Assembly: GCA_913055845.1 (NCBI GenBank)
Contig: CAJXKO010000006.1
Span: 1-64,000 of the forward strand
Direction of reading: 5' to 3'
Origin: an uncultured Bacteroidota bacterium
GTDB lineage: Bacteria > Bacteroidota > Rhodothermia > Rhodothermales > Salinibacteraceae
DNA: 64,000 nt
Positions 1 to 64,000 of the stretch are shown here, in pieces. Numbering within the stretch: the stretch's first letter is position 1; each line of letters starts with the position of its first letter. The notes under the pieces are model-generated. The model worked only from the letters and a program-made list of their open reading frames with translations, ran no database searches and was not told the DNA's origin. The translations under genes and the position numbers were made by a program.

Positions 1-1
1 G

Positions 2-475
2 GAGCGGCAGTCGCAGGTACATGACGCCTATGCTCCCTCCGACACGCTCCGGACGGCGGTTGCGGCCATCGACACCCCTCAGCTGTGGATGGTTCTTACG
101 GAACCTTGGTGTGGCGACTCGGCCTTTCTGCTACCGGTGGTGGCGGAGGCGGCGGCCCTGAGCGACCAGGTGAGTCTCCGGATCCTGCCCCGAGACGAGA
201 ATCTGGACATCATGGACCAGTACCTGACGAACGGCAGTCGGAGTATTCCGAAACTCGTGGCCTTTTCGGAGGGTGGGACCGAGCTGTTCACCTGGGGGCC
301 ACGTCCAGCCCCGGCCGCGGAGCGATTCAACGCCCTGAAGGCGGAGTACGATGACAAGTCGGCCCTGATTGAAGAGTTTCTCGAGCACTACGAAGAGGGA
401 GGCTGGCGCGCCGCCGATACGGAACTCGCGGAGGCCCTGCGTGCTGCTCCAACGGCCGACGTGTTGGATACGTAG
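2..475 (+). CDS. Thioredoxin-family protein, 5' end missing
   Basis: The reading frame is open from base 2, so the gene begins left of the window; the ATG at 89 lies inside the conserved fold and is unlikely to be the start. The strand-helix signature is the run MVLTEPWCGDSAF, in which a single Cys (CGDS) stands where classical thioredoxins have CxxC. Downstream, the segment NGSRSIPKLVAF supplies the cis-proline (SIPK) that borders a thioredoxin active site. The tail is acidic. With one Cys it more likely belongs to the bacillithiol/YtxJ-like or thioredoxin_9-like families than to general disulfide reductases. The substrate is unknown. It ends 110 bp before the antiporter gene on the same strand. 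Confidence 0.75.
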   Translation, partial: ERQSQVHDAYAPSDTLRTAVAAIDTPQLWMVLTEPWCGDSAFLLPVVAEAAALSDQVSLRILPRDENLDIMDQYLTNGSRSIPKLVAFSEGGTELFTWGPRPAPAAERFNALKAEYDDKSALIEEFLEHYEEGGWRAADTELAEALRAAPTADVLDT

Positions 476-585
476 GCATCGACGCCCCCCGGCAAAAGTC
501 TCCCGCTCGTTCCCGGCGGCCCAGCGCCATCCATGTGGAGGGCCTTCCGGTCGGACTGCGGGAGCCGACTAGACCTCCCACCTTC

Positions 586-1539
586 ATGGTCGTCCCTTTG
601 TCCAAGACCATCGGCGGGTTACTGCTTCTCACCGTCGGGGCGGAGCTTTTGGTGCAGGGGGCGGTGTCCCTCGCCCGTCGTGTGGGCCTGTCGCCGCTCG
701 TCATTGGGCTCACGGTCGTGTCGATCGGGACGAGCCTCCCGGAGCTGGTCGTGAGTCTCGACGCCGTCCTCAAAGGGAGTGCGGCCATTGGGGTGGGCAA
801 TATCGTCGGGTCCAACATCACAAACATCACGCTTATCCTGGGCCTCTCAGCGTTGGTCCAACCCATGCGCGTGGAAGCGCAGGTCGTCCGGTTTGACGTG
901 CCCATCCTGGTCGCGGTCTCTGGGCTGTTTGTCGTACTGGCCCACGATGGGGAGCTCGGTCGACTGGACGGGGGGCTCCTTGCCGTGGGGGCTGTCGCCT
1001 ACCTGGCGTACAATGTCTGGGCGGCACAGGACTCTCCCGCGGCGATCCAAGACGAGTTCTCGGAGGGTCTGCCGACGCAGCACGCCCTCGTGCTCGACCT
1101 CGGATTTTTTGTCCTGGGTCTCGGGGGGCTCGTTGGAGGTGCAGATTTGCTAGTGGAGGGAGCGGTGCGCATTGCCGAGGCCCTTGCGGTTCCGCAGGTC
1201 GTTATCGGCCTCACCGTCGTGGCGGTAGGCACCAGTCTGCCTGAGTTGGCCACGTCGATGCTGGCGGCGTACCGGAACGAAGGGGACCTTGCGGTGGGGA
1301 ATGCCGTGGGGTCCAGTGTGCTCAATATTCTTGGCATCCTCGGCCTGACGGCGTTCATCCGGCCCGTCTCGACGACGAGCCTATCGGTGTTGGAGTTGTG
1401 GGCCCTGGTCGGCGTCGCTGTTTTGGTGCTCCCGCTCCTGCGAACCCATTTTACCCTTGGCCGTGCCGAGGGCGCTTCCCTGTTTGCTCTGTACCTGGGC
1501 TATCTGGCAGTGCTCCTCCTCGGAGGACCGCCTGGCTAA
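586..1539 (+). CDS. CaCA-family calcium/sodium antiporter (YrbG-like)
   Basis: Inner-membrane cation exchanger of the Ca2+:cation antiporter family. The two inverted alpha-repeats are plain: the first has GTSLPEL followed by GNIVGSNITN, the second has GTSLPEL followed by GNAVGSSVLN. These carry the acidic and Asn/Ser residues that bind Ca2+ and Na+ in the family. About ten hydrophobic segments span the 317 residues, with an acidic cytoplasmic loop in the middle (near AAIQDEFSEG). The frame is open upstream to a GTG at 535, but the extra 17 residues are proline- and arginine-rich and the first membrane segment follows the ATG at 586 directly, so 586 is preferred. It probably serves ion homeostasis; which ion is exchanged cannot be read from sequence. 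Confidence 0.88.
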   Translation: MVVPLSKTIGGLLLLTVGAELLVQGAVSLARRVGLSPLVIGLTVVSIGTSLPELVVSLDAVLKGSAAIGVGNIVGSNITNITLILGLSALVQPMRVEAQVVRFDVPILVAVSGLFVVLAHDGELGRLDGGLLAVGAVAYLAYNVWAAQDSPAAIQDEFSEGLPTQHALVLDLGFFVLGLGGLVGGADLLVEGAVRIAEALAVPQVVIGLTVVAVGTSLPELATSMLAAYRNEGDLAVGNAVGSSVLNILGILGLTAFIRPVSTTSLSVLELWALVGVAVLVLPLLRTHFTLGRAEGASLFALYLGYLAVLLLGGPPG

Positions 1540-1597
1540 GTGGATAGCCCTCGCTGTTGTACATGGGGGGCGGCCAAGCATCTGAAGCCGCACCGGG

Positions 1598-1930
1598 CTA
1601 TGCCTCGGGCGGGACGGGCTCCTGGCCGTACACGTCAAACACTGTGCGCTCGTCGGGCAATTGGGCCACAGCCACCACCTGCGTCTTTGGGTCGTACGTG
1701 CATACCAGCTCGTGGAGCTTCGCAAACACGCCGTCCTGCGCGTCCGAGGCGTCGGTAAAGGTGAGATACTTGAGAGGGGTCCGCTCATCGGTGTCGGCGG
1801 ACGGCTGCACGGGAAAGACGATGGCCCCTCGTCCCCGCTGTTGGTATTGCCGCCACGCGTGACGGGCAGCGGTCGGCCAGTGCGTCTCAACCAGTCGATT
1901 CAGCAACGAGCCTGGATCTGGTGGAGCCAT
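1598..1930 (-). CDS. Small conserved-looking hypothetical protein (110 aa)
   Basis: Not recognised. The frame is open much further upstream, but only the last 110 codons look coding: upstream of the ATG at 1930 the translation is Pro/Arg/Ser-rich, as expected of a random GC-rich frame. The 110-residue product starts with an amphipathic helix (LLNRLVETHWPTAARHAW), then has strand-like segments (GAIVFPVQ, LKYLTFTD, TQVVAVAQLP). It looks cytoplasmic, with no signal peptide or membrane segment. It stands alone, convergent with the antiporter gene. An overlapping plus-strand frame (1661-2128) is less protein-like. No function is proposed. Confidence 0.5.
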   Translation of the reverse strand: MAPPDPGSLLNRLVETHWPTAARHAWRQYQQRGRGAIVFPVQPSADTDERTPLKYLTFTDASDAQDGVFAKLHELVCTYDPKTQVVAVAQLPDERTVFDVYGQEPVPPEA

Positions 1931-2480
1931 GAAACGGGGGGCAGGTGGAGGCAAAAAGATCGCATACGAGTCAACGACGTCCTGGCGGGCACGTTCGCGT
2001 TGCTGGTCCCGTCCCAGCACATTGAGGCTTCCAAACGGACCGGTCCGTCTGCGGCTTACGCCAGGAGGGCAGAGGCAAGAATCAGAGAGCCGAGAAGTGA
2101 CACCAGGGCCTGGGCGCTGGCTAGGTAAAGTTCGGGGGCGGAAGCGGGCGTGGGAATGCGAGATAGCGGTTTGCGGCGATGCATGACGGATGTAGGGGCT
2201 TTTTTTGGGATGGGCGCACGGTGAACCTGGGGGATGGCTGCGAGGCACCTGAACCTGCCTGACTGGCAGCCACCCGGAGCGGACAAGGGCACGACCGCCC
2301 CGGTTGCACGCACTGTTGTTTTTTTACGGATGCTCTCGGCAGAGACATCGTTGGAGGAGGGGTAAGTATCCGTTATTGTAGTTCAAGAAACTTAACACTG
2401 GTTGCGAGGAGGGGGGCACGACAGGTCTGAGTGCGACGCCGCACCAGGTAGGTATCACGGGCGGATGGGAGCCGGTCCCG
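1931..2480. other. Intergenic stretch without a recognisable gene
   Basis: No frame here looks coding. It holds a nested hairpin at 2235-2272: outer arms TGGCTGC (2235-2241) and GCAGCCA (2266-2272), inner arms AGGCA (2243-2247) and TGCCT (2256-2260). It also has T-runs near 2195-2206 and 2320-2327. It lies upstream of the minus-strand gene ending at 1930 and downstream of uvrC, so leader, terminator and unannotated small-RNA functions are all possible. Confidence 0.45.
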
Positions 2481-4385
2481 TTACGACTCTGCGTTCACCC
2501 CGGCGGTCTCATCGGCGTTCGTGTAATACCCGACGATGGTTTCCGCCTTGGCGGGGCCCACCACCTCGGCCAGGGCCGCCTCATCGGCCTCCTTGACTTT
2601 GGCAACCGATCCAAATTCACCCAGTAGCTTCTGAGCTGTCTTCGGACCGATGCCGTGGATGTCGAGCAGTTCGGACTGCAAGGTTTTTTTCTTGCGGCGT
2701 TTGCGCTGATATGTCACAGCGAACCGGTGCGCCTCGTTGCGTACCTTTTGGAGGAGTTGCAGGGCTGGGCTGTCCTTGCCAATGAGGACCGGGGCGGAGT
2801 CGCCGGGCTTGTATATCTCCTCGAGGCGTTTGGCCAGCCCGATGACCTGAAAGCGGTCGAGTGCCCCGAGGTCCTCGAGCACCTCCACCGCTGTGTTGAG
2901 CTGGCCTTTACCACCGTCAATCACCACGAGGTCGGGCCACGGACCGTCCTCGTCGAGCATACGGCGGTAGCGGCGCTCCACGATCTCCCGCATGGCCTGG
3001 TAGTCATCGGGCGTGCCTTCGTCGGTCGAGCGAATCTTATAGGTGCGGTAGTCGCTCTTGCGGGGGGTGGCGTCCGTAAAGACGACGCAGGAGGCCACGG
3101 TCTCCTTGCCCCCGTGGTGGGACACGTCGATCCCGTCGATGCGGTGGGGCAGGTCATCCATGCCCAGTTCTCCTCTCAGTGCCTTTACGGATTCGGGGAT
3201 ACGGTCGCGTTCCCGTTTCATCTGCTGTGTCTTCCACTCGCCGACCAACAGCTTGGCGTTGGAAGCGGCCATGCGGACGAGGCTGGCCTTGTCGCCCTGC
3301 TGGGGGACGTTGATGGGCACCTGCCGCCCCTGGGCCTGGCGCAAAAGCTCTTGGAGCGCATGGGTGTCCTGGGCCGGGTGGGCACTCGGGTCGTGGGAAA
3401 GGAGTACTTCCTCCGGGACGAAGTGGGCGTCGGCATAGTAGTTTTCAACGAACGAAAGGATAAGCTCCTCGTCCGTCCGGCCCTCGATGTGGCGGAGGTA
3501 CTTGTGTCGCTTGCCAATCATCTTTCCCTCCCGTACCTGAAAGAGCACCCCACACGCGATCCCGTCGTCGCGGTCCACGTGCAGGGCAAAGACATCGCGG
3601 TCCGCAAAGTCCTGGCTGACAATCTTCTGGTCCTGAGAGTACTTCTTGAGCGCCTGAATCTGATCGCGCAGTCGGGCGGCCTCCTCAAAGTTGTGCCGGT
3701 CGGATTGCGACTGCATCTCGTCCTTGAGTAGGTCAATTAGCTCCTGGGTCTGCCCGTTGAGTAGTTTTTCGACCTGTTCGATCGTTTCCATGTAGTCGGC
3801 TTCAGACTGCAGGCCTTCGCAGGGACCTTTGCAGTTGTCGATGTGGTGTTGCAGGCAGACGTCGTACTTCCCCGCCTCGATTTTCTCCTCACTGAGGTCG
3901 AGTGAGCAAGTGCGGAGCTGGAAGACCGAGCGGATCGCGTCCATCATCTTGTTCATTTTCGACACGTCCGTGTAGGGGCCAAAGTACTTAGACCCGTCCT
4001 GCTTCACAGTGCGCGTCTTGAAGACGCGAGGAAACCGCTCGTTCTTGATGCAAATGTAGGGGTAGGTCTTGTCATCGCGCAGGTTGACGTTGTAGCGGGG
4101 CTGCAGCTCCTTGATCTGGTTGTTCTCCAGGATGAGGGCTTCGGCCTCCGTGTCCGTCACAATGACGTCTACGTCCGCGGCCTTCCGCACCATTACCGCA
4201 ATGCGTCCGTCGCGCTGCCGGCTCTGCTGGAAGTAGGTGCGGACGCGGTTGCGCAGGTTCTTGGCCTTTCCCACGTAGAGCACCGATTCGTCGGTGTCGA
4301 GAAACTTGTAGACGCCCGGCTCGGTGGGGAGCGAGTCGAGCTTCTGGACGAGCGCGTCGGGCTTGTCTTCGAGAATCTCACTCAT
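2481..4385 (-). CDS. uvrC: UvrABC excinuclease subunit C
   Basis: Makes the dual incisions of bacterial nucleotide excision repair together with UvrA and UvrB. The 634-residue product has the full family layout. An N-terminal GIY-YIG nuclease (about 20-100; GVYKFLD, LYVGKAKNLRNR, EAEALILENN) makes the 3' cut. A Cys-bearing segment (CLQHHIDNCKGPC) follows, then a UVR helix pair that contacts UvrB (NFEEAARLRDQIQALKK). The RNase H-like UvrC C domain (VVIDGGKGQL) makes the 5' cut, and tandem helix-hairpin-helix motifs (LLDIHGIGPKTAQKLL) end the protein. The ATG at 4385 is chosen over a GTG four codons upstream. A second, shorter UvrC-like protein is encoded at 6707-8398. Confidence 0.97.
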   Translation of the reverse strand: MSEILEDKPDALVQKLDSLPTEPGVYKFLDTDESVLYVGKAKNLRNRVRTYFQQSRQRDGRIAVMVRKAADVDVIVTDTEAEALILENNQIKELQPRYNVNLRDDKTYPYICIKNERFPRVFKTRTVKQDGSKYFGPYTDVSKMNKMMDAIRSVFQLRTCSLDLSEEKIEAGKYDVCLQHHIDNCKGPCEGLQSEADYMETIEQVEKLLNGQTQELIDLLKDEMQSQSDRHNFEEAARLRDQIQALKKYSQDQKIVSQDFADRDVFALHVDRDDGIACGVLFQVREGKMIGKRHKYLRHIEGRTDEELILSFVENYYADAHFVPEEVLLSHDPSAHPAQDTHALQELLRQAQGRQVPINVPQQGDKASLVRMAASNAKLLVGEWKTQQMKRERDRIPESVKALRGELGMDDLPHRIDGIDVSHHGGKETVASCVVFTDATPRKSDYRTYKIRSTDEGTPDDYQAMREIVERRYRRMLDEDGPWPDLVVIDGGKGQLNTAVEVLEDLGALDRFQVIGLAKRLEEIYKPGDSAPVLIGKDSPALQLLQKVRNEAHRFAVTYQRKRRKKKTLQSELLDIHGIGPKTAQKLLGEFGSVAKVKEADEAALAEVVGPAKAETIVGYYTNADETAGVNAES

Positions 4386-4512
4386 GACAGTACGCACGGA
4401 ATGAGTGTACGCGGCACGTTACGACGGTCGGGACGGGAGGGAAAGCTGCGTTCAACGTGGAAAACCCTTCGGAGCCCCCTTATGCGCTGTGTGGAGGGGC
4501 TCCCGCGGATCG

Positions 4513-4548
4513 AAAAAGCCCACCCCCAGCCGGTGGCTGACGATGGGC
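4513..4548 (-). terminator. Rho-independent terminator downstream of clpP
   Basis: Read on the minus strand, GCCCA (4548-4544) pairs with TGGGC (4522-4518), enclosing a small hairpin AGCC-N3-GGCT, and is followed by five T residues (4517-4513). It starts 36 bases after the clpP stop codon. Confidence 0.7.
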
Positions 4549-4583
4549 CTAGTGTCCAGAGAGGGAGAAGTCTCAGGGTAGAA

Positions 4584-5318
4584 CTACTCGTCGTCCCCCG
4601 TGTCCGCCTCGCCGTTTTCGTGGATGGCGGTGAGGGCGTCCAGATTGTCCTGGTTGAGCACCTTGTCTACGAGGCCGTAGTCTTTGGCCTCCACGGCGCT
4701 CATCCAGTGGTTGCGGTCCGCGTCGTCCTCAATCTGTTCGATGCTCTTGTCGGTGTGGTGCGCGAGGATCTGGTAAAGTCGCTTCTTCAACCACGCCATC
4801 TCCTGGGCCTGAATCTCAATGTCGGAGGCCTGTCCCTGCGTGCCGCCCATGGGCTGGTGCATCATGACGCGGGAGTTGGGGAGACAGGCGCGCTGCTCGT
4901 CGTTGCCCCCGGCCAGGAGCACTGACCCCATCGACGCAGCAAGGCCCACGCAGGTGGTGGCAATGGGGGATTCCACGTACTGCATGGTGTCGTACACGCC
5001 GAGCCCGCTGTAAATCACACCGCCCGGTGAATTGATGTAGAGGTTGATCGGCTGGTTCGACCCCTCACTCTCCAGGTAAAGAAGCTGGGCGACGGTCAGG
5101 TTGGCAATCTGATCGTTGATGGGCGTGCCGATGAAGACAATCCGCTCCTTCAGCAGGCGGCTAAAGATATCGTAGGCCCGCTCGCCCCGTGTGGTTTGTT
5201 CCACAACCTTGGGCACTAGACCGGCCTGGGGCTGATCCCCCAAACCGCCGGAGTAAATGCTGCTCGGGAGCGACGAAAGGCTCTTGCTGAACTGCAGAAA
5301 GTCGTCGACGTCAGGCAT
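4584..5318 (-). CDS. clpP: ATP-dependent Clp protease proteolytic subunit, Asn in place of catalytic Asp
   Basis: Barrel-forming serine peptidase that degrades proteins unfolded by ClpX or ClpA/ClpC. The product is 244 residues, with about 33 residues before the [17 protein letters not shown] start of the mature-type chain, so an N-terminal propeptide or extension is likely. The nucleophile is Ser129 (GLAASMGS) and the base is His154 (MMHQPMGG), spaced 25 residues apart as in E. coli. Where E. coli has catalytic Asp171 (ERDRF), this protein reads DRNHW, giving Asn203 (codon AAC). Listeria ClpP1 is a known example of such an Asn triad. The oligomer-sensor region ([11 protein letters not shown]) is intact. 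The ATG at 5318 is chosen because upstream translation is low-complexity. Confidence 0.95.
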
Positions 5319-5754
5319 GTAGACTGAAGCATTGGCGGGTCGGGACAAAAGCACTACAATGCACCCTCGGGCCCGGAAATCGTTCCGTGTCGGGAGCCGC
5401 GCTCGGCCCTGCACCGACGGCTTCGTTACGGTCCACGATGCATTCGCCCCCATGCTGCCCGGAATAACTTCGGTCCTCTCGTCATTCCATGTGCGGCAGG
5501 TTTCCTGACATGCGCCCGACCGCTGGGCCTGCTGATCCGAATCTGAAACGGGCCGTGCCCTCATCCGGCGATTGGGGCAACAGCAATCGAACGCGCTGCG
5601 TGCTCCGGATGAGGGCGGAGCGTTCGTGAGGAGATAATCTGGATCAGGGGGGAACCTTCGGCGGTTCGCCTTGCTCTGCCGACATTTCCCGGATAGGTTG
5701 TTAGGCACTACGAATCTTGGGGCATAAAAGCATCCTCCGTTCGCGCCCTTCCTC
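5319..5754. promoter_or_regulatory. Divergent intergenic region with a 12-bp inverted repeat
   Basis: Separates clpP (minus) from the phosphatase operon (plus), so it must hold both promoters. The notable structure is a perfect inverted repeat, GCCCTCATCCGG at 5557-5568 and CCGGATGAGGGC at 5605-5616, with a 36-base spacer. It lies about 240 bp from the clpP start and 140 bp from the start at 5755. No gene is visible here; promoter boxes could not be assigned with confidence. Confidence 0.4.
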
Positions 5755-6705
5755 ATGAATCCCTCTGCGGTTGTGTCTCGTTTTCTCCCGGTCGTCGTTG
5801 GCCTCACGCTGCTCGCGGCCGCGTGCCAAACCACCCGTCCCCCCCAATCCTCCGATCGTACGGTCTCCGCTCTCCAGGAGCGTGTGGACAGCCTCCGGGC
5901 CGCCACCGACAGTCTCTCGCGAGCCGCCTATCTCCGTAAGCCCTTCCTGCACAGCACCCTTTGGGCCCAGACCGCCGTCGAGTATGCCGGGACGGCGCGA
6001 CAGGCGTACGGCCTGGCGGAGATCATGATGAGGCGCGGGCTGACCGACAGCACGTGGACTGCCTCCATCGAGCAGGCCGAGGCGGGGGCCGAGAGCTACC
6101 GCACCAAGCCGCCGGCCGTGGTGTTGGACGTGGACGAGACGGTCCTTGATAACAGTCCGTACCAGGCCCGTCTCATTCGCGACGACGAATCCTACGAGCC
6201 GGAGAGCTGGAAGGCTTGGGTGCGGGAGGCGCGGGCGGACCCGGTGCCTGGCGCTCGCGCCTTCACCCATGCCGCTGTTCAGAATGGGGTGCAGGTGATT
6301 TACCTTACGAATCGGGACGCCGACGTGGAGGCCGCCACGCGCACAAACCTGGAAGCCCTCGGCTTTCCGGTTGACGACGCGCCGGACGCCGTACTGACTC
6401 AGGCCGAAAGGCCTGGGTGGGAGCCCAAGACGACTCGGCGCCAGTGGGTGGCCGATCGATATCGGATTCTGCTGTTGATCGGGGACAACTTCGGCGATTT
6501 TGCCGCGGAGGTCGACACCACCGTGGCGGCCCGTCGGCAGCGCAGCCAGGCCTTTCGCGAATACTGGGGCGCCCGCTGGATTGTCCTGCCGAACGCACAG
6601 TATGGCTCGTGGGAGGGGGCCCTGCACGACTTCAGCTATGGCCTGCCGCCGCTCCGCTTGCTGGAGGCGAAGCACGAGCATCTTCATCCGAAGCGCCCTG
6701 AGTAG
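5755..6705 (+). CDS. Lipoprotein HAD acid phosphatase / 5'-nucleotidase, P4 (class C) family
   Basis: Predicted outer-membrane or periplasmic lipoprotein that removes phosphate from nucleotides or other monophosphates. The N-terminus is a lipoprotein signal ending in LAAAC with Cys24 as the lipidated residue. The HAD nucleophile motif is [12 protein letters not shown] (Asp125 and Asp127), the hallmark of class C acid phosphatases such as Haemophilus P4. Motif II is YLTNRD and the distal acidic motif is [10 protein letters not shown]. The length (316 aa) fits the family. In Haemophilus the relative helps take up NAD-derived nucleosides; that role here is only an inference. The stop codon is one base before the next ATG, so the two genes are probably cotranscribed although their functions differ. 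Confidence 0.9.
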
Positions 6706-6706
6706 C

Positions 6707-8398
6707 ATGGACATTGCCGACGCAACGTTTGTGGTGACAGACGTCGAAACCACCGGAACGTCCGCCGAGGACCACCGCATCATTGAATTGGGTGCTGTGA
6801 AGGTCCGGGACGGTGAGGTGATTGACCACTTCCAGCAGCTGATCAATCCGCAGCAATCCGTGCCGGGCCGCATCACGAAGCTGACCGGCATCACGACCGG
6901 GATGGTGTTTGAGGCCCCTCCAGCGACGGAGGTTGTGCCCCGGTACCTCGATTTCTTGGGCGAGGGCATCTTTGCGGCCCACAATCTTTCATTCGACCGG
7001 TCGTTCGTGAACGAAGAGCTCCGACGGGCGGGGCGGGAGAAGCTTTCCAATGAGACCCTTTGCACGCTGCGGCTCGCCCGACGACTGCTCCCCGGGCTCG
7101 ACTCGAAGGGACTCAGCCGGCTTACTCAATTCTATGACATTGACGTCGATGGGCGGCACCGGGCCCTGGGGGACGCGGAGGCCACGAGCATCGTGCTGCG
7201 GCGCTTTCTGAGCCAGCTGGCATTCGAGCACGAGATCGATACGGTCGACGGTCTGCTGCGCTTTCAGCACCAGAGCTACCAGAACGTCCGGTCGGTGCCG
7301 GACAACATCGAAGAGATTCGAGAGGAGGTGCTTCCCGATGCGCCCGACGTTCCCGGCGTTTACGTGATGAAGAATCGCTCCGGCACCCCCATCTATATCG
7401 GCAAGGCCAAGCGGCTCGCCGATCGTTTGCAGAGCCACTTCACGGCGGTCGAGTCGAGCGGGGCCCGCAAGCGCAAGATGTTGCAGAAGGTGCGGGCGGT
7501 CGACTGGACGACGACGGAGACGGAGCTCGAGGCCATCCTCTTGGAGTCGCGCCGCATCAAATCCGAAAAGCCCCGATACAACCGCGCGCAGCGCCGCTAC
7601 TACAGCCGCCCCTTCATTCGGCTTGACACGGCCCACGAGTATCCTGCGGTCTCCTGGACGCGCCGGCTGGAAGCCGATGGGGCCGAATACTACGGCCCGG
7701 TGCGCAACACTGATCAGGCCGACATGATGGTCGACATCGTCGGGCGCTTCTATCGGCTGCGCGAGTGCAACGACGAGCGCCTCCATCTGGGCCAGCGGTG
7801 CCTTTACGCCGATATGGACCGGTGCACGGCCCCGTGCGAGGCCGAAAATCCCGAGGCGTACGCCGAGGTGGTCGACCGAGTGCGGGCATTCCTGATGGGT
7901 CAGGACCCGAGCGTCGTCGATCGGCTGCGCGAGCGGATGCAGCAGGCCTCGCAAGACCTCAAGTTTGAGAAAGCGGCCGAGATTCGTGATACGGTGGAGC
8001 AGTTGGAGCGCATTCTCGAAAAGCAACGCATCGCCGCCGCGCCGGTCCGCCGGCACAACGCCGCCCTCATCCATCATGATAACGACCGCGACGCTCGCGT
8101 GGATGTGCTCCTGGTGCGGGCGGGTCGGTTTGAGGAAGCCCTCCCGTGCACCGTCCCTCTCTCCGAAACACAGCGTGATCGCCTGCGAGAGCACTGTGAG
8201 GCGGTGTACGGGGCTACCGACGAACCGCCCTCGACCTTCTCGAAACGACACGCCACGGAGATCCGGTTACTTTCGCACTGGACCTACGCCCATCGCGATG
8301 AGCTTTCCGTGGTGCGGTGGAGGGCAGGAGCCTCGCCCGAGGCGATGGGGGCGGCCGTTGCGGAAGAGCTTGCGGGAGCGCCCGCACCCACTTCTTGA
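6707..8398 (+). CDS. DEDDh exonuclease fused to a UvrC/Cho-like GIY-YIG nuclease
   Basis: Two nuclease modules in 563 residues. Residues 5-170 form a DnaQ-type 3'-5' exonuclease with all acidic ligands visible: Asp12 and Glu14 (TDVETTG), Asp97 (NLSFDRSF), His151 and Asp156 (HRALGDAEAT). Residues 215-300 form a GIY-YIG endonuclease (GVYVMKN, IYIGKAKRLADR, ELEAILLES), followed by a UvrC-like Cys segment (CLYADMDRCTAPC) and a UVR-type helix pair (LKFEKAAEIRDTVEQLE). The UvrC C-terminal RNase H and helix-hairpin-helix domains are absent, as in E. coli Cho. Such fusions are known in actinobacteria and others. The likely role is DNA repair, with incision plus trimming. The ATG at 6707 is preferred over the longer open frame because it begins the exonuclease fold. 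Confidence 0.88.
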   Translation: MDIADATFVVTDVETTGTSAEDHRIIELGAVKVRDGEVIDHFQQLINPQQSVPGRITKLTGITTGMVFEAPPATEVVPRYLDFLGEGIFAAHNLSFDRSFVNEELRRAGREKLSNETLCTLRLARRLLPGLDSKGLSRLTQFYDIDVDGRHRALGDAEATSIVLRRFLSQLAFEHEIDTVDGLLRFQHQSYQNVRSVPDNIEEIREEVLPDAPDVPGVYVMKNRSGTPIYIGKAKRLADRLQSHFTAVESSGARKRKMLQKVRAVDWTTTETELEAILLESRRIKSEKPRYNRAQRRYYSRPFIRLDTAHEYPAVSWTRRLEADGAEYYGPVRNTDQADMMVDIVGRFYRLRECNDERLHLGQRCLYADMDRCTAPCEAENPEAYAEVVDRVRAFLMGQDPSVVDRLRERMQQASQDLKFEKAAEIRDTVEQLERILEKQRIAAAPVRRHNAALIHHDNDRDARVDVLLVRAGRFEEALPCTVPLSETQRDRLREHCEAVYGATDEPPSTFSKRHATEIRLLSHWTYAHRDELSVVRWRAGASPEAMGAAVAEELAGAPAPTS

Positions 8399-8571
8399 AT
8401 TGCTAAGGCGGAGCTGCCGGACATGTCTTGTTCAGCGTGACGAGGGAGGGGCAGGATTTGAGGGGGCGAACCCGATGCTCCGGCTGGCATATATTGGCTA
8501 TACCCATCCTTGGCGGGACGACGGCACGTATCACGTCGAGTCCCGCCGTCCGTCGACCACCAACGACGCCC

Positions 8572-10248
8572 ATGCCCGCCCCCCGAGAGCGCGCCGTTTG
8601 TACCCTGGTTCCCGAGACCACCTACCGCACCACCGATCCGGCGTCGCCCGTCCGGGTGTGCGTGATTGACCTGGGGACCAATTCCTTCCACGCGATCATC
8701 GTTGACGCGCATCCGAATGGAAGCTATCAGGTCGTTGATCGCCTGAAGGAAATGGTGCGGCTTGGCGCGGACGGGCTCGACGCCAACCGGCTGCCCGACA
8801 ACGCGATGGACCGGGGCATGAAGGCCCTGAAGCGCATCAAACTCCTGGCGGAGGGATGGGACACGCGAGAGTATCTGTCGTACGCGACTAGTGCCATCCG
8901 GGAGGCCCGGAACGGCGGGGCCTTCATCCAGCGGGCCCGCGAAGAGTTGGGCCTTCGAATCCGCACCATCCGCGGGGAGCGCGAAGCGCAGCTCATTTTC
9001 CAGGGCGTAAGCCGAACTGAAGACTTTGCGGAGCCCTCGTTGCTGGTGGACATTGGGGGGGGGTCGGTGGAGTTCATCGTCGTGGACAACGACACCGACG
9101 TGTACAGCGCAAGCCTGAAACTAGGGGCTGCCCGCATGACGGAACGGTTCGTGACGACGGACCCGTTGTCCGAGGATGACCAAGCGCGCATGCGGGCCCA
9201 CTTCAAGGCTGAACTCGCCGGGGTTTTCGATGCTTGTCGAGAGCATGGGGTCACCACCATCGTCGGGTCGTCGGGCACTATGAAGAGTCTCCTCCGCGCG
9301 GCAAAGACGCAGCGGGGCGACGAAACGACGGCTCCCTTTCAACAAAACTTTCCGGTCGCGGAGGTCCGGCATGCCCTCCGTTGGGTGATGCAGGCCCCGG
9401 CCGAAGAGCGGGAGGCGCACCCGGCCATCGAGCCCCGGCGGGTCGATCAAATTGGGGCCGGGGCGGTGCTGCTCGATACGCTCTGTGCCGGGCTTCCATC
9501 GGTGCAGTCCGTGCGGGTGTCCCGGAATGCCCTCCGGGAAGGCATGGTGGCCCATTTCATTGCCACCAACTACACCCGGCTGCAACAAATGGCCTCGTTC
9601 CGCGACCCGCGGCGGCGGAGCGTTCACGAAATCGCCTACCGCTTCCACTGGGAGGAGGCCCATGCCCAGCACGTCGCGGCGACCGCTACGTTTTTGTTCG
9701 ACCTCTGCCGACCGTTGTACGACGGCCCGGCGAGCGACGCGGAACTACTCGAATACGCGGCCCTGCTTCACGACGTGGGGTATCTCGTAACGCACGACGA
9801 GCACCACGAGCACTCCCACTACCTGATCGAACACGCCGACCTGCAGGGCTTCCAGTCGCACGAAGTATCGATCATGGCCCTGGCTGCGCGTTACCACCGC
9901 GGTCCCTTTCCGGCACCGTCCGACGACGCGTTTGGGGTGCTCTCGCCCGAGCGCCAGCAGCGCGTTCGCCAGCTTGCAGGACTGCTGCGTGTGGCTGAAG
10001 GGCTAGACCGGGGACACTTCCAGAACGTGATTGCCCTGCGCGCCCGTCTCGTAGATGCTGCCCTGCACCTCTTCCTTGCCACCAAGGGCGACCCGCAACT
10101 CGAAGTCTGGTCGGCCAAAGAAGAAGGGAGGCTTTTTGAGAAGGCCTTCGATCGGACCCTGCATGTGGCCCCTACTGAAATTCCGGCTCATGATCAGAAC
10201 GGAACCGCCCCGGTTCCCGCGGAGACAAGAGAACAGGTTCCCCGGTAA
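8572..10248 (+). CDS. Ppx/GppA-type exopolyphosphatase or pppGpp phosphatase with HD-like C-terminus
   Basis: Member of the actin-fold Ppx/GppA family, which removes terminal phosphate from polyphosphate or converts pppGpp to ppGpp. The phosphate-1 motif is VIDLGTNSFH (residues 31-40) and the phosphate-2 motif is LLVDIGGGSVEF (near 158-168). The C-terminal half is an HD-like domain with LLHDVGYLVTHDEHHEHSHY, His- and Asp-rich as in long Ppx proteins. The product is 558 residues, the long form rather than the 300-residue short form. Sequence alone does not separate Ppx from GppA. The ATG at 8572 is chosen; the open frame upstream has no family match. No ppk gene is adjacent. Confidence 0.9.
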   Translation: MPAPRERAVCTLVPETTYRTTDPASPVRVCVIDLGTNSFHAIIVDAHPNGSYQVVDRLKEMVRLGADGLDANRLPDNAMDRGMKALKRIKLLAEGWDTREYLSYATSAIREARNGGAFIQRAREELGLRIRTIRGEREAQLIFQGVSRTEDFAEPSLLVDIGGGSVEFIVVDNDTDVYSASLKLGAARMTERFVTTDPLSEDDQARMRAHFKAELAGVFDACREHGVTTIVGSSGTMKSLLRAAKTQRGDETTAPFQQNFPVAEVRHALRWVMQAPAEEREAHPAIEPRRVDQIGAGAVLLDTLCAGLPSVQSVRVSRNALREGMVAHFIATNYTRLQQMASFRDPRRRSVHEIAYRFHWEEAHAQHVAATATFLFDLCRPLYDGPASDAELLEYAALLHDVGYLVTHDEHHEHSHYLIEHADLQGFQSHEVSIMALAARYHRGPFPAPSDDAFGVLSPERQQRVRQLAGLLRVAEGLDRGHFQNVIALRARLVDAALHLFLATKGDPQLEVWSAKEEGRLFEKAFDRTLHVAPTEIPAHDQNGTAPVPAETREQVPR

Positions 10249-10509
10249 CAGTCGGAATTTTGTCGCGTCAGGCCGCCGCAGTCCAGGGGGGGCGGTCAGA
10301 AACTGCCCCGTTGAGTCGGAGGCGTCAGCGGGTGATGAGGTAAGATATTTCAATTCATCCATGATTAACCGCCCCGAATCTTGCCCCTACGTCGGTGGCG
10401 CGTTACTTTGCGCTCCGTAGATGCCGTTCGATCCCTGTCGTCTCGTTGACCGAAGAATTCGGATCTGCGGCGCCTGAGACACTTTTTCTCCGCTCAGCCG
10501 ATTGGGTCC

Positions 10510-11019
10510 ATGGCTGCACCTCCCATGTTCTTCTTGCTGGCAACGGTGGCGGTGGCTGCCGCCCTGGGCATGCTCATCGCCCGAAATCCCGTGTCCAGTG
10601 CGCTCTGGTTGGTGTTGAATCTGTTCTGCATCGCCGGGCTCTACCTCACCCTGAACGCATCGTTTATCGGCGTCATCCAGATTCTGGTGTATGCTGGCGC
10701 CATCATGGTGCTGTTCCTATTTGTCATCATGCTCTTGAATCTCTCGGCGTTGCCGGAACTCGAATCCCTGGACTGGGCCCGCATTGGCGGATTTGCGGTG
10801 GGGCTCGTGCTGCTCAGCCAGTTGCTGTACGTGGTGGCTTTGGAGTTGGACCTTGGGGTGGAGCCGGTGAGCGGGGAAATGGCGGCCCAGGTCGGCAGTG
10901 CAGCCACCCTGGGCGAAATCCTGTTCACCCGATACGCTGTTCACCTCCAGGTAGCCGGTATTCTGCTCCTCGCTGCGACGGTGGGGGCCGTGTTGCTTGC
11001 ACAACGACGGTTCGAATAG
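10510..11019 (+). CDS. nuoJ: NADH-quinone oxidoreductase subunit J
   Basis: Membrane-arm subunit of respiratory complex I. The 169-residue protein has the expected five hydrophobic helices and the signature IQILVYAGAIMVLFLFVIML, the third-helix region that forms a pi-bulge during coupling. It opens a five-gene nuo block (J, K, L, M, N). The genes for the peripheral arm and for A and H are not in this window, so the complex must be encoded at two or more loci. The 261 bp upstream is AT-richer than its surroundings and could hold the operon promoter, but no box was assigned. Confidence 0.96.
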   Translation: MAAPPMFFLLATVAVAAALGMLIARNPVSSALWLVLNLFCIAGLYLTLNASFIGVIQILVYAGAIMVLFLFVIMLLNLSALPELESLDWARIGGFAVGLVLLSQLLYVVALELDLGVEPVSGEMAAQVGSAATLGEILFTRYAVHLQVAGILLLAATVGAVLLAQRRFE

Positions 11020-11079
11020 CCTGGGAGGGGCGTGCCACTCCGTCTGCATCCCTGATTGTCAACTTGTTCTAACCTCACG

Positions 11080-11385
11080 ATGGACGTTGCCCTAAACTGG
11101 TACCTCGCGCTGAGTGCCGTCCTCTTCACCATTGGCACGCTCGGTGTGCTGTTTCGCCGCAACGCCATTGTGGTGCTCATGTCGGTGGAGTTGATGCTCA
11201 ACGCGGTGAACCTCACACTGGTGGCCTTCAGCCAGTCGATGGGCGACCCCAGTGGGCAGATGCTGGTGTTCTTTTCGATTGCCGTGGCGGCCGCCGAGGC
11301 CGCGGTCGGGCTGGCCATCGTGATTGCCATCTTCCGTAGCAAGGTGACGGTCGATATTACCGAGATCAACCTGTTCAAGCACTAG
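11080..11385 (+). CDS. nuoK: NADH-quinone oxidoreductase subunit K
   Basis: Small antiporter-like membrane subunit of complex I. The 101-residue length is typical. The three helices and both conserved buried glutamates are visible, one in [14 protein letters not shown] and one in [15 protein letters not shown]; these Glu residues belong to the proton path in the family. The frame is open from a TTG at 1056 bases past 10 kb (11056), but the ATG at 11080 gives the canonical [11 protein letters not shown] start. It lies 60 bp after nuoJ and 60 bp before nuoL. Confidence 0.96.
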
Positions 11386-11445
11386 CCGCTGTCGGCCCGC
11401 GTTTCGTCGCTTTCTCTTCTCGACTCCGGATTTCCTGCCGCGCTG

Positions 11446-13446
11446 ATGTCTTCTGCCCCTCTGCTCCGTCTCGTCTTGCTCCTGCCGCTCGTTGGGGCGA
11501 TTGTAAATGGCGTGGCGCCTCTGTTCGTTGAGGATCTGCGGACGCGCGAGGGGCTTCTGGGGACCATCGGCACGGCTGTAGTGGCGGTGCCGTTCGTCAT
11601 CGCGTGCTACCTGTTCGTGACGTTTGGGGGGGAGCCGGTCGTGGCCAACTATTTTCAGTGGATGGCGGCGGGCGACCTGGAACTGGCGTTTGCGTACCGG
11701 ATCGATGAGTTGTCGCTCATCATGACACTCGTGGTGACGGGCGTGGGCGGGATCATTCACTTCTACTCGATCGGGTACATGCACGGAGACCCGGGGTACT
11801 GGCGATTTTTCGCCTACCTGAACCTCTTCATCTTCGCCATGCTGAACCTGGTGCTGGCGAACAACCTCCCTGTGCTGTTTTTGGGATGGGAAGGGGTTGG
11901 CCTCTGCTCGTACCTGTTGATCGGCTTTTGGTACACGGACCTCAGCAACAGCACCGCCGCGAACAAGGCGTTCATCGTGAACCGGGTGGGGGACTTCGCC
12001 TTCCTGGTCGCGATGTTTTTGATTTTCCGCGAGCTGGGGGGGCTGAGCTTCGACGTGATTCTGGCCCAGGGGCCAGCCCTGCCTGAGGCCACGCTCAATT
12101 GGATCATCTTTCTGCTCTTCGTGGGGGCGACGGGTAAGAGCGCCCAGATCCCGCTCTTTGTTTGGCTACCAGACGCCATGGCGGGGCCCACGCCGGTCTC
12201 CGCCCTCATCCACGCCGCGACGATGGTCACGAGCGGGCTCTACCTTCTAGCCCGCCTCTCGGCCCTCGTGCTTGGCGCCCCCGTGGTCATGGCGCTCATC
12301 GCGATTGTGGGCGGCGCGACGGCCCTCATGGCCGCGACCATCGCGATCGCCCAGAACGACATCAAGCGCGTGCTGGCCTACTCGACCGTATCGCAGCTGG
12401 GCTACATGTTCATGGCGGCTGGGGTGGGCGCCTTCTTCGTATCGGTCTTTCACCTTGTCACCCACGCCTTTTTCAAGGCCTGTCTCTTCCTCGGCTCCGG
12501 CAGCGTCATTCATGGAATGGAGGAGGTGGAGCACGATCTCGAGGAGAGGGGGCACGACACGAGTGACTTCGACCCGCAAGACATGCGCACGATGGGCGGA
12601 CTGGGGGCGTACATGCCGTCCACCCGGACCACCTACCTGCTAGCGACCCTGGCGATTTCCGGCATCCCGCTCACGGCTGGGTTTTTCTCGAAGGACGAGA
12701 TTCTATTCAAAGCCTTCGAGTACGGCTACAGCGGGGGCGAAACGTACGCTATGATCGTGTGGATTGTGGGGGTGATCACGGCCATCCTCACGGCGTTCTA
12801 CATGATGCGCTCCTACATGCTCACCTTTGAGGGGACGCCCCGGTGGCCCCTCGCGGATCAGGCGGAGCCCCATGAGTCGCCGTCTTCGATGACGGGGCCG
12901 CTCTGGGCGCTCGGGATCCTGTCGATGGTGGGGGGCTTCATTGGGCTGCCCGCAGTGATCCAGGATGGGAAATGGAACTGGATTCATCACTATCTGGGGG
13001 CGAAGTACGGCGGGCCGGTGGCGGAGGCGTCGGTTCAGGGGCACGTGCCCCTGGCACTGGAGTGGGGGCTTATTCTGCTGAGTTCCGTCATTGCCGTTGG
13101 CACCGTGTACTACGCCTGGCGTGTCTACACGGCGCAGGGGCTCGCGTACGATGCTGTTCTCAAGCGCCGCTTCCGTGGTCTCTATCAGACCTGGGCGGAT
13201 ACCTACTACTGGGATGATTTCTACGACCAGGTCGTCGTGGACACGCTGATCAATGGAATTAGCCGGAAGGGCCTCGCCGCGTTCGACGACAAGATCGTGG
13301 ACGGGGCGGTCAACGGTGTGGCGGACGCGGCACAGAACGCGAGCGGACTGTTGCGGCGTGTGCAGACGGGCATTGTTCAGAACTACGCTCTCGCCCTGGC
13401 CCTCGGGGCAGCGCTGGTCGTGGGACTGATGCTCGCTGGGATTTAA
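11446..13446 (+). CDS. nuoL: NADH-quinone oxidoreductase subunit L
   Basis: Largest proton-pumping subunit of complex I (666 aa), homologous to Mrp antiporters. The proton_antipo_M core is marked by LPDAMAGPTPVSALIHAAT, preceded by the conserved Lys of GKSAQIPLF, and by the second-half motif NDIKRVLAYSTVSQLGYM. The C-terminal part carries the long lateral helix and last membrane segment expected of NuoL (DKIVDGAVNGVADAAQNASG then a hydrophobic helix). The ATG at 11446 starts directly in the first helix. It is followed by 186 bp before nuoM in which no gene is visible. Confidence 0.97.
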   Translation: MSSAPLLRLVLLLPLVGAIVNGVAPLFVEDLRTREGLLGTIGTAVVAVPFVIACYLFVTFGGEPVVANYFQWMAAGDLELAFAYRIDELSLIMTLVVTGVGGIIHFYSIGYMHGDPGYWRFFAYLNLFIFAMLNLVLANNLPVLFLGWEGVGLCSYLLIGFWYTDLSNSTAANKAFIVNRVGDFAFLVAMFLIFRELGGLSFDVILAQGPALPEATLNWIIFLLFVGATGKSAQIPLFVWLPDAMAGPTPVSALIHAATMVTSGLYLLARLSALVLGAPVVMALIAIVGGATALMAATIAIAQNDIKRVLAYSTVSQLGYMFMAAGVGAFFVSVFHLVTHAFFKACLFLGSGSVIHGMEEVEHDLEERGHDTSDFDPQDMRTMGGLGAYMPSTRTTYLLATLAISGIPLTAGFFSKDEILFKAFEYGYSGGETYAMIVWIVGVITAILTAFYMMRSYMLTFEGTPRWPLADQAEPHESPSSMTGPLWALGILSMVGGFIGLPAVIQDGKWNWIHHYLGAKYGGPVAEASVQGHVPLALEWGLILLSSVIAVGTVYYAWRVYTAQGLAYDAVLKRRFRGLYQTWADTYYWDDFYDQVVVDTLINGISRKGLAAFDDKIVDGAVNGVADAAQNASGLLRRVQTGIVQNYALALALGAALVVGLMLAGI

Positions 13447-13632
13447 GTGAGCAGCGCCGTCCACAGGCCCGCGGACGGAGGTCTCCGGAACGGCACTGGG
13501 GGTTGGGCTCCGTGTCGCCTGAGGCTTTTTGCAACTGGCCTAAACGCATCATACGACGAGGGGGCACCTTTTCCCTGTACAGCTAGCCCCTGAGACCACG
13601 TTTCGATCGCCGATCAGGCATTACATCGATTG

Positions 13633-15267
13633 ATGAACATCCCCTACCTCACGTCTCTCGTCATTTTCCTGCCGGCCTTCGGGGCGTTGCTCACCCTGTT
13701 TTTGCGACGGGCCACGGCGATTCGGTGGACCGCCCTAGCGACGACCACCGCGACATTTGTGCTGTCCATTGGGTTGTTTACGGGGTACGACCCGACGGTG
13801 AGCACCGCCCAGGCCCCACAACTGGTCGACATATGGGCGGAGTGGTTGCCGGAGGCCTTCGACGTCAAGTACTTTGTGGGTATTGACGGCTTGAGTCTGC
13901 TGCTTGTGATGCTCACGACGCTCCTCGGTCCCATCGTCGTGCTGTCATCCTGGACGTACATCCAGGAAAAGCAGAAGGGCTACTACGCACTGCTGCTGTT
14001 GCTGCAGACCGGCATCACGGGGGTCTTCACTAGCTTCGACCTGTTCCTCTTCTACATTTTCTTTGAGCTTACCCTCATTCCGATGTACTTCATCATCGGA
14101 ATTTGGGGGGGCAAGGAGCGCATCTACGCGGCGGTGAAGTTCGTGATCTATACCCTCGTGGGCTCGCTCCTGATGCTGGTCGGCATTTTGTACCTCGGAT
14201 ACGCGGCGGGGGAGGCCGTGAACAGCGGAATCTTTACGACCGACTGGTACACGCTCTTGGAGTACAACGTCCCTCTCGCCACGCAGGGCTGGCTGTTTGC
14301 GGTCTTTGCCTTTTCGTTCGCCATCAAGGTGCCGCTCTTTCCGGTCCACACCTGGCTTCCGGACGCCCACGTGCAGGCGCCGACCGGCGGGTCGGTCATT
14401 CTGGCGGGTGTGCTGCTGAAGATGGGGACGTATGGCCTTCTGCGCTTCTGCCTTCCCTTCTTCCCGAACGTGGCACAGAGCTACGCGGGACTGTTCGCGG
14501 TGATTGCCGTCATCGGCATCATCTACGGGGCACTGGTGGCCCGCGTTCAGGACGACGCGAAGAGTCTCGTGGCCTACTCGTCCATTAGTCACCTCGGCTT
14601 CGTGGTGCTGGGGCTTTTTGCCTTCACCCCGGAGGCCATGCAAGGGGCGGTCATCCAGATGATCAACCACGGCCTCTCGACGGGGGCGCTCTTTTTACTG
14701 GTGGGCATGCTCTATGAGCGGCGCCACACTCGTATGATGGACGATTACGGGGGGCTGGCCACGGCCGTCCCCATCCTCACTACCTTCATGATCATCAGCG
14801 TCCTCGCTTCGGCCGGCCTGCCAGGGCTGAACGGGTTTGTCGGCGAATTCCTGATCCTCCTCGGCGCCTTCCAGAGCACAGTAATCGACAGCCCGGTCCT
14901 TATCGCCTTCGCCACGACCGGCGTGATCCTGGCCGCCGTCTATCTGCTCCACATGGTGTACCGCACCTTCTTTGGGGAGCTCACAGAGGCGGCCAATGCT
15001 CAGATGGCCGACCTGAATGCCCGTGAGTTCGGTCTCATGGTGCCGCTGATCGTGCTGATGTTTGTGCTCGGCTTCTACCCGACCCCCTTCCTCCAACAAA
15101 CGGCGCCTACGACGGACTTCCTCCTGGAAACGGTGGAGGAGAAGCGAATGGCCATTGAGGCACAGGCAAACGATGAGCCGACGACGGCCGAGACGCCCCG
15201 AAAGGTCCCTTCTGCCCCGTTGGAGGCCGAGGAGGTGTCTATCGACCTGCCCGACGAGACGCCGTAG
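13633..15267 (+). CDS. nuoM: NADH-quinone oxidoreductase subunit M
   Basis: Antiporter-like proton channel of complex I, 544 residues. Diagnostic segments are FYIFFELTLIPMYFIIG (with the conserved Glu), FAIKVPLFPVHTW (with the channel Lys) and LPDAHVQAPTGGSVILAG. The ATG at 13633 is chosen over the TTG directly before it. After the last helix (FVLGFYPTPFLQQT) there is an unusual soluble tail of roughly 60 residues rich in Glu, Pro and Thr, ending DLPDETP, which is longer than in E. coli NuoM and probably faces the aqueous phase. Confidence 0.97.
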   Translation: MNIPYLTSLVIFLPAFGALLTLFLRRATAIRWTALATTTATFVLSIGLFTGYDPTVSTAQAPQLVDIWAEWLPEAFDVKYFVGIDGLSLLLVMLTTLLGPIVVLSSWTYIQEKQKGYYALLLLLQTGITGVFTSFDLFLFYIFFELTLIPMYFIIGIWGGKERIYAAVKFVIYTLVGSLLMLVGILYLGYAAGEAVNSGIFTTDWYTLLEYNVPLATQGWLFAVFAFSFAIKVPLFPVHTWLPDAHVQAPTGGSVILAGVLLKMGTYGLLRFCLPFFPNVAQSYAGLFAVIAVIGIIYGALVARVQDDAKSLVAYSSISHLGFVVLGLFAFTPEAMQGAVIQMINHGLSTGALFLLVGMLYERRHTRMMDDYGGLATAVPILTTFMIISVLASAGLPGLNGFVGEFLILLGAFQSTVIDSPVLIAFATTGVILAAVYLLHMVYRTFFGELTEAANAQMADLNAREFGLMVPLIVLMFVLGFYPTPFLQQTAPTTDFLLETVEEKRMAIEAQANDEPTTAETPRKVPSAPLEAEEVSIDLPDETP

Positions 15268-15318
15268 AGGCGTCACTCCTTTTCTCGCATCTATCCGAAT
15301 CCCAATCCCTTTCTCGCC

Positions 15319-15615
15319 ATGCCTGCACGCGACCCGCTTTCGGCCCCCGCCATTGAAGACGCCCTTTCGGACCTGGACGGCTGGACGCACGCCGATGACA
15401 AGCTCCAGAAGGCCTACGAATTTTCGGACTTCCGGGAGGCCATTAGCTTTATCGTGCGCCTGTCGTTCTACGCCGAAGAGATGAATCACCATCCGGAGCT
15501 GGAAAACGTGTACAACACTGTCTCCGTCGCTCTCACGACGCACGACGCAGGCGGTAAAGTTACGGAGACCGATGTGGAGCTTGCGTCGCAGATCGAGGAC
15601 TTCGTTTGGGTGTAG
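15319..15615 (+). CDS. phhB: Pterin-4a-carbinolamine dehydratase
   Basis: Dehydrates 4a-hydroxytetrahydrobiopterin during recycling of the pterin cofactor used by aromatic amino acid hydroxylases; in many bacteria a related protein is linked to molybdopterin metabolism instead. The 98-residue length and the signature HHPELENVYNTVSVALTTH, containing the catalytic histidines, match the family end to end. It sits on the same strand between nuoM (51 bp before) and nuoN (53 bp after), so it is probably part of the complex I transcript. No phenylalanine hydroxylase gene is in view, so the physiological substrate cannot be assigned. Confidence 0.94.
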   Translation: MPARDPLSAPAIEDALSDLDGWTHADDKLQKAYEFSDFREAISFIVRLSFYAEEMNHHPELENVYNTVSVALTTHDAGGKVTETDVELASQIEDFVWV

Positions 15616-15668
15616 GTGGAGAGCGCTGAGGGCTTGTATTTGAGAATGGGACCGTTCTGACTTTGTCT

Positions 15669-17168
15669 ATGGATTTATCCAGTGCGTTTTCGACCATAGT
15701 GGCCGAGCTCCCCGCCATCTTTTCAATGACGGTGGTGGGCCTGGTGGGCCTGGTTTTGATCGTCGTGGATGCCTACCGGAACGACCATCCGGCCATCCCT
15801 TGGCTCGGAGCGGCGGCCCTGGCGGCCGCTTCGGTCTGGGAGGTCACTCAGCTAGGAGCACCCGCCGACACAGTCTTCTTCGAGACGCTGCGCACGGGCG
15901 GCTTCGTGGCCTTTATCAACTTGATCGTTCTGCTCACCGGGCTGGCCACGACGCTGCTGTCAATTCCGTACCTCAACCAGTTGCGGCACGACTACGGAGA
16001 GGTCTACGCCCTCATCCTGTACGCCACGGTGGGCATGATCATGCTGGGGTCGTCCAACAACATGATCAGTATTTTCCTGGGACTGGAAACCATGTCGGTT
16101 TGCCTATACGTGCTTACGGGGCTGATCCGGGAGGATGAGGGGGCTGTGGAAAGCGCGCTTAAGTATTTCCTGCTCGGGGCCTTCTCGACAGGATTTTTCC
16201 TTTACGGCATTGCGCTGATGTACGGGGCCACCGGCACAATGGTGCTCCCGGAAATGGCCGCGGCGGACCTCGCCACGACCTCCACACAGCTCCTCTTCTG
16301 GGGTGGCTTTGCGCTCTTCCTAGTGGGTTTCTTCTTCAAGGTTAGCGCGGCGCCCTTCCATATGTGGACGCCCGACGTGTACCAGGGCGCGCCCACCCCG
16401 CTCACCGGGTACATGTCGACGGCCACCAAGGCCGCGGCGTTCGCGGCGCTCATTCTTGTGCTCGTCCACGCCGTGCCTGGGGGGGAATGGCAGCTGGTGC
16501 TCGCGGCCGTGGCGGTGCTCACGATGGTGATGGGCAACGTGATGGCACTCGCTCAGACCAACGTCAAACGGCTTCTCGCTTATTCTTCCATCGCCCACGC
16601 CGGGTACGTGCTCGTGGGCCTGGCGGCGGGCACGCAGGCGGGCTACGCCGGAGCCCTCTTCTATCTGCTCGTGTACGCAGTCATGAACATCGGGGCTTTT
16701 GGGGTGATGGCACTTCTGGAGTGGGATGGGAAGGAGGGGCGTGAGCAAACCCTGTCGTCGCTCGCGGGCATTGCTGATCGCCGCCCGATCCTGGGCACTA
16801 CGATGGGGGTGTTCATGTTCAGCCTCATCGGCTTTCCGCCGCTTGGGGGCTTCGCGGGAAAATACTTCGTGTTTGCGCCGGCCGTGGAGGCGGGGCTCAC
16901 TTGGCTCGTGGTAATTGGGGTGCTGATGAGTGCACTCAGTGCCTACTACTACCTGCGCGTGGTGTACGTCTTCTGGATGCAGTCCGCAGCGGAGGTGGAA
17001 GCAACCAATCCGGTGACGGAGGCCGCCTTTCCCCCCGCGACCCGCATGGCCATGGGCACGCTCGTCGTGTGCGCGGTAGCACTGGTCGTGCTCGGCATCT
17101 TCTTTGGCGGCGTGCTGGAAACGACGGCGGGTTTCTTTGAGGCCTCGGCGATGGCGGCTGCTCCCTAG
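15669..17168 (+). CDS. nuoN: NADH-quinone oxidoreductase subunit N
   Basis: Third antiporter-like membrane subunit of complex I (499 aa). Markers are MISIFLGLETMSVCLYVL (with the conserved Glu), FKVSAAPFHMW (with the channel Lys), WTPDVYQGAPTPLTGYMST and NVKRLLAYSSIAHAGYVLVG. The start is the ATG at 15669, two codons after a TTG. It is the last gene of the nuo block. After the stop the sequence becomes a low-complexity purine-rich repeat rather than a clear terminator. Confidence 0.97.
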   Translation: MDLSSAFSTIVAELPAIFSMTVVGLVGLVLIVVDAYRNDHPAIPWLGAAALAAASVWEVTQLGAPADTVFFETLRTGGFVAFINLIVLLTGLATTLLSIPYLNQLRHDYGEVYALILYATVGMIMLGSSNNMISIFLGLETMSVCLYVLTGLIREDEGAVESALKYFLLGAFSTGFFLYGIALMYGATGTMVLPEMAAADLATTSTQLLFWGGFALFLVGFFFKVSAAPFHMWTPDVYQGAPTPLTGYMSTATKAAAFAALILVLVHAVPGGEWQLVLAAVAVLTMVMGNVMALAQTNVKRLLAYSSIAHAGYVLVGLAAGTQAGYAGALFYLLVYAVMNIGAFGVMALLEWDGKEGREQTLSSLAGIADRRPILGTTMGVFMFSLIGFPPLGGFAGKYFVFAPAVEAGLTWLVVIGVLMSALSAYYYLRVVYVFWMQSAAEVEATNPVTEAAFPPATRMAMGTLVVCAVALVVLGIFFGGVLETTAGFFEASAMAAAP

Positions 17169-17230
17169 TTTTGAGTTGAACGTTGGAAGGTTGAAGGTAA
17201 GAAGGTTTGAAGATTGGAAAATTGGGGGCA
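17169..17230. repeat. Degenerate purine-rich tandem repeat after nuoN
   Basis: Directly after the nuoN stop the sequence becomes a run of imperfect 7-9-base units of the type GGAAGGTTGAAGGT / GAAGGTTTGAAGATTGG, nearly free of C on this strand. It is much lower in GC than its surroundings and does not look coding. It may be a decayed short tandem repeat in the 3' untranslated region. Confidence 0.5.
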
Positions 17231-17305
17231 TTGTTGAATTGAGGGATCTCTTCTGCGGGGGGCTGTCTAACGTTCGGGATCTCATGTCATCGTCAGCGTT
17301 GTTGC

Positions 17306-17878
17306 ATGGAAGCGTTGTTGCGTGACCGATTGCCGCATGCGCCGCAGATGGGGCTCTTTGTGGCGCCGAATATTCCGGCAGGGAAGCTCGACAGTGCACT
17401 GTCGGACTACGCGACGGACGTGCAGCGGGACGAAGTGCTTGCCCTCTACGACGCGACGCTCAGCGGCACGGGGGGCGACGGGGCGGTCTTCGCGGCCGAC
17501 CGGTTCGTCTTTCAAAACAACAACCTGCAGGCCACCCAGACCGTCCGATACGCCGATCTCGTGGGGGTTGAGGCGCAGAGCCGGTGGCTCGGGTTGGGGG
17601 GGAAAGTGGTGGCACTCACCGTGAATCGGGGGCGGGCGACGTTTGAGGTCACGATGGACTTCTCGGGGGCCCCGAAGGCGGCCTCGTACGTGGCCGCCTT
17701 TCTCGACACGGCGATGGTGGCGGACATCGACTTCAAACCCGTTGCAGAACCGGACACGACGGATGTTGCCGCGGTGCGGGAGGCGCTGCAGCGGCTCCGC
17801 GCCGAGCGGAAGGTGACGGAAGGGGACTATCGTCGCCTAATGGAAGCACTGGAGGCGGAATCGTCCACGCAAGGGTAA
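17306..17878 (+). CDS. Hypothetical protein: PH-like domain with SHOCT-like C-terminus
   Basis: Not recognised as a named family. The 190-residue protein has a central beta-rich region (AVFAADRFVFQNN, TVRYADLVGVEAQ, GKVVALTVNRG, ATFEVTMDFSG) that resembles bacterial PH-like domains, which often read as a strand run of the form 'vaLTd.rv...' followed by an 'i.y.dI..v' strand. The last 35 residues (VREALQRLRAERKVTEGDY) resemble the short SHOCT helical motif found at C-termini of membrane-associated or oligomeric proteins. There is no signal peptide or membrane segment. It is convergent with the response regulator, with only 12 bp between the stop codons. A link to that two-component pair is not shown. 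Confidence 0.6.
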   Translation: MEALLRDRLPHAPQMGLFVAPNIPAGKLDSALSDYATDVQRDEVLALYDATLSGTGGDGAVFAADRFVFQNNNLQATQTVRYADLVGVEAQSRWLGLGGKVVALTVNRGRATFEVTMDFSGAPKAASYVAAFLDTAMVADIDFKPVAEPDTTDVAAVREALQRLRAERKVTEGDYRRLMEALEAESSTQG

Positions 17879-17890
17879 GTCCCAAGCGCC

Positions 17891-19573
17891 TCAGCCAATT
17901 CCATATTCATCGAGCCGGCGGTAGAGGGTGGCACGGCTGATGCCGAGGAGTTCGGCGGCCTCAGTGCGGTTGCCGTTTGTCTGTTCGAGGGCGGCCCGAA
18001 TCCGCTCCGCCTCCTCGGTCGATGAGTCAGTTTCAGTCGGTGAGGCCTCTCGAATCTCCGGGGGCAGGTCGTCGACCCGGAGCACGTCCCCGGAGGTCCG
18101 GATGAGGGCGGCTTCCAGGGCATTGCGGAGCTCGCGGACGTTGCCGGGCCAGTCGTAGTCGAGGAGATGGCGGAGGGCCTCGTCGCTGACCTGAACGACC
18201 TCGGCGCCGGTGCGCGCCCGAATCTCGCGCAGGAACGTGCGCACGAGCAACGGCAGGTCGGAGCGCCGCTCACGCAGTGGGGGAAGCGGGACGCGGGCGA
18301 TGCGGATGCGGTAGAGTAGATCCTGCCGGAAGCGGTCGGCCTCCACCTCGTCGTCAAGATTCCGATGCGTGGCGGCCACGATGCGCACGTCCACCGGGCG
18401 TGGCTCCGTCTCCCCAAGGCGCGTGACGGCCTCCTCTTCGAGCACGCGCAGGAGCTGCCGCTGCACGTCGAGCGGCACGTCGCCGATTTCGTCCAGGAAC
18501 AGCGTGCCCCCATCCGCCGCCTCGAAGTAGCCGGCCTGACCCTCGGTCGCCCCTGTGAAGGCCCCCTTCCGGTGCCCAAACAGCTGACTACCCGCGAGAT
18601 CGGGGTTGAGCGCCGCGCAGTTGACGGCGACGAACGGTCCGTCGGATCGCGGACTCTCCTCGTGGATGGCGCGCGCGGCCAGCTCTTTGCCGGTGCCCGT
18701 CTCACCCTGGATCAGCACGGTCGTCTTCACGTCGGCCACGGACCGAATTTGCTCGAACGCGTCCTTCATGGGCGCGCTCGTGCCCACGAGGTCGTGGAAG
18801 CGGTCCTGATCGTCGAGTAGACGGCGCAGTTCGTGGACCTCCGTCACGTCGTAGAACACGAGGATGTAACGGTCGTCGTCTCGGGGGTCCGCGCGGACCT
18901 CAATCTCGACTTGGTACGAAGTGCCGTCGTCATGATCGAGTGTGGCGGGAACCGGATCTTCGTCCGCCCCGGGGGCATCCATCCGGTTCTGAATGCCCTC
19001 AATTGTGTCGTCGTTAACAGGGAGGACTGCGGTCCAGGACGAGTCAGTGGCGTCGTCCGGCGTGGTATCGAGCAGGCGAGCGGCCGGGTCGCTCAAGAAG
19101 GTAAGGCGCCCGTCGGCATCGGTGAGGGCCGTGCCCTGCCGCAGCCCGTTCAGGAGCTGTCTGAGGTCTTCATTCGCGCGCTGCACGCGCTGCTGGAGGG
19201 CGTGGGTATGGAGGGCCACCTCCACCGCGGCGTACACCTCGCGCTCCTCGAACGGCTTCACGACGTACCCGAACGGCGTTGTCTCGGTGGCGCGCTGCAG
19301 CGTCTCGTCGTCGCTGTAGGCCGTGACGAAGACGACGGGCACTGAGTGGTCCTCTCGAATTTCTCTGGCGGCCTCGATTCCGTCCATCGGCCCGTCGAGA
19401 CGAACGTCCATGAGGATCAGGTCCAGGTTCTCTTGGGTGGCCGTGTCGATCGCGTCTACCCCCGTCATCACGTGGTCGACGACCGTGTACCCCAGCGCCG
19501 TGAGGTGGTCTTCGAGTTCCATCCCCACGGCAAACTCGTCCTCGACGATCAGAATGTGTGCTGCACTCGACAT
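17891..19573 (-). CDS. Sigma-54-dependent response regulator with PAS domain
   Basis: NtrC-type enhancer-binding activator of 560 residues. Order: receiver domain (1-125) with phospho-acceptor Asp56 ([10 protein letters not shown]); PAS domain (about 135-250); AAA+ sigma-54 interaction domain from about 255, with Walker A GETGTGKE, the sigma-54 contact loop GAFTGA and the Walker B segment [11 protein letters not shown]; and a C-terminal Fis-type helix-turn-helix ([20 protein letters not shown]). All elements are intact, so it should open sigma-54 promoters. It follows the histidine kinase gene with a 3-bp gap and is its evident partner. An internal PAS domain between receiver and AAA+ is less usual and suggests a second sensory input. 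The target genes are unknown. Confidence 0.93.
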
Positions 19574-19576
19574 GGG

Positions 19577-20914
19577 CTACTCAGACGGATTCAGGGGGAA
19601 GGTGATCGTTACGGTAACGCCGGACTCCGTGTCCGTAGAGAGGGTGCCGCGGAGCTGCCGCGTCAGTCCCCGAACCAAACGCAGCCCGAGCGTGGCCTCC
19701 GACGCGAGCTCCGGAGCTCCCTGCCCGTCATCCTCAACCACGAGGGTTGCCTCGCCCGCGTCGGCGCGATAGACGACCGCGACCGTCCCGCCCCGTCCGT
19801 CCGGGAAGGCGTGTTCGAGGGCGTTCGTTACCAGTTCATTTACGATGAGTCCGGCCGGGATGGCCTGGTCGATGGGGAGAGGCTGTGGAGCTGCCTCCAG
19901 CGACCGGTCGATCTTGTGGGTTCGGTGCGACCGAAAGAGATCCTCCAGGAGCCCCTCCAGGTATTCGTCGAAGTCGACCCGTGCGAGGTCGTCCGACTGG
20001 TAGAGGCGCTCGTGAATGGCGGCCATGGACCGGATGCGATCCTGTGTCTCCGCGAACCGCGCCCGGACGGCGTCTTCGTCCACCTCCCGGGCTTGCGCGC
20101 TCAGGAGGCTCGAAATCACCTGCAGGTTGTTTTTCACGCGGTGGTGGATCTCGCGGAGGAGCACCTCTTTTTCTTCGAGGGAGCGTCGCAGTTTTTCCTC
20201 GGCGGCCTTGCGCTCCGAAATGTCCTGCGCCACGCACACGAGGGTTCCCTGCGTGGCGTCCGCCCCTTCAAGGGTCGAGCGTGAGACGAGCACAGGACGG
20301 GTGGGGCCATCGGTCGGGGTGAGGGTGTGTTCGGTCGAGCCCTCTTCGGCATTTGCCAGGGGATCGGGGTCGAAGTGACGAGCTAGTCGTGTACCTTCAA
20401 GGTCGGACGCGGATTGACCGAGTGCAGTGGCGGCGGCCTGGTTGGCACGCCGGACTCGGCCCTCGGGGCCGACGACGAAGAGGAGCTCCGCCATGGAGTC
20501 GAGCACCGCATGCAGGTAGGAGCGCGAGACCGTGCGACGGCTCAGTGTGGTGGTCATTCGGTTCAGAGCGCGGGCGAGCCGACCCAACTCGTCGTCGGTT
20601 TCGACCGATACTTCTGTGTCGAGCCGTCCCGTTTGGACCTGTTCCACGGCGCTTCGAATCGTGCGAATGGATCGTTGCAACGAGCGGTGAAACCACCACC
20701 CAGCGGCGAGGCCGCCCAAAAGGATGACCACGGTACCCCCCCAGACGAGCCACAGGCCGCGGTCAAGGAGCATCGCAGCACTTGGGGCACCTTGGAGGAA
20801 GGGAGCCACCCCGGCCTGGACGTATTGGAGCGTCAATCCGGCTACTCCCCCCACGATCACCACGCCCAGGAGAAGACCGGTCCCGACGTAAAGAAGTTTG
20901 TGACGGAGAAGCAT
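19577..20914 (-). CDS. Membrane histidine kinase (HAMP-PAS-HisKA_2)
   Basis: Sensor kinase predicted to phosphorylate the adjacent regulator. From the ATG at 20914 the 445-residue product has two membrane helices (about 6-29 and 53-74) with a short extracytoplasmic loop of about 25 residues, then HAMP (75-126), PAS (about 131-232), a HisKA_2 dimerisation domain with REIHHRVKNNLQVISSLL (phospho-His near 257) and an HATPase with NELVTNALEHAF and DDGQG. The short loop suggests sensing in the membrane or the cytoplasmic PAS domain. The frame stays open to 21121; ATG 21004 is an alternative start that adds 30 residues with no visible domain. HisKA_2 kinases usually pair with non-OmpR regulators, consistent with the sigma-54 partner. 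Confidence 0.9.
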   Translation of the reverse strand: MLLRHKLLYVGTGLLLGVVIVGGVAGLTLQYVQAGVAPFLQGAPSAAMLLDRGLWLVWGGTVVILLGGLAAGWWFHRSLQRSIRTIRSAVEQVQTGRLDTEVSVETDDELGRLARALNRMTTTLSRRTVSRSYLHAVLDSMAELLFVVGPEGRVRRANQAAATALGQSASDLEGTRLARHFDPDPLANAEEGSTEHTLTPTDGPTRPVLVSRSTLEGADATQGTLVCVAQDISERKAAEEKLRRSLEEKEVLLREIHHRVKNNLQVISSLLSAQAREVDEDAVRARFAETQDRIRSMAAIHERLYQSDDLARVDFDEYLEGLLEDLFRSHRTHKIDRSLEAAPQPLPIDQAIPAGLIVNELVTNALEHAFPDGRGGTVAVVYRADAGEATLVVEDDGQGAPELASEATLGLRLVRGLTRQLRGTLSTDTESGVTVTITFPLNPSE

Positions 20915-21276
20915 GGGGCCGAAATCGTCAAGAACAGGGCAGGGACGGACAATCTCGGACAACCTCGTATTGATCCGTACGTCGACGATGAGACGCTCCG
21001 ACATTGTTTCATCGATGTCTCGCCCTGAGACGATGGTGAAACAGACCTGAGACATCAGGGCGTGCTCATTGTACGAAGACCCACGCAATATTTGGGACGG
21101 TGCCCGTTTGAAAAGACGCAATGGCCGATTTCGTGTTCTTTCTGTGAATGAGTGTGTAGATAAAGTGAACTGGAGCGGAGATTGAGTCTATGTTGAGTGA
21201 CGTTCAGACGTCCGAGTCTGACCTCTGGACTCGGTTCGCACCTTTCGAAGCCCATTCATAAACGACCTCTCGTCTT
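20915..21276. promoter_or_regulatory. Divergent intergenic region with inverted repeat
   Basis: Lies between the histidine kinase (minus) and the first acidic lipoprotein (plus). The part near 20915-21121 is open in the kinase frame and may be partly coding if an upstream start is used. A perfect 7-bp inverted repeat, CCGAGTC (21212-21218) and GACTCGG (21228-21234) with a 9-base spacer, sits 43 bp upstream of the lipoprotein start and could be an operator or a leader hairpin. No sigma-54 GG-N10-GC box with correct spacing was found near it. Confidence 0.35.
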
Positions 21277-22068
21277 ATGAGAGCGTTTCAACACGTCTCC
21301 TCCCTCTTAGTCCTCGTCGTTGGTCTCGGTCTGTTGATCGCGGGCTGCGATTCGAGTGGCTCAGGGACCGAGGCGGGAACCGTCGAGGTCGGATTTGCGA
21401 CGGCCTCCTCCTCAACCAATCAAGGCAACGTGGCGACCACGTCGATGACTCAGTCCCTGGACTCGGACTCTCTCGTACTGACGGGGTCAAACGGCACGCT
21501 CACCATTACGGACCTCCGCCTGATCGTCGATGAGATTGAGTTGGAGGGCGACGCCGACAGTGCAGAGTTCGAAACCGAACGGCCGTCGTTCTTGGACCTG
21601 CCGCTTCGGGAGGGAGAGGTGTCGCCCGTCGCGGCCGATCAGGTGCCTCCCGGAGCGTACACGGACTTTGAGTTCGAGATTGAAGACATAGAGCTCGACG
21701 ACCCGGACGAAGAGGGGGAGATCCGGGATCTCCGCGGCGACATCCGCGAGGAGTTTCCGGACTGGCCCAATTCTGCGAGCATGGTCGTCGTCGGCACCTT
21801 TGCGCCGACCAACGACACATCCAGCACCTTCGAGACGTATTTCGAAGCGGAGATCGAAGTGGAGCGGGAGTTGGATCCTCCCCTGCAAGTCGGCAGTGAT
21901 GGATTTTCGCGGGACCTGATCGTGCGGCTGGATCCTGCCCGGTGGTTCGAGCGCTCCGACGGGACCGTTCAGGATCTCTCTCAGTCCGACTTTGACGAGA
22001 CAGGCGAGATCCTCGAGTTTGAGGCCGAGTTCGAGGACGGCGTGACCGAGATTGAATCTGACGACTAA
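21277..22068 (+). CDS. Acidic lipoprotein, first of a paralogous pair (DUF4382-like)
   Basis: Predicted lipoprotein of 263 residues: signal LLIAGCDSSGSG with lipidated Cys24. The mature chain is very acidic, with runs such as EDIELDDPDEEGEI, as usual for exported proteins of salt-in halophiles. The core pattern is a strand 'ITDLRLIVDEIELEG', then a segment ending 'VPPGAYTDFEFEIEDIEL', then 'FETYFEAEIEVEREL'. The same architecture recurs in the next gene, so the two are paralogues. The layout recalls DUF4382-type carbohydrate-binding-like lipoproteins, a tentative assignment. No catalytic motif is visible. A beta-sandwich surface role is inferred. Confidence 0.75.
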   Translation: MRAFQHVSSLLVLVVGLGLLIAGCDSSGSGTEAGTVEVGFATASSSTNQGNVATTSMTQSLDSDSLVLTGSNGTLTITDLRLIVDEIELEGDADSAEFETERPSFLDLPLREGEVSPVAADQVPPGAYTDFEFEIEDIELDDPDEEGEIRDLRGDIREEFPDWPNSASMVVVGTFAPTNDTSSTFETYFEAEIEVERELDPPLQVGSDGFSRDLIVRLDPARWFERSDGTVQDLSQSDFDETGEILEFEAEFEDGVTEIESDD

Positions 22069-22119
22069 TCGGCGCATTCCCACATCCTCGAAATTTTTCT
22101 GCTCTACCCCCTCCACGAT

Positions 22120-23718
22120 ATGCTGTCACGCTCGACTGACGTCTTCACGTTCCAGAATAGTCACCGGTATGCCCCGCTCTTCATTGGTCTCCTTCTCACG
22201 GTTGGACTTCTCGGGTGCGATGCGACCGGGCCATCCGGCGGTGCTGAACCGGAGGCCTCGCCCGTATCGCTTTCAGTCTCGGCGAACAGCGGAACCGAGA
22301 CGGGGGCTTCGCAAACTAATGCGAAGGGATCCTTTGCCGAGAGCCTCTTCACCGACTCGGAGGGCAATCGTCTGCACCTCGATCGGGTAGAGATCGTTCT
22401 CCAGTCGATTGAGTTTGCCCGGGCAGACGTCGTAGAGGATTGCCACGACGGTCGGGAGGAGGATTGTGAAGAGCTCGAAGCGGGTCCCATCCTGGTCTCT
22501 CTCCCGCTAGAGTCAGACGCGCCCTCGGTCGTCGTGGACACGACCCTGCCCGAGGGCGTGTGGGAAGAGGCCTCATTCGAGGTCGATGTGCCGTCCAACC
22601 CGTCCATTCTTGAGGGGACCACGTTTCCGTCCGGCGCCAGCATCCGGGCCCAGGGAACGTTTACGCCAGCGGGAGGGGTGGAGCAGGACTTTACGTTCCT
22701 CAGCGATCTCAGCGAGGAGCGGGAGCTGGAGTTTGAGCCTCCCATCGAGGTGTCGGAGAATGAACAGACGAACGTTACCTTTTCGGTCAACGTGAATACG
22801 TGGTTTCGTAGGCCCGACAGCACGCTGGTAAATCCGGTCGACGCCAACGAGGGACGCCCGTTCGAAGATCTCGTGGAGGAAAACGTCGAATCGTCCATCG
22901 AGGGATTCGAAGACAATGATTTCAATGGGGAGGACGACCACGAGGAAGAGCAGGATGAGGATGATGAGGAAGACGAGGAGGCCGAGACCGAAATTGAGGC
23001 CGATCTCGAAAACACAGGTGTAGATCCGGATGCCTCGGGAGAAGTCGAGTACGAACAAGAGGCGGACAAAGAAGAGTTTTCGGTTGAGGTCGAAGATCTC
23101 GACGTGGGGACGTATCAGGTCGTCGTCGATGACACGATGCGTGGCGAAATTGACGTGGTCACCACTGAGGACGGCACCGAGGGCGAGGTGGAGTTCCGCG
23201 ACCCGCCCGAGTCCGGTCATCCGGCATTAGAGTTCGATCCCCGGGGCACACGGGTGGCCATCGTGCAGAACGGCAGCACCTTCCTTGAGGCCGACGTGCC
23301 GACTCAGTCGGGCGATGATGAGGACGAAGACGGCGATGACGATGGTGACGATGACGGGGAGGACGAAGACGGCGACGAGGACGCCGAGAAAGAGATCGAA
23401 GTAGACCTCGAAAACACAGGCCCCGATTCGGACGCCTCTGGCGAGGCCGAGTTTGAACAGGAGGATGACCGGCGAGAGTTCAAGGTCGAGGTTGAGGATC
23501 TGAGTCCCGCTACGTACAACGTGGTGGTCGCCGACACCGTCCGTGGGCAAATCGAAGTAGTCGAAGGAGGCGATGCGGAGGGAGAGATTGAGTTCCGCGC
23601 CCCTTCCGAGCCGGGCCATCCGCTGCTCGACTTCGATCCGCGGGGAGCGCACGTGGCCGTTGAGAAGGACGGAACGACGTACCTTGAAGTGGACTTTCCG
23701 TCCGGAGACGATGATTAG
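22120..23718 (+). CDS. Acidic lipoprotein with two tandem repeat domains and poly-acidic linkers
   Basis: 532-residue predicted lipoprotein (LLGCD, Cys33), 51 bp after its paralogue. Residues 34-270 match the preceding lipoprotein in layout (HLDRVEIVLQSIEFA, then ELEFEPPIEV, then NTWFRR). The rest is two tandem copies of a domain of about 105 residues. Copy 1 begins IEADLENTGVDPDASGEVEY and copy 2 begins IEVDLENTGPDSDASGEAEF; both share the blocks 'VEVEDL..TY.VVV.DT.RG.I.VV' and 'GHP.L.FDPRG..VA'. Each copy is preceded by an almost pure Asp/Glu linker, the second Asp/Gly-rich (DEDGDDDGDDDGEDEDGDED) like calcium-binding linkers. Cation binding or adhesion is inferred; no enzyme motif is seen. 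Confidence 0.8.
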   Translation: MLSRSTDVFTFQNSHRYAPLFIGLLLTVGLLGCDATGPSGGAEPEASPVSLSVSANSGTETGASQTNAKGSFAESLFTDSEGNRLHLDRVEIVLQSIEFARADVVEDCHDGREEDCEELEAGPILVSLPLESDAPSVVVDTTLPEGVWEEASFEVDVPSNPSILEGTTFPSGASIRAQGTFTPAGGVEQDFTFLSDLSEERELEFEPPIEVSENEQTNVTFSVNVNTWFRRPDSTLVNPVDANEGRPFEDLVEENVESSIEGFEDNDFNGEDDHEEEQDEDDEEDEEAETEIEADLENTGVDPDASGEVEYEQEADKEEFSVEVEDLDVGTYQVVVDDTMRGEIDVVTTEDGTEGEVEFRDPPESGHPALEFDPRGTRVAIVQNGSTFLEADVPTQSGDDEDEDGDDDGDDDGEDEDGDEDAEKEIEVDLENTGPDSDASGEAEFEQEDDRREFKVEVEDLSPATYNVVVADTVRGQIEVVEGGDAEGEIEFRAPSEPGHPLLDFDPRGAHVAVEKDGTTYLEVDFPSGDDD

Positions 23719-23891
23719 AAAGCCCGACGATCCCTCCGACCACTTCCGCTGCGGACGTCTGAGGCGCTTCGGGATCCTAGGGAAGCGAGGCAGGTCCTGA
23801 GAGGAGACAGGAGTCAAACCGTGGCGTCGGCTTGCTGTAAGAGGTATTCCTTCCGACCCTTTGCCGCTCCTCTCGCTGCTTCGTCAAAGGC

Positions 23892-24434
23892 ATGAAGCTG
23901 TACGGTCCGCTCGGTTTCGATCGCTGGCTGCTGATTCTTCTCTTGGTCCCGGCCGGAACAACGGTTGTACAGGCGCAGACGCCTGCGTCCTGTGACACGA
24001 GTTACGCACAGGCTGAGGAGGCCTACTTTGCCGCCCAGTTCGAGACTGCGGAGGCCCTGCTGCGTCCCTGTGCTCAGGAGGTGGCTCTCCAGGACTCGGT
24101 TCGGGCGCGAATGTACCGGCTCCTCAGCTTCGTCTACCTCGGTCAGAACGACTCGGGCGCAGCCCGGCGAGCCGTTGAGAGCTTGCTCGATCTCCAGCCG
24201 ACCTACACGCCCAATCCGGCGGAGGACCGGCCCGATTTTGTCGCCCTCGTGCAGAAGGCGAAGAAGGCCCGACAAGCCAAGGCGAGGACGAAGGAGAACG
24301 ATCGTCGATGGGTGCGATGGGCCCTCGGGGCGGGTGCGGCGGCTGTCGGGACCGCCGCGGTGCTTTTGCTCAGGGGGGATGGCTCGGGGGACGGACCCGA
24401 GCCGCTCCCGCGACCTCAACCACCCCCGGAATAG
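23892..24434 (+). CDS. Secreted/anchored protein with TPR-like helical repeats
   Basis: 180-residue protein with a clear N-terminal signal (hydrophobic core WLLILLLVPAGTTVV, probable cleavage after VQA). The mature part has paired helices of TPR type (YAQAEEAYFAAQFETAEALL, then VRARMYRLLSFVYLGQND), then 'LLDLQPTYTPNPAEDRPDF', a phrase common in TPR proteins of Bacteroidota envelopes. A basic stretch (KKARQAKARTKENDRRW) precedes a C-terminal hydrophobic helix (ALGAGAAAVGTAAVLLL) and a Pro-rich end. It lies just before the T9SS-type protein gene and is probably cotranscribed with it. Function unknown; a role in surface-protein assembly is a guess from context. Confidence 0.7.
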   Translation: MKLYGPLGFDRWLLILLLVPAGTTVVQAQTPASCDTSYAQAEEAYFAAQFETAEALLRPCAQEVALQDSVRARMYRLLSFVYLGQNDSGAARRAVESLLDLQPTYTPNPAEDRPDFVALVQKAKKARQAKARTKENDRRWVRWALGAGAAAVGTAAVLLLRGDGSGDGPEPLPRPQPPPE

Positions 24435-24455
24435 GAAGGTGAGTCGCGTTCCAAT

Positions 24456-26510
24456 ATGCTGGTTTGGTCGACGGGTGGCATGCGAATCCGATACTTCTTG
24501 GTTGTCATTCTATTCGCTCCGGCTGTCGCGGTGGCGCAAGTGCCCCAAAACTTGGAAGCCACCGCGGGCGACCGGCAGGTGTCCCTCGAATGGACGACCC
24601 CTGAGGTGGAAGAGGGGGATTCGCTTACCTGCTACCGGGTGTACCGAGACACCACTTCGATTCCGGACGACACTCCGAGCGATTTTTCTGACCTTCGCGT
24701 GGCCGAACTTGAGCCCTTCGAGGGGGAAGCTCCCTCCTACACCGACTCGGGCCTGTCGAACGGCACCACCTACTTTTACCGCGTCACGGCCGAGGTTGGG
24801 GAAACGGGAGACGGGCCGCTTACCTGCGGCGGGGACGATTCGGACGAATCCTCGTTTTCCAATCAGGCCACCGCCACCCCGTTTGCGCCCACGGTGCTTC
24901 AGATTACGTCCCCCGAAGTGCCGGTTTCTCAGCCCGTCGATGCGGACAGGGCTGTCGACGTGACCGTGGAGGGTACCAATGTGCCTCCGGACGAAACGGT
25001 GCGGCTCCGGCATCGGCAAGGCGGAGAGGCCTCGTTTAACACCCTGACGATGGCCCAAAACGGGACCGAGTTCACCGCCTCTATTCCAGGGGCCGATGTC
25101 ACGGCCCGTGGGGTTGAGTATTTCGTCACGACCCGAGACGAGGGTGGGAACGCAGTGCGCGTGCCGTCGGAGGGTGTGGCCTCCGTCCGGGTGAACTCCA
25201 AGACGCTTTCGCTCACCCAACCCGGAGGCACGGCACAGACCGCCTACCGCATGGTCACCTATCCGGGCCAATTAAACGACCCGCAGCTGTCGAACCTGTT
25301 CGAAGTCCTCACGCCCTACGATCCCGCTGAATGGCGGCTTTTCGCAATTGGGTCAGAGGGCGTCACCGCTGATGGTGGGTACGTAGAGCGGGATGACCTG
25401 GGCACGGACTTGGGCACCGGGGAAGGGCTGTGGTTCATTAGTCGATCAGGGACCACATTGGGGCCGATTGAGGGAACGTCCCTACGCACGGACCGGCCCT
25501 TCGAGATTGCGTTGCGCGCGGGCTGGAACTTGATCGGCAATCCCTTCGCGTTTGAGGTTCCGGTCTCGCAACTCCGCGTGACGAACAGCGCGGGGACGCT
25601 CCAGGACATCTTTGGGTACGATGGCACCTTTGTGCCGAAGTCGGAGGGGGACGTGCTGGAGCCGTACCGCGGATACCTCGTCCGCCTCTCGGATGGGCAA
25701 GCGGGCACCTTGGTGATCGACCCCGCCGCGAGCCCGACGTCGTCCGTCCCTTCGTCGGCGCGCTCTCGGGCACGGTGGACGGTAGATGTCTCCGTACGCG
25801 TCGGTCAGGCGCGGGACCAATTCAATACCTTTGGGGCGGCCCCTGGTGCTGGAGACGGAATCGACCCGGCAGACGGCCGGGAGCCGCCGCCCGTGGGCGA
25901 CTACGTCTCGCTTGCCTTCCAGCCCCCCACACAAAACGGGGCGCTCTGGCGAGACCTTCGGGGAACGGGCCAAGCGCTGCGCACGTGGACGGCCGACGTG
26001 CGGACGACGGTGTCGGGCCGGGCCACGCTTACGGTGAAAGGAGTTGAATCGGTGCCCGAGGGACAGGATGTCTGGCTTGTGGATCCGGCGCTCGACCTAT
26101 CTCAAAATCTCCGGGAGAATCCCCGTTACCAGTTTCCGGTGTCCGGAGAGGAAGAAGACCGTCATGTACGATTTCTCGTCGGGTCCCCCGCAGAGGTACA
26201 ACGGGCTGTCGGCAAGGAAACCTCTCGTCCTGAGCGGGTGCGGCTCCTGCCCAGTGCCCCGAACCCCATCCAAGCGCAGGCGACGCTGCGCTACGCGGTC
26301 CCATCCCAAAAGCGGGTAACGCTTGAGTTGTACGATCTTCTCGGGCGGCGGGTCGCGACCCTGGTGGACGACCGTACCGTCCAGGCGGGCACTCATTCAT
26401 ACGTCTGGACGCCCGGAGCGGGAGGGGAACGCGTCTCCAGCGGGACCTATCTGCTGCGCCTCCGTGCCGGGGAGGAGACACGAACCCGAAAAGTTGTGGT
26501 GGTGCAGTAA
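24456..26510 (+). CDS. Secreted fibronectin-III protein with T9SS C-terminal sorting domain
   Basis: 684-residue exported protein. After the signal peptide (core YFLVVILFAPAVAVA) there is a fibronectin type III domain (about 30-145: QNLEATAGDRQVSLEW, CYRVYRDT, SNGTTYFYRVTA). Then comes an Ig/beta-rich region, a middle segment with 'AGWNLIGNPFAF' and 'LEPYRGYLVRL' typical of Bacteroidota surface proteins, and a C-terminal type A sorting domain (PNPIQAQATLRYAVP, LYDLLGRRVATLVD, SSGTYLLRLRAG, KVVVVQ). The last domain predicts export by the type IX system and surface attachment. The ATG at 24456 has the purine-rich AGGAAGGTGAG 12 bases upstream; ATG 24480 is an alternative. It has no catalytic domain. 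Confidence 0.88.
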   Translation: MLVWSTGGMRIRYFLVVILFAPAVAVAQVPQNLEATAGDRQVSLEWTTPEVEEGDSLTCYRVYRDTTSIPDDTPSDFSDLRVAELEPFEGEAPSYTDSGLSNGTTYFYRVTAEVGETGDGPLTCGGDDSDESSFSNQATATPFAPTVLQITSPEVPVSQPVDADRAVDVTVEGTNVPPDETVRLRHRQGGEASFNTLTMAQNGTEFTASIPGADVTARGVEYFVTTRDEGGNAVRVPSEGVASVRVNSKTLSLTQPGGTAQTAYRMVTYPGQLNDPQLSNLFEVLTPYDPAEWRLFAIGSEGVTADGGYVERDDLGTDLGTGEGLWFISRSGTTLGPIEGTSLRTDRPFEIALRAGWNLIGNPFAFEVPVSQLRVTNSAGTLQDIFGYDGTFVPKSEGDVLEPYRGYLVRLSDGQAGTLVIDPAASPTSSVPSSARSRARWTVDVSVRVGQARDQFNTFGAAPGAGDGIDPADGREPPPVGDYVSLAFQPPTQNGALWRDLRGTGQALRTWTADVRTTVSGRATLTVKGVESVPEGQDVWLVDPALDLSQNLRENPRYQFPVSGEEEDRHVRFLVGSPAEVQRAVGKETSRPERVRLLPSAPNPIQAQATLRYAVPSQKRVTLELYDLLGRRVATLVDDRTVQAGTHSYVWTPGAGGERVSSGTYLLRLRAGEETRTRKVVVVQ

Positions 26511-26531
26511 CGGGGGGGAAGGCAGTGGTTC

Positions 26532-28487
26532 CTACTCGGAGACGGGAGAAAGCTCAAAGACGAGCGGCGTCTCCATGTCCGTTTCGATGAGAACCCTACG
26601 CGTGACGGATTGGTAGCCCTCTTTCTCAATCTGAATCGTATGCTGCCCCACGCGAAGCGTGAGGCGCTGGGGCGTATACCCGACCGTCTCGCCGTCTACC
26701 CGGACTGTTGCGTTCGGCAGGGGGGTGCCGCCAGGGCTCCGGGCCGTCACCGCGAGGTCTACGCGCTCCGTAAAGTCGACTGTCCGTTGATAGCGCTCGC
26801 CGGCCTCCAACTGAAGTTGTGTCTCCCATTGCCCGAGCGGAGAGGTAATGGTGAGGCGATGGGTCCCCGGAGAAAGAGAGTCGACGACGGCCCCACCTGA
26901 GCGCGGAGACCGCCGGGTGCCGTTGATTTGTACGTCGCCCGACGGCACGACCTGCAGGCGCACGACGGCGGGTCGGGGCACCAGCTCTCGGGTGACGACG
27001 GTGGTGTCCTCTTCCTGGACTGTGATCGTCGTCTCAAGAGGGTGATGATCATTGAGGCGAAGAACGACGCGGTGGGGACCCGGCTCCAGGTTCCCCATCG
27101 TGAGGGGCGTGCGGCCCACCGGCGAGCCGTCAAGACGTACCTCCGCATTCCCCGGCTGGGAGCGGATAGAAAGCACGCTCCGGGATGAGGGTTGCTGGAC
27201 GTCGGAGCGCTCCTCGTCCGCCTTGGACGTACGAGAGGAGGGCTGAGCCGAAGACTCCGACGGCTGCGCCCCTTGCGCGGGGCTCTCAGTGTCAGATTCG
27301 GACGAGGAAGGAGTGGACGGTGTGCGAGGGGAATCCGTGTCGGTGGTAGGGGCTGGAGGGTGTTGTTCGTTCTCCGATTCATCGGTTCCCGCCGCGGCCC
27401 CCGATGGGTGACGGGAGGTGTTGAAAGCTTCGGTCCTGCCGGTGTCGCGCTCCGTGACCGTTTGTCCTGCCGCAGCAATCTGGCTCGCTGTGTCGGGAGA
27501 CGACGGCGACGAGACGGAGAGAATGGGAAGCCCGAGCGTAGCCCGCACGCCGACGTACACGCCCACCAAGACCAGCAGCACGACGGCGGCGCCCCCCGCC
27601 CACCGTCCCGCCGAGAGTGCGTCGCTCGGGGCCGAGGCCTCGGGGCGGAGGACAGAGGCGTCGTCCTCCGGCACGGGCAGACGGTCCAGGGCCGCCTGGG
27701 CATCGGACGGACGGCTCGCAGGATCTGTCGACAGAAGGTCCATCACCACCTGTTCGACGGGTAGAGGAATCGACGGCTCGTGCGCCGACGGCGGGGGGAA
27801 GGCTCCCTCCACAATCGACTGCTGGATGTGGAAATCGCTGCCCGACCGGTCGAAGGGAAGCCGTCCGGTAAACGCCTCGTAGGCGATGAGGCCCACGGAG
27901 AACAGGTCGCTCGCCGCATCTACATTCTGAAGTCCCTCCACCTGTTCTGGGGACATGTACGCCACCGTGCCCAGTTGGTCGTGCGTCGCCGTCAACTCCG
28001 CGTCGGACGCCAGAATTTTGGCCAGCCCAAAGTCCGTGATGACCGCCTGGCCGGTTTCGTCCAGCAGGATGTTGCTCGGCTTCAGGTCCCGGTGCAGCAC
28101 GCCCGACGCGTGGGCGTGCCCCACGGCCGTCAGCACTTGGCGAAGCAACGACAGCGCTGCGGAGGGGGCGAGCGCGCCCTGCCGGCGCAGGACGGTCTGC
28201 AGCGAGGGTCCCTCGACGTGTTCCATGACGAAGAAGAGGGCCTCGTCCGTCTCCCGCATCGTGTAGACGTCCACGATACCGTCGGCGTCGAGCCGGGCCA
28301 GGGCCTTGGCCTCTTCGCGGAAGCGCTGCACGAAGGTGTCGTCGTTGGCCAGATGAGGTGCAATCACCTTCAGCGCCACGGTCTTTTCGAGGGCCTGATC
28401 TGTGGCCCGGTACACGGTACCCATGCCGCCGCGGCCGATCACTGCGTCGAGGCGATAGCCGTCCAGTACGTCGCCGACGTCGGGCAC
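26532..28487 (-). CDS. Transmembrane Ser/Thr protein kinase with PEGA repeats
   Basis: Hanks-type kinase of 651 residues starting at a GTG. The catalytic domain (11-270) is complete: glycine loop GRGGMGTVYRA, Lys40 (VALK), HRDLKPSN with catalytic Asp134, and DFGLAK with Asp152. A single membrane helix (about 297-315) follows. Next is a Ser/Pro/Glu-rich stalk, then PEGA-type beta repeats in the extracytoplasmic part (LSIRSQPGNAEVRLDGSPVG, VRLQVVPSGDVQING, NATVRVDGETVGYTP). The architecture suggests that an envelope signal is sensed by the PEGA part and passed to the cytoplasmic kinase. It is convergent with the T9SS protein gene (21 bp between stops). Substrates are unknown. Confidence 0.92.
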   Translation of the reverse strand: MPDVGDVLDGYRLDAVIGRGGMGTVYRATDQALEKTVALKVIAPHLANDDTFVQRFREEAKALARLDADGIVDVYTMRETDEALFFVMEHVEGPSLQTVLRRQGALAPSAALSLLRQVLTAVGHAHASGVLHRDLKPSNILLDETGQAVITDFGLAKILASDAELTATHDQLGTVAYMSPEQVEGLQNVDAASDLFSVGLIAYEAFTGRLPFDRSGSDFHIQQSIVEGAFPPPSAHEPSIPLPVEQVVMDLLSTDPASRPSDAQAALDRLPVPEDDASVLRPEASAPSDALSAGRWAGGAAVVLLVLVGVYVGVRATLGLPILSVSSPSSPDTASQIAAAGQTVTERDTGRTEAFNTSRHPSGAAAGTDESENEQHPPAPTTDTDSPRTPSTPSSSESDTESPAQGAQPSESSAQPSSRTSKADEERSDVQQPSSRSVLSIRSQPGNAEVRLDGSPVGRTPLTMGNLEPGPHRVVLRLNDHHPLETTITVQEEDTTVVTRELVPRPAVVRLQVVPSGDVQINGTRRSPRSGGAVVDSLSPGTHRLTITSPLGQWETQLQLEAGERYQRTVDFTERVDLAVTARSPGGTPLPNATVRVDGETVGYTPQRLTLRVGQHTIQIEKEGYQSVTRRVLIETDMETPLVFELSPVSE

Positions 28488-28547
28488 GACAACCGTGAGA
28501 GTGAATTAGAAGGTCAGCAAAGGAGGGACCGCTCGGGAGGTGTTCGA

Positions 28548-29996
28548 CTAGAAGAAGCGCAACACCCAGTCCGCCAGGCGGCTGGTAAGGCGGTCGTAAG
28601 GCGGATATAACGGGCGGAGGAGGGCCGATCCGTGCGAGCGACGAAGAACGGATCGTTCATTGGAAAATTCTCGGAAGCCGCGACGACCGTGTCCCCGGCC
28701 GAGGCCACTCTCACCCGTGCCGCCGAACGGGAGGTTTGGGTTCACGAAGTGGAGCAGTGCCTCGTTGACGCAGGTGCTGCCGGCGGTGGTGCGGCTCAGG
28801 ATCGTTTCCACGGTCGATTCCCGCTCGGAAAACAGGTAGAGGGACAGTGGGTCCGGCCGGTTGTTGATGACCTGGAGGGCCTCGTCGAGTGTCGTGTAGG
28901 GGAGGACGGGGAGGAGAGGCCCGAAGATTTCCTCTTGCATCAGGGCGCAGTCGAGCGGGACGTCGGTGAGGACAGTAGGTGACACGTAGTTTGTGTCCGC
29001 GTCGTGGTGGCCGCCCTGAACCACGGTGGTCCCGGCGTCCACGGCGCCGTGCAGAAGGTTGGTGATGTGCTCGTAGTGCTGATCGTGGATGAGGCGCGCG
29101 TAGTCGGTGCTCGCCCGCTGCGCCGCGGCCGTGGCCCCGTAAAACTGCCGGACGTGCGTCACGATCTGGTCCACCAGGGCATCGTGAACGCTCTCCTCGA
29201 CCAGCACGTAGTCGGGGGCGATGCAGGTCTGGCCGGCGTTGGTGTACTTGGCCCAGGCAATGCGCCCGGCGGTCGCTTCCAGGTTGGCCGTAGCGTCGAC
29301 CACCGTGGGGGACTTGCCGCCGAGTTCGAGCGTGATGGACGCAAGGTGCTCCGCGGCGGCCTTCATCACGCGCCGGCCAATGGTGGGACTCCCCGTAAAG
29401 TAGATGTGGTCGAACGGCTGTCGCGTGAGCGCCTCAGCCACGTCCGGCCCACCGGTGACCACTCGGACCTCGCGCTCGTCGTACAGGTCCGCGATCAGCT
29501 CCTGCAGCTCTGCGGCCGTGCGGGGCGCGTGTTCGGACGGCTTCAGCACCGCGCAGTTGCCCGCCGCCAGGGCGCTCACGAGCGGGCCGAGTGTAAGGTT
29601 GACGGGGTAGTTCCAGGGGGCCATGATGAGCACTGTGCCCTTAGGCTCGTAGTGGAGGGCCGACCGGCTCCCAGCGAACAGGAGCGGCGAGCGCACGCGG
29701 TCCGGCGCCATCCAGTCGTCAAGGTGGGCGATGGCGTGCTCGATCTCTTTCGTGATCGCCTTGAGTTCGGTCAGGTCGATTTCCACCGGGGCCTTCGCGA
29801 AATCAGCGTCCAGCGCGTCGTAGAAGACCTCGCGCCGATCCAGAAGCGCATCGGCCAGGCGCTGAAGTTTGGTCTTGCGCTGCGCGGCAGAGGTCTGTCG
29901 CACGACCGGGGCACGGGCTTGCAACGTCTCGACGATCTGCCGAAGGTCGGCCTCGGAGTAGGAAGTGGGCACGGGAAGCGGGTCAGAGGTTTGCAT
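28548..29996 (-). CDS. Aldehyde dehydrogenase, class 3-like (fatty/aryl aldehyde type)
   Basis: NAD(P)-dependent oxidation of an aldehyde to the acid. The 482-residue protein shows the general-base motif LELGGKSP (Glu224), the catalytic Cys258 in NAGQTCIAPDY and the cofactor loop YFTGSPTIGR. The class 3 features are a short N-terminal region, the catalytic segment reading TCIAPDYVLV, and a C-terminus with NPNLPFGGTGESGLGRGHG followed by an extra basic and hydrophobic tail (SRLADWVLRFF) like the membrane-associated tail of fatty aldehyde dehydrogenases. The substrate is probably a medium or long aliphatic aldehyde or coniferyl-type aldehyde. It lies 60 bp downstream of the kinase start on the same strand and is divergent from the nicotinamidase gene. 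Confidence 0.93.
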   Translation of the reverse strand: MQTSDPLPVPTSYSEADLRQIVETLQARAPVVRQTSAAQRKTKLQRLADALLDRREVFYDALDADFAKAPVEIDLTELKAITKEIEHAIAHLDDWMAPDRVRSPLLFAGSRSALHYEPKGTVLIMAPWNYPVNLTLGPLVSALAAGNCAVLKPSEHAPRTAAELQELIADLYDEREVRVVTGGPDVAEALTRQPFDHIYFTGSPTIGRRVMKAAAEHLASITLELGGKSPTVVDATANLEATAGRIAWAKYTNAGQTCIAPDYVLVEESVHDALVDQIVTHVRQFYGATAAAQRASTDYARLIHDQHYEHITNLLHGAVDAGTTVVQGGHHDADTNYVSPTVLTDVPLDCALMQEEIFGPLLPVLPYTTLDEALQVINNRPDPLSLYLFSERESTVETILSRTTAGSTCVNEALLHFVNPNLPFGGTGESGLGRGHGRRGFREFSNERSVLRRSHGSALLRPLYPPYDRLTSRLADWVLRFF

Positions 29997-30160
29997 CGGT
30001 GCGTCGAGCGGTTGAGAATGTCGTCTGTCCTAACCACCGGCCTGATTCTAATGGTCCCGGGCCGAATGGGGCAAACAACCCCGTGGATTGGGGCGTATCG
30101 AACACGACCTGGGTCCGACCCAACGCTCGATCTCTTTTGGACGACCGCTCTGCACTCCCG

Positions 30161-30787
30161 ATGGATGCACTGCTGATTATTGACCTCCAGAATGACTTTT
30201 GTCCCGGCGGGGCCCTGGCGGTGCCGGACGGCGACGCGATTGTGCCTACGGTGAATGAGCTCGCCGATGGATTCTCGCACGTGCTACAGACGCAGGACTG
30301 GCATCCGGCTGGGCACCAGTCGTTTGCGTCGTCTCATCCTGAGCATGATCCCATGGACGTGATTGAGGTGGACTACGGCGAGCAGGTGCTGTGGCCCGAT
30401 CACTGTGTGCAGGGGACGGAGGGGGCGGCGTTTCATCCGGACCTCGACACGACGCACGCGGAGCTCATCCTCCGCAAGGGGTTCCGGCCGGAGATTGACT
30501 CGTACTCGGCCTTTTACGAGAACGACGGCGAAACCCCGACCGGTCTCACCGGCTACCTCCGGGCCCGGGACATCGACACGCTTTACCTGTGCGGGCTCGC
30601 AACTGACTTCTGCGTGAAGTGGTCGGCCGTCGACGGACGCAAAGAGGGGTTTGACGTATACGTGATCGAGGATGCCACGCGCGGCATCGACCAGGACGGC
30701 TCGTTGGCGCAGGCGTGGGACGAGATGAATAGTGCCGGTGTGCAAGTCATCTCGTCGGAGGCGGCGATGGATCTGGCAGTGGCGTAG
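30161..30787 (+). CDS. pncA: Nicotinamidase
   Basis: Hydrolyses nicotinamide to nicotinate in the NAD salvage pathway. The 208-residue isochorismatase-fold protein has the catalytic triad Asp8 (LIIDLQNDFCPGG), Lys106 (LRKGF) and Cys151 (GLATDFCVKWSA), and metal ligands Asp46, His48 and His81 (QDWHPAGHQSF, WPDHCVQGT). All are in canonical positions. The ATG at 30161 starts the fold directly; the longer open frame upstream is not protein-like. It is a single-gene unit, divergent from the aldehyde dehydrogenase gene (164 bp) and convergent with the next gene. Confidence 0.95.
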   Translation: MDALLIIDLQNDFCPGGALAVPDGDAIVPTVNELADGFSHVLQTQDWHPAGHQSFASSHPEHDPMDVIEVDYGEQVLWPDHCVQGTEGAAFHPDLDTTHAELILRKGFRPEIDSYSAFYENDGETPTGLTGYLRARDIDTLYLCGLATDFCVKWSAVDGRKEGFDVYVIEDATRGIDQDGSLAQAWDEMNSAGVQVISSEAAMDLAVA

Positions 30788-30844
30788 GGTGATTCGGGGC
30801 CTCGCTGAGGTATCTCGATGCGGTACCGATTAGACCAATCACCC
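30787..30844. terminator. Possible bidirectional hairpin between convergent genes
   Basis: Outer arms GGGTGATT (30787-30794) and AATCACCC (30837-30844) enclose a CCTC-GCT-GAGG hairpin and a CGGTACCG palindrome. It begins at the last base of the nicotinamidase stop codon and ends 9 bases from the stop of the next, convergent gene. There is no clear T-run on either strand. Confidence 0.35.
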
Positions 30845-30852
30845 CGACGCTT

Positions 30853-32454
30853 TCAGTCCGCCAGTCGGATTAGTGTTTTGAGGATCCTGAGTGTTGTGTC
30901 TTCAGGGGCTCCCTCCGTCCTCACCTTTACGTGCCGCGGGTCCTCTAGGGCATCGGGGGCCTCGTAGCGTTCGGTGAGCATTTCAAAGTCGCTCGCTCGT
31001 GCGTCAGAGGCAGTGGCGTCGTCGGCCGATCGTCGGCGAAGGCGGCGTTTCAGTTCCTCGTCGGGGGCAGTTAACTCCACGAAGACGTGTGGCACGTCTG
31101 CCGCCTGGAGCGTCGTGCGCAGTCGCTCCCGCTGCGCGTAGCGGCTAAAGGTGGCGTCGAGCACCGTTCCGCGGTGTCGACGGGCCGCTCGGCGGGCACG
31201 GGTCCGAAGGGTGGCGTAGGTGGCCTCGCTCATCGCATCGGTGTACAGGCGCTCCCGTGTTTCGGCGTCGGCCCGCCCATGGAGGGGAACGCCTGCGTGC
31301 GCCTTTCGGATGCGGTCGGAAGCAAGTTGGGGCCAGCCCAGGGCGCGCGCCACGGCCATGGCCTGTGTGCTCTTGCCGGTGCCTGGACGGCCCATGATGA
31401 CTACCACGAGCGGTGTGCTTCCGGCCACGGCGTAGCGGAGCGCCCATTGATAGTGGTGCCGGGCCTGTGCGCGGCTCCGGGCACGTTCGGGGAGAGGGAT
31501 CGCGTCCTCGGTCGCTTGCAGCCCCCCCACCTTGCCTCGCACCTGCGCGCGCTGACTCTTATAGAACGGAATGAGCCGTCGCAGGTCGGGATCGTCTAGG
31601 CCCTGCGCCATCCGCTCCACGAAGCGGCGGGAGAGGCCCGGATGCCCGTGGTGGTCCAAATCCATGGCCAGGAAGGCCACGTCGTTCGCCACGTCGAGGT
31701 GCCGGAACTCCTCATTGAACTCGATGCAGTCGAAGATGGCCACCCGCTCGTCGGTAACGTGCACGTGCTCCAGCCGCAGGTCGCCGTGCCCCTCCACGAA
31801 AAAGCCCCCAGCGCGGCGCTGGTGCAGGAGGGAGGCGTACTGGTCGTAGAACCGCCGTGCATAGAACTGCAGCGCCTCGTGGGCCGGCGCCGAGAGTAGT
31901 GTGCCCACATGGCCCTCCGCCTCGTCGAAGTTCTCTTCCGTCACGGCCCGCAGCCGGTCGATGCGTCCTGCCTCTGCCACCTTGGCGGTGGCGGGGCAGG
32001 ACTCATAGAACGCGCAGAGCGTCTGTACCACGCGGTCAATTTCCGGAGCGCCCGCATCGCCCCGTGCCAGGCGAGCATCGAGAAAGTGGCTCGGCTCCAA
32101 ATAGTGCATCTTTACTGCCACCTCCACGACCTCCCCCGAGTTTGGATCTCCTTCCACCCGAAGGCCTGCGTCGGTCTGTACGATGGGCACTACGCCCTCG
32201 TACGTGCCGGGGGCGAGGCGACGGTTCAGTTGCACCTCCTCGTTGGCATAGTGGCGCCGTCGGTCGAGGGTGGAGAAGTCCAGAAAGGCCAGCGCAACGG
32301 GCTTTTTGATTTTATAGACCCGGGGCGGCGCAAGCGCAATGAGCGAGATGTGCGTTTGCTTGAACTCAATCCGGTCTGGATTGTGGGGGTACGCCTCCGG
32401 GTGCGAGAGGGCTTCTTTCAGTGCTGGGATTGACGGGGAGGAAGAAGACGGCAT
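30853..32454 (-). CDS. Fusion of aminoglycoside-phosphotransferase-like kinase and P-loop kinase
   Basis: 533-residue two-domain protein. The N-terminal 340 residues are a small-molecule kinase fold (phosphotransferase-like) with KIKKPVALAFLDFSTLD, GGFFVEGHGDLRLEHVHV (catalytic loop, with D and H of the HGDLR motif) and IFDCIEFNEEFRHLDVANDV (metal-binding segment). The C-terminal 180 residues are an AAA_33-type P-loop kinase with Walker A MGRPGTGKST and DATFSRYAQRERLR. This arrangement (COG2187 joined to COG0645) is widespread, but the substrate is unknown to me. It is annotated by others as an aminoglycoside phosphotransferase family/ATP-binding protein; drug resistance should not be assumed. 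The ATG at 32454 is preferred because upstream translation is low quality. Confidence 0.85.
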   Translation of the reverse strand: MPSSSSPSIPALKEALSHPEAYPHNPDRIEFKQTHISLIALAPPRVYKIKKPVALAFLDFSTLDRRRHYANEEVQLNRRLAPGTYEGVVPIVQTDAGLRVEGDPNSGEVVEVAVKMHYLEPSHFLDARLARGDAGAPEIDRVVQTLCAFYESCPATAKVAEAGRIDRLRAVTEENFDEAEGHVGTLLSAPAHEALQFYARRFYDQYASLLHQRRAGGFFVEGHGDLRLEHVHVTDERVAIFDCIEFNEEFRHLDVANDVAFLAMDLDHHGHPGLSRRFVERMAQGLDDPDLRRLIPFYKSQRAQVRGKVGGLQATEDAIPLPERARSRAQARHHYQWALRYAVAGSTPLVVVIMGRPGTGKSTQAMAVARALGWPQLASDRIRKAHAGVPLHGRADAETRERLYTDAMSEATYATLRTRARRAARRHRGTVLDATFSRYAQRERLRTTLQAADVPHVFVELTAPDEELKRRLRRRSADDATASDARASDFEMLTERYEAPDALEDPRHVKVRTEGAPEDTTLRILKTLIRLAD

Positions 32455-32640
32455 GCAGTCGAATGAATTGCAAGCATTTGCGATGCAGGGGATCTCCGCA
32501 GGGGCACGGGTCGCGCGCAAGATAGGAAGATAGGATAGGGGCGTGCGGACCGAGAACTTTTTGCCCCACGGTGGCCGGTCTTGGTGGGATCGATACCAGT
32601 GGGCATGACTCATCGTGCCCGAGACGCCCGCGTGTCGGGA

Positions 32641-34800
32641 TTAGTCGTAAAAGAACGCCTCCTGCGCGGCCTGGGTGCGGAGCCGCTCGGCCGGTCGGAA
32701 GCGATCCCCGTGTCGGGCTTCCAGGCGCTCTAGGGCGTCGACGATTGTCCCCGGCCCTTCGCGGTCGACGTGGCGGAATGGGCCGCCCCGAAACGGCGGA
32801 AAGCCGAGTCCGAAAACGGCCCCGAGGTCGCCGTCGATGGGGGCGCGGAGCACCCCGTCCTCCAAGCAGCGCACGGCCTCATTTACCATCATGAGGAGGA
32901 GGCGGTCCTGGATTGCCTCAGCGGGCGGTGTGGACCGTGTGGGCGCATCGGTGAAATGGTAGACGCCCTCGTTCACGCCCTCTGGGTCCTTGTCGTCCGC
33001 GGCATCGTCCGCATCGTAGCGGTAGAAGCCCACGTTGGTTTTTTGGCCCAGGAGATCGGTCTCGGCGAGGCGGGCGGCGCTATCGCTGATGGTGACGCGG
33101 GCGTCAGCCAGGGCGTCCCCCATGATGTCTGTGATCTTGGCTGCCACGTCCAGGCCCACGAGGTCGAACAGTTCGAAGGGCCCCATCGGGAACCCGGCGT
33201 CTTTCATCGCCTCGTCGACGGCCTCTACCTCCGCCCCCGCGTCGAAGAGCAGGAGTGCCTCGTTCATGTAGAGCGCCAGGATCCGGGTGGTGTAGAATCC
33301 AGGCCCGTCGCGCACCACGATCACAGTTTTACCCTGTGCCAGCCCCGCAGCGTAGGCCGTGGCGAGGGCGGTATCGGACGTTTGCTCGGTCATCACGATT
33401 TCCAGAAGCGGAATGTCCGGCACCGGGGAAAAATAGTGCATGCCCAGGACGCGTGAGGGGTCGTCCACCCCCTCAGCAATTTGTGTGATGGGCAGGGCGG
33501 AGGTGTTGGAGGCCAGTACTGTGTTTGGGCCCACCACGTCCTCGACATCGGAAAGCACGTCATGCTTGATCGACAGCTCCTCCGGCACTGCCTCAATCAC
33601 GAGGTCACAGGCCCGGAGTGGTGCGTAATCGGCCGTGGGCACGACCCGCTCGGTCCGCTGATCGCGGGTGAAGGCGTTGATGATGCCCTTTGCACGCTGC
33701 GCTTCGAATGCCTCCCACACGGACTTCTTGCCTTGAGCTGCTAAATCGAGCGACTGGTCCTTGAGCACCACACTCGGTCCGTTTTCGGTCGTCACCTGTG
33801 CGATGCCGCTGCCCATGAGGCCGGCCCCGAGTACGCCCACCGTGTCGACGGACCGCGCCGCGTCGGGCATCGGGTTTTTCTCGGCGCTCCGTTTGGCAAA
33901 AAAGAGGGAGACGAGTGCCTGCGATTCGGGTGTGAAGACGAGGTCGCCGAAGTGGCGCTGTTCGGTCTCCAGGCCTTGCTCCAGGCCTTGCTCCAGGCCG
34001 GTGCGTACGGCGTCGATGATCCGGGGCGGCGCCGGGTAGTTGCCCCGCGTCCGCTGCTCGGTCCGCTTGCCGGCCTGTTGGTAAATGACGCGACGACTCA
34101 CAGGGTTGCTCTCCAGGAGTCGATCGCCCCAAGACCCATCCTCTCGATCGGGGGAAAGCTCGCCTCTGGCCAGCTGTTGGGCGGCGCGCCGGGCCGCCGC
34201 TGTGAGGCCCGGCGGGTGGATGAGGGCGTCCACCAGTCCCATCCGCCGAGCCTTCTCAGGGTACACATTTTTGCCGGTGAGCATGAGCGTGAGGGCTTGC
34301 TGCAGACCCACCAGACGGGGCAGGAGTTGTGTGCCGCCCCCGCCTGGAAGCAGTCCCAACTGTACTTCCGGAAGGGCCATTTTCGTGGCGTTGGCCGTGG
34401 AGGCGATGCGGTAGTCGCAGTTCAGGGCCATCTCCAGTCCGCCGCCCATCACAGGTCCATGCAGCGCGGCAACGGTGGGCACGTCGAGGGACCGTACGCG
34501 GCGGCCAAGATCGTGCGCTTCCCCGCTCAACTTACGCGCATCGGCGGGAATCTCAAAGTTTTGCAGCATTTCCAGGTCCGCCCCCACGATGAACGACGCG
34601 GGTTTGCCGCTGGTGAAGACGAGGCCTGTGAGGTCCGCCTGGGCATCGAGGATATCCAGGGCCTCAGTAAACGCATTGAGGGTTTCCCCCGAGATTTTAT
34701 TGACCGACGCGGTGGGGTCGTCAAGCTCTAGCGTGGCAACCCCTGAATCGTCGACGGCGAGGGAAAGCAGATTCGTGGAGACGTCAAGCTGTACGGGCAT
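32641..34800 (-). CDS. fadJ: Fatty-acid oxidation multifunctional protein: enoyl-CoA hydratase/3-hydroxyacyl-CoA dehydrogenase
   Basis: Catalyses the second and third steps of beta-oxidation. Order: crotonase domain (about 1-200) with oxyanion-hole segments KPASFIVGADLEML and HGPVMGGGLEMALNCDYRIA; linker; NAD-binding domain with the dinucleotide fingerprint VGVLGAGLMGSGIAQV; SNTSALPITQIA and GMHYFSPVPDIPLLEIV typical of 3-hydroxyacyl-CoA dehydrogenase; and the C-terminal helical dimerisation domains (DAGFPMGPFELFDLVGLDV). The length of 719 residues fits FadJ/FadB. The linker holds an in-frame tandem repeat of Leu-Glu-Gln-Gly (LEQGLEQGLE) encoded by a 12-bp repeat. The ATG at 34800 is chosen. 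It lies 98 bp after the thiolase gene, its functional partner. Confidence 0.95.
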   Translation of the reverse strand: MPVQLDVSTNLLSLAVDDSGVATLELDDPTASVNKISGETLNAFTEALDILDAQADLTGLVFTSGKPASFIVGADLEMLQNFEIPADARKLSGEAHDLGRRVRSLDVPTVAALHGPVMGGGLEMALNCDYRIASTANATKMALPEVQLGLLPGGGGTQLLPRLVGLQQALTLMLTGKNVYPEKARRMGLVDALIHPPGLTAAARRAAQQLARGELSPDREDGSWGDRLLESNPVSRRVIYQQAGKRTEQRTRGNYPAPPRIIDAVRTGLEQGLEQGLETEQRHFGDLVFTPESQALVSLFFAKRSAEKNPMPDAARSVDTVGVLGAGLMGSGIAQVTTENGPSVVLKDQSLDLAAQGKKSVWEAFEAQRAKGIINAFTRDQRTERVVPTADYAPLRACDLVIEAVPEELSIKHDVLSDVEDVVGPNTVLASNTSALPITQIAEGVDDPSRVLGMHYFSPVPDIPLLEIVMTEQTSDTALATAYAAGLAQGKTVIVVRDGPGFYTTRILALYMNEALLLFDAGAEVEAVDEAMKDAGFPMGPFELFDLVGLDVAAKITDIMGDALADARVTISDSAARLAETDLLGQKTNVGFYRYDADDAADDKDPEGVNEGVYHFTDAPTRSTPPAEAIQDRLLLMMVNEAVRCLEDGVLRAPIDGDLGAVFGLGFPPFRGGPFRHVDREGPGTIVDALERLEARHGDRFRPAERLRTQAAQEAFFYD

Positions 34801-34898
34801 TGCTACGGGGCGTTGGAAGGAGAAGTGTTGGGGGGCTTGAGGCGAAAAACAGGGGGCGGATCCCTTGTATCTGGTGCACAGAAGGCCGGTCGAGGCCA

Positions 34899-36200
34899 CT
34901 ACTCCGCCCTTCGTTCAATCAGCATCGCGTGGCCCTGTCCGCCAGCGGCACAGGCCGATACGAGGGCCCAGCGGCCGTCTTCGTCGTGGAGGCGGTTCAC
35001 GGCGCTCATGACAAGCCGGGCGCCCGTGGCCCCGAAGGGGTGGCCCAAAGAAAGGGAGCCGCCGCGGGTGTTAAGTCGATCCCTGTCGACTTCACCGACC
35101 GCGGCGTCGCGGTTCAGGTGCTCGGTGGCGAACGTGTCGGAGCGGAGGGCCTCAAGCACGGCTAAAACCTGGCCGGCAAAGGCCTCGTGGAGCTCAATCA
35201 CGTCGATATCCTCGAGCGTCAGGCCGGCTGTGTCTAGCACCTCCGGAATGGCGTAGGCGGGACCCAGAAGCAGCTCGGTTTCCGGATCTTGTGCCACGTA
35301 GGTGTAGTGGCGTAGGGCAGCGCGTGGCGCAAAGCCCTCGGCCTCGGCCACCTCCTCGGCCATGAGCAGCGTCGCCGACGCGCCGTCCGTGAGGGCCGAC
35401 GAACTGCCGGCCGTGATGGTGCCAAACGGCTTCACGAACGCGGGGGGCAGAGCCCGGAGCTTCTCCATAGACGTGTCGGCCCGAATTACGTTGTCGTCGG
35501 TAATCGGGGCAAAATCGGGCGGCGGAGTAGCCGCCGTCAACTCCTCATCGAGGCGGCCGTCGTCGCGAGCTGTGGCGGCCCTCTCATGCGAACGTAGCGC
35601 GTACTCGTCCTGGGCCTCGCGTGAGATTCCAAACATTGCGGCCAGTCGATCCGCACTTTCTCCCATCACCTCGCCGGTCGAGAATTCGGCGATGTCCGGC
35701 GACTCCGGAATCAGGTCCCCCGGGCTTATTCCGTCGAGCAATTCCAGGTAGTCGCTCGCGTTCTTGGCCTTGCGCGCCTGAAACAATCGCTTGCGGACGG
35801 GGCGCTGAAGGCGGACGGGTGGGTCGCTCAGGGTTTCGGTGCCGCCCGCCACCATGATGTCGGCCTGGCCGGTGCGCAAGAGGTCTACGCCGCTCGTGAC
35901 GGCCTGATTGCTCGAGATGCACGCCATGGTGACCGTGAAGGCGGGCACTGTGTTGGGGATGCCGGCGGCGAGGGCCGCCTCCCGCGCCACGTTGCTCGTG
36001 TTCACGTCCTGCACCACCGAGCCCATGACGACGCGGTCGAGGCGGTCGGCAGCAAGGTCGGTGCGGGTGAGGAGGCTTCGCAGGACCATGCGGCCCATGT
36101 CGTAGGCCCGCAGGTCGGCGTAGCCGGTGCCGGCGCGCTGGAAGGGGAGCCGACAGCCGTCGACGAAGACGGCCGTGCGGCCGGGGAGGGAAGCAGCCAT
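34899..36200 (-). CDS. fadI: Acetyl-CoA acyltransferase (3-ketoacyl-CoA thiolase), FadI-like
   Basis: Last step of beta-oxidation: cleaves 3-ketoacyl-CoA with CoA. The 433-residue thiolase has the acyl-accepting Cys94 in TMACISSNQA, the ELHEAFAGQVL loop near the active site, the active-site His in GHPFGATG and the second catalytic Cys in ACAAGGQGHAM. Length and sequence fit the FadI branch that pairs with FadJ, although a general acetyl-CoA C-acetyltransferase role cannot be excluded. The ATG at 36200 begins a basic-hydrophobic N-terminus just before the fold. It is the first gene of the beta-oxidation pair and is divergent from rlmB. Confidence 0.94.
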   Translation of the reverse strand: MAASLPGRTAVFVDGCRLPFQRAGTGYADLRAYDMGRMVLRSLLTRTDLAADRLDRVVMGSVVQDVNTSNVAREAALAAGIPNTVPAFTVTMACISSNQAVTSGVDLLRTGQADIMVAGGTETLSDPPVRLQRPVRKRLFQARKAKNASDYLELLDGISPGDLIPESPDIAEFSTGEVMGESADRLAAMFGISREAQDEYALRSHERAATARDDGRLDEELTAATPPPDFAPITDDNVIRADTSMEKLRALPPAFVKPFGTITAGSSSALTDGASATLLMAEEVAEAEGFAPRAALRHYTYVAQDPETELLLGPAYAIPEVLDTAGLTLEDIDVIELHEAFAGQVLAVLEALRSDTFATEHLNRDAAVGEVDRDRLNTRGGSLSLGHPFGATGARLVMSAVNRLHDEDGRWALVSACAAGGQGHAMLIERRAE

Positions 36201-36429
36201 TTCGAAAGAGAGAAGATCGCAAAGATATGCGTTGGGCAGAGTGTCCGGCGTCCGGACGCTCCTATAGAATAAGAAGGTAAGAGGTCGCGTTCAATTGTGG
36301 GCGTTCCTTGCCGGCACGGAAAAGCCCCGCGAAAGCCCCGCCACGCAGAATCTTCCGACCTCGTGGGGGGTTTGTCCATGGCCTGACTATCAATTCGTTC
36401 GCGCAATTTTTCACAGCGCTGACCTGTCG

Positions 36430-37212
36430 ATGAGCGACGCCGATACATCTACTCTGATTGGACGCCAACCCGTCCGCGAGGCCCTCGAACGAGACGACCT
36501 CGGAATTGAAAAGGTCATGCTTGAACAGGGGGCAAGTGGGGAATTGATTGGAGCTATTCGTGCCGCCGCCGAGGACCGCGGGACGCCCGTCCAGTACGTG
36601 CCGGCGGCTCGCCTGCGGCACGAAGCTGACGGGGCCGCGCACCAGGGCGTCGTTGCGATTACCGCGCCCATCCGCTACCGCGAAGTGGACACCATGCTTT
36701 CGGACATTGCTCCCACCTGGGACGCAGTGCAGACCCGCAAGCCGGTGCTCCTCGTGATCGACCGCGTGACGGATCCTCGCAACTTTGGTGCAATGTTGCG
36801 CAGTGCGGTAGCGGCAGGGACGGACGGCGTCATTGTGCCCACGAAATCCATGGCCCCCCTCAACGCTGCCGCCATTAAGGCCAGTGCAGGAACGGCTCCC
36901 CGGCTTCCCATTGCGCGAAGCGACAACCTGGCTCGGCTCCTCACCCAACTGAAAGAGCGCGGCTACTACGTCTACGGGGCAGAGGGCACCGCCGATACCG
37001 TGCACTGGGATGCAGACTGGAGTCGGCCCGTGGCGGTGGTGCTCGGCAGTGAGGGCGAGGGCCTCGCGCCCGACGTCGCCGAGGCCTGTGACGAACGGGT
37101 GTCCATTCCGCTCCGTGGCCCAGTCGAGTCGCTCAATGTCTCCGTCGCCACGGGGCTTCTGCTCTACGAGGCGGCCCGCTCCCGCCGTGGAGCGGGAGAG
37201 CGCTCGGCCTGA
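36430..37212 (+). CDS. rlmB: 23S rRNA (guanosine-2'-O-)-methyltransferase RlmB-like SPOUT enzyme
   Basis: SpoU/TrmH-family 2'-O-methyltransferase acting on 23S rRNA (G2251 in E. coli); related TrmH enzymes act on tRNA. The 260-residue protein has the N-terminal substrate-binding domain (LIGRQPVREAL) and the three SPOUT motifs in order: VTDPRNFGAMLRSA, VLGSEGEGL and IPLRGPVESLNVSVATGLLL, which build the knotted AdoMet site. The ATG at 36430 gives the usual start; the frame is open 45 codons further but the extra sequence is not family-like. It stands alone, followed by a GC-rich hairpin. Confidence 0.93.
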   Translation: MSDADTSTLIGRQPVREALERDDLGIEKVMLEQGASGELIGAIRAAAEDRGTPVQYVPAARLRHEADGAAHQGVVAITAPIRYREVDTMLSDIAPTWDAVQTRKPVLLVIDRVTDPRNFGAMLRSAVAAGTDGVIVPTKSMAPLNAAAIKASAGTAPRLPIARSDNLARLLTQLKERGYYVYGAEGTADTVHWDADWSRPVAVVLGSEGEGLAPDVAEACDERVSIPLRGPVESLNVSVATGLLLYEAARSRRGAGERSA

Positions 37213-37230
37213 CGCGCGTCCCTGCACAAA

Positions 37231-37264
37231 GAAAAACGCCCAGCCCTCCACCGGGGGCTGGGCG
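37231..37264 (-). terminator. GC-rich hairpin with T-run on the minus strand
   Basis: Arms CGCCCAGCCC (37237-37246) and GGGCTGGGCG (37255-37264), perfect over 10 bp with an 8-base loop. Read on the minus strand it is followed by five T residues, so it fits a terminator for transcripts coming from glpD. It lies 24 bases after the rlmB stop and may also act on the plus strand, where no T-run follows. Confidence 0.6.
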
Positions 37265-37376
37265 CCGGTGCGTTGACGCACCTCGGAGAAATGCATTCGT
37301 ATACTCAAGAAAATTCTACGCCGGCGCCTTTGAGTTCACTTGATCTTAACCAAAGGGGTCCGTGGCGCAGATCTAG

Positions 37377-37429
37377 GGAGGATGGAAATTCGTTTTTCGA
37401 TTGCTAAAGAGGCGAAAATTCCATCCTCC
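37377..37429. repeat. Inverted repeat resembling the glycerol-operator core
   Basis: Left arm GGAGGATGGAAATTCG (37377-37392) faces right arm CGAAAATTCCATCCTCC (37413-37429); 11 bp are perfectly paired with a further 4-5 paired after a one-base offset. Each arm resembles the GGGAAGATGGAA block of the elements upstream of glpK and glpV (11 of 12 and 10 of 12 matches). It lies 98-150 bp after the glpD stop. It may be a hairpin terminator or a protein-binding site. Confidence 0.4.
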
Positions 37430-37526
37430 ACGAAGAACCCTCTATTTGAAGGAGAAGACGTTGAACAAGCGTTTGGGGCACAGACGCGCTCCCCAGCTTG
37501 GGAGATGACGGAGGGCTCGCCGCACC

Positions 37527-39107
37527 CTACGCCACCACGGTGGCAGGCATCAGGTAGTTGCTCGCAACGTCCGTGAACGCTTGGACCTGTTCGTCGGCCC
37601 AGGACGAGGGGCAGTCGCGTTCCTCCGCAAGGAGTTGGGCGACACGTGGAGCCACGTCGATACTGGCCTCGGCATCCAACAGCAGGCACCGCGTGCGACG
37701 GGCCAGCACGTCCTCCACGGTCCGCGCCATCTCGTGACGGGCGGCCCACACGACCTGTGCGCCACGGATGGGCAACCGGTCGTCGAGCGGCTCTTGGAGC
37801 TCTGGCCGTTCGTCCATGAGGCTTTGAATCTGCGGCGCATCGGCCCCGTAGACAGCCAAATCGTCAAACTGCTCCGGATCGTCGTGCCAGCCGTGGAGAT
37901 GGAGGCTGCTGGTAGGAGAGGGGCGCTGCTCCAGTGCCGCGTCCATCACGGCGTCGTCGATTGTATCCTCGGCCATCTGGCGGTAGGTGGTCCACTTGCC
38001 GCCGGAGATCGTCACCAGCCCGCTGTCGGAAATGTTGAGCTGGTGTTCCCGGGAGATCTCGGAGGTATCGCCGTTGCTGCCCGGTGGGGCAACAAGGGGA
38101 CGAATGCCCGCAAAGATGCTCCGCACGTCCTCTGGACCGGGATCGCCCACGAGGTATCGCTGGGCGTGACTAATCAGAAACTCGAGTTCGTCGTAGCCCG
38201 GTTGAGGTTCTAGGCTTACCTCCTCCACCTCTGCCTCGGTAGTGCCCACGACTACGCGGTCTTTCCAGGGGATAGCGAACAGGACACGGCCGTCGTCGGT
38301 CTTCGGGATCATAATGGCACTGTCGCCCGGCAAAAACGACTTGTCCAGAACAATGTGTGTGCCGCGACTGGGCCGCAGGGTGGTGGAGGCAGAGGGGTCG
38401 TCCATCTGCCGGATGGTGTCCGTGAAGATGCCGGTGGCATTGATCACCGATCGCGCATCGATTTCGAACGCCGTGCCGGTTTCCTGACACTCGGCCATCA
38501 CCCCGTCGATCTGGCCGTTGGTTTTCGTGAGGTCAGTCACCTTCATGTAGTTGAGAGCGACGGCTCCTTCCTCGACTGCCGTCTGTGCCATGTTCACGGC
38601 CAGTCGGGTGTCGTCGAATTGGCCGTCGTAGTACTGCACGCCGCCACGGAGCCCCTCCGGTTCGATGGTGGGGAGGTGCTCAAGGGTTTCCTCGCGGCTT
38701 AGGTGCCGGGAGGTCCCAAAATTCTGGCTCCCCGCCAGGAGATCGTACACCTTCATGCCGGTCCAATAGTACGGGCCTTCCCACCACTTGTAGTTGGGGA
38801 CGACGAACGACAGATTGCGAACCAGATGAGGCGCGTTGTCGCGGAGGCGTTCTCGCTCGTGCAGTGCTTCGAAGACGAGTGAGACATTTCCTTGCTCGAG
38901 GTACCGAACGCCGCCGTGTACCAGCTTAGTAGAGCGACTCGACGTAGCCTTCGCAAAGTCGTGCATCTCCAGCAGCAACGCGTCGTAGCCCCGGGCCGCG
39001 GCCTCCACCGCGCATCCAAGCCCCGTAGCGCCGCCGCCAATAATCACAAAGTCCCACGGCTGCTGCCGAGTTTTTAGTGCCTCGATGCCTCGTGTGCGGT
39101 CCATCAT
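37527..39107 (-). CDS. glpD: Glycerol-3-phosphate dehydrogenase, FAD-dependent
   Basis: Membrane-associated flavoenzyme that oxidises glycerol 3-phosphate to dihydroxyacetone phosphate and passes electrons to quinone. The 526-residue protein has the FAD fingerprint VIIGGGATGLGCAVEAAARG near the N-terminus, the family segment SRSTKLVHGGVRYLEQGN, and the domain motifs IPWKDRVVVGTTE and FAGIRPLV followed by ISGGKWTTYRQMAED. The C-terminal helical domain is present. Two adjacent ATG codons (39107 and 39104) are possible starts. It is the last gene of the glycerol block and completes the GlpK route. Confidence 0.96.
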   Translation of the reverse strand: MMDRTRGIEALKTRQQPWDFVIIGGGATGLGCAVEAAARGYDALLLEMHDFAKATSSRSTKLVHGGVRYLEQGNVSLVFEALHERERLRDNAPHLVRNLSFVVPNYKWWEGPYYWTGMKVYDLLAGSQNFGTSRHLSREETLEHLPTIEPEGLRGGVQYYDGQFDDTRLAVNMAQTAVEEGAVALNYMKVTDLTKTNGQIDGVMAECQETGTAFEIDARSVINATGIFTDTIRQMDDPSASTTLRPSRGTHIVLDKSFLPGDSAIMIPKTDDGRVLFAIPWKDRVVVGTTEAEVEEVSLEPQPGYDELEFLISHAQRYLVGDPGPEDVRSIFAGIRPLVAPPGSNGDTSEISREHQLNISDSGLVTISGGKWTTYRQMAEDTIDDAVMDAALEQRPSPTSSLHLHGWHDDPEQFDDLAVYGADAPQIQSLMDERPELQEPLDDRLPIRGAQVVWAARHEMARTVEDVLARRTRCLLLDAEASIDVAPRVAQLLAEERDCPSSWADEQVQAFTDVASNYLMPATVVA

Positions 39108-39444
39108 AGGTCAAGAAACAGAGAGCAACAGACTGAAAGTGTTGCGCCGTGCGCCGGGTATATCGCGTGGCATGTCGGGACCTGCATTCCAAGCGCACGG
39201 GCAGGTCTCCGGCATTACGGTACGCTAGTCGGAGAAGAAGTGAGCTCCGAGTGGGGGGTAGGTCTCCAAAGGACGAGGGGCGGAGAAGAAGAGACGTACT
39301 GTGCAAAATGAAGACGGTAAACAAGCCCCAAGTCGAGCGAACGCTCTGAGGCCGCCACCCCGGAATGGGGGGCGGCCTCAGGCGTATGAGTCTCCACTTC
39401 GGACCCGAATCGCTCGGCAAAGTTAGGTGTCAGAAGGGGTCAGG
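39108..39444. promoter_or_regulatory. Leader region of glpD
   Basis: Probably holds the glpD promoter (minus strand) plus the hairpin at 39347-39380. Two direct copies of CGGAGAAGAAG (39230-39240 and 39281-39291) lie 51 bp apart, each preceded by an AGGTCTCC block. A TATACC box-like sequence lies around 39162-39167 on the minus strand. The GGAAGAT operator pair seen upstream of glpK and glpV is not present here. Confidence 0.35.
39347..39380. terminator. Strong hairpin downstream of the outer-membrane barrel gene
   Basis: Perfect 10-bp stem TGAGGCCGCC (39347-39356) with GGCGGCCTCA (39371-39380), extended by three more C-G pairs inside. It starts 65 bases after the stop codon of the gene at 39445. 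No T-run follows on either strand. Confidence 0.5.
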
Positions 39445-40650
39445 CTAGAAGTTGAAGGAAAGCTCGGTCAGGACGCCACCGAAGCTATCGGCGGGGGCCG
39501 GCCGGGTAATTCCAACGTCCCCGTGGCTCTGCGTAACGCCTTCTACCTTCAAGAGGGCCCGGTCGGAGATCATCACGCCGATCCCTCCCTGAAAGCGGGT
39601 AAGGGTGTCGTCCGGATCACCTTCGAGATTGTCAAGGGCATCGCTCTGGTCACTAACAACCGTGAAGCGGCCCGCGAGGTAGAAATTCTCTGAGACATTG
39701 ATTTTCGCGCCGACGCCACCGAAGACCGCGGTCGCGTCGTCATCGTTGTAAATGCCCGGGTCTTCCACATCACTCTCGTTGGCGAGACCACCCCAGAGGT
39801 CAATGTCCAGAGGACTCGGCGTAATCTTGGCGTCGGCCTGCGCGATGACACCCCCATCCGGGAGCGCCGCGTGGGTATTCCGTGCGGAAATCGCGTTGCC
39901 GATGTTCAGGTTGTAGTTCTCACCGTCGCCGCTGGCGAAGACAATGCCCTGATCTCCGGACTGAACTGCGGCTCCAGCGCCAACCTGAAAGATCTCGTCG
40001 TCCGTTCCGGTGTACCGGACCTTTGCGATGTAATTGAGGCCGGTTCCTCGGTTTGCTGCGTCTCCCGGGGCACTCAAGACTTCGCCAAACCCTTTATTGA
40101 CCGTCAGGTCGAAGCCGAACTCTTCGAACGAACCAATCAGCTTCACGCCCTGGCCGGCCGTAATGTTATCGGCCGGGGAGTTTCCAATAAGGGGATTGCC
40201 CTGTACCGCAGGCCCGTCGGAAAAGCCACGAAAGTTCAACAGGCCGGTCACAGGAGTTCCTGCCTGCAAGGTAATGCCATTGCTAACCTGCACGTTCATG
40301 ACGAAGAAGTCGACCTGGGGCTGGAACTGACTGGCGGCAGAGACTCCACCAAAATCATTGGGTTCGCTTTCCAGCATGACCAGGCCGCTCACGTTCTCGG
40401 AAAACTGCACACTGGCGTTCAAGCCAGCGCGTGCGGCATGGAACCCGGACGCGGTGTTGTCGAGCCCATCGATCGAGAGAACCTGTGCCGACTGCATCAT
40501 ATTGACGCTGAAGTCGATGGACGGCAACTCTCCATCGTCCATTTGTGCCTGTGCCGGCACCGCGGTAGCCGCGAGCAGGAGGAGGGCAAAGAGGCTTGCA
40601 CCAAGATATTGAAGAGGGGTCGAGGGATCTGAATTCGTAATCGTAGACAT
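39445..40650 (-). CDS. Outer-membrane beta-barrel protein, putative glycerol-locus porin
   Basis: 401-residue exported protein. The signal peptide has core LFALLLLAATAVPAQA, with cleavage expected before QMDDGEL. The rest has no long hydrophobic helix. It shows alternating amphipathic strands (FHAARAGLNASVQFSENVSG, LLKVEGVTQSHGDVGI) and ends LTELSFNF, with the C-terminal Phe typical of barrels inserted by the Bam machinery. Turns are rich in Asp and Gly. It lies between glpV and glpD on the same strand, so it may let glycerol or another small polyol cross the outer membrane. No family name is assigned with confidence; an OprP/DcaP-like porin is one alternative. Confidence 0.75.
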   Translation of the reverse strand: MSTITNSDPSTPLQYLGASLFALLLLAATAVPAQAQMDDGELPSIDFSVNMMQSAQVLSIDGLDNTASGFHAARAGLNASVQFSENVSGLVMLESEPNDFGGVSAASQFQPQVDFFVMNVQVSNGITLQAGTPVTGLLNFRGFSDGPAVQGNPLIGNSPADNITAGQGVKLIGSFEEFGFDLTVNKGFGEVLSAPGDAANRGTGLNYIAKVRYTGTDDEIFQVGAGAAVQSGDQGIVFASGDGENYNLNIGNAISARNTHAALPDGGVIAQADAKITPSPLDIDLWGGLANESDVEDPGIYNDDDATAVFGGVGAKINVSENFYLAGRFTVVSDQSDALDNLEGDPDDTLTRFQGGIGVMISDRALLKVEGVTQSHGDVGITRPAPADSFGGVLTELSFNF

Positions 40651-40807
40651 AGTAGGTGTCGGGTGATTAGAAAACTTGTGTAGAAGGGGAGCGCAGTCGA
40701 GTGAAATCCTACCTGTCTTCGTAGGGGGGCGCTCGTAGGTCCTCCGCTCATCAAGAGGCTAACCGCGGAGGGAGGGAACCATCATAGTACAAAATGCCGA
40801 TGATCAC

Positions 40808-40857
40808 CCCCGGGCACGGCACGACTGCCGTACGGCGAAGCGGTGCCGTGCCACGGG
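40808..40857. terminator. Long GC-rich hairpin downstream of glpV
   Basis: Arms GGCACGGCAC (40813-40822) and GTGCCGTGCC (40843-40852) pair perfectly; CCCCG/CGGGG extends the stem with one bulge. It begins 32 bases after the glpV stop on the minus strand. Only a weak TTTT run follows, so partial read-through into the barrel gene is possible. Confidence 0.55.
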
Positions 40858-40888
40858 GCGAATCATCAGGCACGAAGGGGAAGAAAAG

Positions 40889-42724
40889 TTACTCGTTCTC
40901 CCACTCCTGGATGAGTTCATCGTACGGAACCGTCTCCGGCTCTTCCGGCGGGCGTTCGGCCTTCGGCGCGCCAGGCTGCTCGAGCCAATACTCGCGGGAC
41001 CGTTCCGGATTGAGCTTCGGCGAGTACTGCTGCATGCGCAGGCGCTGCATCAGCGAGTTCTGGATGCTCGCGAGGTCGTCCATCGCCTGCTCAACCGTTT
41101 TGTCACCGGTTACGGCGTTGGCCACCTGTTTCCACCACTGCTCAGCCAGAAGCGGGTAGTGGGGCACATTCTTGCCGGAGTCCGTCCACTGGTCTTCGAC
41201 CGGAGAGGTGTAGAACGTGATCAGGCCGCCAAGGTCGCCTTCTCGCTCCTGCCAGTACTCAGAGTTGACGGTGGAGCTTCGGACCGGAGTTCGTCCCACG
41301 TTGAACTTGTTGAGGGAGACGGTCTTCGAGGAGGCAAACTGGGCCCACATCCAAGAGGCGTGTCGCTTCTCGCCCGTGGTCTGCTTGGGAATAGTCCAGC
41401 TCCCTGCGTCCTGATAGCCGACCTTCATGCCTTCGTCCCAGTACCGGCCGTGCGGCGTGGGGGCCACGCGCCATTTGGGGTTGCCCTCGTCGTCCGTCAC
41501 CGCCGACTCTGGGGAGGTGAAAGGGTCGGCCGAGAGGAACGTGATGTACTGGAAGACGCGCTGGGCCACGCTGCCGCGGGAGGGCACCGGACCGGCCTCC
41601 GACCAGCTCATGGACGGGGCGTAGGGAGGCGCGTAGTCGTTCAGCCAGTCGACGTACTTCTGTGTGGCGTAGTAGGCCGCCGGGCCGTTGGTGGCGCCGC
41701 CACGATCAACCGTGGAGCCCACTGGGATTCGGTCCTCAACGCGGATGCCCCACTCATCAACAGGCTGTCCGTTCGGCAGGCCCGTGTCCCCGGCGCCCGC
41801 AATCGACAACCAGGCATCTGTGAAGCGCCAGCCCAGAGAGGGGCCGCGTCGACCGTAGTCCATGTGGCCGTACACCCCGTCCGTGTCGGCACCGACATCG
41901 GAGGGAGAGACCGACTCGGTAAAGAACTCGGCGATGTCTTCGTACGCCGCCCAGTTGCGGGGGACGCCCAGTTCATACCCGTACTCATTTCTGAATTGCT
42001 TCTTGATCGCCGGGTCATTAAACCAGTCGTAGCGGAACCAGTAGAGATTTGCGAACTGCTGGTCCGGGAGTTGAATCTGGTCCCCTTCAAAGTTCTGACC
42101 GAACTCCGGGTTCATCCAATCGTCCAGGTCCAGCGTCGGGTTCGTAAATTCACTCCCCGCTCCGTTCATGTAATTGGTGAGGTTGACCGCGCTCTGCAGG
42201 CGGATGTGGGTGCCGATCAGGTCAGCGTCGTTAACGTAAATATCGTAGACGCTCCGACCGGAAGCGAGCTGTGTCTGGAGCTTCTCCACCAGGTCACCCT
42301 CGCCGATAATGTTGTGGGTCACATTGATGCCCGTGATCTCGGTGAAGGCCTCAGCGAGCACCTCGGACTCCCACGTGTGGGTCTTAATCGTTTCGGCGAC
42401 CGACTCGACATCGGTCCCGCGGAGGTCCTCGGCGTTTTCGGCGAACCACATCAGCTCGTCGATCTGCTCCTTGAGGGTGAGCACCGACGGCTGAAACTCA
42501 AACGCCCATTTTACGGCGGCCCGTTTGCGGTCATTCATGGGGCCGTATTCGCTCTGGGCGTACTCCCGGGCTTCTTCTCTCGTGATGTCCGGATAGTTCG
42601 GTTCATCCGGAAAGTCCTGAGCGACGGCGGTGGAAATCGGTTGAAATAAGAGGGCCGCGGCGCATAGGAGCACTGGCACGAGCCAGGGAGGAGACGCCGC
42701 ACGGATTTGATAAGGTGTACTCAT
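40889..42724 (-). CDS. glpV: ABC transporter substrate-binding protein, GlpV-type (glycerol)
   Basis: Periplasmic solute-binding protein of 611 residues. The signal peptide from the ATG at 42724 has core LVPVLLCAAALLFQPIST and probable cleavage at AVAQ. The mature sequence is of the large carbohydrate/polyol-binding type: 'EVLAEAFTEITGINVTHNII', 'LVEKLQTQLASGRSVYDIYV', and a Trp- and Tyr-rich ligand region (WWKQVANAVTG, HASWMWAQFAS). The start 14 codons upstream is possible but less likely. In rhizobia GlpV is the binding protein of the GlpSTPQUV glycerol importer. Here it lies last in the S-T-P-Q-U-V order, separated from glpU by a 554-bp region with its own operator-like element, which suggests independent extra expression. 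Confidence 0.88.
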   Translation of the reverse strand: MSTPYQIRAASPPWLVPVLLCAAALLFQPISTAVAQDFPDEPNYPDITREEAREYAQSEYGPMNDRKRAAVKWAFEFQPSVLTLKEQIDELMWFAENAEDLRGTDVESVAETIKTHTWESEVLAEAFTEITGINVTHNIIGEGDLVEKLQTQLASGRSVYDIYVNDADLIGTHIRLQSAVNLTNYMNGAGSEFTNPTLDLDDWMNPEFGQNFEGDQIQLPDQQFANLYWFRYDWFNDPAIKKQFRNEYGYELGVPRNWAAYEDIAEFFTESVSPSDVGADTDGVYGHMDYGRRGPSLGWRFTDAWLSIAGAGDTGLPNGQPVDEWGIRVEDRIPVGSTVDRGGATNGPAAYYATQKYVDWLNDYAPPYAPSMSWSEAGPVPSRGSVAQRVFQYITFLSADPFTSPESAVTDDEGNPKWRVAPTPHGRYWDEGMKVGYQDAGSWTIPKQTTGEKRHASWMWAQFASSKTVSLNKFNVGRTPVRSSTVNSEYWQEREGDLGGLITFYTSPVEDQWTDSGKNVPHYPLLAEQWWKQVANAVTGDKTVEQAMDDLASIQNSLMQRLRMQQYSPKLNPERSREYWLEQPGAPKAERPPEEPETVPYDELIQEWENE

Positions 42725-43278
42725 AGCGAAGACACCATTGGTAATGAATGGAGAAATCGAGGTCAATCGGTCTTCAATGCGATCGACAGGTGTCGGCTGG
42801 GCTCAGTCACAGACGACCGGGCGCCCGTTTCGCGACCGGAGGGGACAGTGGATCGGTCATTCCCCCAATGAATCGCTCCTGTGAGCGAACACCCCGAGGG
42901 CATGCGGCGGAGGGCCTCTGCCGATGCAAACCAGTGAAAATTCGGGCAGACGAGAATCCGTAAGCGCTTCCGCGTCAGATTAACCCCTCTCGAAGCCGTT
43001 CACGTCAATCTATCCTGAGTATAGAAAGCGCTTTTCTTCATCGATAGCCTAATCTTCCAAGAAAATGATTCCATCTTCCCAAAGTCGCTTGGCCCGTCCA
43101 ACGGGAGGATAAATTTGGCCACAGTGTATAATCTCCCTAGAATGACGTTCGTGGGAAGGAGGGAAAAGGAACCCCCGCGGCTTTTCCCGAAGACTATTGC
43201 CGCGGAGGCGCGTAGGGCACCAATGGCATTGCGACAGGAGGTCTCCGGACGACCCCGGCACGAGATCAGATGCCTCTC
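42725..43278. promoter_or_regulatory. Region upstream of glpV
   Basis: No gene seen. It holds the operator-like element at 43018-43083, a second AAGCGCTT palindrome at 42962-42969 and a 7-bp stem (CCGCGGC/GCCGCGG, about 43175-43206) that may end transcripts from glpU. The distance from the TATACT box to the glpV start (about 290 bases) implies a long untranslated leader. Confidence 0.5.
43018..43083 (-). promoter_or_regulatory. Glycerol operator-like element A, upstream of glpV
   Basis: Read on the minus strand: TTTGGGAAGATGGAA, then a second GGAAGATTA, a palindrome AAGCGCTT and a TATACT box. The GGAAGAT half-sites (complement at 43073-43079 and 43052-43058) are exactly 21 bp apart, two helical turns. 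The TATACT box is at 43023-43018. By hand count 53 of 66 bases are identical, without gaps, to element B at 49476-49541. There is no good -35 hexamer 17 bp upstream of TATACT, which fits an activator-dependent promoter. Confidence 0.65.
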
Positions 43279-43572
43279 CTAGAAAAAGTTAATGGTGCCG
43301 ATGATCGACAAGATGCCGAGTACGAGGACCCCCCATACAGCCGTCTGTCCAAAAAAGTACAGCCATAGGCAGAAGATACACCCTGTAATCAGGAGGCCCA
43401 TAAATAATCGGTCACCGCGGGTCGTTGCGATAGGAAGAATCCCCTCCGTAGTTGACCATCCAGGGTCTTTCGCGTCCCAGATCGTCATCCCGGTGAGAAG
43501 GGTAATGATCGAACCGAGGAAGAGGAGGGTAGGGATTGTCCAGTTCAGCCAGTCCGGCGGAAGGGAAATCAT
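43279..43572 (-). CDS. glpU: Small integral membrane protein, DUF2160 (GlpU)
   Basis: 97-residue protein with two to three hydrophobic helices (IPTLLFLGSIITLLTGMTIW, LFMGLLITGCIFCLWLYFFG, VLVLGILSIIGTINFF) joined by a short polar loop (DAKDPGWSTTEGILPIATT). DUF2160 proteins are found as accessory subunits of GlpSTPQUV-type ABC transporters, and here the gene lies between the permease glpQ (56 bp) and glpV, in the same order as in rhizobia. Its role in the complex is not established. Confidence 0.88.
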   Translation of the reverse strand: MISLPPDWLNWTIPTLLFLGSIITLLTGMTIWDAKDPGWSTTEGILPIATTRGDRLFMGLLITGCIFCLWLYFFGQTAVWGVLVLGILSIIGTINFF

Positions 43573-43628
43573 GGGCAGAGGGACAGTCGATGAAGCAAGA
43601 AGATGCTAGGGCACGCTGCGGTGCGGGG

Positions 43629-44423
43629 CTACACGCGACCCATGGAGAATCCGGTTGCAAGCAGGTCCCGTACGAGGTACACAATGATGGCACCTGGAAT
43701 CATCGCGACGACGCCCGCGGCCGCCAAGACGCCCCAGTCCCAACCGCCAGCGCCTAAGCTGCGAGTAAGGGTCACCGTGATGGGCTGGGCCGCCTCGTTA
43801 GTGAGCGTCCGTGCCAGCAGCAGCTCCACCCAGGAAAACATGAACGTGAGGAACGCCGTCACGGCGATTCCGGGCTTGATCAACGGGAGAAAGATATTCC
43901 AGCAGAAGCTGGTAAAACTGTGCCCGTCGATAAAGGCCATCTCGTCGATCTCCTTCGGGATCCCGGACATAAACCCCTCCAAGATCCAGATGGCGAGCGG
44001 CAAATTGAACAGGCAATGTGCCAGCGCCACGGCCCAGTAGGTGTCGATGAGGTTCATATTCGAGTACAGAATGAAGAAGGGCACCATGAAGGCCGCGGGA
44101 GGGGCCATCCGGTTCGTGAGGAACCAGAAGAACAGGTGCTTGTCTCCCCGAAAGTTCCACCGCGAGAAGGCGTAGGCGGCGGGCAGGGCCGCGATGACAA
44201 CGAACACCACGTTCATCGAAGCCATGATGATGGAGTTGATGTACCCCGCACGCCAAAACTCCGAGGTGAGAATCTCCTCGTAGTTGGCGAGGGTGAACTC
44301 ATGCGGGTAGAGCGTTAGCCGACTCAGGATCTCAGAGTTCGGCTTAAATGACATGTTTATCATCCAGTAGATTGGTATTAGTAGAAATACCAAGAACAGG
44401 ATGAGATAATACTTTTTATTCAT
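43629..44423 (-). CDS. glpQ: ABC transporter permease, GlpQ-type (glycerol)
   Basis: 264-residue inner-membrane permease of the carbohydrate/polyol (CUT1, MalG-like) type, with about six membrane segments. The EAA loop that docks onto the ATPase reads EIDEMAFIDGHSFTSFCWNI, followed by PLIKPGIAVTAFL. The ATG at 44423 overlaps the last four bases of glpP, so translation is coupled and the two permeases are probably made in equal amounts. With GlpP it forms the heterodimeric channel. Confidence 0.93.
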   Translation of the reverse strand: MNKKYYLILFLVFLLIPIYWMINMSFKPNSEILSRLTLYPHEFTLANYEEILTSEFWRAGYINSIIMASMNVVFVVIAALPAAYAFSRWNFRGDKHLFFWFLTNRMAPPAAFMVPFFILYSNMNLIDTYWAVALAHCLFNLPLAIWILEGFMSGIPKEIDEMAFIDGHSFTSFCWNIFLPLIKPGIAVTAFLTFMFSWVELLLARTLTNEAAQPITVTLTRSLGAGGWDWGVLAAAGVVAMIPGAIIVYLVRDLLATGFSMGRV

Positions 44424-45286
44424 TTGTCACCACCTGCGCCTTGTCCGAGATTTAGCATGACGATGTAGATCACGAAGGAGAGGAGGATCACGATGAAGAA
44501 GTAGATGAGCGACGTGGCCGCGCCGCGTCCCATCTGGAATCCTCCAATGGCCATTCGTGAAGTGTACGTGCTCAGAAAGGTCGTCGAGTTCCCCGGGCCG
44601 CCCCCCGTGAGGACGAACGGCTCGGCGTAGATTTTAAAGGAGTCCATCAGCCGCAGCAGCACTGCGATGATAAGAACGCCCCGAAGGTTTGGGAGCGTCA
44701 CGTACCGGAATGTTTTCCACGGAGACGCCCGGTCAATCTTGGCCGCCATGTAGTACTCCTGGGGGATTGCCTGGAGGCCGGCGTAGCAGATGAGAACGAC
44801 CAAGGGGGTCCAGTGCCAGATGTCCATCGCCAAGACGGTCCACCAGGCGTCGGCCGTCGAACTGCTGACGCTGTAGGAGTAGCCAACCCAGTCGAAGGCG
44901 GCGGGCAGCACGCCGATGTCGGACCGGGTGAATACGCGCCAAATGATGCCGACCACGTTCCATGGAATGAGCAGCGGAATGCCCAGCAGCACGAGGCTCA
45001 CCCCGACGCCAGGGCCCTCTTTTGGCATACACATGGCCAGTCCCAGCCCGAGGGGAATCTCTGTGATGAGGACGAGGAAGCTGAAGATGAACTGGCGATA
45101 TAGGGCCCCCCGAAACGCCTCATCCTCGAGGATCGCAATGAAGTTCTCCAGCCCGGAAAAGTAGGGTTGGGTACCGGGGAGAAGCGTCAACTGAGAGTAA
45201 TTCATCACCGCGATGAGCGGGATGAAGGCACTGATTGAAACGAGCAACAGTGCCGGCAGCAGAAAGAGCCAGGGTCGTTGTTTCAT
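44420..45286 (-). CDS. glpP: ABC transporter permease, GlpP-type (glycerol)
   Basis: 288-residue permease, MalF-like partner of GlpQ, with six predicted helices beginning LFLLPALLLVSISAFIPLIA. The conserved cytoplasmic loop reads AAKIDRASPWKTFRYVTLPN, an EAA-type ATPase contact with a basic tail. It starts at the ATG at 45286, 56 bp after glpT, and overlaps glpQ by four bases. The expected partner ATPases GlpS and GlpT are directly upstream. Confidence 0.93.
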   Translation of the reverse strand: MKQRPWLFLLPALLLVSISAFIPLIAVMNYSQLTLLPGTQPYFSGLENFIAILEDEAFRGALYRQFIFSFLVLITEIPLGLGLAMCMPKEGPGVGVSLVLLGIPLLIPWNVVGIIWRVFTRSDIGVLPAAFDWVGYSYSVSSSTADAWWTVLAMDIWHWTPLVVLICYAGLQAIPQEYYMAAKIDRASPWKTFRYVTLPNLRGVLIIAVLLRLMDSFKIYAEPFVLTGGGPGNSTTFLSTYTSRMAIGGFQMGRGAATSLIYFFIVILLSFVIYIVMLNLGQGAGGDK

Positions 45287-45342
45287 TGTTGAGAGTTAGG
45301 ACTCCGAACGGAAAACGTAGGGCCTGGAGGAAACGCTGGCGC

Positions 45343-46461
45343 CTAAGCGGCGCCCACGGCCTCTTGTTGGTGGAAGAATCGGATGTCGTCGGGGGGAAAG
45401 CTGAGCCAGATGGAGGCGTCTTTCTCAATGGCGAAGTCGTGGGCCACACGAGCTTTGACCTCCACGTCGGTGTCCTCGAGTGTAGCCGTAATGATTTGGA
45501 AGCCCCCGACCATCTCAACCTGATCCACGATGGCCGGAGCGTAGTCCGCCTCGTCGTGGGGATTGGCCACCTGGACGGTTACGGAGCTGGGGCGGATGCC
45601 GATTTGGCAGTCCGACCAACTGAGGTCAAGCTTGGGGTGGAGGGACTCTTTCAGTGGGACTGAGTGGGGGCCCAGTTGTGCGTGGGGGGCTCCATTCTTT
45701 TGGGAAAGTGTGCAGTCCAAAAGGTTCATGCCCGGACTCCCAATAAAGTGCCCGATGAAGGTGTTGACCGGGTTCTGATACAGGTTTTCGCCCGTGTCGT
45801 ACTGCACGAGGTTGCCATCCCGCATGATGGCCACCTGCTCGGCGAAGGTAAGGGCCTCGTGCTGGTCGTGGGTGACATAAAGCGCCGTAATGTTGAACTC
45901 CTGTTGGGCCTCCTTCACGCGACGGCGGATCGTAAGCTTGCGGGAGGGCTCTACGTCCGTCATGGGCTCGTCGAACAGAATGGCCGACGTGTCCGCCCGA
46001 ATGATGCCGCGGCCCAGCGCCACCAACTGGTTGAGCTCAGGCCCCAGGTTGGAGGGGCTGCTGTGCAGGATGTCATCCAGCTCCAGCAGGTCCGAGATTC
46101 GTTGGACCCGGCTGTCAATCTCGTTTTCCGGCACCCCACCGTTTCGAAGGGGAAAGGCGAGGTTGTCGTACACGTCCATCGAGTCGTAAATTACGGGAAA
46201 CTGGAACACCTGCGCGATGTCGCGCTCCTCCGGAGGCTTGTCGGTCACGTCTTCCCCGTCGATGAGGATTTGTCCCTCGGTGGGCTGAAGAAGGCCCGAG
46301 ATAATCTGGAGAAGCGTGGTTTTGCCACACCCTGACGGTCCAAGTAGCGCGTTGGCAGTCCCGTCCTTCAGGGTAAGGTTCACGCGCTCGATGGCCACCG
46401 TCTCGTCCGAGGTGCCCTGGTCGTAGACATGCCGTATGTCGCGAACTTCAATCTCAGCCAT
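45343..46461 (-). CDS. glpT: ABC transporter ATP-binding protein, GlpT-type (glycerol)
   Basis: 372-residue ATPase of the MalK/CUT1 type. Walker A is GPSGCGKTTLL. The signature is in SNLGPELNQLVALGRGIIRA, a divergent form lacking the usual LSGGQ, and the Walker B region is AILFDEPM. The H-loop is VTHDQHEAL. A C-terminal TOBE-like regulatory domain (about 240-372) follows. The altered signature suggests that one of the two ATP sites formed with GlpS may be non-canonical, as in other heterodimeric ABC ATPases. It starts 13 bp after the glpS stop. It is not related to the GlpT glycerol-3-phosphate antiporter of E. coli, which shares the name. Confidence 0.92.
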   Translation of the reverse strand: MAEIEVRDIRHVYDQGTSDETVAIERVNLTLKDGTANALLGPSGCGKTTLLQIISGLLQPTEGQILIDGEDVTDKPPEERDIAQVFQFPVIYDSMDVYDNLAFPLRNGGVPENEIDSRVQRISDLLELDDILHSSPSNLGPELNQLVALGRGIIRADTSAILFDEPMTDVEPSRKLTIRRRVKEAQQEFNITALYVTHDQHEALTFAEQVAIMRDGNLVQYDTGENLYQNPVNTFIGHFIGSPGMNLLDCTLSQKNGAPHAQLGPHSVPLKESLHPKLDLSWSDCQIGIRPSSVTVQVANPHDEADYAPAIVDQVEMVGGFQIITATLEDTDVEVKARVAHDFAIEKDASIWLSFPPDDIRFFHQQEAVGAA

Positions 46462-46474
46462 GTACCGACGTCAG

Positions 46475-47623
46475 TTACTGTGAGAAAGAGGGAATTTTGC
46501 TGCCCGCCGCGATCAAGTCGCCCGTCTCGGGATCGTACACGTAAAGCTTCTGCGGGTCGAGGGAGAACGAGAGTGTAGATCCGGCTTCCATATGCACCGG
46601 CCCCGTATTCAGGGCGTAGACCTCTTTGCCCTGGTATTCCAGGTGGAGGGTGCTGGTGGAGCCCACCGTTTCTACGAAGGCCAGATCCGGACTGATAACA
46701 GTTTTCTCCCCGTGGGCTTCAGCGGGATCGTCGCCGTTTAGGTAGACCATGTCCTGCGGGCGAAAGCCGATAAGGTACTCCCGATCCGTCGAGAGGGTGG
46801 GGAAAGATCCCCCCGTCGTGCCGGCCACGATGCGTGTGCCGTCTTCGAGCTCGAAGAACCGGTCGCCACTCCTGTCCTCGATGAGAGTGCCCGAGAGCAC
46901 GTTCATAGGAGGCTCCCCGAGGAATTGGGCCACAGGGAGGTGTCGCGGACGGAAGTAGATTTCGTCCCGCGGCGCATCCTGGATAATGTTGCCGTCGTGC
47001 AGAAAGCCGATGTGGGTGGACATGGCGAGCGCGTCGCCCGCCTGCGGTGTGGCATAGATGACCGTCGTGTCTTGCTCCGAGAACAGTCGCTCGAAGTCGC
47101 TGCGGAGCTGTTCGCGCAGCTTGTAGTCCAGGTTGGCTAGCGGCTCGTCCATAAACAGGTAGTCGGGCTCCTTAATGAGGGCCCGCGAAATGGCGGTCCG
47201 CTGGGCCTCTCCGCCGCTCACCTCTTCGGGGAGGTTGTTGAGGATGTGGTCGATTTTCAGCATTTCGGCCGTCTCCTCCACACGCCGGTTGATCTCTTCG
47301 CGGGAGTAGTTTTGGTCGCTCACCTCCAGGGGAGAAGCCAGGTTCTCACGGACGGTGAGGGACGGGTAGTTGATAAACTCCTGGTAGACCATGCCCACGC
47401 TGCGGTCCTGCACGGCCACGTCCGCCATGTCTTGGCCATCGTAATAGACGGTGCCCGAATCGGCGGCTTCAATGCCGGCCAGAATGCGGAGCAAGGTGGT
47501 TTTCCCGGCCCCGGTGGGCGCAACCACGCTAAAGAAGCTCCGATCGGTGATCTCGAGGTTCACCCCGTCGAGCACCTGTTCGGTTCCGTAGGACTTGCGA
47601 ATGTTTTCGATACGGATACCCAT
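46475..47623 (-). CDS. glpS: ABC transporter ATP-binding protein, GlpS-type (glycerol)
   Basis: 382-residue ATPase partner of GlpT. Walker A is APTGAGKTTLL. The signature region is EVSGGEAQRTAISRAL, close to canonical, and Walker B is YLFMDEPLANLD. The switch region reads VIYATPQAGDALAMS, where most family members have H in the H-loop (here 'YATPQ' instead of 'VTHDQ'). Thus the catalytic His seems to be missing in GlpS while the signature is degenerate in GlpT, so the two probably share one good catalytic site. A C-terminal TOBE domain is present. It is the first transporter gene after glpK (104 bp). Confidence 0.92.
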   Translation of the reverse strand: MGIRIENIRKSYGTEQVLDGVNLEITDRSFFSVVAPTGAGKTTLLRILAGIEAADSGTVYYDGQDMADVAVQDRSVGMVYQEFINYPSLTVRENLASPLEVSDQNYSREEINRRVEETAEMLKIDHILNNLPEEVSGGEAQRTAISRALIKEPDYLFMDEPLANLDYKLREQLRSDFERLFSEQDTTVIYATPQAGDALAMSTHIGFLHDGNIIQDAPRDEIYFRPRHLPVAQFLGEPPMNVLSGTLIEDRSGDRFFELEDGTRIVAGTTGGSFPTLSTDREYLIGFRPQDMVYLNGDDPAEAHGEKTVISPDLAFVETVGSTSTLHLEYQGKEVYALNTGPVHMEAGSTLSFSLDPQKLYVYDPETGDLIAAGSKIPSFSQ

Positions 47624-47727
47624 AAGGATGGAACGTCACGATTCATTCTTGGAGGGAGTCCCTGCGCGGGGTGTGAGGGCCCCGGGCGGGAAAGCCATCA
47701 ATGGTTCGGTCGGTCGCACGGTGTATG

Positions 47728-49284
47728 TCAGCCCGACGGGGCCTCCTCAGCAGAGGGAGTCGATTCCGTTGTGGCATCGGTGGAGACACTGCCGTCGGTG
47801 TCCTCCCAGGCGCGCGCCCGGTCGAGGGCTTTCGACCATCCGGCCCGGAGCTCCTGCACCCGATTGGAGGGCATCGACGGGGTAAACATTTCGTCGAGTT
47901 CCCACTGCTTTCGGATTTCCGCCTGGCTGCTCCAAAAGTCGACGGCCAAGCCCGCCAAGTAGGCGGCGCCGAGAGCAGTGGTTTCCAGGATCTGTGGGCG
48001 CACGACGGGAATGTCCAGGATGTTGGATTGAAACTGGAGGAGCAGGTTGTTGGCGGCGGCTCCGCCGTCGGCCCGGAGTTCGGTGGTTTCGATGCCGGAG
48101 TCGGCCTCCATTGCGTCTATCACGTCGGCCACCTGATACGCCATGCTTTCAATCGCGGCGCGGGCCAGGTGTCCCTGGTTGGCCCCGCGGGTGAGGCCGG
48201 TGATGGTTCCCCGAGCGTACTGGTCCCAGTGGGGCGCCCCGAGTCCTGTAAAGGCGGGGACGAAGTAGACCCCCCCGTTGTCGTCCACCCGTCGTGCGAG
48301 TTTTTCCACTTCGGCCGCGTCGCGAATGATCTGCAGCTCGTCACGGAGCCACTGCACCACGGCGCCAGCCACGAAGATGGAGCCCTCAAGGGCGTAGTAG
48401 GTGGTATCGTCGATCTGATACCCGATGGTGGTCAAAAGATTGTGCTCCGACGTGACGGCCTTCTCACCGGTATTCTGTAGCATGAAGGCGCCGGTGCCGT
48501 ATGTATTTTTGCCGAGGCCTGGGGTGGTGCACATCTGGCCAAACAGAGCGGCCTGCTGGTCCCCAGCAATGCCGGAGATGGGCACCTGCCGATCGAACGG
48601 GCCCACGTGAGTGTGCCCGTACACGGTGCTGGAGTCCTCGACCTCCGGGAGCACCGCACGCGGTACATCGAGGATGTCCAGCAATTCCGGGTCCCACCCG
48701 CCCTTGTGGATGTTGTAGAGCATAGTTCGGGACGCATTGGTGGCGTCCGTAATGTGCTCCTGGCCATCAGTCATTCGCCAGACCAGCCAGCTGTCGACCG
48801 TGCCGAACGCGAGGTCACCGTTTTCGGCCCGCTTGCGGGCACCCTCCACGTTGTCGAGGATCCACTTTAGCTTGGTCCCCGAAAAATAGGCGTCGATGAT
48901 CAGGCCCGTTTTCTCCTGGAAGAGCTCCACGAGGCCCCGATCTTTGAGGCTGTCGCAGAAACCCGAGGTGCGACGGTCCTGCCAAACGATGGCGTTGTGG
49001 ATTGGGGTGCCCGTTTCCCGGTCCCACACAATGGTCGTCTCGCGCTGGTTGGTAATGCCGATGGCCGCGAGCTCATCCGGCCCCACATCCGCCCGACTCA
49101 ACGCTTCCGAGGCGGTGCCCATCTGGGTGGACCAGATTTCGTTGGCGTCGTGCTCTACCCACCCAGGCCTTGGGTAGATCTGCTCGAACTCCTTCTGGGC
49201 GACGGTCTGGATTTGTCCCTGGTGGTCGAAGAGGATGGACCGAGAGCTCGTCGTTCCCTGATCGAGGGCGAGGACATACTGCAT
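47728..49284 (-). CDS. glpK: Glycerol kinase
   Basis: Phosphorylates glycerol to sn-glycerol 3-phosphate with ATP. The FGGY-family kinase starts [17 protein letters not shown] (phosphate-1). It has [12 protein letters not shown], the substrate residues in [14 protein letters not shown], the adenosine segment [13 protein letters not shown], and the second FGGY signature [19 protein letters not shown] near the C-terminus. At 518 residues it is slightly longer than usual; the last 20 residues are acidic and low-complexity ([20 protein letters not shown]). It opens the minus-strand block that continues with glpS. The operator-like element 192 bp upstream and the divergent AraC-type gene point to induction by glycerol. 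Confidence 0.97.
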
Positions 49285-49884
49285 AGGAAACGGAGACGTC
49301 AGCGGAGATCAGTCTGGTAGTGAAAGGCCGGCGGCGGTCGGTCACGTCAAGGTCCAGCGCGTCCGGAGTAGGGGAGAGGGGGTGAAAGGGCTTACGACAT
49401 CGAGTAAACGCCTTCGATAGGCCCTCCAGGTTGGGACCCCCCAGCGGTTGTGCGCCATCTTCACAGTGCAGAATTAGTATAGGAAGCGCTTTTTCGAGTC
49501 AGTAGTGTAATCTTCCGATAAAATGCTTCCATCTTCCCAAATTGGATTTTGCCTTGGCTTTTCTCTCGTTAGCCCGGATGTTTCGCAGTGTGTACATAAA
49601 GAGAACCCCGCCTTGACTCTTGAGTAGTACCCGACCCTTGCCAAGCACATGGCCTTTGGAAGCCGTTCCACGGCGCTCTTTCATCGACGACCCGGTTTCA
49701 TCGGGGGCCGCGTACGATGTCGCCCGTCCGTCGTCCACAACCTGTGCCCTCAGGTGTAGCGGTTGGGCCGGGGAGATGAACACAAGTTTGTGCGTGGGAT
49801 GAAGTCGGTTGTGCTACCCGCTTGGCCGTTACGTGCCCCCGAGGTAGCGCCTGAAGCCTCAACAGTCGTGCTAGCATTTTGCCG
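49285..49884. promoter_or_regulatory. Divergent control region between glpK and the AraC-type regulator
   Basis: 600 bp without a gene. It holds element B (49476-49541) for glpK. The part closest to the regulator gene has no second element copy, so the regulator probably has a separate promoter. The open frames here (for example 49499-49783 on the minus strand) are low in protein-like composition and cover the operator, so they are not real genes. Confidence 0.5.
49476..49541 (-). promoter_or_regulatory. Glycerol operator-like element B, upstream of glpK
   Basis: Read on the minus strand: TTTGGGAAGATGGAA, CGGAAGATTA, the AAGCGCTT palindrome and TATACT. The GGAAGAT half-sites (complement at 49531-49537 and 49510-49516) are 21 bp apart; TATACT lies at 49481-49476, the same offset as in element A. 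Directly repeated half-sites two helical turns apart are typical of AraC-family binding, and an AraC-type gene lies 350 bp away in the opposite direction. The TATACT box is about 190 bases from the glpK start, implying a long leader. Confidence 0.65.
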
Positions 49885-50814
49885 ATGAGCCTGATCATGT
49901 CTTCGCCTCATCGTCCGGCCCAGCACCGAGAAGACTCGCGGTCCCTGGCGAGCTTTCGCTCGGGGGTCGGGGGCGACGATGCCCGTCTCTCGTTTTACGT
50001 GGTCGAGGATGAGGTGCATCGCGTGTCGCTCCGGGCGCCGCACCTTACCTATTACGGCATGGTGAACGGCCAGGCAAGTGTGGATGTGGAGGGGAAGGAG
50101 GAAACTGAGGTTCGGTTTGAGGCGGGGGAGTCGCTCGTCGTTCCGCCCCTGCAGACAATTACTGTAGACTTTCCGACGGCGGACCAGACCCCAGCGCGCT
50201 GCCTCGTCCTCCAGATCGACCGGCAACAGGTTCGCTCCCTGCTGGATCAGCTGACCGATCAGGTGGCCTGGGAGGGGCCTGCGCGCAGTCGGACGGCTGA
50301 GGAGCGTGGATTCTCCCACGTTGAGGAAAAGGAAGGGGTGGCGCGGGTCCTGAACATGGTTGCGTACCTTTTTCGAGAAGATCCTCCCAATCGGGACCAC
50401 CTGATTGATCTCAACGCGATGGAGCTCATTATCCAGATGCTCCAGACCGCGTCGCGTCCACTGCTCGTCGGGGAGTTTCCCCGAAACACCTCGGCGGGAG
50501 GACTGGCCGCGGCCGTGCAGTACATTCAAGACAATCTGGACCGCCACATTTCCATCGATGAGTTGGTGGAGGAGGCATGCATGAGCAAGTCCAGTTTCTA
50601 CCGACACTTTAGCGACGAATTCGACATGTCACCGTTGGAGTATATCACTCGGGAGCGGATAGTGCGGGCCCGGGAATTGTTGGCGGACCCCGACAACACG
50701 GTCACCAGTGTGAGCCACGCTCTCGGATTTAGCAGCACGAGTCACTTCATCGACATGTTCAAAGAGCACGAAGGCGTGACTCCGAAGCAGTACCAACTTG
50801 AGCTGACCGATTGA
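49885..50814 (+). CDS. AraC-family transcriptional regulator, probable glycerol-locus activator
   Basis: 309-residue regulator from the ATG at 49885. The N-terminal half (about 40-160) is a cupin-like AraC ligand-binding domain (LTYYGMVNGQASVDVEG, VRFEAGESLVVPPLQTI). The C-terminal 100 residues have the two AraC helix-turn-helices: ISIDELVEEACMSKSSFYR and VTSVSHALGFSSTSHFIDMF, ending GVTPKQYQ. It is divergent from glpK, and the two 21-bp-spaced direct repeats at 49510-49537 and 43052-43079 are the kind of site this family binds. The ligand could be glycerol or its phosphate; this is inferred. Confidence 0.88.
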   Translation: MSLIMSSPHRPAQHREDSRSLASFRSGVGGDDARLSFYVVEDEVHRVSLRAPHLTYYGMVNGQASVDVEGKEETEVRFEAGESLVVPPLQTITVDFPTADQTPARCLVLQIDRQQVRSLLDQLTDQVAWEGPARSRTAEERGFSHVEEKEGVARVLNMVAYLFREDPPNRDHLIDLNAMELIIQMLQTASRPLLVGEFPRNTSAGGLAAAVQYIQDNLDRHISIDELVEEACMSKSSFYRHFSDEFDMSPLEYITRERIVRARELLADPDNTVTSVSHALGFSSTSHFIDMFKEHEGVTPKQYQLELTD

Positions 50815-50901
50815 ACGGAAGCGTCTCGAAGACCCCACTTTTTCGTGACTCGGCTCACTCGCCAGGAAGTCGAGTCTGAAGTTCGAATAGAGCCCGAAGC
50901 T

Positions 50902-51927
50902 ATGTCCGCAATTACACTCTTTGGAGCCGGAAGCTGGGGGACCGCGCTTTCGGTTCATCTGGCCTCCGCAGGGCGGGACGTTGTCCTGTGGGCCCGGCGC
51001 CCAGAAGTCGCTGAGGAAATCCGCCAAACGTCGCACAACCCGACCTATTTGCCGGAGTTGTTGATACCGTCGTCGGTGTATATCACGACGGACCTCGAGA
51101 CCGCCGCTCAGGCCTCGGATTTTTGGGGCATCGCCGTGCCGTCCCAAAATTTACGCGAGCGGATGAAAGCGCTTCGGCCCCATGCCCACGAAGACTTGCG
51201 CCTCGTTGCGCTCTCCAAGGGCATCGAAAATGAAACGTTGCTGACGATGTCGCAGGTTCTGGACGATGTGTTTGACCGGGTGCCGCGGGAACAGATTGGG
51301 GCCCTGTACGGGCCGAGTCACGCCGAAGAGGTGGCTGAGGGGCGTCCTACGGCCATCGTGGCCTCGGCCCCGGACGAGGGGGAAGCCCGTAACGTGCAGA
51401 AAATGTTCATGACCGAGCGCCTGCGCGTGTACGTGAACACCGACGTTTTAGGGGTGGAGATTGGCGGGTCGGCCAAGAACGTGCTGGCCATCGCCGCTGG
51501 AATCGCGGACGGGGTTAGCTACGGCGACAATGCGAAAGCGGCGCTCGTCACCCGCGGCCTCGCGGAGATCCGGCGTTTGGGACAAGCCCTCGGGGCCGAT
51601 CCCCAGACGTTTGCTGGGCTTGCTGGAATTGGTGACTTGGTGGTCACCTGCATGAGTCGACACAGCCGAAATCGGTACGTTGGAGAGCAAATAAGCTCGG
51701 GCAAGAGCCTCGATCAGGTCATTAACGAGATGGAGATGGTGGCCGAGGGAGTACGGACAACACGCTCGGTATACAATCTCGCGAAGCATCACGGCGTCGA
51801 AATGCCGATCACCGAGGCGGTCCACGCTATTCTCTTCGATGACAAAAGCCCGCGCAAGATGGTAAAGCGGCTCATGACTCGATCCGCCAAACACGAGAAT
51901 TGGCTCCCGACCACCCTTGAGCGGTGA
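50902..51927 (+). CDS. gpsA: Glycerol-3-phosphate dehydrogenase [NAD(P)+], copy 1
   Basis: Cytosolic enzyme reducing dihydroxyacetone phosphate to sn-glycerol 3-phosphate for phospholipids. The 341-residue protein has the Rossmann fingerprint LFGAGSWGTALSVHLASAG, the catalytic-Lys motif VEIGGSAKNVLAIAAGIADG and the family block LVTCMSRHSRNRYVGE. The start is the ATG at 50902, 19 codons inside the longer open frame, because the fold begins there. It follows the AraC-type gene by about 90 bp on the same strand, so it may belong to the glycerol regulon. A close paralogue is encoded at 60249-61277. Confidence 0.95.
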   Translation: MSAITLFGAGSWGTALSVHLASAGRDVVLWARRPEVAEEIRQTSHNPTYLPELLIPSSVYITTDLETAAQASDFWGIAVPSQNLRERMKALRPHAHEDLRLVALSKGIENETLLTMSQVLDDVFDRVPREQIGALYGPSHAEEVAEGRPTAIVASAPDEGEARNVQKMFMTERLRVYVNTDVLGVEIGGSAKNVLAIAAGIADGVSYGDNAKAALVTRGLAEIRRLGQALGADPQTFAGLAGIGDLVVTCMSRHSRNRYVGEQISSGKSLDQVINEMEMVAEGVRTTRSVYNLAKHHGVEMPITEAVHAILFDDKSPRKMVKRLMTRSAKHENWLPTTLER

Positions 51928-52128
51928 ACGGTGGGTTGTGGGGAAGCCCAGTATTCAGGCGAGCAAAGGGACGGGCGTCCGAAAGCAGCTTGACGTGGAG
52001 GTGTGGTCGCGCTTCACTTTGTGCATTCCAATGAAGAAGTGGTGCTGGCGCCCGGAGATTCCCGGGGGCCGTGTGCCGCACTGGGCCCTCGGCCCGCAAT
52101 CATCTCTTGACAGGTTTCTACGGTTCCG

Positions 52129-53199
52129 ATGTCACGCGCTCCCTTCGAGCATGAGTCCCCATCCGGTGACCTCAAATCGGTCCTGACCCTTGAGCAGTTT
52201 ATTATCAACCAGCGGGAGCACTTTCCGCACGCCACCGGGGCGTTCTCACGACTGCTGCGGGACGTGAGCGTGGCGGCGAAGATCATTAACCACAACATTC
52301 GTCGGGCGGGCATCCTTGACGTGTTGGGGGAGACTGGGGAGGTCAACGTACAGGACGAGCGGCAGAAAAAGCTCGACGAGATTGCCGATCAGGAATTGGT
52401 TCGGGCCCTCCGCCGCGGGGGGGAGTGTTGTCTCATTGGGTCCGAGGAACAGCCGGAAACGATTCCGATGTCGCCCGACGCTCAGGCGCAGGAGCGCTAC
52501 GCCGTATTCTTCGACCCTCTCGACGGATCCACCAACACGGACGTGAACGCCTCCGTGGGCACCATTTTTAGCGTATACACGCTCCCGGAAGGCGTGCGTC
52601 CCGACGATGCTCTCGAGGTGGTGCTCCGGCCCGGCGCCGAACAGGTCGCGGCGGGTTACGTGGCGTACGGTTCGTCCACGATGTTTGTCTTTTCGACAGG
52701 CAACGGCGTGAACGGGTTTACGCTCGACCCCGGCATCGGCGAGTTTCTGCTTACGCACCCGGATATACAAATTCCCGACCAGCCCGCCCGGTATTCGATC
52801 AACGAAGCCGACATTGATGACTTTTCGCCGGAACTGCGCGATTTCCTGCGGTGGCTGAAGCGGAAAGATCCCGACACGGGCCGTCGCATCCGCAGCCGCT
52901 ACATTGGCTCGTTCGTCTCAGACTTTCACCGCAACCTGCTGACCGGGGGGCTATACATGTATCCGGCCACCGCGGACCATCCGGAGGGCAAACTGCGGCT
53001 TATGTACGAGGCTAACCCCATGGCCTTTCTCGTGGAACAGGCCGGTGGCAACGCTACGGATGGTCGCCGGCGCATCCTCGACATCAACCCCGAACACTTA
53101 CATCAGCGCACGCCCTTGTTTATCGGGAGTGCCGCCCTGGTCGAGGCGGCCGATGCGTTTCTGCAGGGGCGAAAGACTGAGGTGACTGGCGTGCAGTAA
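52129..53199 (+). CDS. fbp: Fructose-1,6-bisphosphatase, class I
   Basis: Gluconeogenic hydrolysis of fructose 1,6-bisphosphate. The 356-residue protein has the inositol-phosphatase-family metal motif FFDPLDGSTNTDVN (Asp129, Asp132), the upstream acidic segment CLIGSEEQPE, and ligand-binding blocks RYIGSFVSDFHRNLL and KLRLMYEANPMAFL. The match is over the full length. Its position next to gpsA and the glycerol genes fits conversion of glycerol-derived triose phosphate to hexose, although class I fbp is not usually part of a glp operon. Confidence 0.95.
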   Translation: MSRAPFEHESPSGDLKSVLTLEQFIINQREHFPHATGAFSRLLRDVSVAAKIINHNIRRAGILDVLGETGEVNVQDERQKKLDEIADQELVRALRRGGECCLIGSEEQPETIPMSPDAQAQERYAVFFDPLDGSTNTDVNASVGTIFSVYTLPEGVRPDDALEVVLRPGAEQVAAGYVAYGSSTMFVFSTGNGVNGFTLDPGIGEFLLTHPDIQIPDQPARYSINEADIDDFSPELRDFLRWLKRKDPDTGRRIRSRYIGSFVSDFHRNLLTGGLYMYPATADHPEGKLRLMYEANPMAFLVEQAGGNATDGRRRILDINPEHLHQRTPLFIGSAALVEAADAFLQGRKTEVTGVQ

Positions 53200-53248
53200 T
53201 GCCCCGGTCGAGGACTCTTTCACTCTCTCGCTTCCCACGTCTCTCCCG

Positions 53249-54013
53249 ATGTCCGACGCAACGACTCCGGCCGCCGTTGAACCGCCCCAAAAGCCGGTCG
53301 ACTCCATGCGTCTTGCTGAACCACTCGACCGTACCTTTGAGGGATGGACCCCGGACGCTTTCGACATCCTGGATCGGTTGCGAGAAGAGCCCCATATCGA
53401 TCAATACAAGAAGGAGAAGCCGGGAGTTACCGAGGACCTCAAAGATCCCTTTCGGCGCTACCGAGATGACCTGGTCGTCAACTGGGTGCTCCCAAACCGC
53501 TTGGGATTTGAAACCGAAAAGTATGTCTTCAGTCGACTCTTGAAGAATGATTTCGGGGCAGGGGGGTGCCACGATAACCTCTGGATGTCGTTCTACCGGC
53601 CTGAAACCCGCCGCCTGGAGGACGTGCAGATCACCCACCGCGTGTCACCCGACGGGTTTGCGATTGGGATTTATGTCGGGGCCCACGCTACGGACCTCTT
53701 GTCAAAGGCGAAGGCCCGAATTCATGATGCACCCGGCACGTACCTTGGTCTTGTTAATCCGTTATTGCATAGAGAAAACTGGCGGTTTTATACTCATCGT
53801 GGCTCGGGTCAGAACGAGACAAAGACGGTCTTCGAGGCGCCGCTCTCAGAGGTACCAGGCACCCTGGAGAAAGCGGACGGTATTTACGTGCGACACTACA
53901 TCTCCCGATCGGAAACTCTCGATCTGGGGCCACAGATCGTCGATCGAGCCCTCGAGCTCGTCCTCGACGTGTGGCCGATTTATCGGTTCTACCTAGCAGA
54001 GGGGAGGTCGTAG
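53249..54013 (+). CDS. Unrecognised soluble protein (254 aa)
   Basis: Not recognised. The frame looks genuinely coding. The protein has a Pro/Thr-rich start, a helical region (TPDAFDILDRLREEPHIDQY, FRRYRDDLVVNWVLPNRLGF) and then alternating strands (NLWMSFYRPETRRLEDVQIT, GFAIGIYVGAHATDL, IYVRHYISRSETLDL). It ends with a hydrophobic helix-like stretch (LVLDVWPIYRFYLAEG) too polar to be a membrane anchor. The strand pattern in the middle weakly recalls DUF2461-type or MoxR/AAA-associated domains, but this is not a call. It lies 49 bp after fbp and 137 bp before the enoyl-CoA hydratase gene, so cotranscription with fbp is likely. Confidence 0.6.
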   Translation: MSDATTPAAVEPPQKPVDSMRLAEPLDRTFEGWTPDAFDILDRLREEPHIDQYKKEKPGVTEDLKDPFRRYRDDLVVNWVLPNRLGFETEKYVFSRLLKNDFGAGGCHDNLWMSFYRPETRRLEDVQITHRVSPDGFAIGIYVGAHATDLLSKAKARIHDAPGTYLGLVNPLLHRENWRFYTHRGSGQNETKTVFEAPLSEVPGTLEKADGIYVRHYISRSETLDLGPQIVDRALELVLDVWPIYRFYLAEGRS

Positions 54014-54150
54014 GATTCAATTGGCAGACGGAACACCGGTCGCGGGTCCCGTTCCGTCCTAATGCACGACGAGCAGATCTCTTGGCATTCGTCTGGATCT
54101 ATTTCGTACGTTCTGGCCGAATCTTACTCTTCTCGATTCCACGCAGTCCC

Positions 54151-54945
54151 ATGTCTACCCTCGTCCAGACCACGACCGACGGGTCCGTGTGCACCCTCCG
54201 CCTCAATCGTCCCGACAAGCGCAATGCGCTGAACGCCGATCTCGTAACTGCTCTGAAGAACGCGCTGAACGACGCCTCGAAACGAGAGGATCTTCGTGTG
54301 TTGGTTTTAACTGGCGCTGGCTCTGCATTTTCTGCGGGAGCCGATTTGTCGTCGCTCCGTGCCATGCGCGAGGCCGGTCCCATGGAGAATCAGTCCGACT
54401 CGCGTCACCTGGCCGAGCTGTTCCGACTGATTTATCAACACTCAATGCCCGTTATTGCAAAGGTGAACGGTCACGCAATTGGAGGCGGGTGTGGACTGGC
54501 AGCAGTGTGTGACTTCTCGTATGTTGCGGAAAAAGCCACACTTGGTTTTACGGAGGTGCGCATTGGCTTTGTCCCGGCCATCGTGATGGTCTTTCTGCGG
54601 CGGAAGCTGGGGGAAACCCGGGCACGCGACCTTCTGCTGCGGGGGCGCCTCTTGGACGCGACCGATGCCGCGGCACTGGGGTTGGTAACACGAGCAGTAT
54701 CCGACGAGGCATTGGACGAAGCGGTAGGCGACCTCGCCCAAGAACTCGCCCGGGAGACGAGCGAATCGGCGGTGGCACTTACGAAGCAGATGATGGCGCG
54801 GGTGCCTGGAATGGGACTCGACGAGGCCCTTGATTACGCCGTGCAGATGAATGCCTTTGCCCGCGGAACGGACGATTGCGAGGCGGGGATTGATGCCTTT
54901 CTCAGTGGTGAGGATGTTCCCTGGAAGCAAAAAGGGGAGGGGTGA
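54151..54945 (+). CDS. Enoyl-CoA hydratase/isomerase family protein
   Basis: Crotonase-fold protein of 264 residues. The acyl-CoA-binding strand reads LRLNRPDKRNALNADLV, the first oxyanion segment is GSAFSAGADLSSL, the second is NGHAIGGGCGLAAVCDFSYV, and the catalytic-Glu segment reads ATLGFTEVRIGFVPAIV. The canonical acidic residue after the second oxyanion turn is in place (TEVR), so hydration is plausible. Spacing and length fit methylglutaconyl-CoA or short-chain enoyl-CoA hydratases of leucine or fatty-acid degradation. The ATG at 54151 starts the fold. It is a single-domain protein, unlike the fused FadJ at 32641-34800. Confidence 0.88.
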   Translation: MSTLVQTTTDGSVCTLRLNRPDKRNALNADLVTALKNALNDASKREDLRVLVLTGAGSAFSAGADLSSLRAMREAGPMENQSDSRHLAELFRLIYQHSMPVIAKVNGHAIGGGCGLAAVCDFSYVAEKATLGFTEVRIGFVPAIVMVFLRRKLGETRARDLLLRGRLLDATDAAALGLVTRAVSDEALDEAVGDLAQELARETSESAVALTKQMMARVPGMGLDEALDYAVQMNAFARGTDDCEAGIDAFLSGEDVPWKQKGEG

Positions 54946-55266
54946 GGAACGGGTCCACAGATTCCTCGGTACATCTGATCGACGGCCTCAGTGCCCGAGC
55001 GTTGCTCCAGTCGCGGAGATGTCCCAAGACGCTTTCTCTTTCGCGGCGAGGCGTGAGCGGGGTTCTATCCGGGACGTACCCAGAACGCCTTGTGTTCGGG
55101 TTTGGGTAGGCCTCTGAGGGTGTCGTTCTTTATCCGTGTTTGCCTCCCTGGGCGGGCACGAAATCTTTACGCGTGCCGCTACCATCTTCGGAGCGTAGCG
55201 CTTACATTTTATGTACCATACAGGGCCGTCTCTGCATCCTGCTGATTAACACTACGCTTGCACACC
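54946..55266. promoter_or_regulatory. Region upstream of aconitase
   Basis: No gene seen. The last 80 bases are AT-richer and contain TACATTTTATG at about 55203, which resembles the TAnnTTTG -7 element used by Bacteroidota sigma factors; a matching TTG at -33 was not found. An inverted repeat GAAC-N7-GTTC lies at 55083-55097. Confidence 0.3.
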
Positions 55267-57234
55267 ATGGGTAAAAATGTTGCCGAAAAACTGATTGACA
55301 GCCACCTCGTCGGAGGGACGATGGAGGTGGGGGAGGAGATTGAGCTCGAGATGGACCAGACCCTCACCCAGGACGCCACGGGGACGATGGTCATGCTCGA
55401 GTTTGAGGCGATGGGAATTCCGCGTGTCCAGACCAAGCTCTCGGCGCAGTACGTTGACCACAACTTGATTCAGTCCGATTTTAAGAATCCGGACGATCAC
55501 CTCTTTCTGCGCAGCGCCTGTAAGAAGTTTGGTGTCTGGTACAGTCGTCCGGGGAATGGGGTGAGCCATCCGGTGCACCAGGAGCGTTTCGGCGTTCCGG
55601 GACAGACGCTCATTGGGTCCGACAGCCATTCTCCCGCCGCGGGTGCCATTGGCATGCTCGCGATTGGTGCTGGGGGACTCGACGTGGCCATGGCCATGGC
55701 CGGGAAGCCGTACACGATCAACATGCCCGAGGTCTGGGGCGTGAAGCTCACCGGAGAGCTGCCCGATTGGGTGAGCGCCAAGGACGTGATTCTCACGATG
55801 CTAGAGCGTCACGACGTGGACGGCGCCGTAAATCAGGTCATCGAGTACTACGGGCCGGGCCTTGACAGCCTCAGTTGTATGGACCGTCACGTCATCGCCA
55901 ACATGGGCACGGAACTGGGTGCCACCAGCACCGTCTTCCCGGCCGATGAGGAAGTGCGCGACTTTCTACGTCGCCAAGGCCGCGAAGAGGTATTTCAGGA
56001 AATTCAGGCTGACCAGGACGCCGAGTACGACGAGTACGAGGAGATTAATCTGTCGGAGCTGGAGCCGAAGATCGCCAAGCCGAGCAGTCCGGGTAATGTT
56101 GTACCCGTTCGGGAAGTTGAGGGCCAGGAGATCTACCAGAGTTATGTGGGCTCCTCGGCCAACCCCGGCTTCCGCGACTTCGCCAGCGCCGCCGAGATCG
56201 TGGACGGCCATCAGGTTCACGACCGGGTCTCCTTCGACGTGAACCCGACTTCGCGCCAGATCCTGGAGAACCTGATGAACACGGGGCACCTTCAGATGCT
56301 AACCCGCGCCGGCGCCCGCATCCATCAGGCTGGGTGCAACGGCTGCATCGGCATGGGGCAGGCCCCAGCCACCGGGCAGATTTCGCTGCGCACCGTACCC
56401 CGCAACTTCCCGGGCCGCTCCGGCACGAAGGAAGACGCGGTGTACCTCGTAAGTCCCGAAACCGCCGCCGCCTCCGCCCTCACCGGCGAGATTACCGACC
56501 CGCGCGACCTGGCGGACCTCTACGACATGGAGTACCCTAATGCGCAGGAGCCCGAGGACATCAGCATCAACACCGACCAGCTCGTCGAACCTCCTTCCGC
56601 CGAAGAGGCAAAGGACATGGAGCTGGAGAAGGGACCGAATGTCGTGTCGCTTCCTGAATTTGAGCCACTGCCGCAGTCGTTCGACCTGCCGGTGCTTCTG
56701 AAAGTAGGCAATGACATTTCCACCGACGAGATCATGCCGGCCGGCTCACGCATTCTGCCCTACCGCTCCAACATCCCGAAGATTTCGGAATTTGTCTTCG
56801 AGCAGGTCGACGAAAGCTTCTTCGACCGGGCGATGGAGCATCAGGAGAATGGCTTCGCCGTCGTGGGCGGAACGAACTACGGCCAGGGTTCCAGTCGCGA
56901 GCACGCCGCCATTGCGCCGCGCTGGCTTGGCACACGCGTAAAGATCGCCAAGAGTTACGCCCGCATTCACCGTCAAAACCTCGCAAACTTTGGCATCCTG
57001 CCGCTTCTGTTCAAGGAGGGCGAGGGGTACGACAGTATCGATCAGGGCGACATGCTCCAGCTCCGCAACCTGCGCGATCAGGTGAAGTCGGGTACCGACG
57101 TGGAGGTCTACAACGCCGACAAAGATGAGACCTACGTCGTCGAGCACGACCTGTCGGAGCGTGAGCTTCAGATGGTGCTTGAAGGCAGCCAGATTAGCGT
57201 TGTAAAGCAGGAGTTCGCCGACGTGGAGGCGTAA
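55267..57234 (+). CDS. acnA: Aconitate hydratase, Aquifex type
   Basis: Isomerises citrate to isocitrate in the TCA cycle. The 655-residue protein matches the short 'Aquifex type' of aconitase. Markers are GSDSHSPAAGAIGMLAIGAG, the Fe-S segment GCNGCIGMG (Cys357, Cys360), SLRTVPRNFPGRSG, LVSPETAAASALTG and the C-terminal swivel domain (FAVVGGTNYGQGSSREHAAI). The position where long aconitases have the first cluster Cys (GSCTNSS) reads VGSSANPGF, so that Cys is Ser here; Cys204 (SLSCMDRH) may serve instead. The start is the ATG at 55267, preferred over a TTG three codons upstream. It is a single-gene unit followed by a strong terminator. Confidence 0.93.
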   Translation: MGKNVAEKLIDSHLVGGTMEVGEEIELEMDQTLTQDATGTMVMLEFEAMGIPRVQTKLSAQYVDHNLIQSDFKNPDDHLFLRSACKKFGVWYSRPGNGVSHPVHQERFGVPGQTLIGSDSHSPAAGAIGMLAIGAGGLDVAMAMAGKPYTINMPEVWGVKLTGELPDWVSAKDVILTMLERHDVDGAVNQVIEYYGPGLDSLSCMDRHVIANMGTELGATSTVFPADEEVRDFLRRQGREEVFQEIQADQDAEYDEYEEINLSELEPKIAKPSSPGNVVPVREVEGQEIYQSYVGSSANPGFRDFASAAEIVDGHQVHDRVSFDVNPTSRQILENLMNTGHLQMLTRAGARIHQAGCNGCIGMGQAPATGQISLRTVPRNFPGRSGTKEDAVYLVSPETAAASALTGEITDPRDLADLYDMEYPNAQEPEDISINTDQLVEPPSAEEAKDMELEKGPNVVSLPEFEPLPQSFDLPVLLKVGNDISTDEIMPAGSRILPYRSNIPKISEFVFEQVDESFFDRAMEHQENGFAVVGGTNYGQGSSREHAAIAPRWLGTRVKIAKSYARIHRQNLANFGILPLLFKEGEGYDSIDQGDMLQLRNLRDQVKSGTDVEVYNADKDETYVVEHDLSERELQMVLEGSQISVVKQEFADVEA

Positions 57235-57258
57235 CGCCGGTCGGACTCGGTCCAGGAC

Positions 57259-57291
57259 GAACGGGGAAGCCGTCAGTGGGCTTCCCCGTTC
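57259..57291 (+). terminator. Strong hairpin terminator downstream of aconitase
   Basis: Perfect 13-bp stem GAACGGGGAAGCC (57259-57271) with GGCTTCCCCGTTC (57279-57291), loop of 7 bases, followed by GATGTTT. It starts 25 bases after the aconitase stop. Confidence 0.75.
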
Positions 57292-57348
57292 GATGTTTGG
57301 GGCCTTATTTTGTGACACTGTTTCCGTCAAGCGCTTTGTTTTGAACGG

Positions 57349-58158
57349 ATGAATTCCGATCGTTCCCTTGATCTGCCACGGCCGTTCTATGAGGAGTGGT
57401 GGGGGGAGCGGCGGCTGGCTGCGCAGGCGCTCTGGCATTGGCACTCGGCCCTAGCCGTCCCGTCCGTTCCATCGGGAAGCGAGGTCGGCTCGTTTTTCGA
57501 TGAGGAGCGGCGTCGGGCGGAGGCGGGGGATCCCCTGCGGGTAATGCCTCAGGAAATCGCGCTAAACGCCTACGAGGTCTGTCAGACGCACGACCTCCCC
57601 CTGGACTGGCTGGCGGCCCAGGTGGAGGCGGCCCGTGTACTTCCGGGATCTACCCGCTTTGAGACCGCCGATCGGCTCGACACCTTCGTTCGCCTCTGGG
57701 CGGCGCCCCATGCCCGCCTGCTGGCGACGCTCGCGGGCCTCACGAATTCGGTGCAGCGGAGTTGGGCGGACGAACTGGGGCGCGGGTTTTTTTACCTGTC
57801 CCGCCTCGTCACCCTGTCCGCCGAGCTCGCGCGGGACCGCCTATTCGTTCCCCTCGAGGAATGCCGCCAGTACGACGTATCGGTAGAGCAACTGCGCACA
57901 GGGCCGGCGACAGAGCCGGTGCAGCGACTGCTCTGGAAACAGAGCGTTCGTGTTCGCGACGCTCTCCAGCGAGGCCGATCTCTGGCCGACGATCTCTGGT
58001 TCCGCCAGCGCTACGCGCTTCGATGGTATTGGCATGGAGCCCTCGCGCTGCTCGACGAGTTGGAGCGCCGAGACTATGACCTATGGTCGGCGCCGGTGAG
58101 TCTGTCCCGCTTCCGACGGCTTGAGGTGTATCTGCAACTTGTGTTTGGCCGTTCGTAA
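57349..58158 (+). CDS. Squalene/phytoene-synthase-like protein lacking Asp-rich motifs
   Basis: 269-residue helical protein that follows the prenyl head-to-head synthase pattern. There is 'LPLDWLAAQVEAARVLPGST' where the family has a helix before the first aspartate cluster. Near the C-terminus, 'FYLSRLVTLSAELARDRLFV' is followed by 'PLEECRQYDVSVEQLRTGPA', matching the family block 'lGr.lQltNiLRDv.eDa..gR.ylP.e.l..ygv...dL'. The catalytic DxxxD-type aspartates are replaced (SAELARDR in place of RDxxED), so classical condensation activity seems lost. It may be a regulatory or substrate-binding paralogue. No carotenoid or squalene gene is adjacent. Confidence 0.55.
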   Translation: MNSDRSLDLPRPFYEEWWGERRLAAQALWHWHSALAVPSVPSGSEVGSFFDEERRRAEAGDPLRVMPQEIALNAYEVCQTHDLPLDWLAAQVEAARVLPGSTRFETADRLDTFVRLWAAPHARLLATLAGLTNSVQRSWADELGRGFFYLSRLVTLSAELARDRLFVPLEECRQYDVSVEQLRTGPATEPVQRLLWKQSVRVRDALQRGRSLADDLWFRQRYALRWYWHGALALLDELERRDYDLWSAPVSLSRFRRLEVYLQLVFGRS

Positions 58159-58214
58159 GCGGTTTCGACCGATCTTGGGCAATCGCCTGTCTTACTTTCT
58201 ACGACTGCGACATC

Positions 58215-59234
58215 ATGACTACCTACAAAGACGCGGGGGTCGACGTTGAGGCCGGGGACGACACCGTGGACCGAATCCGCTCGACGGTTCGAGAAACGTT
58301 TACGCCGGGTGTGCTGGCGGACATTGGGGCGTTCGGCTCCTTCTTTGAACCAGAGCTGGAGGGTGTTGAGACACCGGTCCTGGTGTCATCGATTGATGGA
58401 GTGGGAACCAAGCTGAAGGTCGCTGCCCGAATGGACCGTTACGACACGGTGGGTCAGGATCTGGTGAACCATTGCGTCAATGACATTGCGGTCTGTGGGG
58501 CCACGCCGCTTTACTTCCTGGACTATTACGGCGTGGGTACCCTCGATCCGGAGACTGCGGAGGCTGTAGTGGAAGGGTTCGCCGCCGCCTGTAAAGAGAA
58601 TGAGTGTGCGCTCGTGGGTGGTGAGATCGCTGAGATGCCGGATGTGTACGGGGAGGGAGACTTCGACCTCGTGGGGAGTATCGTGGGCATGGTCGACAAA
58701 ACAGACATCGTAGAGGGGGAGGCTGTGCGTCCCGGCGATGTACTTCTCGGCGTGCCCTCTACGGGCATTCACACGAACGGATACACCCTCGCCCGCACCG
58801 TGCTGTTCGATACGTACGACGTGCAGGACCGTCCCCCCGAACTGGAAGGAGCGTCGATCGGGGAGGCCCTCCTTCGCGTGCACCGGTCGTATCTACGTCC
58901 CATTCAGGCCTTGCTGGAAGCAGGATTGGCGCAGGGGCTAGTCCACGTCACTGGTGGCGGGCTGCCCGGCAACGTTCGCCGCGTGGTGCCGGATGATTGC
59001 GTGGCTGTCATCGACTATGATGTTTGGGAGCGGCCCCCACTCTTCTCCTTCATCCAGAATCTCGGAAATGTGCCAGAAGACGATATGCGACAAACCTTTA
59101 ACCTTGGTGTTGGGCTCGTCGTAATCGTCCGAGGGGACGAGGTGCAGACGGCCGCCGAGTGCCTCGAACGGATGGGGGAATCGCCGTTTCGGATTGGACG
59201 TGTTGAGGCTGCCCCCGATGAAACCGACGCGTAG
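58215..59234 (+). CDS. purM: Phosphoribosylformylglycinamidine cyclo-ligase
   Basis: ATP-dependent closure of the imidazole ring in purine synthesis (AIR synthetase). The 339-residue protein has the PurM signature SIDGVGTKLKVAARMDRYDT, the GQDLVNHCVNDIAVCGATPL block, ALVGGEIAEMPDVYGEGDFD and GVPSTGIHTNGYTLART. Domain order and length are normal. It stands in a short same-strand run after the squalene-synthase-like gene (56 bp) and before plsY (154 bp); no other pur gene is in the window. Confidence 0.96.
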   Translation: MTTYKDAGVDVEAGDDTVDRIRSTVRETFTPGVLADIGAFGSFFEPELEGVETPVLVSSIDGVGTKLKVAARMDRYDTVGQDLVNHCVNDIAVCGATPLYFLDYYGVGTLDPETAEAVVEGFAAACKENECALVGGEIAEMPDVYGEGDFDLVGSIVGMVDKTDIVEGEAVRPGDVLLGVPSTGIHTNGYTLARTVLFDTYDVQDRPPELEGASIGEALLRVHRSYLRPIQALLEAGLAQGLVHVTGGGLPGNVRRVVPDDCVAVIDYDVWERPPLFSFIQNLGNVPEDDMRQTFNLGVGLVVIVRGDEVQTAAECLERMGESPFRIGRVEAAPDETDA

Positions 59235-59388
59235 GGGCCTGAGCATGATGTCGCCTGGGGGAACATCTGATGGTTATGTGTAGATACTTAGATGTCTGCT
59301 GAACCAGGCTGTAGCGAAGAGGCGTGGCCGGGACCTATCCGCGCCACGCGTTACTCCACCGATATAGAATCGCTGCCGAGATGTCGCC

Positions 59389-60075
59389 ATGTGGTCCTTG
59401 ACCGTAATCTTGCTGGTCAGCTACTTTCTGGGATCCGTCCCGGGCGCCCTGTGGTCGAGCAAAGCCTTGCATGGGGTTGACATTCGAAATTATGGAAGCA
59501 AAAACTGCGGGGCCACGAATGCTTTTCGGGTAGTGGGGTGGCAGGCTGGGGCCCTCGCCACTCTTGTAGACTTTGGGAAGGGTTTTGTCTCCGCCGGCGT
59601 GGTCGCGGCGACCATTCGCATTGATCCGATTCCGAATCTCGGCGTGCTTGGGTGGGAGACGGCGACGGTCCTTGGGCTTATGGCGGGCCTCATGGCGGTG
59701 GTTGGGCACATGTACCCAATTTTTGCCCGCTTCAAGGGGGGGAAGGGGGTCAACACGGCTGCCGGGATGCTGTTTGCCCTGACCCCGCTCACGATGGCCC
59801 TTACGCTCGGGGTCTTTGTCGTCGTTCTCCTTGCGTGGCGCTACGTGTCGCTGGCCTCCATTAGCGCCGCCGTTGCATTCCCTACGCTCGTGGCCGTCCG
59901 TCGCTATGCATTCGGGGTAAACCTCGACCCCAGTATTCTGGTCTTTGGACTGGTCCTGGCCGTAGCCATCGTCGTCGCGCACCGCTCCAACATCCAGCGT
60001 CTCTTGAACGGCACCGAGAGTCGAATTAGCTCGTTCAAGCCAGCTCAGGGCATGCTGGGCCGCGGGGAACTTTGA
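59389..60075 (+). CDS. plsY: Acyl-phosphate:glycerol-3-phosphate acyltransferase
   Basis: First acylation of glycerol 3-phosphate in phospholipid synthesis, using acyl-phosphate from PlsX. The 228-residue integral membrane protein has the three PlsY signatures: a first helix with SVPGALWSSKAL, GSKNCGATNAFRVVGW (canonical GSGNPGATN, with Cys for Pro here) and GHMYPIFARFKGGKGVNTAAG. The five to seven membrane helices are evident. The gene starts 154 bp after purM, and the second gpsA follows 173 bp later; GpsA makes the substrate of PlsY, so this pair forms a lipid-precursor unit. Confidence 0.94.
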   Translation: MWSLTVILLVSYFLGSVPGALWSSKALHGVDIRNYGSKNCGATNAFRVVGWQAGALATLVDFGKGFVSAGVVAATIRIDPIPNLGVLGWETATVLGLMAGLMAVVGHMYPIFARFKGGKGVNTAAGMLFALTPLTMALTLGVFVVVLLAWRYVSLASISAAVAFPTLVAVRRYAFGVNLDPSILVFGLVLAVAIVVAHRSNIQRLLNGTESRISSFKPAQGMLGRGEL

Positions 60076-60248
60076 TGAGGGCCCGTCCTTAGGGAGCCCC
60101 TGTCGATTTGATTGTATGGGCCGCGGCTTCCGCTGAGGGCAGCACGACTTTAGAGGATTCTTTGCCCGACGACACATCTGGCCGCGTCGTTCCCGTACTG
60201 GGATCCTATCTTGCCCACACCTTTGCCTCAGATCAGAATCTGACTCTT

Positions 60249-61277
60249 ATGGCTGATTCTATTACGCTCTTCGGCGCTGGTAGCTGGGGGACGGCCCTGG
60301 CCGTACACCTGGCCGAGGAGGGACGCGATGTTACACTTTGGGCGCGGCGGGAAGAGGTGGTGGAGCACATGCAACGCACTCGCCACAATCCCACCTATTT
60401 GCCCGACGCGGAGATTCCGTCCTCTGTAGACGTCACCTCGGATCTAGAGGCCGCAGCCTCGGCCGCCTCGCTCTGGGCAATCGTTGTGCCTTCCCAGAAC
60501 CTGCGCAGTGTGGTAACGCGCCTGGCCCCGCATACTCGGATGGGGGTCACGGTGGTGTCCCTCGCCAAAGGAATTGAGAACGACACGCTGTTGACCATGT
60601 CGCAGGTCCTGGCGGAGGAATTGCCGGACGTGTCGGACCAACAGATTGGGGTGCTCTACGGACCCAGCCACGCCGAAGAGGTGGCCCAGGGCCGGCCCAC
60701 CACGGTGGTCGCCGCGGCCCCCACGGAGCCGCGCTCGGAATGGATCCAGCATGCATTCATGACCGAGCGCCTGCGGGTCTATGCGAACACCGATGTCATT
60801 GGGGTCGAAATCGGTGGGTCCGCAAAAAACGTCCTGGCTATCGCTGCGGGCATCAGCGATGGAGTGGGTTACGGGGACAACGCGAAGGCGGCGCTCGTGA
60901 CTCGAGGTCTCGCTGAGATGAGGCGATTGGGACTGGCAATGGGGGCGGAGCTGCGAACCTTTGCCGGGCTGGCGGGGATTGGCGATCTGCTGGTCACCTG
61001 CATGAGTACCCATAGTCGAAATCGGTACTTTGGGGAGCAAATTGGACAAGGGCGGACGTTAGAGGAGATTGAGGACGAAATGGACATGGTCGCGGAAGGG
61101 GTGCGGACGACCCGCTCGATCCGCGCTCTCGCCCGCCGTCACGGCATTGAGATGCCCATCACGGAGGCGGTCCACGCTGTTCTGTTCGACGACCAGCGTC
61201 CCGACGACGTGGTGGACGACCTGATGACGCGCTCGGCGAAACGCGAGCACTGGCTCCCGCAAAGTCTCCAGAATTAG
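60249..61277 (+). CDS. gpsA: Glycerol-3-phosphate dehydrogenase [NAD(P)+], copy 2
   Basis: 342-residue paralogue of the protein at 50902-51927, with the same landmarks: LFGAGSWGTALAVHLAEEG, VEIGGSAKNVLAIAAGISDG, DNAKAALVTRGLAEMRRLG and STHSRNRYFGEQIGQG. The two copies are clearly similar along the whole length (long shared runs such as GSAKNVLAIAAGI). It lies just after plsY, so this one is probably the lipid-synthesis copy, while copy 1 lies beside the glycerol genes. The start is the ATG at 60249; the longer frame from 60108 is not family-like. Confidence 0.95.
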   Translation: MADSITLFGAGSWGTALAVHLAEEGRDVTLWARREEVVEHMQRTRHNPTYLPDAEIPSSVDVTSDLEAAASAASLWAIVVPSQNLRSVVTRLAPHTRMGVTVVSLAKGIENDTLLTMSQVLAEELPDVSDQQIGVLYGPSHAEEVAQGRPTTVVAAAPTEPRSEWIQHAFMTERLRVYANTDVIGVEIGGSAKNVLAIAAGISDGVGYGDNAKAALVTRGLAEMRRLGLAMGAELRTFAGLAGIGDLLVTCMSTHSRNRYFGEQIGQGRTLEEIEDEMDMVAEGVRTTRSIRALARRHGIEMPITEAVHAVLFDDQRPDDVVDDLMTRSAKREHWLPQSLQN

Positions 61278-61473
61278 CGGCTTAGTCTTCGCCGTTGGAT
61301 GCACCTAAACACCAGCCCCGAGCACGAGTCATGGGGGTTTTGGGGCTTATGGCGGGACTGCGGCTTGTTTGGTCCGCGGACGCGTTCCCCACGTTCCTCG
61401 CGCACACCCTACCGATGACTATCGAGGAGGAGTGCCCGCTCCCATCAACCAACGCCAGTGACTAGATACCGGT

Positions 61474-62121
61474 ATGACCCGTCGGGAATTAGAACAGCTC
61501 GTAGATCTGGGGGAGGGAATCAGTCTGGAGTTTAAGCGCCGCGTGCCACAGCCGGAGCGCATTGCGAAAGAGATTGTGGCGCTTACCAATACTCACGGGG
61601 GCCGGATCGTGCTGGGTGTAGACGACGACGGGACGATTCTCGGGATTGACCATGCCTCGGAAGAAGAGTTTCTCCTGCGCCAGGCTGTGGAGGCACACTG
61701 CCGTCCGACGGTCGACTATCAGACGGAGCGGGTTGTGGTTGAGCCTCGCTGTGACGTTTTGGTCGTTACCATCCCCGAGAGCACTTCAAAGCCCCATCGG
61801 GTCACCGTCGATGGGGAATCTGTGGAGGAGGGGAAGGCCTACGTGCGCGTTGAGGCCAAGAGCATCGTGGCCAGCCCGGAGACCGTACAGGAGCTTCGCG
61901 AGCAGAAAGACCGGTCCGGGGTCACCTTCGAGTTTGGGGAGACGGAATCCCTGCTCATGCGGTACCTGGACGACTACGGTCGCATTTCGGTCTCGCAGCT
62001 TGCCCAGTTGGCCGATATTTCGTCTGAGCGCGCCTCTCAGACGCTACTCCGACTTACGAAGGCAGACCTACTCCATCTTCATCCCGACGAGGATGGCGAC
62101 TATTTCACACTCAACTACTAG
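61474..62121 (+). CDS. AlbA_2/Schlafen-type ATP-binding-domain protein with C-terminal winged helix
   Basis: 215-residue protein. The N-terminal two-thirds match the AlbA_2 (schlafen-core-like) domain: 'GISLEFKRRVPQPERIAKEI' at the start, 'ALTNTHGGRIVLGVDDDGTI' and 'VLVVTIPESTSKPHRVTVDG', with 'EGKAYVRVEAKSIVASP' closing the domain. The C-terminal part (about 150-215) reads as a winged helix (RISVSQLAQLADISSERASQTLLRL). The arrangement suggests a DNA-binding regulator that senses nucleotides or nucleic acid; activity is not inferable. It stands alone between gpsA and parC. Confidence 0.85.
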   Translation: MTRRELEQLVDLGEGISLEFKRRVPQPERIAKEIVALTNTHGGRIVLGVDDDGTILGIDHASEEEFLLRQAVEAHCRPTVDYQTERVVVEPRCDVLVVTIPESTSKPHRVTVDGESVEEGKAYVRVEAKSIVASPETVQELREQKDRSGVTFEFGETESLLMRYLDDYGRISVSQLAQLADISSERASQTLLRLTKADLLHLHPDEDGDYFTLNY

Positions 62122-62455
62122 TTGCTCGGGTCAACTAATGTGACAATCATCCGGCGATCGGACTATCCACTGAAAATCATATTGTTAGACCCTTCCACCT
62201 CAGGCTTCACTCTATGTTCTGTTATTGCAAACTAAGTCATCGAATCGCGGACTTAGCTATTGGCAGAGGAGACCAAGCGTGCTATCGAAGCACAGGCGTG
62301 GGAAAAGTGTCTCGATGGTCACCCCTTCCTCGAATAACAAGGGGGTCATCCAATTCTCCGGGCCCTTGAGAAACGCCGCTTTGTCGTTGTTGTATCTCCG
62401 AGGGAGTGTGAGTAAACTATGTGTGCGACTTAACATCCGTTATTGATCCTCGCCG
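62122..62455. other. Intergenic region upstream of parC
   Basis: AT-richer than the surroundings and without a convincing gene. A short TTG-started frame at 62260-62337 encodes a coding-like 25-residue peptide (LAEETKRAIEAQAWEKCLDG and five more), possibly a remnant of a lost gene. The parC promoter should lie within the last 100 bases. Confidence 0.4.
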
Positions 62456-64000
62456 ATGCCCGTTACTGAGACGATCCCGCTGCACGAGACCGCCCGCAAG
62501 CGGTATCTCAATTACGCCCTGTCCGTCATCACCAGTCGGGCCCTTCCGGACATCCGGGATGGCCTCAAGCCGGTACAGCGGCGCATCCTCTACGCAATGT
62601 TCGACAGTCTAAATTTGTACCCGAACAAGCGCCACCGAAAGAGTGCGACGGTGGTGGGGGAGACGATGGGAAAATATCACCCCCACGGTGACAAGGCCAT
62701 CTACGACGCAATGGTGCGGATGGCCCAGTCATTCTCACTTCGGGCCCCACTGGTCGATGGGCACGGCAACTTTGGGTCGCTCGACGGTGACAGTGCCGCG
62801 GCGATGCGCTACACGGAGGCAAAGCTCCAGCCGCTCGCGATGGAGATGCTGGAGGGACTCCGCGAGGACACCGTTGATTACCGCGACAATTTTGATGGGT
62901 CGCTGCAGGAACCGGTGGTGCTTCCCTCACGGGTCCCCAATTTGCTCGTCAACGGAGCAAGCGGCATCGCCGTGGGCATGGCCACGAACATTCCACCTCA
63001 TAATCTCGGTGAGGTGGTGGACGCTGCTCTGCATATGGTGGAGACTCCGGATGTGGAAACGAGGACACTCGTGGACGAGCACATTCAGGGGCCGGATTTC
63101 CCGACCGGCGGGCGTATTTTGAACACGAAGGACGCACTGACAGAGATATATGAGACCGGTTCCGGGACCATTGAAATGCGCGGGGCCTACCGCAAGAAGG
63201 GGAAGACCCGCGCCATCATCGAGTCGGTGCCTTACGGCGTGGACAAGAGCAAAATTGTGGAGGACATTGCCGACCACATCGCTGAGGAAAACGTCCCCCA
63301 GCTTTCCAATGTCCGAGACGAATCGACCGACGACGTGCGGATCGTGCTGGAACTGAAGCGTGGGTCCGATACGGAGGCAGCCCTGGCGTACCTCTACAAG
63401 CACACAAAGCTGCAGCAGCGATTCCACGTCAACCTCACCTGCCTAGTGCCCACTGAGAGCACCGACGTGAAGGCCCCCCGGCAGGTGGACCTGCGCACCA
63501 TCCTGCGTCATTTCCTCGACTTTCGGTTGGAGGTCGTGACGCGACGGCTTCGGAACGAGTTGGCGGATCTGGAGGACCGAATTCACATCCTCGAGGGCTT
63601 CGAGACAATCTTCGATGCTCTCGACGAGGCCATCAAGATTATCCGTGCCTCGAAGAACAAGTCCGATGCCGCGCAGCGGCTGATACATCGCTTTCAACTC
63701 GATGAGGACCAGACCGACGCGATTCTGGAGACGCGGCTCTACAAGCTCTCGCAGATGGAGATTGAGGCGATCCGGGACGAACTGGAGGAGAAGCGGGCCC
63801 GCGCCGAGGAAATTCGGCGCTTGCTAGGTGATGAGGAGGCCCGGTGGGAACTGGTGCAGGACGAACTTCAGGCAGTTCGTGAGGAGTACGCCGATGAGCG
63901 GCGTAGCATGATCTTGGGGCCGGAAGCGGATATGGAGTACACGGAGGAAGACTACATCGTGGATGAGGATGTGTACGTCATTGTGACCCGCGACGGCTGG
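62456..64000 (+). CDS. parC: DNA topoisomerase IV subunit A, 3' end beyond window
   Basis: Type IIA topoisomerase subunit that cleaves and religates DNA to decatenate chromosomes. Only the N-terminal 515 residues are present. The winged-helix region reads [20 protein letters not shown] and the active-site Tyr119 is in [10 protein letters not shown]. The quinolone-determining region reads [19 protein letters not shown], where residue 80 is Lys (Ser in E. coli ParC) and residue 84 is Asp. The tower domain and a coiled-coil exit-gate arm ([20 protein letters not shown]) follow. The first 70 residues are more ParC-like than GyrA-like ([20 protein letters not shown]), but GyrA cannot be fully excluded from the fragment. 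The ATG at 62456 is the start. Confidence 0.93.

Follow-up and report, generated by a model that had tools for sequence, protein, structure and literature searches.

The window analyzed here is a stretch of 64,000 nucleotides, and all features described below lie on its forward strand. Positions 22120–23718 encode an acidic lipoprotein of 532 amino acids with a net charge of about −129 (K+R minus D+E, signal counted). By sequence reading, a signal peptide (22120–22218) carries a lipobox-like LLGC at residues 30–33, i.e., with Cys33 as its last residue. It is followed by an N-terminal β domain that may resemble MbnP and is paralogous to the product of the neighboring gene (22219–22905). Acidic linker 1 (22906–22989, residues 263–290, 68% D/E) leads to a first module (22990–23289, residues 291–390), and acidic linker 2 (23290–23391, residues 391–424, 62% D/E), which is Asp/Gly-rich and has a composition not conserved in relatives, leads to a second module (23392–23688, residues 425–523). 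This second copy, with short flanks, was the one we modeled. Both modules are predicted to be shaped like a Cu,Zn superoxide dismutase (SOD).

The two modules are 62% identical over 109 residues (blastp, E 7e-45; 63% by another comparison), and these are the only two copies in the organism's own genome. The original prediction had proposed a duplicated domain with the blocks LENTG.D.DASGE and FDPRG in both copies and an acidic stretch ahead of each, and this description holds on all points. The window has 140 stop-to-stop stretches of 150 codons or more. When a single 30-residue run was scored in each of them, the module lipoprotein had the densest acidic run (22/30) and the neighboring lipoprotein the second densest (16/30). 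As far as can be read from sequence, the protein is built of a lipid anchor signal, two module copies and acidic spacers. The window organism belongs to the genus of genome G006, and since G006 and Salinibacter altiplanensis AN15 have the same module open reading frame, this genus is Salinibacter.

The adjoining gene (21277–22068) encodes a lipoprotein with the N-terminal-type domain alone, and its similarity to the module lipoprotein is confined to this domain (26% identity, E 1e-7). A paralogue without the duplication, as had been predicted, is therefore present, but it need not have lost the modules, because it is closer to a separate family at another locus (55–58% identity to the nearest relatives found) than to the N-terminal domains of five module-bearing orthologues (25–28%). 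Among six Salinibacter genomes compared, only the window has this extra gene beside the module gene, and a tblastn search of 12-kb stretches of the five others found no second such lipoprotein gene. These five genomes share with the window the gene order NtrC-type regulator, histidine kinase, module lipoprotein, 180-residue protein, fn3 protein and Ser/Thr kinase with PEGA domains. In the window, the syntenic 180-residue protein (23892–24434) has no Pfam match over cut-off. The syntenic fn3 protein (24456–26510) scores 26.3 bits against a cut-off of 25 and has a match to a secretion sorting tail below cut-off (23 of 27 bits).

MbnP is a copper-binding protein. It was the top fold match of the N-terminal domain model (pLDDT 75.4), with Z 7.9 and an rmsd of 4.1 Å over 169 residues, whereas the next entry reached Z 4.1. 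With the MbnP Pfam model (PF20243), the neighboring gene scored 14.6 bits, below the cut-off of 27, and the 532-residue protein had no match at E 10. In contrast to MbnP, the N-terminal domain family (15 members) has no His, Met or Cys among its 16 invariant columns. The domain may be MbnP-like in fold. Gammaproteobacterial carriers of the module (L015–L029) have an N-terminal domain in common, with the motif F[TS]G.W....QG, for which four whole proteins scanned (L015, L016, L021 and L022) gave no Pfam match. Profile comparison of this domain with the module gave P 0.0023, in an alignment at the end of a slice that, judging from where it lies, extends into the first module.

Neither the module nor the whole lipoprotein was matched at cut-off by any Pfam or NCBIfam model, so that the earlier impression of an unfamiliar domain was upheld by profile search. 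Moreover, sequences in the PDB gave no match to the module, and a literature search with narrow terms returned no title or abstract about it. Structure prediction yielded a confident AlphaFold2 model from an alignment of 57 copies (pLDDT 94.4, pTM 0.87); the truncated outlier L009 was left out of the structure alignment and of the tree, and L026 was removed because it is identical to L006. Eight strands make up the model, with turns of two residues between strands 4 and 5 and between strands 7 and 8, the sites of the two metal loops in SOD. Comparison with VIA placed it closest to Cu,Zn SOD: the best match was an engineered SOD1 lacking loops IV and VII (Z 11.2, 2.1 Å, 93 residues), and all 50 matches listed were Cu,Zn superoxide dismutases with Z of at least 9.6. 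Foldseek returned 4bd4 as best match (E 1.2e-4, TM 0.64), and 45 of the 50 matches listed were superoxide dismutases by name, although only two had E < 0.001, with rmsd values of 3.8–5.8 Å.

We mapped the columns of the SOD copper ligands H46 and H48, both in strand 4, via a local hhalign alignment with the module. They were inspected in 123 distinct modules, i.e., 321 domain matches after removal of duplicates and of matches with fewer than 60 match columns. Histidine occurred in two of the 123 modules at the mapped H46 column and in none at the H48 column, and HxH was found in none over the match columns. By comparison, 22 of 24 Sod_Cu rows, drawn like all our SOD and CHRD rows from relatives of the window organism, keep H[IV]H; the two matches without this copper motif are L106 and L107. 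In the alignment, copper ligands are absent at both mapped columns. From the missing metal loops and the missing histidines, the module is predicted to be a metal-free barrel of Cu,Zn SOD topology, and a role as SOD enzyme was ruled out on the same grounds. A search of the window's genome with Sod_Cu (PF00080) likewise gave nothing at E 1e-5, and Sod_Cu is not among the best 25 of 27 Pfam families for the 57 modules. The most conserved module residues are a Tyr in predicted strand 4, invariant in 123/123 modules, and an L-x-F-[DN]-P stretch ahead of strand 7; both look structural. The Tyr aligns with the position that we take to be H43 in SOD1 numbering. Cysteine is present in three of the 123 modules.

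Local hhalign comparison of the module with SOD gave P 0.0051 at a probability of 7% (P 0.0043 with a deeper profile). The alignment covers strands 2–4 in register, and its score was reached by none of 300 column shuffles, a lenient control because shuffling destroys the strand pattern. Global comparison gave P 0.25 with a wrong register, and reversed-profile controls gave P 0.2 and 0.39. For comparison, the SOD and CHRD profiles match each other at P 2.4e-5. Sequence support for common descent of the module with SOD or CHRD is weak, and we do not take such descent as established.

This weak link is one argument for a different reading, namely that of a generic immunoglobulin-like sandwich, perhaps sugar-related, whose barrel converged on the SOD shape, in a protein that is a salt-adapted envelope component. 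Pfam matches below cut-off point in this direction, since HepII_C (16 of 57 module copies) and GcnA_N (7 of 57, best E 9.6e-5) are β domains of glycan enzymes. Four of the GcnA_N copies scored 13.8–17.8 bits on rescanning (cut-off 27), the best one not being among them. One whole relative (L021) even reached 26.3 bits with HepII_C against a cut-off of 26.1, albeit with no single stretch at E 0.1 and 15.8 bits for its first module alone; the window protein scored 21.9 bits. The gene is also missing from four of ten near-complete Salinibacter genomes. However, the single modules scanned score 13–18 bits with HepII_C. Moreover, the SOD matches span the entire module above the Z of 8 that VIA calls common, and the in-register local alignment was not equaled by any shuffle. 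We therefore consider a converged immunoglobulin-like sandwich unlikely and continue with the predicted SOD-type barrel.

The Asp/Gly-rich linker 2 had been likened to calcium-binding linkers. The comparison with relatives speaks against such a role, as linker acidity is not conserved and the DxDxDG motif, with three overlapping matches in the inter-module linker of the window, is missing from the linkers of three two-module sister species. Inter-module linkers have a D/E fraction of 0.58 in Salinibacter (n = 4) and of 0.25 in Gammaproteobacteria (n = 27), where G/S/N make up 0.48, and the linkers of many relatives are Gly/Ser/Asn-rich. The acidic linkers are hence best read as salt-adapted spacers.

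Two other features might bind cations. At 22912–22947, DNDFNGEDDHEE forms a candidate cation loop of the type DxDx[DN]G, a motif found within 40 residues ahead of module 1 in 6/6 Salinibacter orthologues. The loop is DxDx[DN]GxxDxxE-like and follows a predicted helix and a short strand, directly before the acidic linker. The second feature lies in the modules, where four acidic positions in predicted strands 3 and 6 are all kept in 97 of 123 modules. Strands 3 and 6 run side by side in the SOD topology. The cluster is complete in 40/42 modules of Pseudomonadota (first set), in 6/10 of Salinibacter and in 1/4 L030 modules; by reading, both window copies retain all four acids. Its retention in Pseudomonadota and partial loss in Salinibacter argue that the cluster is no salt adaptation, and it may be relaxed in Salinibacter, where a binding face may consequently not matter. 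As the protein is acidic throughout, the cluster could also serve solubility only.

The conserved loop and the widely kept cluster would both fit modules that bind Ca2+ or Mg2+ through one or the other, with the metal stiffening or cross-linking lipoproteins at the cell surface; this would transfer the original cation-binding idea to different residues. Yet a search at E up to 10 matched the window protein to no calcium-binding family, and DxDx-type motifs easily arise in acidic chains. Given also the incomplete cluster in Salinibacter and the missing linker 2 motifs in the sister species, we regard this divalent-cation reading as improbable.

A first genome scan found no relative of the module, and another scan, based on a broader alignment, yielded 17 loci. 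The first set comprised 58 module copies in 24 open reading frames, and in a wider set 48 of 59 distinct open frames had two to four copies; this count includes frames that are truncated at a locus end or were encountered twice. At E 0.001, the module occurs in 8 of 60 relatives of the window organism, one match being short and weak. Within Salinibacter, 6 of 13 genomes carry it, four with two copies and two with one copy. A draw from the window's phylum gave matches in 6/296 genomes at E 0.001, of which four are clear carriers; the matches in G083 and G149 turned out on reading to be other proteins.

At the same threshold, the module is present in 66/299 genomes from the order of the gammaproteobacterial Lysobacterales MAG G334, 2/369 from its class, 9/33 from the family of Marinicella meishanensis and 3/198, one marginal, from the phylum of the MAG behind L030. 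Each of these four draws counts in the carrier on which it was centered, and the order draw also includes four other known carriers. The module is therefore common in one gammaproteobacterial order and patchily distributed elsewhere, and it is present in at least two phyla without a curated family. An envelope module of halophiles, as originally suggested, agrees with these data in its first part, i.e., a lipoprotein signal and repeats on linkers, but not in its restriction to halophiles, as Marinicella and Lysobacterales carry the module and only 4/296 genomes of its own phylum do. Its recurrence in quite different bacteria argues against a halophile invention; the module seems to be an uncatalogued unit for binding or spacing that is not specific to salt-lovers.

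Each of the three copy positions has a clade of its own in Marinicella and one related MAG, with ultrafast bootstrap values of 99, 100 and 100 for copies 1, 2 and 3, which indicates that in this group the triplication is old and that positions have long been kept. Support is 81/69 for the fork, drawn open, at which the Salinibacter copies group with a Great Salt Lake copy and with two copies from a single Lysobacterales MAG, and on this support we do not claim a transfer from Gammaproteobacteria to Salinibacter. In the Bacteroidetes MAG GSL.Bin22 (L014, 3707–5305), very long Asp/Gly/Ser runs come after a single module, and a DUF5666-like segment and a CHVPPGNP segment come next. A tblastn search with module 2 in plasmid and phage collections at E 0.01 returned nothing, and 82 pattern matches in viral contigs included no confirmed module relative. 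A mobile or phage origin was rejected on these searches.

Taken as a whole, we find it somewhat probable that the protein is an envelope lipoprotein in which a lipid anchor, an MbnP-like domain and two metal-free barrels of SOD topology on acidic spacers are combined, the barrels being non-catalytic binding or spacer units. These would be located outside the membrane, by analogy to the CHRD domains of chordin. The linkers would keep the barrels apart, in halophiles as Asp/Glu chains, which remain soluble in concentrated salt; in many relatives, Gly/Ser/Asn chains would serve the same purpose. In the family at large, the acidic cluster of strands 3 and 6 would be the likeliest binding face, with a cation or a basic ligand as its partner. 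A more far-reaching evolutionary scenario appears possible but rather doubtful: an undescribed family in which an SOD-type barrel lost its metal sites and loops, was arrayed in tandem copies and acquired a novel acidic binding face formed by strands 3 and 6, with an MbnP-like domain joined to it in Salinibacter.

If this scenario were true, nature would offer in the module a counterpart to the engineered SOD1 without its loops, and the module would represent a third route from an SOD-like barrel to a repeat scaffold, beside CHRD and CSRP. If the main reading is right, a fold would be assigned to an uncatalogued module of 66/299 genomes in one order, and a natural loop-free barrel could be compared with engineered ones in work on SOD1 folding. 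The acidic protein itself would then be re-read, from a calcium adhesin of halophiles to a member of a wider scaffold group with salt-adapted linkers.

Among known systems, CHRD (PF07452) is similar in that it is also a metal-free, SOD-shaped domain found in tandem, although here a predicted model is compared with a published description. According to PMC13382577, the CHRD domains of human chordin are SOD-shaped, lack the 4–5 and 7–8 loops, have no metal there and bind sulphated heparin. CHRD repeats (L108–L137) are frequent in relatives of the window organism, where they occur in many-copy proteins in 23 of 60 genomes. This occurrence, the shared shape and a profile match of P 0.0047 (0.0027 with a deeper profile) would all suit a module that is a divergent CHRD domain and hence already covered by a known family. 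However, the module–CHRD score of 21.2 barely exceeds the best of 300 column shuffles (21.1). Motifs were derived from the CHRD rows of relatives, 3 of 30 rows having been left out because they exceed 150 residues: a terminal [GA]E[ILVM]R[GA]Q is present in 27/27 of these rows and H[ILF]H in 24/27, whereas the former occurs in 0/123 modules and the modules likewise lack HxH. Also, the CHRD model matched nothing in the window's genome at E 1e-5. With motifs and model match absent, we dropped the assignment to CHRD and consider a divergent CHRD domain very unlikely.

We infer instead that the module works like a CHRD-type scaffold without belonging to CHRD. It differs from CHRD in its missing motifs, its long linkers and its net negative charge (−21 per 100 residues in Salinibacter), which would make a chordin-like binding of heparin unlikely. 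With Cu,Zn SOD (Sod_Cu, PF00080) and the loop-deleted SOD1 (4bd4), the module shares a predicted eight-stranded Greek-key barrel. Unlike Cu,Zn SOD, it has neither loop IV (zinc) nor loop VII (electrostatic), it lacks copper ligands at the mapped columns, and its copies are arranged in tandem. Tandem SOD-fold repeats are also found in the CSRPs, animal Cu-only SOD repeat proteins that are extracellular according to PMC13017621; there, the copper site is kept in many repeats and a disulfide reportedly in all, in contrast to the modules with their rare cysteines and their lack of any HxH.
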